Of a DNA stretch of 64,000 nucleotides, positions 1-64,000 are shown one piece after another. Position 1 is the first letter of the stretch. Every line of letters starts with the position of its first letter. Origin of the DNA: Pyropia yezoensis (Eukaryota > Rhodophyta > Bangiophyceae > Bangiales > Bangiaceae). The position numbers were made by a program, and so were the translations under genes. The stretch spans positions 30,356,894-30,420,893 of the forward strand of contig CM020618.1 in NCBI GenBank assembly GCA_009829735.1, in the 5' to 3' direction. The notes under the pieces are model-generated. The model ran no database searches and had not been told where the DNA came from. It worked only from the letters and a program-made list of their open reading frames with translations.

Positions 1-60
1 TCGTCGCCGAGAGTGCCTGCCCCGCGGCCAGGCAAACTCGGCACTCACCCTGCCGTCCCG

Positions 61-1986
61 ATGGACCTCTCCCTTCACGCCCCCCCCCTCGACGCCCCCT
101 CCCCTGCCGCCAAAAGTGATCCGCGACGGTTGGGCGCCCTGCGCGACTGGCTGGCCGCCTCGGGCGTGGCCGCCCCCGTCCGGCTCGTTGCCCCCCCCGA
201 CGGCACCGACGTGTCGCTCGTCGCGGCGACGGAGCTACGCCCCGGCGACACGGCCGTACACGTGCCACTGCGGCTGGCTGTGACGGCAGAAGTTGCGGCG
301 GTGAGCCCAGTGGGCGTCGCCGCCACTGCCGTAGCCGCTGCGACCGACGGCGGCCTCCCTGCCCTCGACGCCTACGCCCGCCTCTACCTCTACCTCATTG
401 CCTGCCGCGTGGTAGCGGTGCTTGGGGGGGGGGGCGGTGATAACGACGGCGACGGTGACGCTACTGGGGGGTACCCCCACGCGCCCTACGTGGCCACCCT
501 CCCCGCCGCCCACGATGACCCCTCCCACTGGACGGCCGAGCAGGTGGGGTGGCTGGCCGGCACCAACCTGGCGGCGGCGCTGCCGGCGCGTCTCGCCGCC
601 CTCCGTGCAATTTTTGACGCCGTCGTACCGCCGCTCACCGCTGCTCGCCCAGACGTGTTTCCGCCCGACGTGTACACGTGGGGCGCGTGGACGTGGGCCG
701 TGTCAGCGTACACCTCCCGTGCGTTTCCCGCCCGCCTGGCCCAGTTGGGCGGCCCCGCCGTCAGGCCTCTGATTACCCCGTCTGGCGGCGGCGGCGGCGG
801 CGTCGACAGCGGCGGTGGCACTGGCACCGCGGCGGTTGCTGACCCGCCGGGGTTGATGCTGCCACTGCTCGACAGCTGCAACCATCAGCTCGGTTCGCCT
901 GTCACATGGCGGACCGTGACCGACGACGGCGACGGCGGTGCCGGCGCCGATGACGGCCCCGGATTGGCCGCGTCGGGGACGGCGGGCGTGCCCACCGCCG
1001 CCGCCACCGGGGCGGTGGAGCTGGTGGTGGGCTACCCCGTCGCCGCCGGGGCGCCCGTCATGAACAACTATGGACCCAAGGCCAACGAGTCGCTGCTGAT
1101 GGGGTACGGCTTTTGCCTCGATGGCAGCGCCGGCGCAGCCGCTGGGGGTGCCGCCGCCGCCGCCGCCGCCCCCGGCGGGCACTATGCGTACGACGTGTAT
1201 CCGCTCAAGCTGGCGGCGGCGGGGGGGGGGGTGGACCCCGATGACTGGGCGCGCCTGTCGTCTGCCCTGCGTCGGGAGGGGCTGGACGGGGTGCACTACC
1301 TGCGGCATCCACAGTGGCGGCGGGGGCGGCAGCGGGCGGGAGAGGGGGGGGATGACGCCCCCGATAATCCCACTGACGGTGCGCTCAACGGCACCGACGG
1401 TGACGGCGACGGCGATGACGACGGCGACCTGGACGACAGCGGCATCATCCCCACCAGCGTGGTACGCGCGCTAGCACTGACCATGCTCGCCGCCGGCGGG
1501 GTTCTTTGGGAGGTCACCTCGGACGCGGCGCAGACGGCGGTCATCCCCCCCGAAATTGACGGCGATCCGGACTTTTGGGCCGACGTGGCCGCGGAGCTAG
1601 CGGGCGTCCTCGCCGACCGCCTGGCGCGGGCGGGGGGGGCGGCGGCCGCCGCGGCCGACGCGGCGGAGCTGGCCGCCTCCGCGGTCGACGTCGCGGAGCT
1701 GGCCGCCGTTGCGGCCGAAGCGGCGCCGCCGGCCGGGCCGCCAGACGGCGACGGGGAGACTGGGGAGGCGCCGCCGTCGTGGGCTGAGGCGCTGGAGCGT
1801 CTCCGCCCCGACGCGGCCGCCGCCGCGGCGCGGCGGCGGCGGGCTGCGCTGCTCTACCGCTCCTCCCAGCGGGCCATCCTGGCCGCCGCGCTCGCACGCC
1901 TGCGGCGGCGGGCGGCCGAGGTCGAGGCCGCCGCCACGGAGGAAGACGGTCAGGCCGCCACAGACGCGTCGGATGACGAGGCGTGA
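61..1986 (+). CDS. SET-domain protein lysine methyltransferase (Rubisco LSMT/SETD3-SETD6-like)
   Basis: A single-exon gene of 641 residues from the first ATG (position 61) to TGA. It resembles the RLSMT/SETD family, which methylates lysine on non-histone substrates using S-adenosylmethionine. The visible signatures are PLLDSCNHQ near residue 275 (the family's L-D-x-x-N-H SET core) and NNYGPKANESLLMGYGF near residue 340 (the YG-K-N-E-LL-YGF motif that closes the SET fold). The C-terminal 300 residues are Ala/Asp/Arg-rich and resemble the substrate-binding helical half only loosely. Gly/Ala insertions interrupt the SET half at about residues 245-255 and 370-385. No clear transit peptide is visible, so cytosol, nucleus or plastid are all possible. 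Its 3' end faces the USP gene 860 bp away. The true substrate cannot be read from sequence. Confidence 0.85.
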   Translation: MDLSLHAPPLDAPSPAAKSDPRRLGALRDWLAASGVAAPVRLVAPPDGTDVSLVAATELRPGDTAVHVPLRLAVTAEVAAVSPVGVAATAVAAATDGGLPALDAYARLYLYLIACRVVAVLGGGGGDNDGDGDATGGYPHAPYVATLPAAHDDPSHWTAEQVGWLAGTNLAAALPARLAALRAIFDAVVPPLTAARPDVFPPDVYTWGAWTWAVSAYTSRAFPARLAQLGGPAVRPLITPSGGGGGGVDSGGGTGTAAVADPPGLMLPLLDSCNHQLGSPVTWRTVTDDGDGGAGADDGPGLAASGTAGVPTAAATGAVELVVGYPVAAGAPVMNNYGPKANESLLMGYGFCLDGSAGAAAGGAAAAAAAPGGHYAYDVYPLKLAAAGGGVDPDDWARLSSALRREGLDGVHYLRHPQWRRGRQRAGEGGDDAPDNPTDGALNGTDGDGDGDDDGDLDDSGIIPTSVVRALALTMLAAGGVLWEVTSDAAQTAVIPPEIDGDPDFWADVAAELAGVLADRLARAGGAAAAAADAAELAASAVDVAELAAVAAEAAPPAGPPDGDGETGEAPPSWAEALERLRPDAAAAAARRRRAALLYRSSQRAILAAALARLRRRAAEVEAAATEEDGQAATDASDDEA

Positions 1987-2849
1987 GCGGCGGGAGGAAA
2001 CGTAACTGACTGATAAAAGAAGAAGAAAGAGCCGGAGAGAGAGGGGAGGCCGCTTTGCGCTCGGGGCCCCCCCAAGCTCGAAGAGGCGGGGATGGGGGTG
2101 GCCGGGTCTTGCGTGAGAGGGGGGAGGCGGCCAGGATTGCGGGCGGATATTGACCCGCCTGCTGTCCCCCCAACCTCCGCCACGACCGCCACCCGCTGCC
2201 ATCACCTTCGCCACCGCCACCACCACCACAACCGCCCAAGCGCCAGCGTCTCTACCGCCGGGAAATGGGGCCAGCCACCGTACTGGCAACGCGACCGGTG
2301 TCGGTCACACCGACATGTCCCGCGCGGGTGAGGGGGAAGGAACGGAGTGGAGGAAGGGGAACGGGCTGGGGAGCGGCGGCCGCCGCCGACATCGCCTGGC
2401 GGCCCCACCCCCGCGCGCCGCCACGCGGGCTGGCCTTCGACGGCAGACGTGTCCGCGGGGGCGGGGGCCCGCCGCCGGACACCGGGTTGCGCGGGCAGGA
2501 CGGGGCATGGGCACAGGGAGTGGAGCATAAAAAAAAAAAGTATTTTTGTAAAGGCGCGGGGTGCGAAAGAAGAGAAAAAAAAAACGGTTCTGGTGAGAGC
2601 GCCCGCGTCGACGCGGGGCGAGGACGGCAGCGGTGGCCCGCCTTGCAGGTGCTCAGCCACTCCCAATGGGCGGTGGCACAGGGGAAGGCGCCGCGGCGAC
2701 AGACGAAAAAGCCGCGCACCCACCCTCAAGCGCACTGCCCAGACGGGGGCCGACATGAACACCGGCCGCGACCTCCCGCTCCTGCCCCCCCCCCCCCCCA
2801 GCTCCCCACCCCCCATTCCCCCATTCCTTCCACTCCCCCACCCTCGTGG
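1987..2849. other. Convergent intergenic spacer
   Basis: Between the 3' ends of the SET-domain and USP genes. It holds A-rich patches near 2529-2540 and 2573-2584 that suit 3' untranslated DNA. The open frames here are GC-driven, with no recognisable protein. Confidence 0.6.
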
Positions 2850-4905
2850 TCACCGCTGTGGCTGGACCGACTCGTAATAGAGGATGTAGCCCGCTTCAGT
2901 GGACGAGACAGAGAGCTCGTCCGAGGTGCTCCCAAAGACGGTTTGCAGCTCAGACTCGTCCTTGACCTCCACGCAGTCATCGTCAAACAGCAGCCACCGG
3001 CCGTGGCTCTTGATCAGCGACACGTAGTGGCCGTGGTTGGGGCCCGACCCGACATGCACAACGACCGCAAAGAGGGAGTAGAGACGGTCCCCATCCTCGG
3101 CATCAGCCGCCGTGTTGCACAGGCGCAGTTCTAGCGGGAAGACCACCCGGTAGGAGAGCTTCTTGTACTTAGCCACCGACTCGCGAGGCGTCTGCACATA
3201 CTTGAAGCGCTTGAGGTGAAGGGATAGGATGCGGGGGAGGCGCTTGAAGCGGATCCGCCGCTCCGCCTCCTGGAGGCTCCCGCACCCGTCACAAAAGTAC
3301 TTGTTGGCTTGGCACATTAGCTCCGTCGACGAGAAGGAGCGGAGGCAGCTGGTCAGGCTGCTGTTTTGTTCGATGTCCACCGACAAATCCAGGAACGTCT
3401 CAACGCGCTCGGTGATGGTCTCGCACCGCAAGCAGCGGACCTCATTGCTGAGGTGGCCCTCAAACAGGTCGTGCACAAATGTCCGCACGGGCGCGGTCGG
3501 AGGCGCGGGCGCACCAACGCCGGCGCCCGCGCCGGCGCCAGGCGCGGCCGCCCCCCCCGCAGCGGCGGCAGCGCCCCCATTGGCCAACGCCGCCGCGGCA
3601 GTGGCGGCGGCGTGCCCCGACGCTGCTGCTGCCTCTAGCCCCGCCAGGTCGTTGGCCGAGCCCAGCGCCGCATTGCGGTGAGCCGCCGCACTCAAGGGCG
3701 GGAGGCCCACCCGCCGGCGGGCCGCCTCGGATGCCTCCCGCTGGAGGGTCTCGACAATGTCATTGAGGATAAAGTTGAGAAACTCGTGCGCGTCTTGGTG
3801 CATGTAGCTGCGGAACACCTCCTTTTCCTGCCGCAACCGCGCCACAAACGCCTTGGGCGGGTACGAGCCGGTGCGCTTCTTTTGCGACGCGATCGCCGCA
3901 AAAAGTTCAGAGAGCGCAGACAGCATCGTCTCTTCACGCTTGGCGGTGGGGGCCACCAGTGCGCCACTACCGGCAGGGCCGTTGCCGGCCGCGGAGCCGG
4001 CGCCGGCACCACCGCCGGCACTGGCACCCGCCCCAGCATCGCCGGCGCCACTGGGGGGGTAGCCGTTGCCCGCCCCCCCCACGCCGCCGCCACCGCCGTT
4101 GCCGCTAGCGGCGGCCCCATTCGCCCCCCCCGACGCAGCGGCGGCGCCCCCCCCCCCGCCGTGCCCATTAGGCACCAGCCCCACGGCGGTTCCCATCGAC
4201 TTGACCGCATTGCGCAGCGTCGCGCCATTGCCCGACGCGGTTTTTCGGTGGTGGGCAGCCGCCCCGCCGGCCGCCGCTGCCGCTGCGGCCGCCGCCGCCC
4301 CTCCAACGGGCGCCACGGCGCCAAGGTTGGCGCCGCTGCCGCCACCGCCGGCGACGGCGGCGTCAGAACCGAAAGAAGCGTGCTCCCCGTCTCCGCCCGT
4401 GGCGATACCGTCCTTGACGCCGCTCAACCCGAGCTTTCGTTGCCGCTCGTAGTCCAGGACACGCCGCCGGAAAGGCTCACAAAAGTATAGCGCTTGAAGC
4501 ACCGAATTGCAGTAGCACGTGTTGCCAAACTGCCGCAGAGCAACCGGCGGCCGTCGCAACAAAAAAGACACACAAAGGCACAGCCAAGAAAAAAACGCGG
4601 CGGGACGCAAAAAGCGGGTCAGAGTCGAGCAGCACATCAAAGCGCACGTAGGCATCTGCCCCAGCGTGATGCTGCCAGGAAAGACCGCGTGCCAGCTGCA
4701 CCCAAATAGGAGAAGTACACCAACGAAACCACCCCACGCAGCCCGCTCGAGCAGTCTTCGCCCACGTACCCGCCCCCCCCCCACCACCAGTGCCTCACTC
4801 ACTACACCAACGTACATTCTCCAACCCAAAGTACCGTTCGTCATCTGGCAGGTCCGCGGCGAGGTCCTTGTCAAGCCGCGATGCCGTCGACGGGCCGACG
4901 CCCAT
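2850..4905 (-). CDS. USP46: Ubiquitin carboxyl-terminal hydrolase, USP12/USP46 type (2 exons)
   Basis: This C19 cysteine protease removes ubiquitin; in animals and fungi the family works with WD-repeat partners. Model: exon 1 4905-4816, exon 2 4529-2850, 589 residues. The first 30 residues ([14 protein letters not shown] to ERYFGLEN) match the family N-terminus and run straight into FGNTCYCNS across a phase-0 intron. Visible active-site residues are Cys35 (GNTC), His531 (GHYVS) and the Asp of LLFDDDCV. The CLRC and CDGC pairs of the zinc ribbon are present. Two Ala/Gly-rich insertions, about 150 residues after the Cys box and about 75 residues before the zinc ribbon, make it longer than the usual ~370 residues. 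The ATG at 4905 is chosen because it aligns with family starts; an in-frame GTG upstream is not used. The family call is very secure. Confidence 0.93.
4530..4815 (-). other. USP gene intron, 286 bp
   Basis: On the minus strand it begins GTACGT directly after the codon for Asn30 and ends GGCAG before TTT of FGNTC. The phase is 0. Reading through it would replace the conserved GLEN-FGNTC junction with unrelated hydrophobic sequence, which confirms splicing. Confidence 0.9.
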
Positions 4906-6010
4906 CTTGGCAGCTGCAGCAGCCGCGCGACCGACCAGGTCGCGGGCCCAGCCGCCGCGGCGGGACCGCTCCGCCTCCACCGTGCCGTCCCCGGTGCGCG
5001 TCGCCGGGAACGCCGCCGCTGTTTTCGTCACACCCGCCGCCGGGGGCGGGCAAAGCCAGGAGAGGGGGGGAGAAGGGGATGAGGGGGAGGGGCAGGGGAG
5101 GCCAGCGAGAACGTGAAAGGGGCGAGGCGCGGAAAGGGCGCGCGGGAAAGGAGGCGAGGGAGGGCAGCAGAGACTCGCCAGCCACTGAAGACTGCCCGCT
5201 CCTGCCGTCGAAACGTCCGTCGCCAGGCACGGCGACAGGGGCAGCCGCCGCCGCCGACTGTTGGGTGCCTGTCACGGGACCGGCGATGCCTGGTTGCGTC
5301 CCCCGGCCCGCCCGTTGGCCCGGCCGTCCGCCGCCCCAGCCGCGACCGGCCGACGCACTACACCGGCGGGGCGGCCGCCACCCACCGCCGCGGATGGGCG
5401 CGGGGGGAAGGAGCGGTGGCCGAGGTCACTGGGCAGGCAGCTCCGCCGTGGTGGCGTTACGTGAAGGCACGCCACGCGCGCAACACGATGGCGGCGCGGG
5501 GCGGCGGGTCGGTGAGGAGAGGCGGCAACGAGTACGCAGCCAAGCAGCGAGAGCGATGTGGGTGGGGCAGAGAAGAGAGGGGGATGGAAGAGCGGCAAGA
5601 TGGCACCGGCGGAGGGAGGTGAGCGGCGGGTCGGGGTGCATACGTCGGAGGACGCGACGATGCTGGCGCTGGCGGGGTGGGCCCCGCTGCAGGGGGACGC
5701 GCCACCGAGAGCTTAACCGGTCAGGGTGCAACAATGCCGTGTGGCGGCACGCATCAATCCACGAGCGGATAAGTCGCTGTACATAGATTCAATCTCGTTC
5801 CATACCAGATAGAGCCGCCTGGACTTCACACATTTATTAGCGAAGCTCCTCTGGGAGACGGACATCGATCTTGTCACGCTAACGCCAAATGATTGGTCCA
5901 CGTATTTGCAATGTCAAATTGCTTCTGGCCACGTGTTGGATTAGTTAGGATCGTGAGGTACGATGCGGGACCCGTCGGTGGTGTCCAGCGGCCTCGTCGG
6001 GGTGGCCTTG
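4906..6010. other. Upstream region of USP; no gene recognised
   Basis: GC-rich low-complexity DNA to about 5740, then an AT-richer patch (5760-5940). The patch contains a short minus-strand open frame of 62 codons ending at 5713 that resembles nothing I recognise. It may be part of an old insertion. Confidence 0.4.
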
Positions 6011-6025
6011 TGGTGCGCGAAGCGC

Positions 6026-6250
6026 TTGGGGAGGGCGGGCGGCCTTGCTGGAGAGGGGGGAGAGGACTGGGGGTCGCCCAGCAGTGGTGCTCACCCGCCC
6101 CCGAAAGACGCCGGCTGTCTTTGCTATGACGCCACCCATCCCCTGGAGAACGCCGCCCGCTTCAGCGACGTTGGGGAGGACGGGCGGCATTGTCGGAGAG
6201 AGGGGAGAGGACTGGGGGTCGCCCAGCTGTGGTGCTCACCCGCCCCCTAA
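6026..6250 (+). repeat. Two direct copies of an ~82-bp unit, offset 145 bp
   Basis: Copy 1 starts at 6026 and copy 2 at 6171. Both carry TTGGGGAGG, a purine-rich stretch, GAGGACTGGGGGTCGCCCAG and GGTGCTCACCCGCCCCC, with a few substitutions. The 145-bp offset is not a multiple of three, so this is a DNA repeat and not an in-frame protein repeat. Confidence 0.8.
6111..6171 (+). repeat. Dispersed ~58-bp repeat, copy 1
   Basis: Shares GCTATGACGCCACCC, a CCCC/GGAG core and ACGCCGCCCGCTTCAGCGA with the segment at 7107-7166 in the same orientation, at roughly 85 percent identity by eye. It lies between the two 82-bp direct repeats. Confidence 0.7.
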
Positions 6251-7106
6251 TGTGAGGAACCACCCACACTTGGGCAGCCCTCAACGTACTCGTGATGGTG
6301 TCAGCGACCCGTGCCAGCCAATAGAGCGACAGGGTGCGGGGAAGAGGATGGAGATGGTGACGGTGGTGGGTATGGGGAAGAAGACGGCGCGACGTCGGTG
6401 GTGATCGAGGGGGGTTCAAAGGATTAAGGTCGTCTTTTGTCTGTGTCTGTGGTTGCCCGTCCAGTCTCCCCCGGTGGCGCCGACACCCATGCACTATATA
6501 CTCGCGTCGGGGCCCCCGAGATTCCCAAAGCATGCGTTCCTCCGTCGCGCCGCTGGTAGGCACAAAACGGCCCAGAAACAAAGCATGGTTCTCAAAACAA
6601 AGCATGGGCGGGCGTGCGCACTAAAGGAGTGCAGCCCAAGCTTGCCCCAAACGAAGGGGTCCGGCGTGCGGCGCCTAATGTGCCGCCCCAGCCGGCCCCA
6701 GACGCCAGTCGGTTCGAAGGTCCGAGAGGCGTGTAAGCACGGTTCGATCGATTCGACCGAATCGGCCAGCCGGCTAGGTAGTCACATCGCTGCAATGCTG
6801 CAGCGAGGACATTCTAACGGACTTGCCAGCTGTGGCAGATTTGGCTCGTCATGGGTGCTGACGGTGGCGCCTTTCGACTGGCCATGATGGGCTGTCGATG
6901 GCTGCTGTCGTGCGGCCGGCAGACACCGTGAGACAGCGGCTGACTTGTCTTGAGTCTGGAAGGTACACCGCATCATGCCCCACTATACAAGGAGTTGATC
7001 CATGTTGCCAGGAATTGGTTTGGCAGGATCTGTAAGGAGAGGTCCCAGATATTATCCCTTAGGTAGGAGGCATGGGATTAGGGGGGAAATCCTTACACCT
7101 AATTCC

Positions 7107-7166
7107 CCGGCTGTATTGCTATGACGCCACCCGTCCCCGGGAGGACGCCGCCCGCTTCAGCGAGGA
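7107..7166 (+). repeat. Dispersed ~58-bp repeat, copy 2
   Basis: Partner of 6111-6171. Its GTCCCCGGGAGGAC core can fold as a hairpin. A looser resemblance (GCTAT, then C-rich, then G-rich, then CTTC) links it to the hairpin motif at 8569 and 57956. Confidence 0.65.
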
Positions 7167-7169
7167 CGC

Positions 7170-8351
7170 ACCTGCCCCTTCCCACGACGCCGCTCGCACA
7201 GAAGGGGGGGCTGGAGGGCGTGGTGAGGTTCTTCGGCTGTATATATGCATCCCAGGGAAAAGGAGGGTGGGTAGCAGTGAGGTGCTGTGGGGGTTGGCGG
7301 CTGCTGCCCGGGGAAGTGCGCCCGCGGCTGGGCGGGGGTCGGCCGCCGCCGGGCGAGGGGGGCGGCTGCGGCCGGAGGGGCGGCGGCTGTAGCCTGGGGG
7401 GCGGCAGGTACGGCCGTGCGGGGGGCGCCTGCTGCCGGGGGAGGGCGACTGATGCCGGCTGGGGGCTGGGGGCCCTGCGGCGGCTGCTGGGGTAGGGGCG
7501 GCTGCGGCCGGGGGGGGTGGACGGTGTCTGCCTGGGGTGGGGTGGCTGCGGCTGAGCAGGGGTCTGCCCTTGCCGGGCGCGGGGCGCGGCTGCTGCCGGA
7601 AAGGGGGCGGCTGCGGCTGGACGGGAGGCGGCCGCCTGCGTGGCTGCCGGGGCGGCGCCGTTGTTGCCAGCCGCCGCGTGCAGCGCGGGGGATGGCGGCC
7701 GCCCGTGGGGTTGGGGGGGAGGGGGGGAGCGCCCCCCCGTCGGCGGCGCCACCCCGCCGCGCGCACGGGTGGCGGGCGAGTGCGCCACGGACGGGCCGAC
7801 CCGTTTCTCTCCCGTTTATTTTTTGGTTGGTGTGCGACGTGCCACAGTGGTGCGCCGGCGCCGCTGTGGTGGTGGTCTCCGGCGGTGGTCGCGCGGCGGT
7901 GGTAGTGGTAGTGCGGCGCAGGCCAGGGGGAGCGGCAGGCGTGGTGGGCGGGGGGAAGGGGGGAGTGACGGCGGGCTGCGGGGATGAAGTCCCCCCTCTC
8001 CATCTCCCAACCCTGCCACGAGTCATCGCTGACCATGCCCTCGCCGCCGCCGCTGCCACCACCGTCAGGCGCGGCGACGCGGGCCGCCTTCGTGCCAGCC
8101 GGGGGCACGGCGCTGGCACCGCCCGTTCTCGACAGCGGCGGCCCGCCGCCGCGGCGGGGGGCGCGTCGGCCACGGCGGGGGCGGCGGCCGACGGCGGCGG
8201 CGGCGGAGGCGACCGTGGGGGGGGGGGGCGGCGACCAGCCGGCGGCGGCGACCGCGGTGGCCGTGGTAGTCGCGGGGGGCCAGCTGGCCGGCGGCGGCGG
8301 CGGCGAGCCGGCGGCGAGGACTACGGCGGCCAGCCGGCGGCAGCGTCGGCT

Positions 8352-8390
<39 letters not shown>

Positions 8391-8545
8391 GCCGCGAGCC
8401 ACCGCCGGCGGCGACGGTGGCCAGCCGGCGGCGGCGGCAGGGGGGGGGCGGCGACAAGTCGGCAACGGCGGCGGCGGTGGCGGGGGCCAGACGACAGGCA
8501 TTCCTGCTCCCGGCGAATGTAAATACGGTGATGGGGACGACAATG
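7170..8545. other. G-rich low-complexity stretch; no gene supported
   Basis: Long open frames exist on both strands (minus 7119-8612, plus 7287-8522) but translate to Pro/Arg/Ala or Gly/Arg strings with no domain. I treat them as composition artefacts. A TATATATG lies near 7239-7246. Confidence 0.5.
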
Positions 8546-8568
8546 GATGTACCCCTAAACTTGAAAAG

Positions 8569-8616
8569 AGCTTCGCTATTAGCCCCCCTTGCGACAGGGG
8601 GGGGGCTCCCATTGAT
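8569..8616 (+). repeat. Orphan hairpin motif related to the Fanzor 3' flank
   Basis: Reads GCTTCGCTAT, then a hairpin (AGCCCCCCT, loop TGCGAC, AGGGGGGGGGCT), then CCATTGAT. The same two outer blocks flank a shorter hairpin on the minus strand at 58000-57956, immediately beyond the Fanzor stop codon. An AT-rich tract follows (8617-8670). Confidence 0.6.
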
Positions 8617-8639
8617 AGAGTTAGAAATTAATTAACAAA

Positions 8640-9367
8640 CTTCATCAAACATCACATATATTCTTTTAGTCGAGACATGAATACTGCTCGGGGAAGCTCA
8701 ATCACGCCAAAAGCATTGCATTTAAAGCTGCGGACATCGTCTACGGTGCGCGCGCTTTCAGGCTGGCTATCTATTCGTCCTGTGCGCCGCTACCGCGGGT
8801 GCTAGTGGGGGGAGGGGGATGGTCGCGACAATCGTGGGAAAGTGGGGAGCCCCAGTGTCCGTGTTGGGAAGGGTTCGAGCAGGTATGTAGCGGCGCAGCT
8901 GCTGGTGCACGTCTGCCCGTTGATGTGGTCGACCGGCGAAGAGGCAAGAAGAAAGGCGATGAAAAGAATAGCGCACCCGGAGCTCTGTCGGCAAGCCCGA
9001 TGAGAACGAATGCATGAAGCAGCCTCCAAAAGACGTGCGCAAAAATAAACCTGGCTACGAAACGTTCCGGCCCATTTTCAAGACTTTGCTGCTGCCCTAC
9101 AGGCGTCACCTTCACCGGTGGAGCACCGAGGTGACGTCGACTGCTGCAGCGGTACACCAGCTGGTGTCTCCTTCTGGCGCCCACGTATTCCAGCGAGACT
9201 GTAGAAACCTTTGTGGATACATCAAGGAACAGCTCCCCCAAGAGTCTCATGACAAGAGCCTCGTGCATGTCCATCACATCATGTATATACGTGCGTTCAA
9301 CATCTGTAGAGGTGCGCCCAACCTGAGTGCTTCCCGCGTCGCAGCTCTCCTCATGCACTGGGCGGCA
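8640..9367. other. Lower-GC region with two competing open frames
   Basis: The plus strand has an ATG frame from 9014 to 9520 (168 codons) and the minus strand a frame from 9358 to 8771 (195 codons, GTG-initiated in the frame as read). Both give mixed, protein-like composition and neither is recognised. The minus frame begins only 10 bp past the stop of the coiled-coil gene. It shares a T-Q-V-x-x-T-S pattern with sequence downstream of the paralogous gene near 21.38 kb, so part of it may be a diverged 3' portion of the duplicated unit. Confidence 0.3.
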
Positions 9368-11750
9368 TCAGAAGAGATGGAGACCCCCCCGTCCCCACCC
9401 CCGAGACGCCCCCCTCCCGGTACCCCACACCGCCCCCCCCCGCCCAGCAGCAGCCCACGGCGGCCGCCCGCCCCCCGCGGACCCCCCCCCCCCCCCCCTC
9501 ACCAACGCGACGACCAGTGACTGCCGCTCTGCGAGCAGCCGCCGGCGCTCCGCCACCGCCTCTCTGGCAATCGACGCGAGCGAGGCGGCAACCTCCTCCA
9601 GCACCGCCACGTCCTGCGTCATCCGGTCGGGGGGCTTGGGGTGTCGCCGCCGCCGGCCCCGCAGCGGGCGGCCCGTCTCGGTGGCCGTGCCGGCGAGGAT
9701 GGCCAGCCGCCGTCGCGCCGCCGCCACCCGCACCGCTGCCGACAGTGGCGGCGGGGGGGGGGCGGGCGAACGAGCGAGGAGTGGGTATGGATGATGGGCG
9801 GCGGCGGCCGGGAAGGCCGGGGGGGGGGGGGCGGCCGCAAGGACCGCCACGGCGGGCGCCATACCCCGGTAGCGGGTGGGCGCTTGGGGGGGTACCGGCG
9901 GGGGGTGGGGGGGAGGAGCGGGGGCGGGAGCACCCCGCGCCAGCCCCGCCTGGCCGACCGCCGCGGGGAGTCGGCGCCCCGCTGGGGGGGGGGGTGCGGG
10001 TCTCGGCCGTGGCGTCCACTTGGCCAAAAAGGCGGGTATTATGGGCGACAGCGGCCACGCGGCCGCGTGGGCCACCTCGGCAGAGGCCGTCTCAGCCGCC
10101 TTAGCGGAGGCCGTCTCAGCTGCCACAGCCGCCTCGGCCACGGCCGCCTCTGACGCGGCGGCGGCGGCCGCAGCGACGGTGGCGACGGCAGGGTCTGTCC
10201 ACCCGCCTGCGGCGCTGGTAGCGGCCCCCTCAGACGCCGCCCCCGTCGCCACCGACGCCCCATCCGTAGGGGACGGGCACAGCGGCGGGGCGTCTTCGTC
10301 TGCAAACGGGGACGTCTCCACCCACGCCATCCCGTCACGCGACGACGGCGGCACGCCCCTGTGGCCGTCGCTCGTGCCACCGTCGGTGCCCCTCAGGAGC
10401 TCCTCCAGCGTTGGATGGCGGGAGGGGGAGCCCCCACGCCCACCCCCGCCGCCATCCCTGCCACCTCCGCCACTGCCGCCAGGGCCTGACGACATGGATG
10501 AGGCGCTCGCGTCGGCGGGCGCAGCGGCCAGCACACCCGGGGCAACCTGCGGCCGTAGCGGCGGCTGCGGGACAGACCAGTCCTCCGACTCGGCCGCGCC
10601 GTCGATGAGGAGGGCGTCGAGCCACGCCGCGGGGGCGGTGGGAGCGGCGGGCGCGGCGACCGCCGCCACAGGCGGGTGGGCCCGGACGGGGGGTGGGAGT
10701 CCGCTGGCGTTGGCCGCGTTGGCCGCCAGCGCCGCGTCAAGGACGGCGACCAGGGCCGTTGAGGGGTCGTCAGGCAGAAAGAGGGTGGAAAAGGGTGGCG
10801 CACCCACGCTGCGGGGCGTGTGGACAGCGCGCATGGTTGAAGGATTCGTGGTGGGAGCAGGGGTCCACGGGGGAGAGATAAAGGAAGAGAGGGTTGGGGG
10901 AGATGGGGAGAGGGGCGAGGAGGGAACGAGAGGGGAGGGTGAAGAGGTGGGAGGCCAGGAATACCACCAGCGGGAGGGTAGTGTGGGTGCGTGCGCAGAG
11001 GTGGGTGGAAGACGGTGGTGGTGAGGAGAGATGGCGGTTGTGGAGGAGGAGCAGACGACGCCGGAGCGACATCAGCCCCTCGCCCGTGACACGCCTTATG
11101 CTCTCACAGGTATGCGCCGAGCCCGTCGACTCCCTTTCCTGCCCCCCCCCCCCGAGCCCCCAGTCCCCCCCTTGACGCACCGCCAAAGGAGGGGAAGGAG
11201 ACGCAGGCACGTCCGCCCCGATGCACCCCCCGATACGCCGGACGCCCGTTCGTTATTCGTTATCAGCCCAACCGCCGCAGGCGTCGTTCCACGCGCGGGC
11301 GCGCCCGCGGGACGCGCGCGTCCCGCCTCATACGGCTTCTCGTCGTGCCTGGTGACCACGGGGCGCGGGGATCGATGGTCGCCCGCCGTCGGCACCCTTC
11401 CTTCCAATGGTATCAGGTGCCAGCGTGGCACGACCGGGCGGCCAAGGGGGCGCGTTCGCTGGGGTCAGCGATCTGGCAGAGGGCCATCCACCCCTCATGG
11501 TAGGGAGCGATAGGCTACCGCTCGATTTGGTTACGGAGACCTGCCTCGGGGACCTGTCATGCGTGTGTGTATCCACACGCGTGGGCGCGGCGTCGACTCA
11601 CCCGTCAATAGACGGACGGAGGCGGGAGGGCATGCATTGGCCACGGTGGGCGCGTGACCCCGGCCGCAGCGCAGGCGCGTTACGCCGCCGGTTTCCAACA
11701 CCATTGTGTGATTGGTTCCTGGGGTGCCAAATCCCGACGGCCAGCAAGAA
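9300..11750 (-). repeat. Inverted segmental duplication, left arm
   Basis: Contains paralogue A and about 0.9 kb of its upstream DNA. The right arm is 18870-21450. Matching non-coding blocks include CCCCGTGGACCCCT shortly before both ATGs and CCAATGGTATC plus GCCAGCGTGGC at 571-580 bp upstream of both. Further blocks follow (ATTTGGTT-C-GGA-ACCTGC; GCGTGACC; TTTCCAACA), and GCCCAGTGCATG lies beyond both stop codons. End points are approximate. Confidence 0.7.
9368..10834 (-). CDS. Coiled-coil protein of unknown function, paralogue A
   Basis: A single exon of 488 residues, ATG at 10834. I do not recognise the family. In order it has a short helical N-terminus (STALVAVLDAALAAN), AAWLDALLIDGAAESEDWSV near residue 70, PTLEELLRG near 140, METSPFAD-like MAWVETSPFADED near 170, a long Ala-rich middle, a proline block, then a basic segment followed by heptad-like residues (MTQDVAVLEEVAASLASIA to ERRRLLAERQSLV). 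The basic-then-coiled-coil arrangement recalls bZIP-type DNA-binding proteins, but the canonical bZIP basic signature is not clear. The same order of motifs occurs in paralogue B at 19812, in inverted orientation. Role unknown; a nuclear regulator is an inference. Confidence 0.65.
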   Translation of the reverse strand: MRAVHTPRSVGAPPFSTLFLPDDPSTALVAVLDAALAANAANASGLPPPVRAHPPVAAVAAPAAPTAPAAWLDALLIDGAAESEDWSVPQPPLRPQVAPGVLAAAPADASASSMSSGPGGSGGGGRDGGGGGRGGSPSRHPTLEELLRGTDGGTSDGHRGVPPSSRDGMAWVETSPFADEDAPPLCPSPTDGASVATGAASEGAATSAAGGWTDPAVATVAAAAAAASEAAVAEAAVAAETASAKAAETASAEVAHAAAWPLSPIIPAFLAKWTPRPRPAPPPPAGRRLPAAVGQAGLARGAPAPAPPPHPPPVPPQAPTRYRGMAPAVAVLAAAPPPPAFPAAAAHHPYPLLARSPAPPPPPLSAAVRVAAARRRLAILAGTATETGRPLRGRRRRHPKPPDRMTQDVAVLEEVAASLASIAREAVAERRRLLAERQSLVVALVRGGGGGSAGGGRPPWAAAGRGGAVWGTGRGASRGWGRGGLHLF

Positions 11751-12647
11751 ACAGGGGCCGGGCTTAAAGCCTTTCAGGGGCTGTGACCCGAACGGCCTGC
11801 CGAGTCTCTTCGCCAAGTCGCAGAACCTGCACCGCCGCTCTGGATGCCCCACCGCCGCTGCTACCACCGCCGCGGCCTTACATACGTCCAGCGCTGGTTG
11901 CTCCCCCGATGGGAGGGGGCAGCGAATCTAGTTGCGAGGGCGGCTCTGTAGAGCCGCCCTGTCCTGGCCAGTCACCCCGGCGCACCTATTATGTATCCAT
12001 ATGCGACGACCGCCACCGCCTCCAATGACCGCGGCAGCCCAGAGGCCTCCAGCTGGCACGCGCCCGGCTCGACCGAGGACCTTCGAGGGCAGACTAGAGG
12101 GCTCTTGCAACTAGACCTCTGCTGTGGGCCCCACGGCCGTTCAGGAGGTCATGCGCATCGATACCAACAGCCAGCAAGAATCCTATTTAGATGGTCCGAC
12201 GCGGCTGCCGACACAATGGTCCAGGCCCGCCTTGCCAGCCTGCGAGATGTGCTATGCCGCCGCCGTGCCAGCCTGCGAGATGTGCTTTGCCGAGGTACGG
12301 TTGACTCCGTGGGTGTCAGCTGCCCACACCAGCTACCACTGACAGCGCAGTCGCGATCAGGGGAGACCCCCAGCTCATAGCAGCCTGCGAAGACAGGCAC
12401 TTCTCGGTGGAGGGGAGGACGTCTCACCCAGCAGTCGTCATCTCTTCACTGGATCCAGGTGGCACCGCCCCCACTGTTCAATGAGACGTCGAGCAGACCT
12501 GTGTGGTAGGTGAGGATGGGACGCGGCCTGTCCCTCAGCGGTCCTTTGCCGTCCGCGCGCGCGAGTCAAGCGTACTTGCAGCTATTTATTGGCGTTGGGC
12601 GCCTCTTCGCCCCCCCACACCCCAAAAAGCCCTCGGCCTTGCGGACC
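11751..12647. other. Intergenic region upstream of the M13 peptidase; repeat fragments only
   Basis: Moderate-GC DNA with no convincing gene. It contains a 32-bp direct repeat at about 12236-12290 around CCAGCCTGCGAGATGTGCT. It also contains a segment at 12395-12470 that resembles 18342-18430 (GGCACTTCTC-GTGGAGG, then CTGGA-CC-GTGGCAC-GCC). Confidence 0.45.
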
Positions 12648-12764
12648 ATGGGCAGTACCCGACCGCCTCCCCTCTGCTCCAGCCGCGCTTCCGCCCTGGT
12701 CACGACCGCCGCAGCGTCTGCCACCTGCGCGCACGCTGTCGGCACAGTCAGCCGCACCGCAAAG
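12648..12764 (+). other. Possible 5' exon of the M13 peptidase gene (leader peptide)
   Basis: An ATG at 12648 opens 39 codons rich in Ser, Ala, Thr and Arg, then AAAG/GTATTT. A CCCACAG acceptor at 13333 leads to GCACCTGTAGCC directly before the ATG at 13346, in the same phase. If spliced (569-bp intron), the enzyme would gain a transit- or signal-like N-terminus. The donor is weaker than the others in this window. Confidence 0.3.
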
Positions 12765-13345
12765 GTATTTTCCGCATTCTCTGCGGTGGCCGGCGCCCGA
12801 CGCCACCACCTCCGCCTTGGGCGCGTCGGTCGCAGCGTCAGCAGACAGATCGGCAGGAAGCGCTGCGGCGCAAGGAGCTCGTTTCTCTCACTCTGGTGAC
12901 CGCCACCCCGACCCCCTCCTCTGTCGTGGGAGCACCAGTAGGGGCTCTGGCTCTGACTCTGTGGTCAGAGAAGCCCCTCCCACATGTGGTACTCCTCCCG
13001 CCGTGTCTGCGCGGCCGGTGTCGCCCCGCCTACCTGCTTTTTCCTACTTGTCCCTCCCGCAGCGAAAAGTTAGCCAGTGCTTGCATCCGCCGCAGACATG
13101 TCACCAAAAGATGCACAAAATTAGGGGTTTTCAAGAGAAGAAAAGGACGGTACATATCTGTATGTCTTTTTGCATCCGGTGAACAGCTCCCCTCGGCCAA
13201 GAGGACAGCGAGGCCTCGCACCAACCCCTCCCACCAATCTGCCCTCCCCCCCCCCGCGACAACCAGTCCCTCCCCCCGTGCCAACCTGCCTCTTCTTACC
13301 CCGTCCCCGGCCTCTCTCGCCCTTGTCCCACAGGCACCTGTAGCC

Positions 13346-15792
13346 ATGGGTGTCCTCGGCGGCATTGACCCCTCGTTCATTGACAAGGAGGTCTCACCCC
13401 GCCAAGACTTTTACCGCTACGCCGTCGGCTCGTGGATTGACGCCAATCCTATCGACGCCCACCCCGAGCATAGCCGATGGGGCGCATTTGAGGAATTGAT
13501 TGAGCGCAATCATGAGCTCCTGCGAGAGCTGCTCGAGGCTGAGGCGGCGGCCCACCCCGACAGCCTCCTCGGTCGCTTTTACTCGTCGGGGATGAACACG
13601 GTCGCCGCCGATGCGGCTGGCTACACCCCCCTCTCTGACCTGTTTGACACCATTGACGCGGTGGCGTCGGTGGAAGATGTAGTGGCGGCGGCGGCTGCCC
13701 TTCGGGCGGTGGGGGTGGGCGCCCTGTGGCGGGTGGATGTGGAGACGGACTCTCAAAACTCTGAGATGGCCGTCCTTCACCTCTCCCAGTCTGGCCTGGG
13801 CCTCCCCGACCGGGACTTTTATGTGCTCGACGACAAGGCCTCCCTGCGGGAGCAGTATGTGGCGGTGGTGGCGCGGCTTTTGACGCTTTGGGGGATGGAC
13901 GCGGAGGCGGCGGCCACGGCGGCGGCAAACGTGATGACCCTCGAGACGCTCATGGCCCGCGCCTCCCTCACGCGCGTGGAGCGGCGGGATCCGGTAGCCA
14001 CCTACAACCGCCACGACAGCGTGTCCGACCTCACCGCCCTTACGGAGGGGGTCGTTGACTGGTCTGCCTACCTGTCGGCCCTGCCGGGCTTGACGGACGG
14101 GCTGTCGGGGCCCTACATTCTGGATCACCCCCCCTTTTTCACTGCTGTCGCGCGGCTGCTCAAGGAGATGCCCCTCGGCGTGTGGCGCGCCTACCTCCGC
14201 TGGCAGGTGCTGGCCAAGTTCAGCCCCTTTGCCCACACCGAGGCCGTCGACGCGCACTTTGCCTTTTTCGGCACCGCCCTCAATGGCCAAAAGGAGCTCA
14301 AGCCGCTGTACAAGCGGGTGGGCATGAAGACGGGGGCCATGGTGGAGGCCCCCCTCGCCGAGCTCTACATTGCCAAGACTTTTTCGCCCCAGGCCAAGGA
14401 GGCGGTGCTGTCCATGGTGGACCGCATCATGAAGCTGCTGGTGGAGCGTGTCAAGGCGCTCGACTGGATGGGGGAGGAGACCAAGGAGGCGGCGCTGGCC
14501 AAGCTGGCCGCCATGCGTGTCAAGGTTGGGTACCCCGACTCGTATGAGCCGCTGGAGCTGGAGCTGGCGGCGGGGGCCCCGTATGTGGCCAATGTGCGGG
14601 CGGGGGAGGCGGCAAAGCTGTCTGCAGAGATGAAGCGCAACAACCTGCCGGTTGACAAGGTCCGCTGGGAAATGCCGGTACGTTGGTGGGGTGGGGTGAA
14701 GGTGGGGGGGGGGGTTACCGGAGGCGTGGGCTGGGGCAGAGGGGCGTCCCCAGTTGCGAGAGATCTGCGTAGGTGGACACTAACCCGCTCTCTGGGTGGC
14801 GTGCTTTGGAGCTTTTCACTGTTTGGTTGCTTGGTGGTGCTGCGCGCCGGGTTGCGACGGCCAGCCGTTCATGGTAAATGCGTATTACCATCCATCGAAC
14901 GTGGAGATTGTCTTCCCGGCTGCCATCCTGCGGCCCCCGTTCTTTGTCGCCCCCACCGACGAGCTGCCCTTTGGGGATCCTGCTGTGAACTATGGGGGCA
15001 TTGGTGCGGTACGTGCTAGGGCCTGCATTGGCTTCTATCCCCACGCTTGCTGCTGTGTGGCGTGTGGGTGTTGGGGCTGCGGTGCGGGACTAGCGGGCGC
15101 CTGTCAGTTTGGGCAGCGATCTCCACCGTGCCCTCACCCGCTCTCTGTTCGTTGGCAACAGCCTGTGTGTATCTGCTCTCTTTCTGACCTTGACCTGCTG
15201 CTATGTACCCATGTGACTACTCCCTACCGTCGCTCGCCCCCCCCCCCCCCCCCCCCCCCCCCCCACCCCTCTCCGTGCTCAGGTTATTGCTCATGAAATT
15301 TCACACGGTATCGATGACTCTGGCCGCAAGTACGACGCCAAGGGGGAGCTCCGTGACTGGTGGACCAAGCCCGATGCTGACCAGTTCGTTGCTAGATCCC
15401 AGATCCTCGTCGACCAGTACAGCCGCTACACAGTCGAAGGGTCTCCCGTCAATGGCAAGCTGTGCTTGGGAGAGAACGTAGCCGACCTTTTTGGCGTCAA
15501 GCTCTCCTTTGCCGCCTACCAGCAGTGGCTGACCGAGCCGCAAGGCCGCACCCTGGATGGCACGGACGGCTTTACTGCCGAGCAGCGCTACTTCCTGGCC
15601 TGGGCCAACATCTGGAAGTGCACCATCCGGCGCGAGAATGCCCTCCAGCGCCTCGTCACAGACCCCCACAGCCCGGGCGAGTACCGCGCAGTCGGGCCGC
15701 TGGTTCACCTGCCCACCTTTCATGCCGCCTGGGGGGTGGTGCCGGGCGACGCCATGTACCGGGCGCCAGAGGAGTGCTGCGAGATTTGGTGA
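13346..15792 (+). CDS. M13 family zinc metallopeptidase (neprilysin/endothelin-converting enzyme-like; PepO-like), 3 exons
   Basis: Hydrolyses oligopeptides using one zinc ion. Exons 13346-14677, 14865-15008 and 15283-15792 give 661 residues, about the full catalytic length of soluble M13 enzymes. The N-terminus FIDKEVSPRQDFYRYAVGSW is the family start. NAYY (residues 449-452) precedes the active site. HEISH (496-500) supplies His496, Glu497 and His500, and GENVAD (Glu556 to Asp560) gives the third zinc ligand and the Asp that orients it. The protein ends in C-x-x-W (CEIW), the usual M13 terminus. No membrane anchor is seen from this ATG, so a soluble or organellar enzyme is likely unless the 5' exon at 12648 is used. 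Both introns are phase 0 with GTACGT donors. The assignment is secure. Confidence 0.93.
14678..14864 (+). other. M13 gene intron 1, 187 bp
   Basis: Starts GTACGT after the codons for WEMP and ends GGCCAG before CCGTTCATGGTAAATGCG. Phase 0. Removal joins WEMP to PFMVNAYY, as expected for M13. Confidence 0.88.
15009..15282 (+). other. M13 gene intron 2, 274 bp, with a 28-C tract
   Basis: Starts GTACGT after GGIGA and ends GCTCAG before GTTATTGCTCATGAA (VIAHE). The polypyrimidine tract is an uninterrupted run of 28 C at 15237-15264. Confidence 0.88.
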
Positions 15793-17008
15793 GCGTGGCC
15801 GGCGGCCGCCATCTCCCCCCTCGCCCCACCCAACGGGATGGGGAGAGTAGTGGGGGGGGGCGGGGGGGGGAGGCTGCGGCGGGCGTGGTGTGGAGTTGGG
15901 AAGGGGACCTCTCGAGCCGGGGCCACCCCACCACAGGGCACGCGCTCCCGCGCCGGCTGCTGTCGTGTGGCGGCGCGTGCCCCTGTACTTTTTTTGTTGA
16001 TGTGACTGCTTGTCTTGGCGGCCGCCGCTGGCCGCTGCGGGCGGCACTGCCCCACCCACCGCCCCCGGCCATCATGGGAGGGGGTGGGGGCGGGGGGCGG
16101 TCGCCGACCGCCGCGGGTGGTGGCCTTGGCGCCCGTCTGTGCAGCTGCCACCCTCTAGGCAACGCGCGCCTCTGCTTTCTTGCACGGGCTTGTTTTTGTT
16201 GTTGTGAGTGCCCGCCGCTGCAGACGGCGCTGCCCCCTCAGTACACCCCCGTTCATACCCCTGCTCGCGTGGCTTTTTTGCAAGAGGTTTTGGAGGGAGG
16301 GTCAGGCAGTGCGCGGGACCCGCACAGGTGCTGCCCGCCGCCGCGACCAGACTCCAGGTCAAGAGCCGGCGAGAGTCCACGCACGTTCCGAGATGGAATG
16401 AACCGATGACGGAAACGTCGCGTTACAAACCAGGTTGGCCTGCCACGTCGACCACGTCGACCGCCGTTGGCCGCGCGCCGCGTCTGGCGGCCGGGTCGGG
16501 CAGCGGTGCGCTGCAACCGCCCAGGATAGCCCCCGCGCCCCAACAGCTGGCATGAACGTCCCATAGCGGCCCGTCGCGGCCGCGCCAGTCGCGCCACGGC
16601 CTGCACGCCGCTTACTACTGGGCGCACCCCGGCACCTTGCCTTGCCTTGCCGCGGCATCTCCCTGGTCGAGCCGCCACCCATTAGGCCCGTGAGTCTGAG
16701 GGCGGTGCCAGTGGCGCGACGGCCTTGCCTCCCCCCCCCCCCCCCCCCCCTTAGCCCTGTTCCCTCCTTCCCTCTATTGCCGGCGGCTCGTCGCCCCCGT
16801 CCTTTCCTCTGGACGCTCCACCGGGAGGCGCAACGAGACGCGCCGCCGCGTAGCCTAAGGGCCTCACAACCCCGCCCCGCGTTGCACGTCGCCCTCCCGT
16901 GCGGCGTCGCCCGTTGGCGGGCACCGCTGCCTGCGGGTGGCGGGCGGGCCTCTCTCAACAGCATCGGCTGGGGGGACGGAGGGGGAAAGGACAACGGGGC
17001 TGGACCGG
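15793..17008. other. Intergenic; no gene recognised
   Basis: Downstream of the M13 gene. GC-rich with T-rich islands near 15987-16002 and 16187-16205, and an 18-20 C run near 16733-16750. No protein signature on either strand. Confidence 0.5.
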
Positions 17009-17796
17009 ATGGAGCGCCCCCCGCTGCTCGTCGCGACGTCGCCCACCGGCTGGGATAGCAGTGGCGGCGGTGAACGGGGTGGCGGCGTCGCGGCCGACCC
17101 GGATGCGCGGCTACCCGCCAAGGATGGCCAGTGTCCCGCCACCGACGCGCCGACGGCTGCGGAGACGACGGGTGCGGCGGCGGCGGCGGCGGCAGTGGGG
17201 GAGCCAGCGCGCACCCCAGTCGAGCGTGGCGACATTGGCTGGGCCGCACTTCCGTGGATGGCCCCCGCCACGCGGCGGCCCTTGCCGGCGGCCCGAACAC
17301 AGCCCGAGGGGGCGACGCTGCCTGTGGGGGGGTCACCGCCGACGGGAAGGGCACCGCCGGGCGTTGTGTCAAGGACCCTGCCCCCGCCTTCGGCTCCTGT
17401 ATCGGACGAGGCGGCGGGGATAGCTCTCACAAGGGAGATCCTGAAAGGGCTACTCCAACACCCGTCGGCCGTAGCCGCCGCGCCGATGCGGCTGGCGCTA
17501 CGTGGCGGCCCCGGCGCGACGCCGTCCCCCCCCGTCGACTGGGTCCGCTTCGTACTGGCGCCCGTGCTGGCGGCGGTCGGGGTGGAGGTGGCGGTCACGG
17601 CAGCGCCAGACTGTGGAGCCAGCGCGCACACACCCCCAAGCGCCGTGAATGTGGACGCGCGGCTGGCTGGCGGGTCGCCTCGGCAGCTGGCGTCGGTGAG
17701 CTGGGCCACCCCCGCAACGCCCACTGGCATTGTCGGCCGCGTGTGGGTGGCGGGCCTGCCCCGGTCGGTGGCGACGCGGGGCGCCGTCACGGTGGG

Positions 17797-17830
<34 letters not shown>

Positions 17831-17893
17831 GGGGTGGCGGGGTATCCTGCGGCGTCGGTGGCATCGCCCCAAACGGCATTGGCTGCGGCATGA
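17009..17893 (+). CDS. Hypothetical Ala/Pro-rich protein (uncertain)
   Basis: An open frame of 294 codons from an ATG at 17009. The stretch around residues 135-210 (EAAGIALTREILKGLLQHP, then PVDWVRFVLAPVLAAVGVEV) has an amphipathic, globular look unlike the surrounding GC noise. A continuation in another frame (17957-18274) contains a second VDARLA motif matching one at about residue 215. This could mean a frame shift at the GGC run near 17800-17830 or a further exon. No family is recognised. The opposite strand also has a long open frame (18465-16864) that looks like an artefact. Confidence 0.3.
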
Positions 17894-18274
17894 CGCTGGC
17901 GGTGGCCGCCGCCGACGGACGGGTGGTTGGCGTGACGGGCGCGGGGCGCCCCCGGCTTGCGCGCCGAGTCGGTGGGCGGCTGCGCGGCGGCGGCGCTCGC
18001 CGCCGACCTGTCGGCCGGCGCCGCGGCCGACGCGGCCGGCGGCGCGGCGGTGGTGCCGGCCCTGGCCGCCGCGGCTTGCACGTCGGCGGTGCGGCTGACG
18101 TCGCCGACGGCGGGCGTCCGGGCGGCGGTCGCGGCGGTGGACGCTGCGGGGGTGGACGCGCGGCTGGCGCGGGAGGGAGGCGGGTGGGTGGTGCGCGTGG
18201 TCGGCAGGGGCGTGGTGTTTGGTGGGCGGGCTCCCGTGGTTGCCCCACCCTCATGGGCAGGCGGTGAGGGGTGA

Positions 18275-18869
18275 TGGCTTCCGACAACACCCCCGCGGCA
18301 ATCAATCGAGCCTGCGGAAGTAGTGGCGGCCGGCGCAAGGGGGCACTTCTCAGTGGAGGATGTGGGCGCCTCGCCGGGCAGCAGGGTCCCTGTTTCTCGC
18401 TGGAACCTCGTGGCACTGCCTTCACCACTGGTCCTGGACGCTCCTGTCAAAGGGCAGTGCCGCATGACGTCATGTCCATGCTATCGATATGTGGGCGCGG
18501 CGGGCCCATTCCATTTCGCTGGTACAGTAGAGAGGGCCCCACCAGAGGCGAGAACAGCTCATGGCATACACGTGCCAGCCTGTGAGCCTTGCGGGTCCTG
18601 GGTGCTCTGGGCCTGCCGGCTGGACGTCCTTGGGCTGCCGAGGTGGTTCGTACTGTAGCAGTGCAGGCATCGGCTTGGAGCAATGATTCTATTCCACCCG
18701 CACAGGGGAGGAGGCTGCGCCGAACATACAACTTCGGTACACGGCGGTGGCAGAGGCAGCAGCAGGGCATCCTGAGGGGGGCCTCTGCACCAGGTGGCAG
18801 AAAAGAGGCTCGGAAGTCAGTCCAATCAACGCCGTCTCCCGACGCCTGGTTCCTGGTTGACCATTATGG
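18275..18869. other. Intergenic with repeat fragments
   Basis: Lower GC than its surroundings. Contains the 18342-18430 segment related to 12395-12470 in direct orientation. A plus-strand open frame (18323-18658) has mixed composition but no recognisable domain. Confidence 0.35.
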
Positions 18870-20069
18870 CCGACCACGGCGGACGGCACCAGGACACCAG
18901 GAACGTGCCGCGCACGTGCCCGGGACGATGAGCTCCAATCACCTATTGATGTTGGAAATGGGCGGCGCAACGCTTCGTGGGGCGGTCACGCGACCACGTT
19001 TGTCGACGCACGCCATTGCGCCACCGTCCGTTCCACTGAAAGCGGTGCGTCGACCAGGCGACCAGCTGGTGCAGTGTCATGCGCCCAGCAGGTTCCAGGA
19101 ACCAAATCTTGCTCTACTTTGGCCAATGGCGTGCCACCACATGGGATTGATATCGCATCCCAGATTGCTCGACGCAACGCCGCCCGCTTGGCCGTATGCG
19201 CGGGCCACGCTGGCGGCAGATACCATTGGAGCCAGGGGGGCGGGCCACCCCATTGGGCGGGACGCCCCTGTTGATCCTCTCGCCTGGCCCCGTGATCACG
19301 TCCCCTTGAGAGGAGGACCACGTCTTGGTCTCCGGGCAGAAACAGAGGCGAGGCTACAGACGCGTGGCCCGGGTCGCGCGACGCGCCTCACACGGCGACG
19401 CGCCGGTTGGGCTCTCCAGTTACCTACCGGCGCGTGCCACCTCGGGTCGGAGGTGCTTTTGCGCCTGCGCGCCTGCGACCTCTTCCTCTTCATTGGGTTG
19501 CGTCAGGGGGGGGGTGCGGGCGGGGGCAAAGGGAAGCGAGAGTATAAAAAGGGCGTCGTGGGCGGTGGCTGATGCCCCGCCGCCGGCATCTGCTCCTCCA
19601 CCGCGACCGTCCATTCTCCCCTCTTCCACCGCGCTTTCGTCTTTACCCGGAAGTCCTACTTCACCCCCCTCCCTTCTCTTCGTCCCGCTTCACTTCTCTC
19701 CTTTCCTCCCCGACTCGTCTCCTTCGCTATCCCACCCCTCTCCTTGTCTCCTCTACCCCTCCGCTGCTCTCCCCCCCGTGGACCCCTACCACCACCACTT
19801 CTTCCTTGGCCATGTGCCCTGGCCACTCCCCCTGTGGTACGGGTGTGCCGCTCCTGGCCACCCTCCCTGGCGACCCCCCCCACGCCATGGCCGCGGCCCT
19901 GGATGCAGTGCTTGAGGCCCACGCGGCCGACGCCGGGTGCCCGCCCCGTGTCCACAACCACCCGGCGGCTGCGGGGGTGCCCGCGCCCGCCGTTTCCGCC
20001 GCCTCCGCGGCGTGGCTCGACGCCCTCCTCATGGGCGGTGCCGGCGAGTCGGACGAGTGGTCTGTCCCC

Positions 20070-20101
<32 letters not shown>

Positions 20102-21450
20102 CCTCCCCGGCGTGGTCTCTGGCGCCCCCGGTGCGCCGGCACTCGACATGCTCTGCGACGCGAGCGTCTCGTCCGTGTCGTCGGCTCCTGACTCTGACGG
20201 CGACGGCAGCGGCGGCTGCGGGAGTGGGGGTGGCGGCTCCCTCTCCCCCCAACCGACGCTCGAGGAGCTACTGACAGGTGGCACCCTCGGTGGTCCGAGT
20301 GGCGGGCTCAAGGGCGTGCCGCCGTGGCTGCGCGACGGGGTGGCGTGCATGGAGACGTCCCCGTTTGCCGACGACGACGCCACGGTGCTGCTCCCGTCCC
20401 CTGCGGAGGGGGCGATGGTGACGACAGAGGTGACGGCAGGGGGGGGCGCCGGCAGCGGCGCGGGGGGGAGCGCCGACCTACGCCCCGCCGCCGCCGCGCG
20501 AGGCGCCGACGCCGAGGCGGCCGGGTGGCCGCTGACGCCCCCCATGACGCCCGTTTTTTCCGGCCCCGCGTCCGAGGCGGCGGCGGCCAACGCGGCCGCG
20601 TGCTCGCTGTCCCCTTTGACGCCCGACTTTTCCGCCGGGTGGACGGCGCGGCCACGACCCGCGCCCCTTCTCCCCGATATTCGGCGCCCGCCACCTGCGG
20701 CGGCCGGCCAGGCCGGGCCGGGCCGGGGTGCCCCCACCTCCGCCCCCCCCCCCCCCCCCTGCCCTCCGTCAGCACCTCCCCCAACGCCCACAAGCTACCG
20801 GGGTATGGCGCACGCATTGGTGCCCGGGGCGGCTCCCCCCCCCCCCCCACATTTCCGGTGGCCACTGCTCGTCTCCCCCCTCCCCCCCCCCCCCTCCCCC
20901 CACCGCCACCGCCGCCGCCGCCGCCACCGCCGCCGTCGGCAGCGGTGCGAATGGCAGCGGTGCGGCGGCAGCTTGCCATCCTGGCGGGCACCGCCACCGA
21001 GACGGGCCGCCCGCGACGGGGCCGGCGGCGCCTCCACCCCAAGCCCCCCGACCGGATGACGCAGGACGTGGCGGTGCTCGAGGCGGTCGCCGGCTCGCTC
21101 GTGTCGATTGCGGGGGAGGCGGTGGCAGAGCGCCGGCGGCTGCTCGCAGAGCGGCAGTCGCTGGTGAGAGTGTTGAGGGACATGGGCGGGGCGCCACCCC
21201 CCGCGGGGGCACATCCGGCGTGGGCCGCCGGGGGGGGGGCGGCCGGTGCGGGCTGCCGGTGGGGCGCGGCGCGGGGGTGGCCGCCGGGGTTGGCCCACCC
21301 CATCGAGTTGGTGGCGCCCAGTGCATGCGTATGCGGCTGCGCTCAGCCCGCGTGCACCCACCTGGGACGCCGAGTGCACGCAAGTTGAGCACACCTCCTC
21401 AGCTGTTGTGAATGACAATATATGGTCACGCGTACGTCTCTTGTTGTTGC
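18870..21450 (+). repeat. Inverted segmental duplication, right arm
   Basis: Mirror of 9300-11750. The gene and about 0.9 kb of 5' flank are shared with the left arm; see that entry for the matching blocks. About 7 kb of unique DNA carrying the M13 gene separates the arms. Confidence 0.7.
19812..21388 (+). CDS. Coiled-coil protein of unknown function, paralogue B (frame changes at a 14-C run)
   Basis: Start ATG 19812, chosen because it aligns with paralogue A and follows the same pyrimidine-rich leader. The motifs shared with A occur in the same order: AAWLDALLMGGAGESDEWSV, PTLEELLTG, METSPFADDD, WPLTPPMTP, the proline block, then MAAVRRQLAILAGTATETGR and MTQDVAVLEAVAGSLVSIAG through ERRRLLAERQSLV. 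The first part reads in one frame to about 20834. The conserved C-terminal part reads in another frame from about 20849 to the TGA at 21386-21388. The switch coincides with 14 consecutive C at 20835-20848. The gene is either frame-shifted (a decaying copy) or the run length is wrong in the assembly. Without the shift the frame would stop at 21059 and lose the coiled coil. Confidence 0.5.
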
Positions 21451-22273
21451 CTTTGTCCTCTTTGGGGACGTCGATTCTTCCCAACGAAGGATGCGCCTGT
21501 CTAGCTGGGGCTCGGGAGTGCTAGCACGATGTATTGCCGTGGCAGCCGCCGCGATAGGAACAGGATTGATCATGGTGGGGCAGCGGCGGGGCGCATTGTT
21601 GGTATCTTGTGAGCAGCAGGCCAAGTGCGCACCATGCCCTCTGCTCGCCCCCCCCCCCTCCGGTACGCACAGCCTGCAGCGCCTGGCGTTCAACACCCCC
21701 TTGCCATCCGCCATCATCGGCGCAGACGGAGGAAGCCCACTGCCCCATCGATGCAGGGTGTATGTTCACCTGCCCGCTGTTTTCCCACCCCGCCCCGACC
21801 GCCTTTCCATCGTCGCAATGGCCGCACCACCGCTCGCCGTTACATGCTTTATAGCACTTTCCCGCTCCGCCGCCGCCGCCGCCTCCGCCACCACCACCTT
21901 GAGAGTATGTACTCCTGGACACGATGGTCCAGAGAGAGGGGCTGTGAAACGCATGACTAGCAGATATCCCCCAGCCAGTTGTTTGCTGCAGGGTTGTCAC
22001 GAGAAAAACGTATACGTTTAATTTTACTTAATATATAGATTAATCTATAGATTAATCTATCTGGGGCTCTGCGCTTGTAGATTAATGAAGACCAATTCAT
22101 ATATTTATACCACATACATTCCTGATTTCTGAGGCAATTGCGGCCACAATTGTTCGACTGAGACTGGCTGTTGTCTCACCTGAACCCTTCTCATCGCACA
22201 AAAGTCCCCCCTCGGAGCGCCAGCAGGCCAACACTGTCGGAGTCACGGGGTGGCTCCCAGTGACACAAGGAAC
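21451..22273. other. Intergenic; AT-rich patch
   Basis: No gene recognised. From 22010 to 22130 the DNA turns AT-rich, with GATTAATCTATA repeated and an inverted AGATTAATCTATAGATTAATCT palindrome-like block. It may be an edge of the hAT-derived insertion that follows, since AGATTAATC recurs at about 22770 on its other side. Confidence 0.4.
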
Positions 22274-22625
22274 TCATTCTTCCTCCAGCCCATCCATACT
22301 GCGCCCGCCCTCACCCGCACTATCGGTTGCACCACCACTCTCCCCATCGTCTGCAGCAACTGAACCAAAGAATTCGAAGTCGTCCTCGCTCATGTTGAAG
22401 CCGTCCAAGAGCTTGAGGTTCATGTGCACAAACATTAGCTTGGCCACCTTGTCATGGGTCAACCTGTTCCGGATGAGGGAGTGGATAGACTTCTGCGTTG
22501 AGAAGGATCTCTCCACAGCGCAGGATGACGGCACCATGCCCGCGAGCGCCTTCCCAATCTTGCGCAGGGCGGGCGTGGAGCCCCCAAAGAGAGACCACCA
22601 GCCCCACAGGTCCCATGGAGAGGCT
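22274..22625 (-). pseudogene. hAT transposase C-terminal relic
   Basis: Reads W-D-L-W-G-W-W, then TPALRKIGKALAGMVPSSCA, ERSFSTQKS and RNRLTHDKVAKLMFVHMNLK, followed by an acidic tail and a stop at 22274. This is the hAT-family C-terminal dimerisation region (P-S-S-x-x-x-E-R-x-F-S, then R-N-R-L, then M-N-x-x-L). Only this end is present. The reading frame continues upstream to about 22727 into AT-rich sequence without recognisable transposase, and no catalytic core is visible. The base composition is lower in GC than the host genes. It is a truncated insertion or an exapted fragment. Confidence 0.75.
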
Positions 22626-22799
22626 ACGAATTCAAATTGGTGGCTACTTCTATGTTTGGCTATATTTAGGTTTGAATTTGGTTGATCCTGGACCTGACTT
22701 ACTAATATATTTACTAACGGTGATTAAACGCAATAAAACGAAAAACAAAAAACGTATTGATTGAATCTAAAGATTAATCAAGTCAAAATCAAAAAACGT

Positions 22800-25700
22800 T
22801 AAGTTATTGCCAACCATGGTTGGCGAGCACGCCCATCTCCATTGCTGTCCACAATTACTGTACTGCATCGGCAGTGAGCGGGAAGGGAGTCTAGCTTTCG
22901 TAATTACCTCTCTCAGTGTCCATCAGTCGTGAGCCCCTGCTTCAAGTCGTCTACGGTTCGCAGCGCCTCCCACGAGCGCACCCCCTACCGGAAGCGTTCC
23001 CCGTGCGTCCCGCTTGGCGGCAGCAGAGCTCAAGGCGTGAGCGGTGGCCACCCAACCGCGCAGCCCAACTTGGCCCGCTGTTGAACAGCAGACACCCGGT
23101 GTGGCTAGCAGACCCAAGCGGGCCCGCTCCCAGTGGCGCGTGTGCAACACGAGCAAAGCAAAGCGAGAGAAACTCCCCCCCCAAAAGAAAAGGTAGGGCA
23201 GACCGCTCTAAGCGGAAGAACGCGGCGCCCGCCCGCCGTTGCCGGTGCGTCGTCAGTCTCGAGGGAGGAGGGGGGGGGGCACACACACTCAGACACACGC
23301 CCCACGCGCTTGGCAGCGGCGTGAGCCGCAAGGCCGGCTACCACCCCACCACGCCACCACCCACCCACCCCTCACCCCCCCCCCGGCCCCCCCCCCCCGG
23401 CACTCCACCCACCCACCCACCCCACCCCGCCATACCGAGCGGATCGCCAAGCCGTGGGGACACCGCCACCACCACCACCCCCACCCCCGCCCCACCCACC
23501 CTTGCGCGCGTGTGCCACATCTCGCCGTCCCCCCCCCTCGGCAAAGCCCCCCGCCACTGGCACCGCCGGCAGCCCCGCTGCTCTGCCCGCCTGCGGCCGT
23601 CGGGGGTGGTCGCGGCCAACACAGCGCGGCGCGTGCCGCCGTCGCTCTGGGTACCCACCCACGCCGCTCCCGCGAGCGCGACCGACAGACGCTGCGGCGA
23701 CGGGCAGCCCGCCGACGGCCCGCCGCGCGCGGTGCGGTGCGGCGCGGCGCGGCCACGCAGCCAGCCGCCCCTTGCCGCGCCGCGGTCCCGCCTTCCATGC
23801 GGGATCGTACCCTGCCGCGTGTTTCCCGGGCTGTACCACCCACGAGCCGCCGTGGCTCTGCCCCGCCGCCTCGGCCTGACGGTCCGTGTCCGGTCTGCAG
23901 GCAGAGCCCCCCCCCATCCGCCCTTGGCCAGCCCGCTGGTGGGGGTCGGGAGGGGGCGCCCCACGTCAGCCCCGCCCCCCCCTCCGCCCCCCTCGTCACT
24001 CGTGTGCGTACTCTATTTACTCTGCCCAGCACCCCGTCACCGCACCCCCCTCAGGGATCGGCACGTATCCGCGCGGGGCGGGGGAGACGGCGGCTCGCCG
24101 TCACCGAGACGGCGCGATGCGCCGCGCGTCCCCGCCGCCGCCGCCGCCGCTGCCGTCACCGCCCTGGCAGCCACCCCGGTCACTCGCGCGCGCAGAGGGG
24201 GGATTGTGTCGGAGGGGGGGGGGGGGGGGGGGGGGGGGTGGTCATGGCGGTTCCCCCCCCCCCCCCCCTCCCCCCCCACCGCCCCCCTACCGGGGTCTGG
24301 CTGTCCCCTCGCGCTCGCTGCCCCGGCCGCGAGCCGGGGGTTGCTGTCGGACAAGCGCGGGCGGTCTGCCAGTCTCTGTCCCCCTCTTCCACGCCTCAGT
24401 GACCTCCCTGCCCAGGCCCCTGCCCTCGAGGGGGGGGGGGTCTGGAGGAGGCCCCCTCCCGCCCCCCCCTTCCACTCCCCTCCGCCTCTTCCCCTCCGAG
24501 ACTCCAGCCTGTCTCCCTATGCACCCACCCTCCCCCTCACCCACCGTGGGTGACCGTGGGTGTGACTGTCCAATGGCCACCGTTCTCTTCCCCCCCCGTC
24601 CCCGCCGTCCGTCGGCCGCCAGGTGCGCACCTGGGTGGCTGCGACTGCGCCCGCCGCGGCTGCCGCGCCCGCCGCCCTCGCGCGTGGCCGAGCTGTCCCG
24701 CCCGCCCGCCCGCCCGCGCCGCCGCCGGTGCGTGCACGACCCGGCCGCTGGCGCTCCCCCGGGGGGCGGGCGGTGGACATGGACCCACCCCCCCCTCCCG
24801 CTCCCCCCTCCCGTCTACCCCCCACCCTTCCCCCCCCCCGCCAACGCCCTCCCCCCCGCGCGCCATCAGACGCGCACCTGCAGGGAGCCACAGCCCATCC
24901 CCCCACCCCCCACCCACGGGTGGGCAGAGTGGGGGGGGGGGGGTGGCCGCGCGACGGCAGCAGGCGTGGCAGCGTCGCGACACAAGGGCGAGGCTCGGGG
25001 GGACATGGGGGGGGGGGGGGGGGGGGGGGTGGCTGACGAGAAGCGGGGAGGGGGGGGAAGGTGCGTGTGGGTGGGTGGGTGGGTGGGTCGAGGTGAGAGG
25101 CGGCAGCGGGGGGGAGGGAGGCGGCGGCAGCCTGACGTCCCGACCCGCGGGGGATGCACGAGGTGCCCTCTGCGGTGGCGGCTTGCCCTAACAAGCCGCC
25201 GCCGCTGCTGCCGCCGCCCCCACCGCCGCCGCCGCCGCCGCTGCCGCCGCCGGTGGGCGCCGCCGGCAGCGTCGGTGGGTGCAATCCCTTTGGCTGGCGG
25301 CCGATCGTCACCGCGCTCTGCTCCCCCCACACCCCCGCCCACCCGTCCTCATGGGGCCGCCACCGATGATGGGGAAATGGCGGGCGGCGGCGGTGGCGGC
25401 GGCGGCGGCGGCACCTCTGTATCCCGCAACGTGGTGCTACGAGAAGGGGAGCGTGTCCGGGGCGGGGGGCGGTGGCCAGCCAGCCGTCCCCCGCCTGCCC
25501 CGCCGCCCGAGCGGCACGTGCCACACGGAGGGGGCGCCTCTCTCTTCCCCCCCTCCCCCCCCCCCCCCACCCGTCGCGGGCCTTTTCCCCTCATCGGCTG
25601 GCTCATTGGCGCACACAGGCGCGGCAGGCCACAGGGGGGACGGCAGCGGGTGTCGGCCGTGGGTGGTGTGGCAGAATGGGATGGGGGGGGGTCGTGGAGG

Positions 25701-26512
25701 GGGGGGGGGGGTGGAGATGGTGGGGTGACGGTTGCTTTTGGGGTGGTAGGTAGGATGCTTGCAACTCACCAACGGTGGTGACCGTTGGTCGGGGGGGGGG
25801 GGTTGGGGGGGGGGGGGGAGAGAGAGAGAGAGTTTGGCATGGACCGTGCGGCGTTGGCGCCGATGCAGAAGGGGGTCGGTGGGGGGGGGTGGGAAGGGGT
25901 GGGGGAGGCGGCGGCGATGGTGGGATGCCGCCTTGGGGGTGAGAGGGGCGGAGGCGGTGGGGGCGGGAGGGGCTGGCTGCCCCGCCCGCCGCCGCAGCGT
26001 GCCTGCCGGCTGACGGCTGATGCGTGGCGTGCAAGCGCAGAGAGTGGTGGTGGGGGGGCGGTGAGGGGGGGGGGGGGGTGAGCGGAGTGGGAAGGATCGA
26101 GGGCGCCCGTCGTACAAGAGCAACACCCGCCGCGTCTGAACGAGGAGGAAGAGCCGCTGGCAGCACCCGCCCGCCGCACTCGCTGGTGGTGGACGTACGC
26201 CACCTCGCACCGGCTCGTACTGGCTCGGGTCGCCCGGCCGCCGCCGACTCGCCGTCCGCTCCTCCTTCCCCGCCCGCTCGCCCGCCCGCCCGCCCGCCCG
26301 CCTGCCCGGTGGCGGTCCCCTCCCCGCGCAAACTGGATATCCCCACCACCCGCCGCCCCGCTCGCTGGCTTGGACCCGTCTCCTCCCACCCCCGGTCCCC
26401 CCCCACCACCCCCTTCCCCCTTCCTCATCTCCCGTTGCTGCTACTGCTGCTGGCCGCTGTGCTGCGGACCTCGTCCCCCTACCCTTCCATCCTGCCCCCG
26501 CCGCCCGCGGCC
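22800..26512. other. 3.7-kb low-complexity intergenic block
   Basis: Dominated by C-runs and G-runs (for example about 25 G at 24215-24238 and at 25005-25028), GA repeats (25821-25832) and CCG/CGG triplets. The open frames of 200-630 codons on both strands are composition artefacts with no domain. No RNA gene recognised. Confidence 0.5.
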
Positions 26513-27217
26513 ATGAGGTGTCGGCGGCTGGTCTGGTGGGCCGCCGCCAGCACCGCCGCAGCGGCGGCGGTGGTGGCGGTGGGGGCTGCCGCCGTCGGCG
26601 GCGCCGCCGCCCCACCGTCGGGGGTGGCAAGGATAGGGGAGGCGGCAGCGGCAGCGGCAGCGGTGGCAGTGGCGGAGGCGCCCGCGGTGGTCGGCGGCGG
26701 CGGTGGCGGCGGCGGCGGCGGCGGCACCCCTCCCGGCGGGGCGCGCCCCCCTGCGACGAGCCGGCAGGCGTCCGCCACCCAAATGGTGTGGGTGTCCCCC
26801 AAGGAGTGGTCCACCTTCCTCAGCGACGCTGCCCGCACGATGCACGCGTCGGGGGCGTCCCCGTGGGCCGTCCACGACGCCCTCCACACGCTGGTGGACA
26901 CCCCCGTGGCGGGGGCGGGCGGCTGGCGGGCGCTCCCGTCCACCTCCTCGTGGGCACGGATGGGCGCCGCCATTGGGCGGGTCATGGTCGGCCGGCCGCC
27001 GCGCGGCGCGCCGCGGCAGCCGACGGGGCGCTCCCACCGCTGCACTGCCGCCGCACGCGCGTGCGCGCGGTACTGGAACTTTTCGGGCTGCACCCGCCGG
27101 TCCGCCTGCTGCTGCCCGCCCTACTGCCAGGCCGTGTTTTCCAGCTTTGGCGCCATCCGTATTGCTGCGGGGCGGGCGACGGGCGTGCACGGGTGCTGCG
27201 TCGAGTCGTTTTGCTGA
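26513..27217 (+). CDS. Predicted secreted cysteine-rich protein
   Basis: A single exon of 234 residues, ATG at 26513. It begins with an Arg-Arg/Trp-Trp basic start and a ~28-residue Ala/Val hydrophobic segment, typical of an ER signal peptide with a possible A-x-A cleavage near residue 34. A Gly-rich linker follows (near 60-75), then a helical domain (SPKEWSTFLSDAARTMHAS to VHDALHTLVDTPVAG). The last 60 residues hold ten cysteines, including a CCC triplet and a terminal GCC-x3-FC. The Cys-rich end suggests an extracellular or cell-wall disulfide-bonded module. I do not recognise the family. Confidence 0.6.
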   Translation: MRCRRLVWWAAASTAAAAAVVAVGAAAVGGAAAPPSGVARIGEAAAAAAAVAVAEAPAVVGGGGGGGGGGGTPPGGARPPATSRQASATQMVWVSPKEWSTFLSDAARTMHASGASPWAVHDALHTLVDTPVAGAGGWRALPSTSSWARMGAAIGRVMVGRPPRGAPRQPTGRSHRCTAAARACARYWNFSGCTRRSACCCPPYCQAVFSSFGAIRIAAGRATGVHGCCVESFC

Positions 27218-27853
27218 GCAAGGAATGGATGGGGGGGTGCGGGGGGGGAGGGGGAGGAGCGGATAGGCGGGGGGGGGATGGATGGGAGGGGGAAGGGCTG
27301 TTGGTCGCCCCCCGGCTGCCGTGCGGCTGGGTGGCGAAAACTCTTAGAGGCGATGAGGATGGGTGGGGGGCGCGGGGAGGTGGGCCGAGGCCGTCCGTGG
27401 CCGCCACGGCAATGGCGTTGTCGCGGCTGGGCCGCCACACACGGCCGCCACGGCCGGCCGCGGCGGGGGGGGGGCGGCACGGTGTCGCGGCGCACGGGTG
27501 CGCCAGCCATGACATGACTTCAAGCGGGGAGGGCGGCGGCTGGGGGCCTGAAGGGCGAGGCACCCCCACCGCTGGCGGGTCAATGTTTTTTTTTCTCTGT
27601 TTATATTTTCTATTCTTATTCTTGATGCCGGCCACGCAGCCGGCTCACCGGCATAGGCCGTCCACTGCCACGTGGCATCGTCGGCGACCGCCCGGATCCG
27701 CCCGCGCCGTCCCAGAGTCTGTTGCGGGCGCGTCGCTCCGCTCCCTCAGTCGCTCCCTCCCCCTCCCTTCTCCTTTGCTCGCCCACCAACGACCAACGCC
27801 CCACCCCGTCGTCCACCTCCCTCTTCTCTTCCCACCCACCTCTTCCCCCTGTC
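27218..27853. other. Intergenic; no gene seen
   Basis: G-rich downstream of the Cys-rich gene, with a T-rich island (27583-27620). The last ~120 bp before the next ATG are pyrimidine-rich, resembling the 5' leaders of other genes here. Confidence 0.5.
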
Positions 27854-29213
27854 ATGGAAGCAGCGCCTGGCCGCCCGCCGTGGCACGGCGGCAGCGGCGG
27901 CGGTGGCCGTAGCGGTAGCGGCGACAGCGGCAGCAGCAGCGGCCGGCTGGTGGCCGGGGGCGCCGCCGCCGCCGCGGCGGCGCTTTACTTGTATGCCATT
28001 GGCGCGGCGGTAGCAGGTACGGGCTGGTGGGGGGTGGTGGGTGAACGGGCGGGCAGGCAGGCAGGCGAACTTGGGAGGGAGGGGGTGGGGTGTGCGCGCC
28101 AGGGAAACAGGGGGGTGGCAGGGGGGGGGGGGGGGGGGGGAGCGAGGCAGGGTGGAAACGGGTACTGGAGTGTGTGTGGCGTGCGCTGAGACGGTGGGCG
28201 TGACGTGGGAGGGAGGAGGTGAGGTGGGTGGGCGGGGATGGGCCGGCCCATCGCGGTGGCGTTATGGTCGTGGCGCGTGGCACGCGGGGTACTGACCGTT
28301 CCCCACTGGGCTTGGCAGCGCGCCGCGTCGGGTCGGCGAGTGGGGCTGGCTGGCGGCTCCTCCTGGCCGTGCTCTTGTCTGTTCTCTTTATTTTTTTTCT
28401 GACGCGGCGTGTTTGGCCACGCAGGGAGCCCGCGGGGCGCCTCGCCCCCACCGGCCGCGGCGGCCGCTGCGGTTGCCGCGCTGCTGCTGTCGCTGGTCGC
28501 CGTGGCGGCGGCGGTGGGTCGCCTGACGCCGCTATCTTCCGGCAAGGGTGGTGGTGGTGGTGCCACCGCCGCCGCCGGGGGGGAGCCACCGGCGGACGGG
28601 GTGGACGACGGGGGGGACCTGCACGTCGACCGGTGGTACGTTGGAGCACCTCGGGGAAGGCGGGGGCGGGTGGGGGGGGGGCGATGTGTGTCTGCCTGCG
28701 GGCGGTTGGGAGGGGCGTGGGCTGTGCGCGGCTGTGGTATGGTGCTGGAGAGCGATTGGGGACGATGGGGGTGGAGGTGGGCGGGTGGACGGGCGGGCTG
28801 CGGCGGACACCCCTCGGGGACCCCTTGCTCTGGGAGGGGTGGAGTTCGTGGTGGTGAGTGCCGGGGAGCTGCACCTACCGGGAAACTCACCAGCCGCTGC
28901 TGTCGCCAAAGCGGCCGCCATGTGGTACGGTTCCGCGTCCCCCCCACGTGCTCGCGCCTGCGCCTACGCCCTTCCCCACTGCCACTGCCGCTGCCGCCGC
29001 GCCTGGCGTGTGCTGTGCACGTCGAGCAGGGAGATGGCGGCGCTCCGCACCCGCCCCGGCTGGACGCCGCTCGCGACTCGCGCCGCGGCACTGAGCGGCC
29101 GTATCGACCGGCCGGCGCCGCCATTTGGGGGCGACGGGGGGGGAGTAGGCGCTTCTGGGGCGCCCCGTGGGGGGCGCGAGGGGACGGGGGCTGGGGGGCA
29201 CCGCCGCCGCTGA
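27854..29213 (+). CDS. Small two-TM membrane protein, unknown function (3 exons)
   Basis: Exons 27854-28016, 28425-28635 and 29030-29213 join in phases 1 and 2 to give 185 residues with a TGA stop. Donors are GTACGG and GTACGT, and acceptors GCAG/G and AGCAG/G. The protein has a Gly/Ser-rich N-terminus, TM1 of Ala-Leu-Tyr type (AAAAALYLYAIGAAVAG), TM2 (AAVAALLLSLVAVAAAVG), an acidic stretch ending DDGGDLHVDRW, then a basic tail with RTRPGWTPLATRAAALSGRI. The exact frame match across both junctions is the main support; no homologue is recognised. A minus-strand frame of 765 codons covering this region (30282-27985) is rejected as a shadow. Confidence 0.5.
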
Positions 29214-30004
29214 GCCACCGCGACGTGGGGAGCGGAGGGAGAAGGGAGGGTAGGAGAGGCGCATGGGGGAGGGAGCCCGGGCGGCGTAAGCGGGGGGGAA
29301 ACCGGACGACGGAAGAGGGGGGGGAACAGGGCGACGGAAGCGGGGGGGGAGGCGCGGGTGAGGACCACAGAGGACCAGTTGCAAAGAGGACCAGTGTTGT
29401 ACAAGTAGGGGCGCCAGACAGGGGGATGGCAGTCCCGCGCGCCACGCCCGACGCATCGCATCCCTGCCGAGGGGGTGCGCAGCGCGGACCCGCCAGAGCA
29501 GCGCCTACACACCAATGCGTCACCACCCACCGACCTACCCCCCTCCACCACCCCCACCCCACCCACCCCACCCGCAGCCCCACGCCGCCCAGGTGCCGAC
29601 CCGCCGCCGCGGGGGCGACCCCTGCAGCAGCCAACTGCGGCTGGCAACCCTCCCCCGCCACTGCCCCTCCCCACGGCCGGCACGCGCACGGCGCGCCTCC
29701 CGGCGCGCCCGCGCCACCCGCGCGCGCCACAGCAGACTTGCACCACCCACGGGAACGGGAGTGCAGGCGCCACGGGCGACCGCTACCGCCGCCACGGCGC
29801 CAACAGGGCTGCCGCCTCAGCGGCCTCGGGCGGCCACCCACTCGCCAACAACCGTCCGTCCGTGCCGCCGTCACCCCGCTCTTCTCCCTTTCGCGCTCTC
29901 CACCCCCTCTCCTGCTCCCCCCGCCCCCCCCCTCCTCCCAACTGCCACCATCATCCAGACTACCCCTTTCGATCAACCTCCCCTGCCCCCCGCCGGCAGC
30001 ACCC
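29214..30004. other. Intergenic; no gene seen
   Basis: Purine-rich on the plus strand to about 29350, then C-rich. Lies between the 3' ends of the two-TM gene and the convergent gene at 30005. Confidence 0.5.
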
Positions 30005-30863
30005 TCACACCACCAGCGCGTCGAGCTCGGCGTCGTCATCCAGGTCCGCGTCATCCCCCCCCCCATCCAAGTCCGCCACGCCCGCCATGACCGCCCCAAG
30101 ACCCTCCCAGACGGTGGCGGGCTCTTCCGACGGCGGGGCCGCGGCCTTGCGTGCAAACGCGGCGAGCGCCGCCTCTGAGATGCCCGACCGCCGGTAGATG
30201 GCACACAGGCGGGGGGGCTTGAAGCAGCGCGCGGCAAACATAAAGGGGGGGGGAACGTTGATGACCACCGAGTGGGGGTCATCCAGGTGGTGGGACAGGT
30301 CCGCGGGCATGCCTGTGGGGAGGGGTGGAGGAAGGGGGGGAGGGGTCAGAGCACAAAACAGCATGGATGGAATGGGTCAGCACACATCTAGCGGGCGAAG
30401 AGGATAAACGGCATCAACCAAAGGGCCAGACCAAGCAACCTACTGTGCCGGCCCTCAGCCCCCCAAACCAGAGAAGACCACAAGCAACAAGAGAAACGAA
30501 AAACGCACCCCGTGGTGTGCCCGGCGAGTAGGGCACTGGCTGGAAGAGGACACCCAGAAACTCCGCCTCTTCCGCCCCGCTGTTGGCCGCCACCTGGCGC
30601 ACAAAGGTGGGGTCACCCAGCTGCTCCACCAGCTTGGCGCGCGTCTCGTCGGCCAGCTCAAAGGTGCCGTCGTACGACGGCACCGCGCGGACGCCCATGG
30701 TCATCAGGCGCGCGGGGGCGTGAGTGGGGGTGGGGGTAGGGGTGGTGGCGGCCGCCGCCGAGGGGCGGGGGAAGGGGCGCCGCTGCCCCAGCCATGACGA
30801 GGTGGGCTGCAGCTGCCGCGACGCGCCCACGAGGGGAGGGGGGGGGGTAGTGAAGCACGCCAT
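30005..30863 (-). CDS. Hypothetical protein with plastid-type leader (2 exons)
   Basis: Exon 1 30863-30509 and exon 2 30312-30005, joined in phase 1, give 220 residues. The donor is GTGCGT and the acceptor CCCCACAG; the intron is 196 bp (30313-30508). The first ~60 residues are rich in Ser, Thr, Pro and Ala with few acidic residues, consistent with a chloroplast transit peptide. The mature part (VPSYDGTFELADETRAKLVE, then FVRQVAANSGAEEAEFLGVL) crosses the splice junction smoothly into MPADLSHHLDDPHSVVINVP. The C-terminus is acidic (GGGDDADLDDDAELDALVV). I do not recognise the family. Good codon bias and the clean junction make it a likely real gene. Confidence 0.65.
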
Positions 30864-31779
30864 GATGATGCAGTAGGGGGGGGGGGGGTGGCGGGCAGGT
30901 GAGGGGGATGGGCGCTCCAAAGATCTGTTGGGAGAGGAGAGGGAAGCAACGGGCGAGCGTGGCTGGTGGCGAGGAATGGCTGGGCGAAGGTGAAGGGCCA
31001 GCCTGCTGGCTACGCACGGCGCTCTCGACGATGGGTGCAGGACGATGAGCGAGGTCGCGGAAGCTGGTGGGAGTGCCGCGCCCTACCCGACGGCGGGCAT
31101 CCACAAGGTATCTCCTCGGATCACGGAACTTGTAACAAGTATCACTGTAGTAGTACAATTTCTCGGCACGTGGCATATTTCGTGTCGGCCCGCCCGATTC
31201 GCCCGTTGGACGACCCCACGAGTGGCTGGCCGGGGGCCACGTAGCGAAAAATATCTCGGCGAGACGCGAGATCGGGTGGCCCGGTCTGACATCCAGCTGG
31301 CCGCACCCGCGTTGATATGGCGGCACCTCCCCTTCCAGCCGTCCTCGACCGGGGCGGGCGGACGGATGCGAACCGGCGCGCTCCGGGCGGGCGCCGACAG
31401 CCTGGAAGGGGCCTGCGAGCCGCTGCCCAACGCTGCTGCGGTCGGCCCGCCGGGTTAGTTCTCCCTCGACGCCGCGCCCCCTCTTGTGTTCGTGAGGACT
31501 CTGCGCTTGAGGCTCCGGACGCCAAACCCGTCCGGCTTCCCTCTGCGCACAAGTGCTTGAGCGCCAGCCCTCTCACCTCCCTCCCTCAACAAGTGCCAAC
31601 CCCCCCGCCTCTTCCTACGTGCACATCCACACTTGGTCAGTCTCCTCGTCGTGGGCGCGCCCTTGGTCTCCCCTCCCCGACCTCACCCCTCCCTACCTCC
31701 CCTCTGCCTGCCTCCCCATTCCCTGCCGACCCCCCCACCCCCTGCCCTTCTCCCCTTCTCACTCTTGGCCAGGTGCGCC
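30864..31779. other. Divergent promoter region
   Basis: Separates the divergent genes at 30863 (-) and 31780 (+). A 10-bp G run lies near 30879-30888, and mixed-composition DNA (31000-31500) contains no recognised gene. The 3' portion (31560-31775) is pyrimidine-rich leader. Confidence 0.5.
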
Positions 31780-32970
31780 ATGGCACCTATGGGCGACGCC
31801 CCTGCTTTCCCCCCCCCCCCCCCCCTACTGGCGGGCACTGCAACCGGCGGGCCCTTGCCCGGCCACTCCCTCCTACGCCACGCCGCAGGCCTGCCAGTGC
31901 CCGCCCAGCCGCTGGCACGCCCGCCGGCGGGGCGCCGTCCGCGGCCGCCCCTGCCAGTGGTGGCGCGGTGGCTACTGTCGCCGCCGCCGTCGACGCCGTC
32001 GCCGCCGCCAATGCCACCATCGTCGCTGACGCCAACGACGGCGCCCCGGATGGCGCACTCACCACCCCCGCCGCCGTTGCTCGGCCGCCGCGCTGTCCTC
32101 GCGGCGGCGCTGGCGACGGCCGCGGCAACTACCGCAGCGGCGGTGGGCGCGCCGCGTGCAGCGGCGGCGGCAGAGGGACCGTCAGCCCCTGCGGTCGCCA
32201 CCGCCACCTCGGCCGGCGGTGCCGCCCCCACGCACATGTCAGCGGCGGGGTCTGGGGGCGCCTCGCCCCGGTCGTCGTCCCCCCCCCTCTCCCCGTCCAA
32301 CCCCATGGCGGCTGCGCTCCAGCCCGCAGCCGTCCCCGCCATTGGCGTGACCCTGCGGGTGCCCCCCGCCTGGGGCCGTGACACGGTCGTGACGACGGCG
32401 CGGTTTGTGAGCGCCACTGGCGGCCACGGCCCGTCGGCGGCGTGGCAAAACGTGGCGGACCCGCGGGAGAACCTGTCAGTGGTGGTCGCGCCCGTGTCGC
32501 CGGGCGCGTCACTGGGGAGCATCGGCCCGCCGGCGGCCTTTGGCCGCCGCCTCGCTGCGACGCTGAGCGTGCCCGTTGGCGCGGCGGGGCTGGTGCGGTC
32601 GGGGCTGGGAGCGGCGGCACCAATGGCCCGCCGCGCGGTGCTGCTGATGGCACGGTCGCGGGGGGAGGTGCGGGGGGGGGGGGCGGCGACCGCCACTGCG
32701 ACCGCCACCACCGCCCCTACCGCCACCACTGTCGGTGCCACTGCCGCCACCACTGTCAATGCCGCCATGGCGGGCGGCGGCTCGGACCAAGGGCTCTACT
32801 ATGAAATCGAATATGAGGTCATCACGCCCATGTGGCGGCGCCGCAACATCAGTGCGGTGTGTATCAAGCATGACAGACTGTACACGCTCAACGTGCAAGC
32901 GCCGGGGGAGCGGTGGGAGGAGCTGGCACCCATGATGCGGGCGGTAGCAGCATCCTTCTCAGTGCAGTAG
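31780..32970 (+). CDS. PsbP-domain thylakoid-lumen protein precursor
   Basis: A single exon of 396 residues, ATG at 31780. It has a long Pro/Ala/Arg-rich leader, then a twin-Arg hydrophobic segment near residues 101-125 (LLGRRAVLAAALATAAATTA) followed by A-A-A-A-E. This is the bipartite, Tat-type signal for import into the plastid and then the thylakoid lumen. The C-terminal half matches the PsbP/PPD fold: VTLRVPPAWGR, WQNVADPRENLSVVVAPV, YYEIEYEVITP, then HDRLYTLNVQAPGERW and a final helix. PsbP-domain proteins assist photosystem II or photosystem I assembly and the oxygen-evolving complex; which one cannot be told. A Thr/Ala-rich insertion (about residues 300-325) interrupts the domain before YYEIEYE. 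This gene shows that the organism is photosynthetic. Confidence 0.85.
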   Translation: MAPMGDAPAFPPPPPLLAGTATGGPLPGHSLLRHAAGLPVPAQPLARPPAGRRPRPPLPVVARWLLSPPPSTPSPPPMPPSSLTPTTAPRMAHSPPPPPLLGRRAVLAAALATAAATTAAAVGAPRAAAAAEGPSAPAVATATSAGGAAPTHMSAAGSGGASPRSSSPPLSPSNPMAAALQPAAVPAIGVTLRVPPAWGRDTVVTTARFVSATGGHGPSAAWQNVADPRENLSVVVAPVSPGASLGSIGPPAAFGRRLAATLSVPVGAAGLVRSGLGAAAPMARRAVLLMARSRGEVRGGGAATATATATTAPTATTVGATAATTVNAAMAGGGSDQGLYYEIEYEVITPMWRRRNISAVCIKHDRLYTLNVQAPGERWEELAPMMRAVAASFSVQ

Positions 32971-33712
32971 GGATTGCGTGGCGGAAGGGTCGGGGGATGG
33001 GCGGTGGAGTAAAGGGCAGCCAGTCTGCTTGTACAAAAACGTCGGAAGCTGATAGACACTGTGCGTGCATGCGGTGGGGGATATGGCCAGACGGCCGGCC
33101 GCCCGCGTCTGTGGTTTGGTGGGAACGGCGACGACGATGGCAGCGACCGCCATGTAGCGATTCGTCACCCGAAAACCGTCATGGAGGGGGTGGCGTGCCC
33201 GTGCGGCCACACGGCGGCGGTCGAGGGCGGCGTCTCGCGGCGGTCGCTTCCTCGGTCGCTATGGTTGCTGTTGGGACTGATGAAGTGGATTCGTGGGGGG
33301 GGGGAGGAGAGCGCGCGTGGTGCCGCGGCCATTGGGTGCGACGGGATGGGGAATGAGCGGGGGTGCCGCCGGCGCGAAGGCAGCTGAAGGAAACCTGCGT
33401 GAGGGGACTGCGTGCTGTGGCGTGTCTCGTCTTCCTCTCTCCCCAGCCGCATGTCCTCTTCCCACTCGGTTGCCTTGCCTGGCCGACCCTCCCCCCCCCG
33501 GTGCGCATGAATACGTTCGTCTCGCCGCCTCCCCACCAGGCGACGGATCCCCCCCACCTTGTCACCCTCACACCCGCGCGAGTGGCGCCGACACCATGTG
33601 TCTGGGCTCATTCTCCAAAGGCCCGGCAACGGGGCGCAAACATGGTGCGGCAGGGCGCGGCGGCGCCATCATGGCGAATGATGGCCGCCTCTGCCGGCCG
33701 GTGGGGCATGCC
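32971..33712. other. Intergenic; no gene seen
   Basis: Mixed-composition DNA between the PsbP-domain gene and the weak minus-strand exon at 33713. No recognisable coding signal. Confidence 0.5.
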
Positions 33713-33910
33713 TCACCGCGGCCGGCGCTGGTACGGGCTGGGCCTCCGTAGGCACCGTACGGCCAGTGCAGTACACACGATACCGTACGTGACGAGCAGC
33801 CGCGGCGCGGTCCACCCGCCCGCCTGACAGACGATGCCCCCGCGAGGCTCCGCGTCGGCGTTGTGGCGGAAAACGTTGACGTGACGGATTCCGCCCACGC
33901 CGCCCAGTTC
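33713..33910 (-). CDS. Possible terminal exon of a small single-TM protein
   Basis: After a GTGTCAG acceptor (33913-33911) a phase-0 frame encodes 65 residues: ELGGVGGIRHVNVFRHNADA, then a hydrophobic segment (PRLLVTYGIVCTALAVRCL) and a basic tail, TGA at 33713. The composition is protein-like and the single TM with a basic end suits a small organelle-membrane subunit. The 5' exon cannot be fixed: the same frame stays open upstream to a GTG at 34126, and a GTGCGT donor candidate lies about 60 bp upstream. Confidence 0.3.
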   Translation of the reverse strand, partial: ELGGVGGIRHVNVFRHNADAEPRGGIVCQAGGWTAPRLLVTYGIVCTALAVRCLRRPSPYQRRPR

Positions 33911-36351
33911 CTGACACCCACAGCCATCACCCACCCACCCCCGATCCAAAAGAGACACAATCCACGCACCGTCCCCTCCCCCCTCCCCTCGTAGGCATCT
34001 GGGCCACGGGCCACCAGCTGTGGCACCCCCCCACCAGCGGTGCGAGAACCAGACCGCGCGAGTGGCGTCTCCCAGCGGCGGCGGGTCCCCCGTCGCGGCC
34101 ACGCCAGCGTGGGGGATGGCCACCACAAAAAAGGTTGACCGTCAAGCGTGGCACGCCCCCCCCCGAAGTCGATCCTGCCTCCCCCCCCCCTGCCTCTTTC
34201 GCCCACAGCCACCCGCCGCCCCATCATCCCCGTCGCCAGCCTCCACCCGCCCAGTGTCGGCGGTTCCCCTTGCACGAGCGCGACGTGGACCCAAGCAAGC
34301 CCCCCCCCCCCCCTTCAGATGTGATTGGCGGGTGGGCCAGCCTTCCGCCCACAGCCCCCACCCCCGCGGACCCCCCCCCCCCTCACTCACCACCCCCCCT
34401 CGTGCACGACCCCCAACGCAGACCGCCGCCAAACGGCAGGGATCGACGGCGTCCCCCGTCCCCACCCCCCACCCTCCGCCCAGCGCCCACCTCATGACAC
34501 AGAGGGCCGACCGGCGAGGGTGGGGTGTGTGGGGGGTGTGTGCCGCCCCTTTATTGGACGGCCGGTGGCGGGCACCCCTGCCCAACCCCGCAGCTGGACT
34601 CTCTGCCCACCGCCCTCCAGGGGAGACACGCCGCGGGCCGCGGGGCGCCGGCCAATGGAGAAGGGAGCCGGCGGGGCACCCACACCCGCTGGACCCACCC
34701 CCACCGCCACCCCCCTTGCGCCCTCCGAAGGGCCTTGGCGCCACCAACGCCCGCAAGCCGCCTGCTGTCCAGCTTTGCTGGCGGCAGCGCGGTCGGTCGT
34801 TGGCGGCGGCGCGCGGCCGCCGCCAGCCAGGGCCTGCCAGTCAGCCAGCCGCTGCAGGAGGGGACACAGCGGCGGCGCGCCAGGCGTCACCCCCCCCCCA
34901 CAAGGCCCCTGCCCTCCCGCATCTCCACTCTTGGCACTCCCCCTTGCGCTCCCTCCCCCCCCGCTCGCCCCTCCCCAGCCGCCGATCATCGGTGACGCGG
35001 CGCCCACCAGCGGCGGCGCCCGCCAGCCCCCCCCCCAGCAGGAGCGGCCGCCCCTCTTTTTTCTTTTTCCGGTGCGCGCCCACGACCGCGGCCGCGTGAG
35101 CGACAGACCGTGACGGGACTGGCCAGGGGGGTCCCGCGCGGGGCGGGGGGATGAGCCACGCGCCAGGCCCCAGGCCCAATACCGCCTCGGTGGGCAGAGG
35201 ATGAGAGATGGGAGATGGGCGCCGTGGGGGGGGGGATGATGAGATGGGCCGCCTCCCGCCGCCTCCCGCCACACACCCCGCCCGCCCACCCACACACACC
35301 CGCAGCGTCCACCCGTTGGGCGGCCGCCTCCTTCCCCCTCCCTTAACCCCGCGCGCCCCTACCGACTACGGCGGCGCACACCGCCTGGTGGTGGCCCCCC
35401 CCGCCCTCCCGCCCGACCCTCCCCCCTCTCTGCCGACACCGCGTGTCACACGCACGCCGCCGCGCGAGCGCTACTCACCCCCCCCCCCTCCCCCTTGGTC
35501 GCCGCCGACGCCCCTCCCCCCCCCCCCCCCCCCCCTCGTTGCCCCCATACAGTATCCACCCCCAGGGTGCACCACCCCCCCCCGGTCCCCTCTCTCCCCC
35601 ACTGCAGTATCCATCCATCGTGTCCCCGTTTCCCGCCGCCGTCGCGTCAGGCCGGCGCGACCACCACGACGGCCGCGTGCTGTTGCCGGCGGGGGGGGGG
35701 GGGACAGCGCGAGCGCGTGCGCGGGAGGGGCGGGAGGGGGTGGGTCGGGCGTGCCCGTCGTCCGTCACCGCTGCTGGTCGCGCGGCAGACGGCGGCAACG
35801 GCGCGCGGCTCCCTTCGTGACGCGGCCGCCCCCGCCGTTGGCGTTGGCGGCCAACACCCCCTCCCCGCTCTGTGGCCGCGTGGGCGCATCTGTGTCGTCT
35901 TTTTGTCCCCTTTCCCCCCCCCCCCCCCCCCCCCCCCCGCCGCCCCACCCTCCTGCTGCGCCCCCCACCAAGCGGGCTGCAACCCGCACCGCCTGCGCTT
36001 CCGCCGCCGCCGCCGCCCCGCCTGGCCGTGGCAGTGGTGTCGCGGCCGCCGGGTGCTCCGCCCACCACCACGGCCGCCGCCTCCTGGCCGCGGCGGCGTG
36101 CCCGCAGTGGTGCGCTCCCTCGCGCGTGGGGACCGGCGCACCCACCTGGTTTGGGGTGTCTGAGAAAAGTGGGGGGGCGGGCGCCGGCCGCGCGCCGACG
36201 CGCACACCTGTCTGGTCCTCCACCCCCCCCCGCTACCGACCCCACCCCACCCCGTGTGCCGGGACGTCGACACCCACCCGGTCGCCCCTGGTCTCCCCCC
36301 CCCCCCCCCCCTGCCCCCCCTTCCGTTCTCCACATAAAGAGCAGTGACACG
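33911..36351. other. Intergenic low-complexity DNA
   Basis: C-rich with runs of up to about 20 C (35517-35535, 35919-35938). Numerous overlapping open frames on both strands have Pro/Arg/Ala composition. No gene supported. The final part is the leader of the SAPS gene. Confidence 0.45.
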
Positions 36352-36615
36352 ATGGGCACCGACCGGGACCGCCACCGCACCACCTCCTCCGTGTCCACCT
36401 CCCTGCACCTGTTTCGACGGCGGGGCCGGCGGCTGCCGCCGCCGCCGGTGGAGGGGATCCCCCCGCCAGAGGACGGCCGCCCGGCGGCGGTGCCGGCAGG
36501 CCGTGGCAGCGGGGATGGGGGGGGGGGGAGGGGCGATGGCGGGAAGGGCGGCGTCGGCGCCGCGGCGGCGGCAGCTGGTGGTGGTGGTGGTGGTGGCAAC
36601 GGCGGCGACAGCGGC

Positions 36616-36671
<56 letters not shown>

Positions 36672-37553
36672 TGGTGGGGGGAAGGGTGTCAAAAAGGGGG
36701 GTGCCCGCGGCGCGTCGCCGCCGCCCACCCTCTCCTCCGCCTCGTCCGTGTCGTCCTCGTCGACCGCGTCGGCGCGCCACCCGGCGAGCGCCCACCGGGG
36801 GCACATTGGCGGGGCGGCGGCGGCGGCCGGTGCGGGTGCGGCGGGGGGCGGCGTGCCGGCGGCGGCGCGGCGATGGCCGGCGCCGAGGCCACCACCCCAG
36901 TTGGGGGGGCGAGGGGGGGCCGGCGGCGGCGGCAGCGGTGGCGGTGCACGGGGCGGCGGCCGCGCCGGCACTGCCGCCAATCTTGACAGTCCTGACAGTG
37001 GGGGCGGTGGCGGCGTGGACGGCGGCGGGTGCTCGGACCTGGAGGCAGACGACGCGGGCCCCGTGTCGGTGGGCGCGCCGACGCCGCCGTCGGGGGTGAG
37101 TGGCGCGTCGGTGGTGACGCCCGCGTCGTTGGAGCTGCCGCCGCCCCCCGCCGGGTCGGCGTCGGTAGCGGCGGCGGCGGCGGCGGCGGCGGCTGCATCG
37201 GCGGGGGCGGGGGGGGGAAGGTCGGGCGCGGCCCGGGGGGGCGGCCGCCTCCGCCGTGGTGTCAGCGGCGGCGGCAGCAGCGGTGGGGGTGGCGGCGGTG
37301 GTGGTGGCGGTGGCGGCGGCGGCGGCGGCGGTGGCGTTGGTGGTGGTGGGGGTGGGGGTGGGGGTGGTGGGACTGGCGGTGGGGGCGGGGGCGCCGCCGC
37401 CGGTGGGGGGGGGGGGGGGGGGGCAGCAGCGGCAGCAGCGGCAGCTTCCGTCGGCTGCCCCGCGGGGTGGGGTCGGGGGGGGACGGGCCGCCCAGCGGGG
37501 GGCGCCGCGGGGCGGTCACCCCCGCCTCCGCCGGCAGGCGACGGGCGGCGGGC

Positions 37554-37595
<42 letters not shown>

Positions 37596-38120
37596 AGCGG
37601 TGACGTCGGCGGCGGCGGCGCTTGTACAAGCGACACTGGCGGCGGGGTTGGCGGCGCCGACGGTCCCGCCAGTGGCGGTGGCGGCGGTGGCGGCGGCGGC
37701 GGCGGCGGCGGCGACCGTGGGGGCAACCACAGCCGTGGGCCCCCCCCCACCCCCCCGCCCCCTCCTGCGCTGTCGCCCGCCGCGGCGGCCGCCGGGCCGG
37801 CCGCCGCCCCCACCTACGTCGTCGCCCTCAACGACCCCGCCGACGCGGCCGTGTCGGCCCGCCGCAAGACCCGCCAGGGCCTGTGGCGCAAGGTCCGCCA
37901 CGCGCTCGGCGGCGGCCATGGCCACGGCCACCACGGCCGCGGCCACAGCCACAGCCACAGTGGCCACTCGGCCGCCGCCGACGGCGACTCCGCGGGGGTG
38001 CCGACGGCGGTGGCCGCCTGGGATGACGACGCCGCCGCCGGCAGGGGGGGGGGGGGGGGGGGGGGGGGAGCGGAGGGGGCGGAGGACCCCGCAGCGCGGG
38101 CGCCCGCTGGTCTGGCGGCG

Positions 38121-38160
<40 letters not shown>

Positions 38161-38539
38161 GTCGCCGGCAGGCGGCAAGCGCCCCACCCCGTCGTGGGCG
38201 CCCGGCCGCGCGCGCTTCCTCCCCCGCCGCGTGCTGTCCTCCCCCCCCGACGAGTCGGCGGGCGCCCGCCGTCGGCGCCTGCGGGGGACGGCCCCGCCGG
38301 CCGCCACCGCGGCCGCGGCGTCAGCAACGCCGGCCACACCAGCGTCGGCACCAGTGGTGGCGGCGGCGGCACCGCCGCCGCCCGCTGCTGCCTGGTCGCC
38401 GCCACCGCCGCCGCTGCCGCTGCCGCTGCCGCTGCCGGCGGCGTCTCGGGCCGCCGACGGCGACGTGGTTGATGACGGCCCCCGCACGCCCCGGTCCGAC
38501 GGTTTTGTCACCGCCACCTCCCGCCGCCGCCGGGCAACG

Positions 38540-38579
<40 letters not shown>

Positions 38580-41500
38580 TGGGCGGCGGCGGGGGGGTGC
38601 CCGCTGCGCCTGGCAGCTGGGGCGGCCACAGTGGCGCGGCGGCGGCGGCGGCGGCGGCGCCCGCCGCGGCGCCGACGAGGCCCTCCACCCCGCGGGGGGG
38701 GTGGGCGGCCCGGCGTCTGCCCCTGTCCCCGTCGGCGGCCGACGATGCCGCCGGCGGCGCCTCCGCGGCGGCGGCTGCGGGGCGGGGGGACCGGGGTGGT
38801 GGTGGTGGTGGTGGGAGTGGTGGTGGGGGTGGAGGTGGCGGCGCCGCGCGGCGGGTGTCGTTTGGGGGGAGCTTCCGCTCCCAGCGGCGGCTGCGCAAGA
38901 CGCTTTCCGAGACACCCGCCGTTGGGCGGGCGGCGGGGGCTGGGGTGGCGGGGGGGGCGGCGGCGGCGGGGGGCGGCCGCCCCGCTGGGGAGGTGATGGC
39001 GGTGGCGCCTGGGGGTGGTGGGGGCGGTGGGGGGCTTGGCGAGTACCTCCTCACCTCTCTTGGCATGGGTGGCCGCGGGCGGCCGAGCCGGGCGGGCCAG
39101 TGCTTTACCGGCGAGGGGGGGGCGGAGGGGGACGGCTGGGGACGCCGTGGCAGCGATGAGGCTGCCGCGGTGGCCGTCGCCCGCGGGGCGACCGCGGGGG
39201 GGGGGGCTGCCGGCCGTGGCGGCAGCGGCAACGGCCACCCCCACGGCGGCGGGGTGGGTGGCATGGCCGGCGGCGGTGGGGGGGGAGGTGGGGGCGCCGG
39301 CGGCGGCGGCAAGGTGGCCCCCGTCAGCGGCGGGGTGTTCAAGTCGGTCCTCGCGGCGGTCGCCGCCGGCCGGGCACCGCTGCCCGCCCTCCTCGACGCG
39401 TCGTACGGCCTCACCGAGCGGCTGCCCGCCGACGTCAAGGCGGACCTTGTCGCCGCCCTCACCACCCCCGCCCTCACCCGCCAGCTGCTCCTCTACCTCA
39501 CCGTCATTGTGCCGCCGCCGGGAGCAGGCGCCGGCGGGGGGGGGGGGCTCGCGGCGGCTGCCGCGGCGGGCGCCGCCTGGCTGGGGGGGGGCGGCGGCGG
39601 CCCGACGGGCGCCACCGCAACGGTCGCGGCTGGCGGCGGGCGGGGTCCCCCGCCCGCGTCCCATCGGTACCCCTACGTGGTCGCCACCCTCCTCTCCCGC
39701 GGCCCCGTCCGCCTCCGCCGCGCCCTCACCGACGCGCCCGCCCGGCTGGACGACCTCTTCACCGCCCTCCACGCCGCCGCCGCCACCACCACCACCACCA
39801 CCACCACCACCGTGGCGGGCGGGGGGGCGGGTGGCGCCCCCGCCGACCCGCTGGCCGTCCACTACCTCACCGACGTTGCCCTGTCGGCGGTGCGCGACGC
39901 GCCCGCCGCTGTTGCCGCCGCAGCGGCGCGGGCGCGCCCGCCCGCGGTGGCCGACCTGCTGGCGCTGCTGCCCGCGGGGCGCACCCCCGAGGTGCTCCTC
40001 AACCTGCTGTGCGCGGCGCGCGCGACGGCGGCGGTGCAGTTTGGGCCCGTCACCCCGGGGGCGGTGTGGCTGCTCGCGTCGGGGGGGGGTGGGGGCGGGG
40101 GGGGCCCCGACGGGGGCGGCGACGGCGACGGCGACGCCGCGCCGGCGGCGGTGGACCCCGTGGCGGGGCTGCTGCCGGCGCTGGGCCGGCGGATTGCGGC
40201 GGCGGCGGCGGTGGCGCCGCCGACCGCCGCGTCGGTGGCCACCGTCGAGGCGGGCTGCAGGGTGCTGGTGGGGGTGGGGCTGCGCGTGCTCCTCGCCCCA
40301 CGCCTGCCCGTCCGGCGCGCGGCCGACGGGGCGGCGGCGGCCGCAGACGGCGAAGGCAGGGGCGGCGGCGGCGGCGGCGGCGGCGTCCCCTCCTGGTCCC
40401 GCAGCGCCGGGCGGCGGCAGCGGAGCCCGTCCCCCCCACGCCCTCTTCCCCCACCCCCCCCCGCCGGCGCGGGCCCCGACGCGGCGGCGTACAACGCGGC
40501 GCTCGACTCGTTGGACCTCCTCCGCCACCCCGCCCCCCTGCTCGCCGCCCTCGATGCGGGCCTGGCCGCCTTTCACCCCGCCGTTGACGGGCGGGGCGGC
40601 GGCCTGGCCGCCGCCGCCGCCGCCGCCGACGCCCTCCTCACCGCGGTGGTCACCAACCGGGCGGACAGCAGCTGCTCGTCCATCCGGCTGCTGCTGGCGG
40701 GCGTCTCCCTGGGCGCCCTCGAGGCGGGCCTCGCCGACCGCGCGCCCGCCCTGATCGCCGTCCTCGCCGCCCCCGCCCCGGGCCTACCCCCCGTGCCGAC
40801 CATGTGGCAACACGTGGGCGCCCCGCTGGGCGCCGCCCGCGCGGCGGTCCTCCGCCTGACCACCACCCTCCTCGTGCACGGCTCCCCGGCGGGGGTGGGG
40901 GCGGCGCTCGCACATGCGGGCCACCCGGCGGCGCTCGTTGCGCTCCTCCGCCGCCTCCCCTTCAACTCCCTCGTCGCCACCGCCGCGGCGGGCGCAGTTG
41001 CCGCCGCCTATGGGCGGGCGGGCCACGGCGCGTGGCGGGCGGCGGCGGCGGCGGCCGACGGGGCGGACCTGCTGCCGACGCTCCTGCGGCTGTGGGCCGA
41101 CGCGGGCGCCGCCGAGGCCACCCGCTCCGCCACCCCCGTCACGGGCGCGGGCGCGCTGGCCGCCATGCTGGGGGCGATTGGGGACTGGGTGGACGCGGCA
41201 CCCGCGGGGGACGCGGGCGTCGCCGCCCTCGGCGACGCGCCGCTGGCGCGGCTCGCCGCCGCGCGGGTCGGCTCGTTGGCCGCCGCCGCGGAAGCGTCGG
41301 CGGGGCCCCTGGGGGGGCCCCCGCCCCCACGGGATGGGGGGGACGGGGGGGGGTTGGGCACGGGGGGGGGGGGGGGAGGGGGGTTTGCCGACCCACTGTC
41401 CGCGGCGGATGAAGCGTCGGTGGCAGTGGGAAAGGGGGGGGGGGGTGGGGGGGGCGGGGGGGAGGGGGCGGGCGCAGCCCGCGGGGGCGCCGCCCTGACG

Positions 41501-41857
41501 CCCGGGGGGGGCTCGTCAATGGGCGGGGCTGATTGGGAGGAGAGGAGAAAAAGTAAAAGAGAGCATGGCTTCCGCGCAAGGTCGCCATGCGATCTCTGTA
41601 GCTCGCGGTCTTGTCCATCCTTCCCCCATCCTGGGAAACGACCCCTCGGTGGGGGCGTGCCCAGCACCACGTCCATAAAATCGCGACGTTCACGTTGGTT
41701 CTTTTTTCATTCTCGGCCCGGACTATTATTCTTGTTGCTTGTTTTTTTTCCACTTGGTAAAAAAGTCTTGCGCTCGACCCGGGATCATCTCGCTCCCCAA
41801 GAAGGGTGGGATGATGTCCTCGGCGGGACATCACCGCGCGCACCCGTCCAGCCGTGA
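36352..41857 (+). CDS. SAPS-domain protein (PP6 regulatory subunit family) with a giant low-complexity N-terminus; reading frame changes at poly-G runs
   Basis: SAPS proteins are helical-repeat scaffolds that bind the PP6/Sit4 phosphatase catalytic subunit. The recognisable part (about 39320-41300) reads VFKSVLAAVAAGRAPLPALL, then ADVKADLVAALTTPALTRQLL, HRYPYVVATLLSRG, LDDLFTAL, DPLAVHYLTDVA, LLALLPAGRTPEVLLNLL and LPFNSLVATAAAGAV. These follow SAPS order (ligand helix, Y-P-F-V-A-x-E-x-L-like segment, W/P-F-N-N-x-L-like segment). Upstream lie ~1,000 residues of Gly/Ala/Ser/Pro. Protein-like sequence runs in three successive frames: from 36352 (MGTDRDRHRTTSSVSTSLHL), then a second (TYVVALNDPADAAVSARRKT near 37815), then a third from about 38069. 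The switches coincide with 19 G (37405-37423) and 25 G (38044-38068). The open frame ends at 41857, but sequence after about 41530 looks like T-rich 3' UTR, so a further slip in the G-runs near 41430-41465 and a stop near 41528 are likely. Boundaries are uncertain; the domain call is good. Confidence 0.6.
37405..37423 (+). repeat. Poly-G run of 19, first frame-change point in the SAPS gene
   Basis: An uninterrupted G run between GGT and GGGCAGCAGC. Protein-like sequence moves from one frame to the next across it. Confidence 0.7.
38044..38068 (+). repeat. Poly-G run of 25, second frame-change point in the SAPS gene
   Basis: An uninterrupted G run after GCCGGCA. Downstream the third frame (GKRPTPSWAPGRARFLPRRV near 38175) becomes the protein-like one and continues into the SAPS domain. 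Confidence 0.7.
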
Positions 41858-42255
41858 TGTCTGGGGCGCGCCATCAGCCGGGGGGCCTCTCAGCACAGCC
41901 CAGGCACGGCAGACGCGCGGGTGGCGGTTACCGCGGTCCCCCCCCCCCCCCCCCCACGAACCCATACCCTTACCTCTACACCCCCCGCAGGGGCGACCGC
42001 GCGAGTGGGAGGGTGGAACGGCAGGAAGGGCGGCGTGGGTGCCCCCCCACCCGCGCCCGCGGCGGCGTACAGAAAAGTGAGCCAAGCGCCGGTCGTCAAG
42101 GGGAGGAAGGGGCATGGGGGAGGAGGGAGGGATCAAGGACGCGCCTCCCACCCGCTCGCACCGGCATCTCCCACGGCGGTTCCAAGCGCACCTGACACAA
42201 CCCTTCTCTTTCACCGCCCCCCGCCCCCCCCCCCGCCGCGCGAATCTTTTTTGTC
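41858..42255. other. Spacer and leader before methionine aminopeptidase 2
   Basis: Starts with a 15-C run (41940-41954) and ends in a pyrimidine-rich leader with CTTTTTTGTC before the ATG. No gene seen. Confidence 0.5.
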
Positions 42256-43776
42256 ATGGTGGGCGCACAGGCGGTGGCTGCCCTGGCTGTCACGTGCACT
42301 GGGCAGCCGACGGATGTGGCGGCCAACGGCAAGGCGCCGCACGACGCGTCGCCGTTGGCGTCGTCGTCGGCGGCGGTGGCGATGGCCGCCATGGTGCCCG
42401 GCGGCGTGCCGATGGGGGTGAAGGCGGGCGACGGTCCTCCTGGAGGCCCCGCCGGCGGTGGTGGGGAGCCGCTCAAGGTGGCTGCCCCGCCCGCCGACGC
42501 CGCGGCGCGGCGGAGGCGGGCGAAAAAGGAGCGGAAACGGGCACGCAAGGCTGCCACTGCGGAGGGGCAGGCGCCCGACGCCCGTCGATACGCCGACGCC
42601 GCCGACGCCGCCGACGGGGAGTCACCCCCCGACGCTGGCCAGACGCCCGCCACTGGCGCCCCCCCCAAGTGCCAGACGGATCCCCCCAGCATCCCCGTCG
42701 CCCGCTTCTTCCCGTCGGGCGTGTTCCCCGCCGGGGAGGTGCAGGCCTACCGTGACGACCGGGCGGTGCGGACGTCGGCGGCCGAGGAGCGGGAGCGGGC
42801 GCGCATCGACGGGGACGTTGTCAACGCCCTGCGCCACGCGGCAGAGGCGCACCGGCGGGTGCGCGGGTACATGGCCCCCCACATCCGGCCGGGCGTCAAG
42901 CTCATCGACCTGTGTGAGCGCCTGGAAGGCGCCAGCCGGTCGCTCGTCGGCGCGCACGGCCTTGACGCGGGGATTGCCTTCCCGACAGGGTGCTCGGTGA
43001 ATCACGTGGCCGCCCACTACACGCCCAACAGCGGGGACGACACGGTACTGGGCGCCGATGATGTGCTCAAGGTGGACGTTGGCACCCACGTGGGTGGCCA
43101 CATCATTGACAGCGCGTGGACGGTCGCGTTCCACCCGCGGTTTGAGCCGCTGCTGGGCGCCGTGCGTGCCGCGACCGACGCGGGCATTGTCGCCGCGGGC
43201 ATTGACGTGCGGGTGGGGGACGTGGGCGCCGCCATCCAGGAGGTGATGGAGTCGCACGAGGTGGAGCTCGGCGGCGTCACGCGGCCCATCCGGTGCGTTC
43301 GCAACCTCAACGGCCACAGTGTTGGGCGGTACGCCATCCACGGCGGCGTGGCCGGCGTGTCGGTGCCGATCGTGCGCACCGGCAGCGCCACCGCCAAGAT
43401 GGAGGAAGGCCAGTGCTACGCCATTGAGACGTTTGGCACCACCGGCCGCGGCTACGTTGTCGAGGGCGGCGAGTGCTCCCACTACATGCGTCGGGACGAC
43501 GTGCCCCGCCGGGTACCGCTGCGGCTTGCCCGGTCGCGGTCGCTGCTCGCCACGATCGATCGGGAGTTTGGGAAGCTCGCGTTTTGCCGCCGCTACCTCG
43601 ACCGCCTCGGCGAGCGGCGGTACATGCTGGGCCTCAAGGGGCTGTGCGACGCGGAAGTGGTCGACCCATGCCCGCCGCTGCTGGAAACCCCTGGGAGCTA
43701 CGTTGCTCAGTTTGAGCACACCATCCTGCTGGGGCCGACCAGCAAGGAGGTCCTCTCCCGGGGGGAGGACTACTGA
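42256..43776 (+). CDS. METAP2: Methionine aminopeptidase 2 (MetAP2, M24 family)
   Basis: Removes the initiator Met from nascent proteins in the cytosol using two metal ions. Single exon, 506 residues, ATG at 42256. The N-terminal ~120 residues are low-complexity and include a basic block ([17 protein letters not shown]) like the polylysine region of eukaryotic MetAP2. The catalytic domain is complete. The metal ligands are Asp274 (KVDVGTH), Asp285 (IIDSAW), His354 (NLNGHSV), Glu391 (AIETFG) and Glu487 (QFEHTILL), with the same spacing as the human enzyme except for a 4-residue insertion before Glu391. It ends in SRGEDY, the family C-terminus. A Pro or Ala at the P1' residue is the usual type-2 substrate preference. 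Very secure. Confidence 0.96.
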
Positions 43777-44056
43777 TGGGTAGGGAAGCCCCCTCCCTCC
43801 TACAAACGTTAGAGGTTGCGCATGGCACTGGGCCATGACACGTGTGAAGATCCCAAATGTAAAAAATCAACCACTACGATGAAGTGAAAATACGACAAGA
43901 TTTTCTGTTTTTACAACCCATCAACGTTGGCTCTCCACGGCGTAGCTCACGCCTGGAGGCTACTGCGTCACTTGCCGCCTCCAACAGCCACAGTACCCCA
44001 TGCGGCCGCTACGGCCCACCACCCCAGACGGCGCGCCCGTTCCCCATGCGCCACCA

Positions 44057-45600
44057 CTACTGCGCCTTGGCTGCCCGCAGCGCCGCCGTATCTGGTCGTT
44101 GCAGCGTCGAGCCCGCCCGCGGCGGCCGCGCGGCGACCCCCCGCAGGGAGCTGTAGCCCGCGGCGAGCGTGGGCGGCGCCAGCAACGCCAGCGCGCCAAA
44201 GGTGGTCGTCAGCCGCCAGCCCACCCAGAAGCGCACCAGCACGGCCGCCACGCCAACGAGGCACGCCCCAAACGCCGTCGTCGATAGCGTCAAGGCTGGC
44301 GAGGGGGACGCGTCACCGCCGGCGCCGCCGCGCTCCACCGCCATGGCGCCCGGCCGGGTGGCCAGGGCGACAGCAAACGCCGCCAGCGGCGCCAGCACCG
44401 CGGCGACCGCCACGGCAACCACCACGAACGGGGGTCCCCGCCGGGGGGGCGGCATGGGGGCGTCAAACTCCGGGAGCAGCCCGTGGGGCACCCGCAGGTC
44501 AAACTCAAAGACGCCAGGTGTGCGAGTCGACGGCCGCCGATGGGTGGAGGAGGCCCCCAGCGAGGCTGCCGAGGAGGCCGTCCACGTGACGCCGCGGGGG
44601 ATGGCGGCGTCGCCAATCAAGACCGTCCACACGTAGGTGGTGTCCGGCGTCCAGAAGGACGGGTTCGCTGCCATCAAGCGTTTCAATGACTGCAAGTGTG
44701 GAGGGGAGAGGAATCAAAAGCAGTCACCAAAATAAAATGCCAGGAGAGCCATGAGGTTCGTACGTCCCGAGTCGAGGGTTCTTGAGTGTGAGTGGTTGTA
44801 CAAAGAAAGCGGGTTGGCTGCCCACGAAAAGGACGGCACAACCAGTAGCAACCGCACAGGTAGAATAGGCTTAGCGCCAGCACGGCACCAGCGCCCACCA
44901 CCCTGATCACTTGGCGACGACCACCCCCCCCCCCGGCCTCCCCGTTCTCAAAGCCGCCTCCAAAACGCACCAGTTCCAAGTGCATCTCCTCCCCCCGGGG
45001 CTTCATCACGTGCACGCTCTGGCGCTCCCCCCCCGCCCCCCCCTCCCCCCCGCGCCGGACAAACCGCACAAACGCCTGCGCGGGCGCCAGCGGCTCCCCC
45101 GCCCCATCCACCACTGCTGCCCGGACGGTGAGGCTGTCCCCATCATCCAGCTGCAGAGGTGGCCCCGGTGCGGTCGTATCCACCATCCCCGCATCCGATA
45201 CGCGGGCGGCCAGGCGGTGGCGCGCGACGCGCTCGGGCCCCGCCGCGTAACTGACCCGCGCGGACAGGGCGGTGACTCGGCCAGCGGGGGGTGCGGCCGC
45301 CGCGGCCGCAGCATCCGCGGCCGCCGCCACGTCGGACGCAGCGTCCGCGGCAGAGGCGGCCGCCGCTTCCTCGGCAGCCGCGGCCGCCGCGTCGGCCGCG
45401 GCGGCGGCGGCCGCCGCTGCAGCCGCCGACGCATCCACGGCAGCCGCCGCCGCGGCATCTGCCGCCGCGGCAGCGTTCTCCGACGAATCCGCATCGCCGC
45501 CGTCAGTGGCGGCGGCGGTGGGCGCGCGGGCGGCCACCGCCAGCAGGGCCACGACGCCCAGCGAGAGCGCGAGCGACCGCGCCAGCCGCCGCCGCGCCAT
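44057..45600 (-). CDS. RPN2: Ribophorin II / Swp1 subunit of oligosaccharyltransferase (2 exons)
   Basis: A non-catalytic subunit of the ER oligosaccharyltransferase that N-glycosylates nascent proteins. Exon 1 45600-44971 and exon 2 44689-44057, phase 0, 420 residues, ending in TAG. The 281-bp intron (44690-44970) has donor GTGCGT and acceptor CTTGCAG. The N-terminus is a signal peptide (MARRRLARSLALSLGVVALL), followed by an Asp/Ala-rich segment of about 75 residues. The lumenal beta-rich part contains VHVMKPRGEEMHLELS and TTYVWTVLIGD. LPEFDAPMPPPRRGPPF corresponds to the family's F-x-x-P-E-K-R-P-P motif before the membrane region. Three hydrophobic segments follow. The length lies between yeast Swp1 and human RPN2. 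Family assignment is good on architecture; per-residue identity is low. Confidence 0.8.
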
Positions 45601-46569
45601 GGTGCAGGCCGCTAGGGGGCGGTGGGACAGCGCTGGGGCAGGTCCTACAGGAAGACGAGATGCTGGAGCTCCGCTGCGCGAGATGGAGGGGCAGGGGGTT
45701 GGGGGGGTAGGGGGGGAAAGGCAAGCCAAGGCGGCGAGACGCTCGAGGGCCGGTGGTCGCTTCGTCCTGGCCGCGGATCAGGGCTGCGGGCGGGCGGGGG
45801 GGCGTCGCGTCGAGCGGGACACCGTCGGGGCCAGAGCCCCTTGGCGTGAACCGTATCCCCTCGATGAGGGACTTGTAGAAAAGACTTTGTCATCCTTTCG
45901 CACTGCTGACACTATTGCACCACAGTCCGTTGCACTTGTCTCAGAGGAGTTATACTTCGCGTATCCAGAAAGAATTTCTTTACTTGCAATTGGTTCTTGC
46001 TTGAGAACGCCTGCACCGCCCCGATTGCCGTCGCCGCCGCGACACGGCAGTCCCGTCGTCGCTGCTCGTTTTCTTTTGCTTGGCGGCGGAACGCGACGTC
46101 ACGCAGGCACACGCCTCCGCGGCGCATTGCGCGGCGTGCGCCCGCGCCCTGTTTCGCGGCCTGTTGGCGCGACCAGCTTCAGCACCAGCTGGTTGTGGCC
46201 GTCCATTGCGCTCTGCAGGGGTGTGGGGTGAGCTTGTGCTCGCCATCCAACAACCCCTCTCTCGCCCTCTCCCAAGCTCTTTTCTTGTTCACTCGCTCTC
46301 ATTGCCTTGCCCTCTTTCCATTGCTTCTCTTGCCTCTGGGGCCTTTTTTTTCCTCTCCCCATCTTTGTTTTGTTTCTGTGTGTGGGCCCCTTTTGCCGCG
46401 CCTGAGGCCGCGAGAGCCCCACGCCCCCGTGGCTGCTCCTCTGCGTGCCCCGGGCACCGCCGAGGGGGTGTGCACGTGCCCCCCTGCCCGAGCGCCGCGG
46501 GGGTGGTGCGGCCGGGGCCGCGTCGGCGGCCGCTGTGGGCGGTGGCGGCGGCGGTGGCGGCCGTCGCGC
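45601..46569. other. Divergent promoter region
   Basis: Between RPN2 (-) and the homeodomain gene (+). GC falls at 45860-46080, and T/C-rich leader DNA occupies 46250-46390. An open frame in phase with the homeodomain gene extends back to 45997, but its translation is not protein-like. Confidence 0.5.
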
Positions 46570-49500
46570 ATGGTCCCCGCAGCGGTGGACGTGGAGGGGG
46601 GCCTGGGCTGCGACCCCGACGATGGGGGGGGCGTCAGCTGGGCGACCGCCTCTGACTGGGTGGACGGCGGCGGTGCCATGGCCGACTGCTCTGTGGTAGA
46701 GGCGTGCCTCCGGCCCCCCTCGCCCGTCTGTGGCAGCGGCAGCGGTGGCGGTAGCGGCTGCGGCGGCGGTGGCGGTGGTGGCGGCGGCAATGCCGGTGCC
46801 GGTGACGGTCGGGCGGGCTCGTCAGACAGCGCTGCCGTCGGCGACGGCAGCGCCGGCAAATTGTCCTTGAGCGGCCCCGGTGCCAACGCGGCCGCCGCCA
46901 CGACCAGCACCGGCGGGCGTGGCACCGGCGGCCGCGGGGCGGTGCCCTTTTGGGCGGGCGGCCTCGTTGCGTCTGCGCTGGGTGGCGCCGCCGAGGCGGC
47001 AGTCCCCTCGGCCGCCGCGGATAGCCCGCCGCCGCCGCGGTTGGGGGTGGTGGCGGTGCCCGCCCCTGTGGCGGTGGTGGCGGCGGTGCCTCCCGTCGCG
47101 GTGGTGGCGGCGCCCCCCCCCGTGCCCGTGCTGCCACCGCCCGCCCCCGCTCGCAGTGCCACCGCCACTGCCGCTGTCGCCGCCCTGCTGGCGCCTGGAG
47201 CGGTCGCTCCGTGGCCAACGCCGCCACAACCGCCGCCGCCAACTGTGGTTGCCGCGTTGCCGCTGCCGCCGCTGCCGACGGCTGCACCCGTGGCCGCGCC
47301 GTCCGCGGCCGCGGCCGCGGTGACGCCGGCGCCGGTGCCGCGTCCGCGCGCAGGGACAGCAGCCGCCGCATTGCCTACTGACATGAAGACCGTGCCAGTA
47401 GGCACAGCATCGGCCGCCGCGCCTGTTGCTGCCGCCGCCGCCCCAGCTGCCGCCGTTGCCGCTGCCGCCCCCGCCGTTGCCGTGGAAGCCGCCACTGCCC
47501 TCGCCGTGGCCACACCGCAGCTGGCACCCCCAGTGGCAACCGCGCCGCTCCCTATCTCGCCGGTGCGCCCAGCTGTGGCAGCGCCCCCCCCCCTGGTTGC
47601 TTCTACCGCCTCTGTTGTACTTGCCTTGCCGGCTGCCTCCCCGGCTGCCCCTCCCTCCGCTGCTGTGCCTGCGCTGGCGACCGCGCCGGCGGCCGACCCG
47701 TCCGCCGCTGATGTGCCGGCCTCGTCTGCCGCCGTCCCCGCCGTGCCGCCAGCCGCGGCCGCTGCGCCCGTGGCGGGAGCGGCGGGGTCTTCCCCCTCTC
47801 CCGCCGCCCGCTCGCGCCAGTCTGGGTCGTCCGCCCGCGCCTCTAAAACGGGGCGCACCAAGAAGAAGCAGAAGCGCTACCACGGCTCCGCCGACCAGTT
47901 GGCGGTGCTCAAGACGGTGTTTAGCAAGCAGCCGTCGCCGCCACTTGACGTGCTCCAGGGGCTGGCTATGAAGCTAGGGATGCCCATGTGCAGCGTGGTG
48001 CTGTGGTTTAAAAACCGCCGCGCGCGGTTCCCACCTGCGGGCGCGCCGCTGCCGGCAAGGGCTGCGGCAGGTGCTGCAGCGGGCGAGGGGGACCCGTCGC
48101 CGCCGGGCATGCCGGGCTGCGGCGCTCCAGCTGGGGATGCTGCTGGTGAGACCGCTCCTGGCGCGGGCGCCGTCCCTGTCGTTACCACCGCTGCTTCTGA
48201 TGTCGCGGTGTTGCCACCAGCGGCGGCGGCAGCCGTGGCCAAAGCGGCCGCTGCTGGGGTGGTTGGCTGCTGCGTAACGCCAGAAGCCATCCTCGCCACC
48301 TTGGCCGCCGCTGACTGCGCGGGGCCGCTTGCCAACAAGGACGGCGAGGCGGTGGCGGCGACCGCGCTCCCCTCTTCGGTGGCGTCAGCGGAAACCCCTG
48401 TGGCTCCCACCGTCGGTGGTTCCACCGGAGGAACCGCCGGGGCCCCCACAGGCGGCGCGGCCGCCCCCTCGGCAGACGGTGCGCGGGGAGGCAGCGCCAG
48501 TGGGGGCACGGCCGCCGCTGCCTCCACTCCCGCGGCACCCGTGACGGCCAGTGGTAAGCGGCGGCCTTACGTGCGGTCGGGCATCTACTCCAAGCGTGCG
48601 CGGGAGCAGCTTCTGAGCGACGCGGCCGTGGCAGCCGCGCTCTCCGCTGCCGACGAGGCAACGGCCCACGCGACAGCAGAGGCGGGAGCCGCTGCTGCTG
48701 CCGCCGCAGCCCTGGCCGGCTCTGGGGCGGAAGCGCGGAGGGCGGGCACCCCCCGCGGCGCCAGAGGGGCGGCGGTTGACACGGATGGCAGCAGCAACGG
48801 CTGTGCGGCGGGCGCGGCGGGGAGGCTGACGAAGCGGCGGCGGCGGCCGCCGGGACACGAGAAGGGGGATGGAGGCGCTCTCCACCATCCCGACGACGGC
48901 GAACCCCCGTCGGGGTCGTCAGGGGGGGTGGCGGCGGCCGCAGCGTCGGCGCGCGCCACCGCGGGCGACCCGACGACGGCATCGGGCTCAGAGGGCACGG
49001 GCGGCGGCGGAGGGGGCGGTGGGGGTACCGCCGGCGCCCCCGCCGTCCACCCCCTGCTGGCGCTGGTGCCGGCAGACCCCCGCCCGCCGCCGACGGTGGC
49101 GCCGCCCAGCGCATGGCGCGGGGGCATTGAGCCCGCCACGGGCGGCAATCCCTGCACAGCCTGGTCCCCCGCCACATGTGCGGCGGCGGCGGTCGCGTTT
49201 GCCGCCCGGGCGGGCGAGTCGCGCGCGGCGCTGGCGGCGGTGGCCGCGGCGGCCACCGCCTTTTTTGTCGACGGCCGCCGGGGGGGGGGGGTCGTTGCCG
49301 CCGCGCCTGCGGCGGACCCCACCACCGCCGCCGCCGCAGCCACCGCCGCTGCCGACGCTGCTGCTGCCGCGGCCGCTGCTGCCGACGCTGCTGCTGCCGC
49401 AGCCGCCGCCGACGTTGCGGTTGCTGCTGCGGACGGTGGTGGCGGCGTCGGCGGCGGTGACGGCGGTGGCGGTGGCGGTGGCGGCGGCAACAGCGGCGGC

Positions 49501-49902
49501 GCCGGTGCCGGCGCGCTTCCGGCCGCGGCCGTCAACAGCGACGCGGACGCTGCCGCCGCCGCCGCGGGTGTGGCCTTCACCGCCGCATCCGGGCTGATGG
49601 ACGCGGTCGCCCTGGGCAGCCTCTCTGCCGCGCTCGCCCGTCTGGATGATGTAATGGACAGCCTGGGCGGGGGCGGGAGCGGGGGCGGGGGCGGTGGCGG
49701 TGGCGCGGCGGTGGCAGGCTGGCCGCCGCGGGGCACCGCCGCCGCGACGGGCGGGGACGGTGCCAGTGCCAGCGGCACGGACACGTCGTGCAGCGGAGGC
49801 CGCGGCGGCACGGGGGGGCTGAGCGCGGGCTCCCGGGTGCTGCTGCGGGAGTTTTTGCTACGCCTGTGGACGGGGCAGGCGGCGCACTTGGTGGCTGACT
49901 GA
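46570..49902 (+). CDS. Large homeodomain transcription factor
   Basis: A single exon of 1110 residues from the ATG at 46570 (a second in-frame ATG at 46678 is possible). The only recognisable domain is a homeobox at about residues 431-487: a basic arm GRTKKKQKRYHGS, helix 1 LAVLKTVFSKQ, and recognition helix SVVLWFKNRRARF with the invariant W-F-x-N-R-R. Homeodomain proteins bind DNA and regulate transcription, so nuclear location is expected. Spacing between helices is near the typical 60 residues, so it is not obviously a TALE type. The flanks are Ala/Pro/Val- and Gly-rich with two small basic blocks (KRRPYVRSGIYSKRAREQLL near residue 662; LTKRRRRPPGHEKG near 755) that may be nuclear signals. 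The C-terminal helix (SGLMDAVALGSLSAALARLD) is a second conserved-looking element. It is about ten times longer than the domain itself. Confidence 0.8.
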   Translation: MVPAAVDVEGGLGCDPDDGGGVSWATASDWVDGGGAMADCSVVEACLRPPSPVCGSGSGGGSGCGGGGGGGGGNAGAGDGRAGSSDSAAVGDGSAGKLSLSGPGANAAAATTSTGGRGTGGRGAVPFWAGGLVASALGGAAEAAVPSAAADSPPPPRLGVVAVPAPVAVVAAVPPVAVVAAPPPVPVLPPPAPARSATATAAVAALLAPGAVAPWPTPPQPPPPTVVAALPLPPLPTAAPVAAPSAAAAAVTPAPVPRPRAGTAAAALPTDMKTVPVGTASAAAPVAAAAAPAAAVAAAAPAVAVEAATALAVATPQLAPPVATAPLPISPVRPAVAAPPPLVASTASVVLALPAASPAAPPSAAVPALATAPAADPSAADVPASSAAVPAVPPAAAAAPVAGAAGSSPSPAARSRQSGSSARASKTGRTKKKQKRYHGSADQLAVLKTVFSKQPSPPLDVLQGLAMKLGMPMCSVVLWFKNRRARFPPAGAPLPARAAAGAAAGEGDPSPPGMPGCGAPAGDAAGETAPGAGAVPVVTTAASDVAVLPPAAAAAVAKAAAAGVVGCCVTPEAILATLAAADCAGPLANKDGEAVAATALPSSVASAETPVAPTVGGSTGGTAGAPTGGAAAPSADGARGGSASGGTAAAASTPAAPVTASGKRRPYVRSGIYSKRAREQLLSDAAVAAALSAADEATAHATAEAGAAAAAAAALAGSGAEARRAGTPRGARGAAVDTDGSSNGCAAGAAGRLTKRRRRPPGHEKGDGGALHHPDDGEPPSGSSGGVAAAAASARATAGDPTTASGSEGTGGGGGGGGGTAGAPAVHPLLALVPADPRPPPTVAPPSAWRGGIEPATGGNPCTAWSPATCAAAAVAFAARAGESRAALAAVAAAATAFFVDGRRGGGVVAAAPAADPTTAAAAATAAADAAAAAAAAADAAAAAAAADVAVAAADGGGGVGGGDGGGGGGGGGNSGGAGAGALPAAAVNSDADAAAAAAGVAFTAASGLMDAVALGSLSAALARLDDVMDSLGGGGSGGGGGGGGAAVAGWPPRGTAAATGGDGASASGTDTSCSGGRGGTGGLSAGSRVLLREFLLRLWTGQAAHLVAD

Positions 49903-52204
49903 CCCACCACTGGCGGTGGGGGGGGCGGGGGAAGGAGGCGAATCCCATCCACCATCCGGACGGGGCTGGGGGGGGTGCGGCCGGTTGCCCTCGCATAGTG
50001 GGTGATGTTAGAGGATCTGCGGGGCGGTGCGAACGATGGCGGTACGCGTGTCGGGAGACAGAGGGTGTTCCCGCGTTGACATGCCGCATCTTTTTTCCGC
50101 CGAGGAACTGTAGATGAGTCATGTTCGACATCGTCCAGCGTGGGTGATGATGCATGCGTTACGCTTCCCTTGTCGCCGTACGCGCCCTCGCACGGTGGCA
50201 GGGACCTTGCTTGCTGGACAGGTTCGTCCTGACACCACGTTGTCCTTCCAACAAGGACCCGCCACTTGACATTTGACTCTGCCCCCTCAGACTGAGTGAG
50301 GTCTGTTGTCCTGGTCGCTTCGTGGGAGGCACAGACAAAGAGGGCATGAACGACCCGTCCTGCCCACACACGGCGGTTCCTGGTTGGCAGCCACGCGTCC
50401 TGGAATCTGCAACGGACCGCCAGCAAGAAACTGCTGCCACGCACACACCCTCGCACAGGAAAGCAAGCTGGCAGTGGATACACATACAGTACATACCTCA
50501 GAGTTCCCTCGCGCGTAAACTGCTGGGGTGTCATTTTGGAAGCGAACCACGTGCTCGAGGCCTACCTTGGCCGGTGCGTAGCACAGCACGGCCCCTTTCT
50601 GAGCAGCACTCAGTGACCAATCAGCGACCCACTTTGCTCGTATGACTCCTCGAAGGGGCTATCTCATTGGTGGCCCTCCGCAGAGGGTCGGCCTGCAGAG
50701 AAAACGCTAAGGATGCAAAAAAAAGAATTCACGCGGTCCTACAGGCCCCCAGTGGAGCGTGTGCCGCGTCCCCGGCGCGAAGGTCATTCCAGTGGCGCGT
50801 CAAGACTGGCGCGCCGCGTGTTGAGGACACATGGGCTTTGGCCATGACAGGCTGAAGCTGTCGCGCTGGCAGACTCCGCCTCCGCGTTAGCTGACGATTA
50901 CTTTGGTGGCCTACTTCGCGTTCCGCCTCCGCCGGCCAATGAGAACAGGGCGCGCCGATGGGCGTTGCCGCGGCGCCAACCCGCAGTCCTCTCGCAACGT
51001 CGACGTCGTAATTGCTCGAATGGTCCCTCTCCCCGATGTCCGTGGGCGACCACCGAATGGCAGCCTCTGGGGAGAGGATGCCCCGCGATGGCGGTGGGTT
51101 CAACCACACCTAAAATGTCTTTGTTGACCATCGGCCGCCTCTCAATCCTCCCAATGCCAGCGGCGGGTGTGTCCAGACACCGGTCGACAACGGTCATCTC
51201 AGAAATCCCCCGGCGCAGCCGGCTAGGCCCATTGCTGTCAGGCGCAGCTGAGTGCACACCCAACGCCAACCACATGGGGAGGGCAGGGGTTTCTTGCCAG
51301 GCTCTGCCTACCGCGAGAGTGCCACACCTCGCCACACTTCGCGTGCCGTTAGGGGGACGGGGCAACGATTCAGAACCCCTTTCTGGAAAACGCTCCAAGA
51401 ATGCCGCGCGCAGGAGACCGCACTGGGGGAGGGGAATATTTTGGACCGGGCCCCTCCGAGAGGCCTGGCTGGCAAGGGTGAGTTGCCCGGGCCAACAAGG
51501 GGCGCGCCTTTTGAGGGGCGGGGGCAGATCAACAGAGCCACGCGGCAGTTGGCCCCTCTCACCGCCTGCGGCCCGCCCCCCCCCCTTGCGCTCGTTCAGA
51601 CAGGGGACGCGGGCGTGCGTGTGCGAAAGGGCCAGCCGGTCTTCGACCGACGAGAGGCGTGCGGGGCCCGCACGAGCGCGCTGTGGGGACCAGGAGTGGC
51701 GGGAACACTGCAAGAGGGGCAATCTACCTTTTGGAAGTGGACGACGGGGGGGGGGGCGGGAGGACCTGGCGTACCTTCCAATCGACGAATCCAGACGGGA
51801 CGTTACCGCATGCCAGCGCACCCCAGTGCCGCCGCCGGTCGTCGTACATACATATTTCCGGTGTGTCTCGCCGGCCCAACCACGCGAGTTGCTCTCGAGT
51901 ACTGTACGCCACGGTGCGGCTATCTCGGACATCCCGTTGTCCGTGTGCCACGCGTGTGTACGTGGTTGCGAGCGGCCGACCGTTGCTGGTCACGCGTGAG
52001 TGCGAGGTGGGGAGGGGAGGGAGGGGGAATCGAGTGACATAGTGCCACGGCCGACCACCTTTGTTCTCTCTGCGTGAGTTTCAAGCCCTCTCGGGCTCTC
52101 CTGGGATCCCTCGGGGGTGCGCCGGCAGCTCACGGAAGTGGTTTGGGCTCTTTCAGCCGCCCGAGTGGACGGCCTCCCCGCGCCGCCACTCCTGTCGCAC
52201 CGCC
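49903..52204. other. 2.3-kb intergenic region with repeat-like, lower-GC DNA
   Basis: No gene recognised. Open frames (minus 51932-50898, plus 51252-52037) have mixed composition without a domain. A block near 50375-50440 (GGTTCCTGG-TGGCA, then GCCAGCAAGAAAC) resembles 11715-11760, and GGTTCCTGGTT also occurs at 18847. These may be remnants of one dispersed element. The last 150 bp form the leader of the kinase gene. Confidence 0.4.
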
Positions 52205-54877
52205 ATGAGCAACCCCCCCCCGGTAGTCATGGCAGCCAAGATGTATGCCGAGGGCGCGACCGCCGCCACGCGCAAGCTTGAATCGGGTGCTTCCTCTTCG
52301 GCATCCGCGAAGACCGCGGCCGCTCCGTCCGGCTTCCCCGGCAACAAGTGGGTGCCCGTGTCCGCAACGGCGGCCAAGAAGCCGTCTTCCCGACCGGCTA
52401 CTCCCGTCCAAGCCGCTGCCGCCGCACGGGGTACCCCTCCTACGGGTAAGACGGGGCGACAGCCGCGTAGAGCGCCTGGTGGCAAGCGTCTTATTCGCCC
52501 TGACGTGCCGCGGCAGCTGCCCCCGTCGGCTACGAGCGTCTCGACCGGGGGCGTTGGCTTTGGCCGTTCCGTCTCGCAGGGACATCTTGACGCGCCCGCC
52601 GAGGACGCAGCGCTGCTCAAGGCGCGTACCTCCCCTGCAGGGGCGTTGCCGTCAGTCGGTGGGCGCTGCGAGGGGAGCCGTCGACTGCAGCGCGTCCGTA
52701 ACCGGTTGAGCTCCTCTGGCGCCACCGGTGACACAAGTATGGCAGCCTCGGCGGCGGCGGCGGCGGCCTCGGTAGCGGAACACGGCCTATTATTGCCGGA
52801 CCGTCGCGACGCGACCCGTACGGGGCGTCGGAGTACAGATGATGACGCGGTCGGCCGGAAGAGCGAGGACGTTCGCCATGCCGTGTCGCGGCGTCAGTTG
52901 GCAGCAGCCGTGAAAGGGCGCAATACGGATTCCGGCAAGGGTGGGACTGCAAGTGGGCCGCAGTCGGGGCGGGGGCCATTTAACGTGCGTCGCCTAAAGC
53001 GGAACAGCTCTTCGACAGTTTCCGCTGCCGCTGGTGCTACTGAGAATGTACGTCGCAGCGGCAGCACTGGCAGCAGTCACCGAGGTAGCAGCAATGGTGG
53101 CAGCGGCTCTCCTGGTGCCCACGCTTCTGGCGACTGCGTCGTGGCGCGCTCGGCCGTGCCCTACTCCTCCGTTTTTCCCGTTCAGGAGGAGCAGGTGGGC
53201 CCCAAACACTTTGAAAAGATGCGACTGCTCGGAGAGGGCAGTATTGGCAAGGTCTACCTCGTCCGCTTGCGTGGCACCGACCGCTACTATGCGATGAAGG
53301 AGCTGACCAAGCGGGACATGATTGAGCGCAACAAGATTAAGCGCGTGATGACGGAGCGGGAGATCTTGGTGACGGCGCACCATCCCTTTATTGTGACCAT
53401 GTACGCCAGTTTCCAGACCCACAACACGCTGTCCTTTGTGATGGAGCACTGCGAGGGCGGCGAGTTCTTCCGCGTGCTGCAAAAACAGCCGAATCATCGG
53501 CTCAAGGAGTCGTCGGCTCGCTTCTACGCCGCTGAGGTGCTGCTGGCGCTGGAGTACCTGCACCACATTGGCTTCATTTACCGGGACTTGGTAAGTTCGG
53601 GCGTGGGCGTTGTTGTTTACTTTGATTGGTGCCGGACTGGTGGGGATGGGTTTTTTTTTTTGGCTCTTGCCTCATTGTGCAAGCATGCCGTGGTAGTCCC
53701 TGGCCTCATAGTCAAGTCATCAGCTTCTCACACAAGTGGCTTGTTTTATTCTCTCATGGTTTTCTCCGGTTCTGCTTCTTGCACTCTCTTGCCCCTCGTT
53801 ACCTTGTTATCGAGTCACAGAAACCCGAGAACGTGTTGATGCGTGCCAACGGTCACGTCGCCCTGACGGACTTCGACCTGTCCAAGGAAGCCACTCCTGT
53901 CTCTCCCCGGATCGTGTCTCAGCACCGGAGTCTGATGAAACGCATGACCTGTCGGTTGCCAGGCAATGCATCCCCCGGCGGCAGCCGTCCTGGCGGGAAC
54001 CCGTCTCTGTTGGACATGGTGGAGTCGGAGCCGGAGTTGAAGACGTCGTCTACCTCGTTTGTGGGAACTGCAGAGTACCTGTCGCCTGAAATTATCAAGG
54101 GGGAGACGCAGACGTCGGCTGTGGACTGGTGGACGCTGGGCGTGCTGATTTATGAGGTACGTGTACACTTGGAAACTGGGGGGAAATGCGGGGCCCGTGA
54201 GCAGCGTTTGTCTGACGGGGCGTACGGCTCACTGCTTAGCACTTGTACTGGCAGCTTTGGCACTCTTGGAAGCTGCAACGCTGCACGACTTTTTTGTGCC
54301 GTCTCACTTGAGGCTGCGATTCTGGTGTCTAACGATTATCCTCTCTCTCGTCGTCCTCTTCGTGCTCTCGTGTGAGTCTTTCGTGCACGTTCTTGTTCCT
54401 CTGCTCCGTTCTCAGATGGTGTGCGGCCAAACGCCCTTCTACTCCCGCGGAGATGACAATGACGATACGTTCGCCAAGGTGGTGGACGAAAAGGTCAAGC
54501 TCACCTGGCCAAGCGATGTGCACGTGTCGTCAGAGTGCAAGTCTCTGGTCAAGGGTCTCCTCCGGCGGGACCCCGCTAAGCGTCTGGGCGTTGGGGACCA
54601 CGGGGGCACCAGCATCAAGCGGGCACCCTGGTTCAAGGATATTGACTTCGCGGCGCTGCGACACTCCAAGCCCCCCATCATCCCCGCGGTGCCTCGCCTT
54701 CCTAAACGCCCTGTGGACGGTGGCAGCGGCCGCGGGTCGGGCGACTCGGGGGAGACGGAAGAGGAGAACGATAGCGAGGATGATTCGGAGACGGGCATGT
54801 TCCCGCACTTCAGCAGCCGTCGGGACCTGTCCAAGGGCCCCGGCTGGGCCGACGGTTTGTGGGACCCGCAGCAATAA
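52205..54877 (+). CDS. AGC protein kinase, DFD type (plant AGC-VIII / fungal Nrc-2-Fpk1 group), 3 exons
   Basis: A Ser/Thr kinase. Exons 52205-53590, 53821-54156 and 54416-54877, both introns phase 0, 727 residues, stop TAA. The N-terminal 330 residues are Ser/Ala/Arg-rich and disordered. The kinase domain starts LGEGSIGKVYLV near 340. Lys365 (AMKEL) is the ATP-binding lysine and YRDLKPEN (459-466) the catalytic loop. The metal-binding motif is DFD (479-481) instead of DFG, and about 50 residues are inserted between it and GTAEYLSPE. DFD plus the insertion are hallmarks of phototropin/PINOID-type AGC-VIII kinases and of fungal flippase kinases. [22 protein letters not shown] is typical. No LOV photoreceptor domain is present. 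The C-terminus is acidic and no clear PDK1-docking F-x-x-F end is seen. Confidence 0.93.
53591..53820 (+). other. Kinase gene intron 1, 230 bp
   Basis: GTAAGT donor after YRDL and GAGTCACAG acceptor before KPENV. It splits the catalytic loop exactly. Phase 0. Confidence 0.92.
54157..54415 (+). other. Kinase gene intron 2, 259 bp
   Basis: GTACGT donor after GVLIYE and GTTCTCAG acceptor before MVCGQTPF. Phase 0. Confidence 0.92.
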
Positions 54878-55245
54878 CGTCCGCCGGCCAAGGCTTTCAG
54901 GGACCAGGAGGGCCACACGAGGGGTTCGTGTGGCGCCTTGGTAGCCCTTTTCTGGCGTACTGGCCTTTGTTTTTCTCTGGTCTGTGAAGGCGCTCGCCTT
55001 GGCCGTAGAAGTGTATATTTTGTTGTCCACGATATCCTGTCTCTCCCTGCCGCCTGGTGCCTACCAGTTTTGCCAATCTCCAACCCTTTGTAGCACATAG
55101 GTGATACCTGGCCGCAACGGGAGCACGCGCGGCCGCTCTGTCCTGTCACCAAGCTGGGCCCCGATGTCGTATCATTTTCGCAACAGTCACCGCCCCCCCC
55201 CATTCACCCACTGCCGATGCCATGGCTCCCACTGCCGCGACATCT
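54878..55245. other. Convergent spacer between kinase and WRAP73
   Basis: Shared 3' flank of the two genes. No gene or hairpin terminator-like feature is evident. Confidence 0.5.
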
Positions 55246-57687
55246 TCACCACCCTCCCTCGTCGGCGAACGCCACCAGCATCGAGTGACTCTGCCGTCGG
55301 TCATCCAGTCGCAGCGCGCCCGTGGCGGACCACGCCACCCCCGACGCGGCAAATCCCCCCGCCCCCCCCCCAATGTCTTCCTCCTCCTCCTCGGAAGGAG
55401 TTCGCACCACCACGGCCCCCCGCTCATCCCACAGGTACGCACACTCCCCTGCCGAGACGATGGCCAGGCGGGAGGTGCTGCCGCCACCTCCAGCAGCTGC
55501 TGCCGCCGCAGACGTCGCCGCCGCGGAGGCGCTCCCCGCTTCCGAGCCCGTCAACGAGGCCGGGGGGGGCGCCACCCGCCGGGCGGCGTCTATGGCGGCC
55601 GTCGTGGCGGGAGTGACCTGCTCGGGGGTGTAGCCGCCGTCACTGACGTCGTCTGCTGCACGGCCTCCTTGGCCAGCGCGTCCAATACTACCGCTTCCCT
55701 CGTCCCCGCGCTCGTCGGTCGTGCTCGCGATGGCGCCCACCCCCCCAACGGTCCACGCGGCAGCTCGGGCGGCGTCGACAAGCAAGAACGCGGCATTGAG
55801 GCGGAGCGCGGCGGGCTCCCAAATGTACACCAGCTGTGGCCGTGCGGCCGACAGCACGAGCAGGTACTTTTCACACGGGCTCCACGACAGGCCGTGCAGA
55901 CGCGGCGGCGACGGCGGCAGGTCGGCCCCGCCGCGCACCCTCCCACCGGCGCCCCCCCCGACGGGGGCGGGTGCCCCCTGCCCGCTGCCGCGGTCTCCCG
56001 GCCTCGAGAGCCCCCCCGCATGACGGCGGCTACCGCCGCCGTTGGTGTGGCCGCCCGTAGAGGCGGCCAGCGTAGCGGCGGTCCGCGCCGACCATGACGC
56101 GGCGGTGCCAACCAGCGGGCGCTCCGCCGCCACCGCCGCCGCCACCGACGCGGCGTCGTCGAGGAGCTCAAAGTAGACGTCCTCCCCCGGTGGTGCACCC
56201 GCGGCTGCAGCCGCGGGGCCGTCACCGTCAGGCGCGCCTCGTACCCGCCGTACCGACGGGGAGACGGGCACGTGCACCCGCCTGCACGGCCGGGGCACCC
56301 CCGGCGTCATATCCGTCACGGGCGGGGCAGCCGGCGGCGGCGGTCGCCGCCCCCGGCGTCCGCCTGCAGGGGCTGCGGCGGTCACCCGCCGCACCGGCCG
56401 TGGCCGCCGGTGCTCCCTGTACACGTTGGGCCGGATGTGCTGGTGCAGCGCGGCACTCATGGTGGCCACCCCCAGCGCCGCGTGGTCAGCGAGCGCCACC
56501 ACCGCCCCGCTGTCGGACCGGAGGACCCGCACGGCAAGGTCATAGCTGGCCACTGCCAGCAGTCGCCCCGACGGGCTCCACGCCACATCACTGACGCCGA
56601 GACCCCCCGCAAACGCCGCCGGTGGCGGCGGCCGCCGCCGCTCGCCGCCCAGGACGCCATCGGCGACCGCGGCGGTGGAGCCGTCCACGTCCACCCCCCA
56701 CAGGCGGGTGCCCGTCAGTGAGTAGAGGGTGACGTGGTAGGCCAGCGGCGAGTCCCACACCACCACCGAATGGCCGTCGGGTGCCCACGCGATGCCCGCC
56801 GTGTCGGCGGGGGAGATTGGCCACGCGCCAACGGGCGCCCAGCCCGAGACCACCCCGGCGGCTGCGCCGTCGGAAACGTCGGTCAGCGCCACGGCCGCGT
56901 CGGTAGCATAGAGGCACAGGCGGTCGCCGGTGGGGGAGCGTGCCACGATTGCCGCCAGGGGGGCGACGGGGGAGTAGGCAAGCAGCGGCACTGGGGGGGG
57001 GGGCGGGGGGGGGCGGCCCGCCGCGGCGGCAGGCAGGGGCGCGCCGAGCGCTTTCAGCGCCGCCGCCGCTCCTCGGCCGCCGCCGCCGCCGCCGCCGCCG
57101 CCTCCGTTGAGTCGCCCCCGGCTGTCGCCATTGCGCGCGAGGCCCGTGGCGACTCTGGCCGGCCGACCACCGCCTCCCCCCGCACCCCCGCCGGCCAGAG
57201 GGAGCACCACCGGCGGCGGCGCAACGAGCTTGACCCGCCCCAGCTCCGCCACCCGCACCCCCGACGCGACCCCCCACACGCACACGCTCAGGCCGTCAGC
57301 CGGGACGAGCACCACGTACGCCCCACAGCCCGACCACGCGGCCGCCGACACGCCCCGGTCGCCGCCCTCGAGCGACGCCGCCCACTCGCCGGCCGCGACG
57401 TCCAAGACATCGGCCCGGCCTCCCGCGGGGGACACCACCAGCAGCGCGTCCGAGGCAGGGGAGAAGGCAAGCGCGGAGGGGGGGGCGTCAAGGAGGAGGG
57501 TGTAGTGGAGGGCCAAGCTGTGGGTGCCCCGCAGCGTAAGCCGGGAGGGCGGCAGCGGCGGGGGGCCGCCTGCAGGGGTGGCCGGCCGACGGGGTGGCCG
57601 GGGAGGGGTCTCGGCGGATGCCAGCAGCAGGCCGTCGGGGGAAAAGGCGGCGGGACCACGCAGGGGGAAGGGGCCCCCAAACTCCAT
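55246..57687 (-). CDS. WRAP73: WD-repeat protein WRAP73 (WDR8)
   Basis: WRAP73/Wdr8 binds SSX2IP-type proteins at centrosomes and spindle poles and anchors minus-end factors. The ATG at 57687 gives 813 residues. It is chosen because MEFGGPFPLRGPAAFSPDGLLLAS aligns with the family start; an in-frame ATG at 57990 exists but adds a Pro/Arg leader. Key matches are GIAWAPDGHSVVVWDSPLAY, YHVTLYSLTGTRLWGVDVDG, LGVSDVAWSPSGRLLAVASY followed by DLAVRVLRSDSG, and later LSWSPCEKYLLVLSAARPQL with YIWEPAALRL, and LAIVSAGECAYLWDERGAV. These correspond to the WD blades of the family in order. Gly/Ala-rich insertions between blades roughly double the usual ~460-residue length. Single exon. Red algae lack cilia, so a spindle role is the likely one. 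Confidence 0.85.
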   Translation of the reverse strand: MEFGGPFPLRGPAAFSPDGLLLASAETPPRPPRRPATPAGGPPPLPPSRLTLRGTHSLALHYTLLLDAPPSALAFSPASDALLVVSPAGGRADVLDVAAGEWAASLEGGDRGVSAAAWSGCGAYVVLVPADGLSVCVWGVASGVRVAELGRVKLVAPPPVVLPLAGGGAGGGGGRPARVATGLARNGDSRGRLNGGGGGGGGGGRGAAAALKALGAPLPAAAAGRPPPPPPPVPLLAYSPVAPLAAIVARSPTGDRLCLYATDAAVALTDVSDGAAAGVVSGWAPVGAWPISPADTAGIAWAPDGHSVVVWDSPLAYHVTLYSLTGTRLWGVDVDGSTAAVADGVLGGERRRPPPPAAFAGGLGVSDVAWSPSGRLLAVASYDLAVRVLRSDSGAVVALADHAALGVATMSAALHQHIRPNVYREHRRPRPVRRVTAAAPAGGRRGRRPPPPAAPPVTDMTPGVPRPCRRVHVPVSPSVRRVRGAPDGDGPAAAAAGAPPGEDVYFELLDDAASVAAAVAAERPLVGTAASWSARTAATLAASTGGHTNGGGSRRHAGGLSRPGDRGSGQGAPAPVGGGAGGRVRGGADLPPSPPRLHGLSWSPCEKYLLVLSAARPQLVYIWEPAALRLNAAFLLVDAARAAAWTVGGVGAIASTTDERGDEGSGSIGRAGQGGRAADDVSDGGYTPEQVTPATTAAIDAARRVAPPPASLTGSEAGSASAAATSAAAAAAGGGGSTSRLAIVSAGECAYLWDERGAVVVRTPSEEEEEDIGGGAGGFAASGVAWSATGALRLDDRRQSHSMLVAFADEGGW

Positions 57688-58020
57688 GACGCCGCGGGGG
57701 GGGGAGGCCCGGGGCACGACGAGGGGTGGGGGGGTGGGGAGGTGGGCAATGACGCGCACGGCAGGGCCAAGCTGCCGCCGCCGCACGAGGAGGCGATACA
57801 GGTGACGCGGCCGACGGGTCCGAAGCACGCTAGGGAAAGCGCGCGGTCGCGCCACGGGCGGCTGGGGGGGCACTAGGATACGACTGGCCGTAGGCAGCAG
57901 CGGGACGTCCCAGACCAGGTGCGGTTTTGAATTTTCGAACGGGTAGCATGACATGATCAATGGAAGCCCGCCTCCCCGAGAGAGGATCATAGCGAAGCCC
58001 TCTCAGAGATTCCTACGCTA
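57688..58020. other. Spacer between WRAP73 start and Fanzor 3' end
   Basis: Serves as the WRAP73 upstream region. Contains the hairpin motif at 57956-58000. It is AT-richer than the flanks around 57925-57960. Confidence 0.5.
57956..58000 (-). repeat. Hairpin motif just beyond the Fanzor stop codon (candidate element end / guide-RNA scaffold)
   Basis: On the minus strand it reads GGGCTTCGCTAT, then CCTC-loop-GAGG, then GGGCTTCCATTGAT. It begins 20 bp past the TGA of the Fanzor frame. The same outer blocks occur at 8569-8616 with a longer stem. In TnpB/Fanzor elements the guide RNA is transcribed from this side of the gene, which makes the position notable. Function is inference. Confidence 0.45.
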
Positions 58021-58149
58021 TCACTGATGAACTGCGCGACAATTGCCCCCGCCGTCGCCGGCAGGGCTCGTCGCTGTGCGGGAAAAGGCAGTGGCCCCGT
58101 CCAGAGCCCTCACCGAGACGAGTTTGGTTGTCGCCCGGACAGGGTTGGT

Positions 58150-58240
58150 AGTACCGCCACCGCCTCCACCGCCTCTATCGCCTCCACCGTCACCGCCTCC
58201 ACCGCCACCGCCTCCACCGCCACCGCCTCCACCGCCAGCA
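58150..58240 (-). repeat. Gly-codon minisatellite in the Fanzor 3' end
   Basis: On the plus strand, ACCGCCTCCACCGCC repeated with period 15 (three clear copies, 58191-58235) plus diverged copies. It translates to a poly-Gly run between the RuvC-III region and the C-terminus. Confidence 0.75.
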
Positions 58241-61200
58241 CTGTCCGACACAAGCCACGGCGGGTGCCACTCCGACTTCGTGTCTCGGGACCACTGGGCA
58301 GTAGCCGCCAGAGGCTGACGAGGGTGACAATTGCGGAAAAAGGGAGACATAGACCGCCCCAACAATGAACTGACCGCCACCTGCGCGATGTTGCACGCCG
58401 CGTTCTTGTCCCGGTTGAGGTGAAGCCGACCACAGTCGGGGTTGACACACTTCTTCACGGACCAGCACGCCAGCTCCTCATAGCCGCCAGAGCGCTTGCC
58501 ACTGACCAAAATCTTGGCCAAGCGCTCCCGCGCCTCGCCGGCATCGCGCTCCTCTGTTCGTCCTCGCCGTGTCACGTCCCGCGGGGAGCACCCCCCGCGG
58601 CCGTCGCATCCGCGACGCCCCTTGGCCGCCCTCCGCCGGCGCGCCACCTCCTTGCACTTGCTGCCGTCTGCGTCACCAGGCGCCTACGCCGCACACTGCG
58701 CCACGTTTATGACCTGCCGACTGTCATCCGGGGAGAGGTCGATGGGGTAGACGAGCACCAGCCGACAGTGGCAGTCGGCACAGGTCTGCGACGAGCTGTA
58801 CTCGTCTTGGGTGGCAAGGAAGCACCCCCGCGCTACTCGGTGCCTCAAGGCCGTCGCCCCACCCCTCGTCGCTACTGCCCCCCACACCACAAAGACGGCC
58901 TTGCCGTTCACGATGCGGCGACCATACCCGCCGCTCAGATCCCGTGCGACCTTGGCCGTGAACCGTCCACGCTGCCCATGGCGGTGGACGCGGGCCTTGC
59001 GTTGCGGCCGCAAAGCGTCTTTGCCATAGGCACCAGCATAGTCGTCAGTGCTGCGATAGGCAGCCCAGGTCAAGGCGGCTGCCGCCCAGTCCAGCAACGT
59101 CGGCTGCTTGAGGGGCGTACCCTCAAAGAGGTCTTCTGGAGTGGCCTTGGAGCCGGCTTGCCGGCTGGCCTCCCACACCGCCCGCCACGAGGCCTGCGCC
59201 CTCGCCATGATCTCCGCCCGACTGCTTGGGATACGCAGCACTGCTCACAGACAGTGTTGCCCCCCGAGGCAGACGAGTGGGGGGGCGTGATGGCGGGTGT
59301 CGCCGTCGTCCCTGCCACCGCCGTCGACGGGAGCCCTCCCCGTGCGCCCCGGCAGTCTCGTCGTCCCCCGCTGCCCGCATCGCGTCTGCACACAGCGTGT
59401 CAATGAGCCACGCAAACGCGCCCGTCTGGGCGAGCTCCTCCCGCGCCTCCTTGGGGAGCTCGGCACGCGCAGCCGGACTGGCCGTTGCCACGGATCCCCG
59501 GCGTTTGCGCTACGACCGCCGGCGCCGCCGGGACCGGGAGACCGTGCCCGCCTCTGCCGCGGTACCACGAACGGCAGCACTACCACTCGCAGTCGCGACG
59601 CCTTGATCCACCTCCCCTGCCAAGGATGCACTACCGTTGACGTTGACCGGCCCCCCCGCACTGGCGACCGACTCGCCCCCGATAGCGGCGGCAGCCGCGT
59701 CGTCTGCCACAGCCGAGGATGGCAGCTTCTTGGTCTTCTTCCGGGTACCGCGTACGACAGACAGGGGCGACAGGGCTGCCCGCCTTGCTTGTGCCGCAGT
59801 CTTTATCGCCTGGGCCTGCGATGGTGCGGCGACAGCGGCGGCCAGCCGGCTCAGCGCGCGCGCCGCCCGCGCCAGGGAGTGGCCTGCGACCTTCCATGCC
59901 CGCTCCGACCGGTACGCAAACACATGTGGCGACGGGACGACCACAAGGTCGGGATCCAGGCCCAGCCAGTAGGCCGTGTAGATGTCATTGACCCCCGGGT
60001 CCACGCCCACCACACACTTCTTGACCGTCCCGTCAAGGGGCAGCCCCATGACGGCCACCTGGTGCTCCAGACTGGTCACCCCGCCGCCCAACTTGGTCCC
60101 GTTGCCGCCCTGCAGTCGTCGGGCCTGGTGCGCTTGCGCGGCCGTCACCTCGGCCGCGTCGGCGGGCCACTCCAGGGTAACGACGATACCCGTCCCGTCA
60201 GTAACAACGGACGTGCGAAAGTTGGACCGCCTTGTACGCACCCCGGCGCAGGCGGCCAGCTTGGCGACACCGGCACTCCCATTCGTGCCGCGACCCACCG
60301 CCATCAGGGGGTGCACCTCGCTAATCCCCGGGTGTCAGACGAGTTCAGCCCTTTCCATCGCCCGCCGCATCAGCGTCGGGGTGACGTGCGCGTAGTGACA
60401 GAGGTCGGGTGCGAGACGCGGAAAGACCGCATATGATGCGCGCTTCCGCGACAAGAGGAGGTGCTGCACCTCTATGCGGAGGGGAAGAAAAAGCAGCCAG
60501 CACCCCTAGCGGCGCGTTTCGGGGAGGGTGATGGCCACCTCCGCGCCGACCTTCATCGACAGCACGCGCGGGAAGATGGCCTTGAGTTCTGCGGCGATCT
60601 GCTGCCGTACGAGGGGTGGCGCCCCCGCCGGCCACGAGCCGTCCTTGACCTTGTCGGCACCCCCTATCATCGTGTCGGCGATGAACCTTGTAAGTTTGCC
60701 GCGGAGGGCGCGACGCTCACGGTCTTTAGCGCGGCCCGCAGGGGTGGACGCCTGCGCCTGCACCTGCGCGGTCGAGGGTGGATGTGGTAACAGCTCAGCC
60801 GCTTGCAGGGCGTCATCGACCATCACATCGGCAAGGCACGTCTCTGCCGTTTCTGCCGTGCGCGCCACGTGTACCGAGATGGTTATGGCCGCCGTCTTGA
60901 ACGCAAGGGAATCGCCCAGGCTTGGCAGGTCCTTGGGGCAAGGCAGCGGCGCCTCTTTTCGAACCTTAGACATGAAGCGGGCATAGGCGGTTGCTAACGC
61001 CTTGCCGCCCAGCCCGTCGCCAGCAAAGGCCGACTCACGGGGGTGCTTTGGCGTGAGAGCCTGGCAGGATCCAGAGAGCTCGCCATCGGGGCGCTGTGCC
61101 ACCGCGGCGCCGCGACACAAGGTTGCCGCCGCGGCCCACCTGAACAGCGGCGGGTGGCTGCCGCTTGCCAGCGCCAAGGGTAGGGCGTCGACAAACTCCA

Positions 61201-61565
61201 GCATCAAGGCCTTGGCCAGGTAGACGGACCGAAGAGCATACTCAATGCCTAGCGTCATCAGGTACCTGTGGCGGGTGGCCGTTGCGGCCAGTGACTAGAG
61301 CGCGCGGCCCAGCGCATGGGCCACCGCCGGGTGCCCGACCGTCTTGCGCGGCCGCGTCGGCGGCCCGCCCCGACCACCATTGTCGTTGACGCTTGTGGTG
61401 CGCTCTGCCGCCCCCCCTCCGGATGGAGCCGTTGCCAGTGGGCGCGTCGCCCCAACGCGGGCCAGTGGGAGTTGCACCGATGCGTGCACCTTGTACTTTT
61501 CCCATGGCGTGCAGGTCGGCAGCGTCGACGCCGAGACCCCAGTCGCCACCGGCGGGGACCGCCTG

Positions 61566-61607
61566 TCAGGTGCGCGCCGTGTGCCCAGCTTTGTGACACT
61601 TGCCGCA
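61566..61607 (-). other. CCHC zinc knuckle 2 with its last Cys codon replaced by TGA
   Basis: CGKCHKAGHTART is followed by TGA exactly where C-x2-C-x4-H-x4-C needs its fourth ligand. TGC or TGT to TGA is one base change. This is direct evidence of a nonsense mutation and argues against an intron. Confidence 0.8.
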
Positions 61608-61715
61608 CGTCGGGGCCTTGCGGCCTGGTTTGCGCACCGCACCGTCTTCCAAGGCCGTCAATGCGCTGGGCTTGACCGCCGCGGCGCGTGCCGCGACCAC
61701 GTCTTGCTGTGCGTC

Positions 61716-61757
61716 ACAGGTGCGTACGTAGTGACTTGCCAAGCCGCACCAGGAGCA
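61716..61757 (-). other. CCHC zinc knuckle 1
   Basis: CSWCGLASHYVRTC, a perfect C-x2-C-x4-H-x4-C gag-type knuckle, flanked by a Lys/Arg block. It lies in the open frame upstream of the Fanzor core. Confidence 0.85.
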
Positions 61758-62497
61758 CTTGCGCTTTCCAGCGCTGGTCGTGTTGCCCACGGCAGCCTCA
61801 CCGGGCGCGTGCGCCTCTGCGGCCGGACGAGCGGTGCCCCGGGCCGGCGGCGTCGTACGGGCTGCCAGGCGACGGGCAGCCTGGCCAGACGCGGCCGTCG
61901 CCGTGCCCGCCCGGTCGCCCATCTCGTCCACGTCGGCGGGCACAGTGCCCTGCTGGCGGTCGACGACGTCGGCCACCGCCTCGGCCGTCACCACAGCACA
62001 TTGCACCACACAGGCAGTTGCGTCCACCGCGTTGTCGCTCTCAGAGAGGACACTGTCGGTAGCCGAGGGTTCATCCTGGGGCACACCATGCCCAATGGAC
62101 GTGAGCGCGTGCTGGGACTGGATCAGTTGGGCATGTAGGTTTGACTACCCCATCTCTTGCGCCGCCGCCATCGCCCCAGCCACCTCGTACGCAGCTCCTC
62201 CGACTGTTTCCTAAAGCCGCTGTCCTCTTCCAAAGAGTCATCGTCGTCCTCAAGAAGACTTGGAGCGTCGGCGCCACGTTTGCGTGAAGCAGCGTGGACG
62301 GCGGAATGACCGCTGCTCTCCTCGCTGCCGCAGGTGCACGCCCTACCACAGCCGCCACCGCAAGCGGCATCGTCGTCGCCACCGGCATCGTCCTCGGCGT
62401 CGGGCGCCTCCTCGTCACTCGTGTTCCAGTCGTTTAGCGCGGCGGCCTGAGCGGATCCATCCATCCCATCGTCATCGTCGTCACTGTACTCGGACAT

Positions 62498-63668
62498 GAC
62501 CCGTCCACGAGAAGAGTCAGATGTCGGGGGGGGGGGGGGAGAAAGGAAGGGGGGAGGGGGGGGGGGGGGGGGGGGGGGGGCGGCGGGGTGGGGAGTGGAA
62601 GCGCGCACACCTCACGAGCCGCCGTCTGCGAGTCCCTTTACGATGACCACAGCCAGTGCCGCTCCCTCATATCGTGCCAACAACAGGAAGGCCGCTGCCC
62701 CCAGCTGACCGCTAGACTCGACAGCTGTGGGAGACGACGCAGTGCACGGCCGCGCGCACCGCATGCCCTGTGACAGGCGTGCCGACTGACACAGTGGCTC
62801 TTGGGCGGCTCGCCATGCCATGGTGCGCGAGAGGGCCTCGCCGGGGAAAGACCGTCGTGGTGCCCCGAGGACGATCTGCGGCTGCCCAGTCCCAGTCGCA
62901 TGGCGTTGCACGGTTCGCCCCGGTGCAGGACAGTGTGTCGTGTCTGGGCGAGCAAGCCCTGCACTTGGGGCTCTGGATAGAGCCCGCCCGCTTGTGGCGC
63001 ACGACGTACGACGTGGAATACGAGCAGGCTCCTGGGTCGGGCTGGGCCGGGCGTCGGCGTCTTGCCCCGCAAACACCCCGCCGGCTGGTCCCGGTCCCGG
63101 TGCGCCCCCCACTGCAGCCGTCGCCGCACCCTGGCCGACGGCTGGGCGGAGCCCACCCGTCGCCCCCGCTGCCCCTACCATCACCGCCACTACCACAGTG
63201 GCCGCTTCAGCCGCTGCTGGCTGGCGACGGGCCACCGGCCGCTGCCGGCGCCGGCAGGTTGTCGGCCGCGGCCAGCACGTCGTACGACGCCGCCATTGAC
63301 GACGCGTCCTCGCGTAGCGCCACCCCAACCGCCACAGGATGTCGATTGTTGCTCGTCGCGCGGTGGCGGGGGGGGGAGGGCGGGGGAAAGGGGGGGGAGG
63401 GGGGGGGACGACGGGCGGGAAGCAATCCCCGCCACCAACGACCAACCCCCCCACCATTCAGGACACCGCCTTTGCCACCCAGACACCTTCAGCCGACGGG
63501 TGCAGCCCCCAGCGCGGCTTCCACCGCTGCCCAGCGCCCACCGGTAGGACAAGTGCCGCCCTACATGGACTGCGTACGTCGTCTGGCCAGTTAATCCAAC
63601 GGAGGAACGGCGGCATGCCCCTAAAACTGCCTTGGACAGGCCAGCATGCCCCCTACACGGGATTGGGG
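62498..63668. other. Fanzor upstream flank; poly-G runs; uncertain plus-strand frame
   Basis: Begins with long G-runs (62525-62538, 62554-62580). A plus-strand frame from 62770 to 63594 (274 codons) starts with fairly protein-like residues (VARFAPVQDSVSCLGEQALH, then LWIEPARLWRTTYDVEYEQ) and then turns to Pro/Ala low complexity. The minus strand is also open. No family recognised; it could be part of the same mobile element. Confidence 0.3.
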
Positions 63669-64000
63669 CCTGCCGGCAAGCCGCGTACATGGATTGGGGC
63701 CTGCCGGCAGGCCACCTATTTTGAATTGGGCAGGCCGGCAGGCCACCTACAATGCGTGAGGCAGGCCGGCAGGCCACCGTCATTCAAATGCACAGGCCGG
63801 CAGGCCACCTACAACGCATTGGGCAGGCCGACAGGCCACCGACATTGGAATACACAGGCCGGCAGGCCACCTCCAATGCGTTGGGCAGGCCGGCAAGCCA
63901 CCGACATTGAAACGCACAGGCCGGCAGGCCACCTGCAATGCGTTGGGCAGGCCGGCAAGCCACCGACGTTGAAATGCACAGGCCGGCAGGCCACCGACTT
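63669..64000. repeat. 31-bp tandem satellite, running off the window
   Basis: The core CAGGCCGGCAGGCCACC recurs at 63731, 63762, 63793, 63824, 63855, 63886, 63917, 63948 and 63979, exactly every 31 bp, with diverged units at 63700 and 63669. The 14-bp remainder alternates between a TACAATGCGTTGGG type and a GACATTGAAATGCA type, so the higher-order unit is 62 bp. The core holds the near-palindrome GGCCGGCAGGCC. The short open frames across it are only translations of the repeat. Confidence 0.95.

Follow-up and report, generated by a model that had tools for sequence, protein, structure and literature searches.

The window (the whole 64,000-nucleotide stretch of the Pyropia yezoensis genome analysed here) very likely contains a degenerate Fanzor1-type DNA transposon, a copy of what we call family W, which belongs to an oversized Fanzor lineage in this species. 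The remains of the Fanzor-type protein are encoded on the minus strand at 62497-58024. The initial annotation had proposed a Fanzor RNA-guided nuclease locus in a GC-rich algal nuclear genome at 58021..62497, left by an old mobile-element insertion. A decayed Fanzor in a red-algal nuclear genome is the best reading of the locus and is supported by the evidence below. The protein remains do lie in that interval, but the element is larger, with its right end at 57956 and its left part running through what had been described as a satellite.

A DPG motif combined with a RuvC-II glutamate six residues before a CxxC is described as the molecular fingerprint of Fanzors, and the pairing of DPG with this alternative glutamate is rare outside them (PMC10711439). 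Both features are present in the window, as is the TDG motif of the Fanzor1 WED domain. All the motifs named from the letters alone (TDG, VGVDPG, the glutamate with its CxxC, and NRDxNAA) follow one another in that order on the minus strand. The protein begins with an acidic N-terminus, read from the frames at 62210..62497 with its first ATG (MSEYSDDDDDG); that of family Y, the long-frame relative described below, is also acidic (MNDDDDGSDQD). An open piece at 61566..62144 can be read as carrying the N-terminal CCHC zinc knuckles CSWCGLASHYVRTC and CGKCHKAGHTART, the latter interrupted by a stop in the window copy, and the piece at 60506..61294, co-linear with Y, is presumed to be the REC region. 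The open piece at 59510..60334, with 21 matches in the genome, holds both the TDG motif (VVTDGTGIVV, in the ORF 60334-59510) and RuvC-I, whose DPG (VGVDPGVNDI) occupies 59993..60001, codons running from 60001. RuvC-II and the first zinc pair follow in the piece at 58684..59244. Here the rearranged glutamate that had been recognised beside the zinc finger is confirmed six residues upstream of the first CxxC, within DEYSSSQTCADC (58771..58806; E at 58803), and the second zinc pair and RuvC-III lie in CVNPDCGRLHLNRDKNAA (58396..58449), with the NRD of CVNPDCGRLHLNRDKNAACNI at 58416. All these features are on the minus strand.

DE[FYH]x[ST][ST]xxCxxC and NRDxx[AG][AC] each occur once in the six frames of the window, against means of 0.0 and 0.18 over 60 equally long sequences from a first-order Markov model. 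Taken singly, DPG (12 occurrences against 49 expected), E-x6-CxxC (2 against 2.1) and a loose zinc/RuvC-III pattern (4 against 5.1) say nothing. In alignment A1, comprising four sequences from three families, the catalytic D43, E443 and D574 are invariant (the first two corresponding to D715 and E1119 of Y), as are the DPG, the D, E and both cysteines around RuvC-II, and the N, R and D of RuvC-III; the RuvC-III aspartate after the second zinc pair is a Fanzor1 trait. The glutamate six residues before CxxC (EYSSSQTCADC in the window) recurs in Y, Z (L040), P0003 and P0004. The TDG motif varies, being VVTDGTGI in the window, LSTDGVAV in Y and TNG in Z and P0004. Both zinc pairs had been reported and both are present; they consist of CxxC and CX4C about 107 residues apart, and are therefore unlike an ordinary TnpB zinc ribbon. 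Because A1 misplaces the second-pair cysteines, we matched them by eye. On this reading W, Z and P0004 have CX4C, Y has CxxC, and P0003 keeps a single Cys.

Spacing and size differ from those published for Fanzors. The search pattern of PMC10711439, which is not a stated requirement, has 120-160 residues between DPG and E and 12-18 between the zinc pairs; we find about 400 for the former in both L041, a sibling copy of family W, and Y, and for the latter about 107 in L041 and 110 in Y. Likewise, the motif D-X(125,275)-[TS][TS]xx-C4 zinc finger-X(5,50)-RD (PMC3627910) is matched in order and residues but not in its first spacing (about 400). Most Fanzor1 proteins have 600-700 aa and some up to about 800 aa, whereas the Y protein has 1,403; size is descriptive in these papers rather than defining.

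Profile searches gave a consistent but weak signal. PF07282 (TnpB/Cas12 TNB domain) was the top match for two window pieces and matched all four A1 members (best E 2.2e-4), below the curated cut-off in each case (best 21.8 bits against 26.3), so the proposed profile test gives a weak positive signal without reaching its threshold. A PF07282 search across the whole genome returned nothing, no match to Pfam or NCBIfam reached a cut-off, PHROGs gave no useful match, and searching the PDB by sequence and by profile recovered no Fanzor. With hhalign, the RuvC-II segment aligned to a profile of 23 TnpB sequences with 68.8% probability (P 4.5e-5), glutamate on glutamate; the whole C-terminus reached 21%, the RuvC-I segment 0.1%, and comparison with a single TnpB (InsQ) 3-5%. 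AlphaFold2 models were of low confidence (pLDDT 31.9 and 42.9). Given these weak matches and the failed structure prediction, membership rests on the fingerprint, its conservation and the anatomy of the element. Weak profiles and a very unusual size are also what one would see if the protein were not a Fanzor but a zinc-knuckle transposase of some other RNase H-like kind. CCHC motifs occur in some transposases and Gag proteins, and the N-terminal motif found here was matched by 1 of 10,000 shuffled controls. We nevertheless consider this improbable: DPG, the alternative glutamate, TDG and NRDxNAA occur in order, D, E and D are invariant, PF07282 recurs as a match, and the right end is structured.

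The expectation that intact relatives exist elsewhere in the genome was correct. The RuvC-II piece has 112 matches in P. yezoensis, of which 20 have an open frame of at least 1,400 aa. The long-frame copies are supplied by family Y, which is 29% identical to W and for which we find 78 right ends, against 0 for the pattern control. Public databases contain at least one of the copies, solely as a 'hypothetical protein'. Two intact copies differ by dN 0.020 and dS 0.060 (dN/dS 0.34), and Y is a young, abundant family that, judging by this one pair, is under purifying selection. Overall, P. yezoensis has at least three Fanzor-type families, which look about twice the usual length.

Since the active site is the same in TnpB and Fanzor, a bacterial TnpB, as a contaminant or recent transfer, might be considered. 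This is almost certainly not the case. Copies lie on all three chromosome-size contigs, which contradicts contamination, as the initial annotation had argued from the context of the locus; we therefore rejected it. Y was not found in a phage collection, nor P0004 and L041 in a plasmid collection, and the rarity of DPG with the alternative glutamate outside Fanzors speaks against it too. Searching IMG/VR with A1 yielded 26 pattern stretches, none of them confirmed, and three DNA-pattern searches yielded 0, 17 and 1; of these 18 stretches, four are TnpB genes with the alternative glutamate and the rest are unrelated. Alternative-glutamate TnpBs (L097, L100, L101, L109 and their relatives in alignment A8) have their glutamate likewise placed six residues ahead of the zinc ribbon, but carry DLG rather than DPG, are about 400 aa long, and are prokaryotic or from phage.

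Compared with L041, the window protein falls into four overlapping pieces (62497-62210, 62204-61404, 61642-59210 and 59553-58024) in three frames, interrupted by in-frame stops. Near 62213 it also lacks a block, roughly 0.5 kb long, that is present in other copies. The right end lies one base before what may be an ATG of the adjacent WD40 gene, an arrangement that could suggest co-option of this copy as a host gene. We rejected this idea as very improbable: there are three frame changes and several stops, and differences among W copies are spread almost evenly over codon positions (81/71/98 for the window against L041). W copies look dead.

As seen in the window, the element covers 57956..64000 (minus strand), delimited by the common right end, unrelated flanks and a left region found at six other places. 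The right end at 57956 is common to 24 matches and 37 pattern matches whose flanks are unrelated. On the left, a non-coding region at 62640..63632 (minus strand) recurs at those six places with 78-87% identity, and next to it lies an array of 31/62-bp repeats with GGCCTGCCGGCAGGCC cores (63632..63995, no strand assigned). The homologous places run through this array, so that the supposed flanking satellite is in fact the element's own left-end repeat array; as read in L093, the repeats extend to about contig C1:30421294, some 400 bp beyond the window.

A clear target-site duplication was seen in one of 21 tested copies: L066 matches at 15 of 15 bases, and no more than 8 were reached among 420 mismatched pairs. 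Several of the tested loci preserve just 22-46 bp of the right end and may not be W copies. The sample comprised 20 of 30 right-end loci plus L042, and left out L051, L052, L053, L055, L057, L060 (the same place as L042), L065, L069, L071 (a duplicate of L070) and L079. Short right-end fragments are not all tiny insertions: judging by their places, L058 is probably the end that an insertion severed from a W copy, whereas L078 is probably a W copy with an internal deletion.

At the right end, 57956..58076 (minus strand, ending ...CTTCCATTGAT) folds into a candidate guide-RNA (omegaRNA/reRNA) scaffold with a predicted 5' hairpin, a single-stranded linker and a terminal stem enclosing inner hairpins. 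Fanzor1 omegaRNAs/reRNAs have a terminal stem, not a pseudoknot, at the scaffold end, and the first hairpin is present in solved Fz1 omegaRNAs; such a terminal stem is predicted here in the same position. The folding z of window positions 57957-58075 is -3.90 in sense against -0.33 in antisense, while seven internal windows give -0.85 to +0.91. The Y right end has a similar layout (z -3.36); that of L080 has a z of +0.5. The terminal letters are CATTGAT in W and GATAGTT in Y. Of 19 folded right ends, 14 have the predicted terminal stem and five, including L080, do not. The 5' hairpin (CGACGAGCC ... GGGCAATTGTCG; 58036..58076, minus strand) forms in the folds of W and Y but not in the lowest-energy fold of L080, although both arms are alike by sequence in all three (alignment A10). 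Conservation of the W right end is modest, 8% of 121-column windows being equally or more conserved among five copies, and the window has no match in Rfam.

Alternatively, the terminal hairpins could be transposition signals of the kind found at Helitron or Helitron2 ends, folded in single-stranded DNA, with the protein as a passenger. There are more right ends than left parts (20 of 58 matches reach the right end, against seven places for the left block, with 40 candidates scored per search), and the scarcity of duplications fits this as well. CTRR is the Helitron-type 3' terminus; it was absent from the 30 right ends examined, and we noticed no Rep/helicase gene in the stretches read, an incidental observation rather than a search. 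The alike hairpin arms some 80 nt inside the end better fit an RNA scaffold, and the two uses are compatible. The copies do resemble the Chlamydomonas Fanzor1-Helitrons CRe-1/2/3 in their 5' truncation, intact 3' ends, hairpin ends and Fanzor1 protein, but those have Helitron ends and many target-site duplications of 7-19 bp (PMC3627910). We regard the transposition-signal explanation as unlikely. The Cyanidioschyzon merolae element CMe-1A, compared by description only, is likewise a red-algal Fanzor1 with about 150 diverged copies and no TIR, but its consensus is about 3 kb (PMC3627910).

Among known systems, the nearest are the Fanzor1 proteins SpuFz1, GtFz1 and PpFz1 (PMC10432273, PMC11423790, PMC10711439). 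DPG, the alternative RuvC-II glutamate, TDG and NRD are shared, as are encoding by the element and a right end whose structure, here predicted, comprises a first hairpin and, adjoining the guide, a terminal stem. What differs here is the length, the two wide spacings, the N-terminal CCHC knuckle(s) and the lack of a sequence-profile match. PpFz1, with an insertion of about 100 aa, is also enlarged within the RuvC region (PMC11423790), but in the Pyropia proteins about 400 residues separate D from E, and the enlargement extends to the zinc ribbon and the N-terminus.

In a working copy, we infer, the protein would bind RNA expressed from the right end of the element, consisting of a scaffold of about 120 nt and then a guide copied from the DNA directly outside. 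The RNP would recognise a matching empty site adjoining a putative short target motif and cleave it, and repair from the element-bearing chromosome would keep or restore the copy by homing. Insertion itself would be carried out by a transposase, probably in trans. Because many younger relatives retain long open frames, a functional RNA-guided nuclease may still operate in this genome. It is possible, though we lean against it, that these proteins are giant Fanzors, about 1,400 aa long, of a class that is still mobile, with nucleic-acid-binding zinc knuckles at the N-terminus and with RuvC and zinc domains that are enlarged. They would then form a distinct branch that surveys by motif and profile have missed; guide RNAs made at the hairpin right ends would direct their homing, and dead copies and 'ghost' right ends would give extra guides in trans.

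While 600-700 aa is the usual length among known Fanzor1 proteins, the families of this cultivated seaweed look about twice that length, and searches relying on fixed motif spacing or Pfam can overlook a lineage, as seen here. If functional, the Pyropia elements would offer a natural system for testing how Fanzors serve transposons, since a single genome holds many similar long-frame copies together with matching right ends.

All the motifs that the initial annotation had named for a Fanzor locus are found at their noted places, in the stated order, on the minus strand. The strict RuvC-II/zinc motif occurs once in the window's six frames, as does the RuvC-III motif, while Markov sequences average 0.0 and 0.18 occurrences, respectively (60 runs each). 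When matched to its sibling copy L041, the window reading frame is broken into four pieces in three frames, with stops present, and it lacks a ~0.5 kb block at element position 428/429 that other copies contain. L041 itself can be read throughout in a single frame, although 7 stops interrupt its 1,666 codons.

The element belongs to a family, W, whose right end terminates in ...CTTCCATTGAT in close copies of the window element; in the window its last base is 57956 (minus strand). A 95-base query from this end gave 24 matches, three of which have only the last 36-46 bases, and a right-end pattern gave 37 at ≤3 mismatches (2 for the backwards control). The 3' flanks of the 30 of these 37 ends that were read differ from one another, with the exception of a duplicated pair (L070/L071). 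At the left, the stretch 62600-63720 is common to at least six other places (40 of the 64 candidates were scored), and the 31/62-bp repeats at 63632-63995, which continue ~400 bp beyond the window, recur beside three of these six. Because both recur elsewhere, the 'satellite' originally described as a neighbour of the locus is the left end of the W element itself. The left part of the element runs much farther than the noted locus (58021..62497), to 63995 and beyond. Right ends are more numerous than left blocks: 20 of 58 rows include the right end, and the left block is seen at at least seven places. Within the left region, blocks 63078-63173 and 63201-63258 recur at more than 20 genome places, often paired ~200 bp apart and with the order swapped. 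Elsewhere in the window, a tRNA-Gln (CTG) is predicted at 45290-45387 (minus strand; 98 nt, long enough for an intron).

No clear target-site duplication was found in 20 of the 21 copies tested, which fits either a duplication-free mechanism or old, eroded duplications. One locus (L066, C2:17109219-17109240) holds no more of the W right end than its final ~35 bp, flanked on both sides by a perfect 15-bp direct repeat, with two additional bases on the left. Another W copy has a 9.2-kb gap (C2:28975092-28984306) whose edges overlap by five bases (element 2012-2016) and which looks like a later insertion; two further W stretches likewise end at element position 2016.

The initial suggestion that intact relatives may exist in this genome is borne out. 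The RuvC-II piece retrieved 112 rows and the RuvC-I piece 21; in 20 of the 112 the open frame reaches 1,400 aa or more, and 18 of these are stop-free across the matched stretch. Family Y, a young relative with a protein of 1,403 aa, includes copies 95.7% identical over 5.3 kb (L045 and L046); the Y and W proteins are co-linear at 29% identity. The Y right end, ...CCGATAGTT, occurs 78 times at ≤3 mismatches (control 0). Its left end contains a repeated block with the palindromic core GAATTGAATTTCGAATTC (L045 211-300; twice in L087), paralleling the W repeat array. Between two intact Y copies dN is 0.020 and dS 0.060 (1,395 codons), and protein function has therefore probably been selected between copies; differences among W copies are spread almost evenly across codon positions, the pattern that dead copies should show. 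Family Z (L040-like), the third, is found at 10 places with 47-56% identity to P0004, one of four relatives (P0003 to P0006) from other public assemblies.

When one W and one Z sequence are aligned with two of Y type (31-36% identity to the first row), no variation is seen in DPG, DE, the first CxxC or NRD; a further 'invariant' cysteine was an artefact of a misplaced gap. According to PMC10711439, DPG plus a glutamate six residues ahead of the zinc motif is the molecular fingerprint by which Fanzors are known, while TDG characterises Fanzor1; both are present here. However, the departures are large: DPG and the glutamate lie about 400 residues apart in L041 and Y, versus 120-160 in that paper's search pattern, and the zinc pairs ~107 (W) and 110 (Y) apart, versus 12-18. 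The Y protein is also longer than the 600-700 residues of most Fz1 (PMC11423790), some of which reach ~800 (PMC10711439). There is a CCHC knuckle at the Y N-terminus (1/10,000 shuffles), and two are visible by eye in W (L041). Profile PF07282 matches all four members, but at best with 21.8 bits, under the cut-off of 26.3, and found nothing in a search of the whole genome. With hhalign, the RuvC-II segment reached a probability of 68.8% against a TnpB profile (P 4.5e-5), the whole C-terminus 21% and the RuvC-I segment 0.1%, and comparison with InsQ alone gave 3-5%; structure prediction of the protein gave no usable model. Overall, profile support is weak. Since the fingerprint is present, yet spacings and size fall beyond published ranges and profiles under the cut-off, we classify these elements as a variant of the Fanzor kind.

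The right end (window 57957-58075, the element's final bases minus the last one) is predicted to be structured on the sense strand, with fold z-scores of -3.90 in the window, -5.07 in L041 and -3.36 in Y; the score was -0.33 on the antisense strand and ranged from -0.85 to +0.91 in seven internal stretches of 120 nt. In the predicted fold of both W and Y, CGACGAGCC pairs with GGG(C/T)AATTGTCG in a first hairpin, in which one W G-C pair is C-G in Y (a single pair seen by eye, without statistics). A linker with 3' end GTTC follows, and the element's last bases then form a terminal stem with the bases right after the linker, enclosing more hairpins. This stem is present in 14 of 19 lowest-energy folds (absent from L060, L062, L067, L072 and L080). 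The layout resembles Fanzor1 scaffolds, in which the first stem-loop is conserved (PMC11423790) and a terminal double-stranded stem replaces the TnpB pseudoknot (PMC10711439). The W scaffold overlaps the end of the L041 reading frame. The structure may also, or instead, act in DNA, as a transposition signal. At L080 (C2:2835230; z +0.48), a diverged 'ghost' right end has 5' hairpin arms, and the 3-kb locus contains no Fanzor coding match.

While the anatomy alone is established, guide-RNA homing is the most likely reading: insertion would be performed by a transposase, a guide RNA from the right end would steer the nuclease to the empty site, and repair there would restore the element. A red-algal precedent is Cyanidioschyzon merolae, for which PMC3627910 reports about 150 copies of Fanzor1 that each share about 80% identity with their consensus; among the papers listed by our search on red-algal Fanzors or Pyropia TnpB, in which many journals fell outside coverage, none deals with the present elements. 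The element finishes one base short of a putative ATG (57952-57956, minus strand) at which the adjoining WD40 gene would start, within ORF 58002-55246 on the same strand. Were the right end transcribed, a guide 3' of the scaffold would match the start of this gene.
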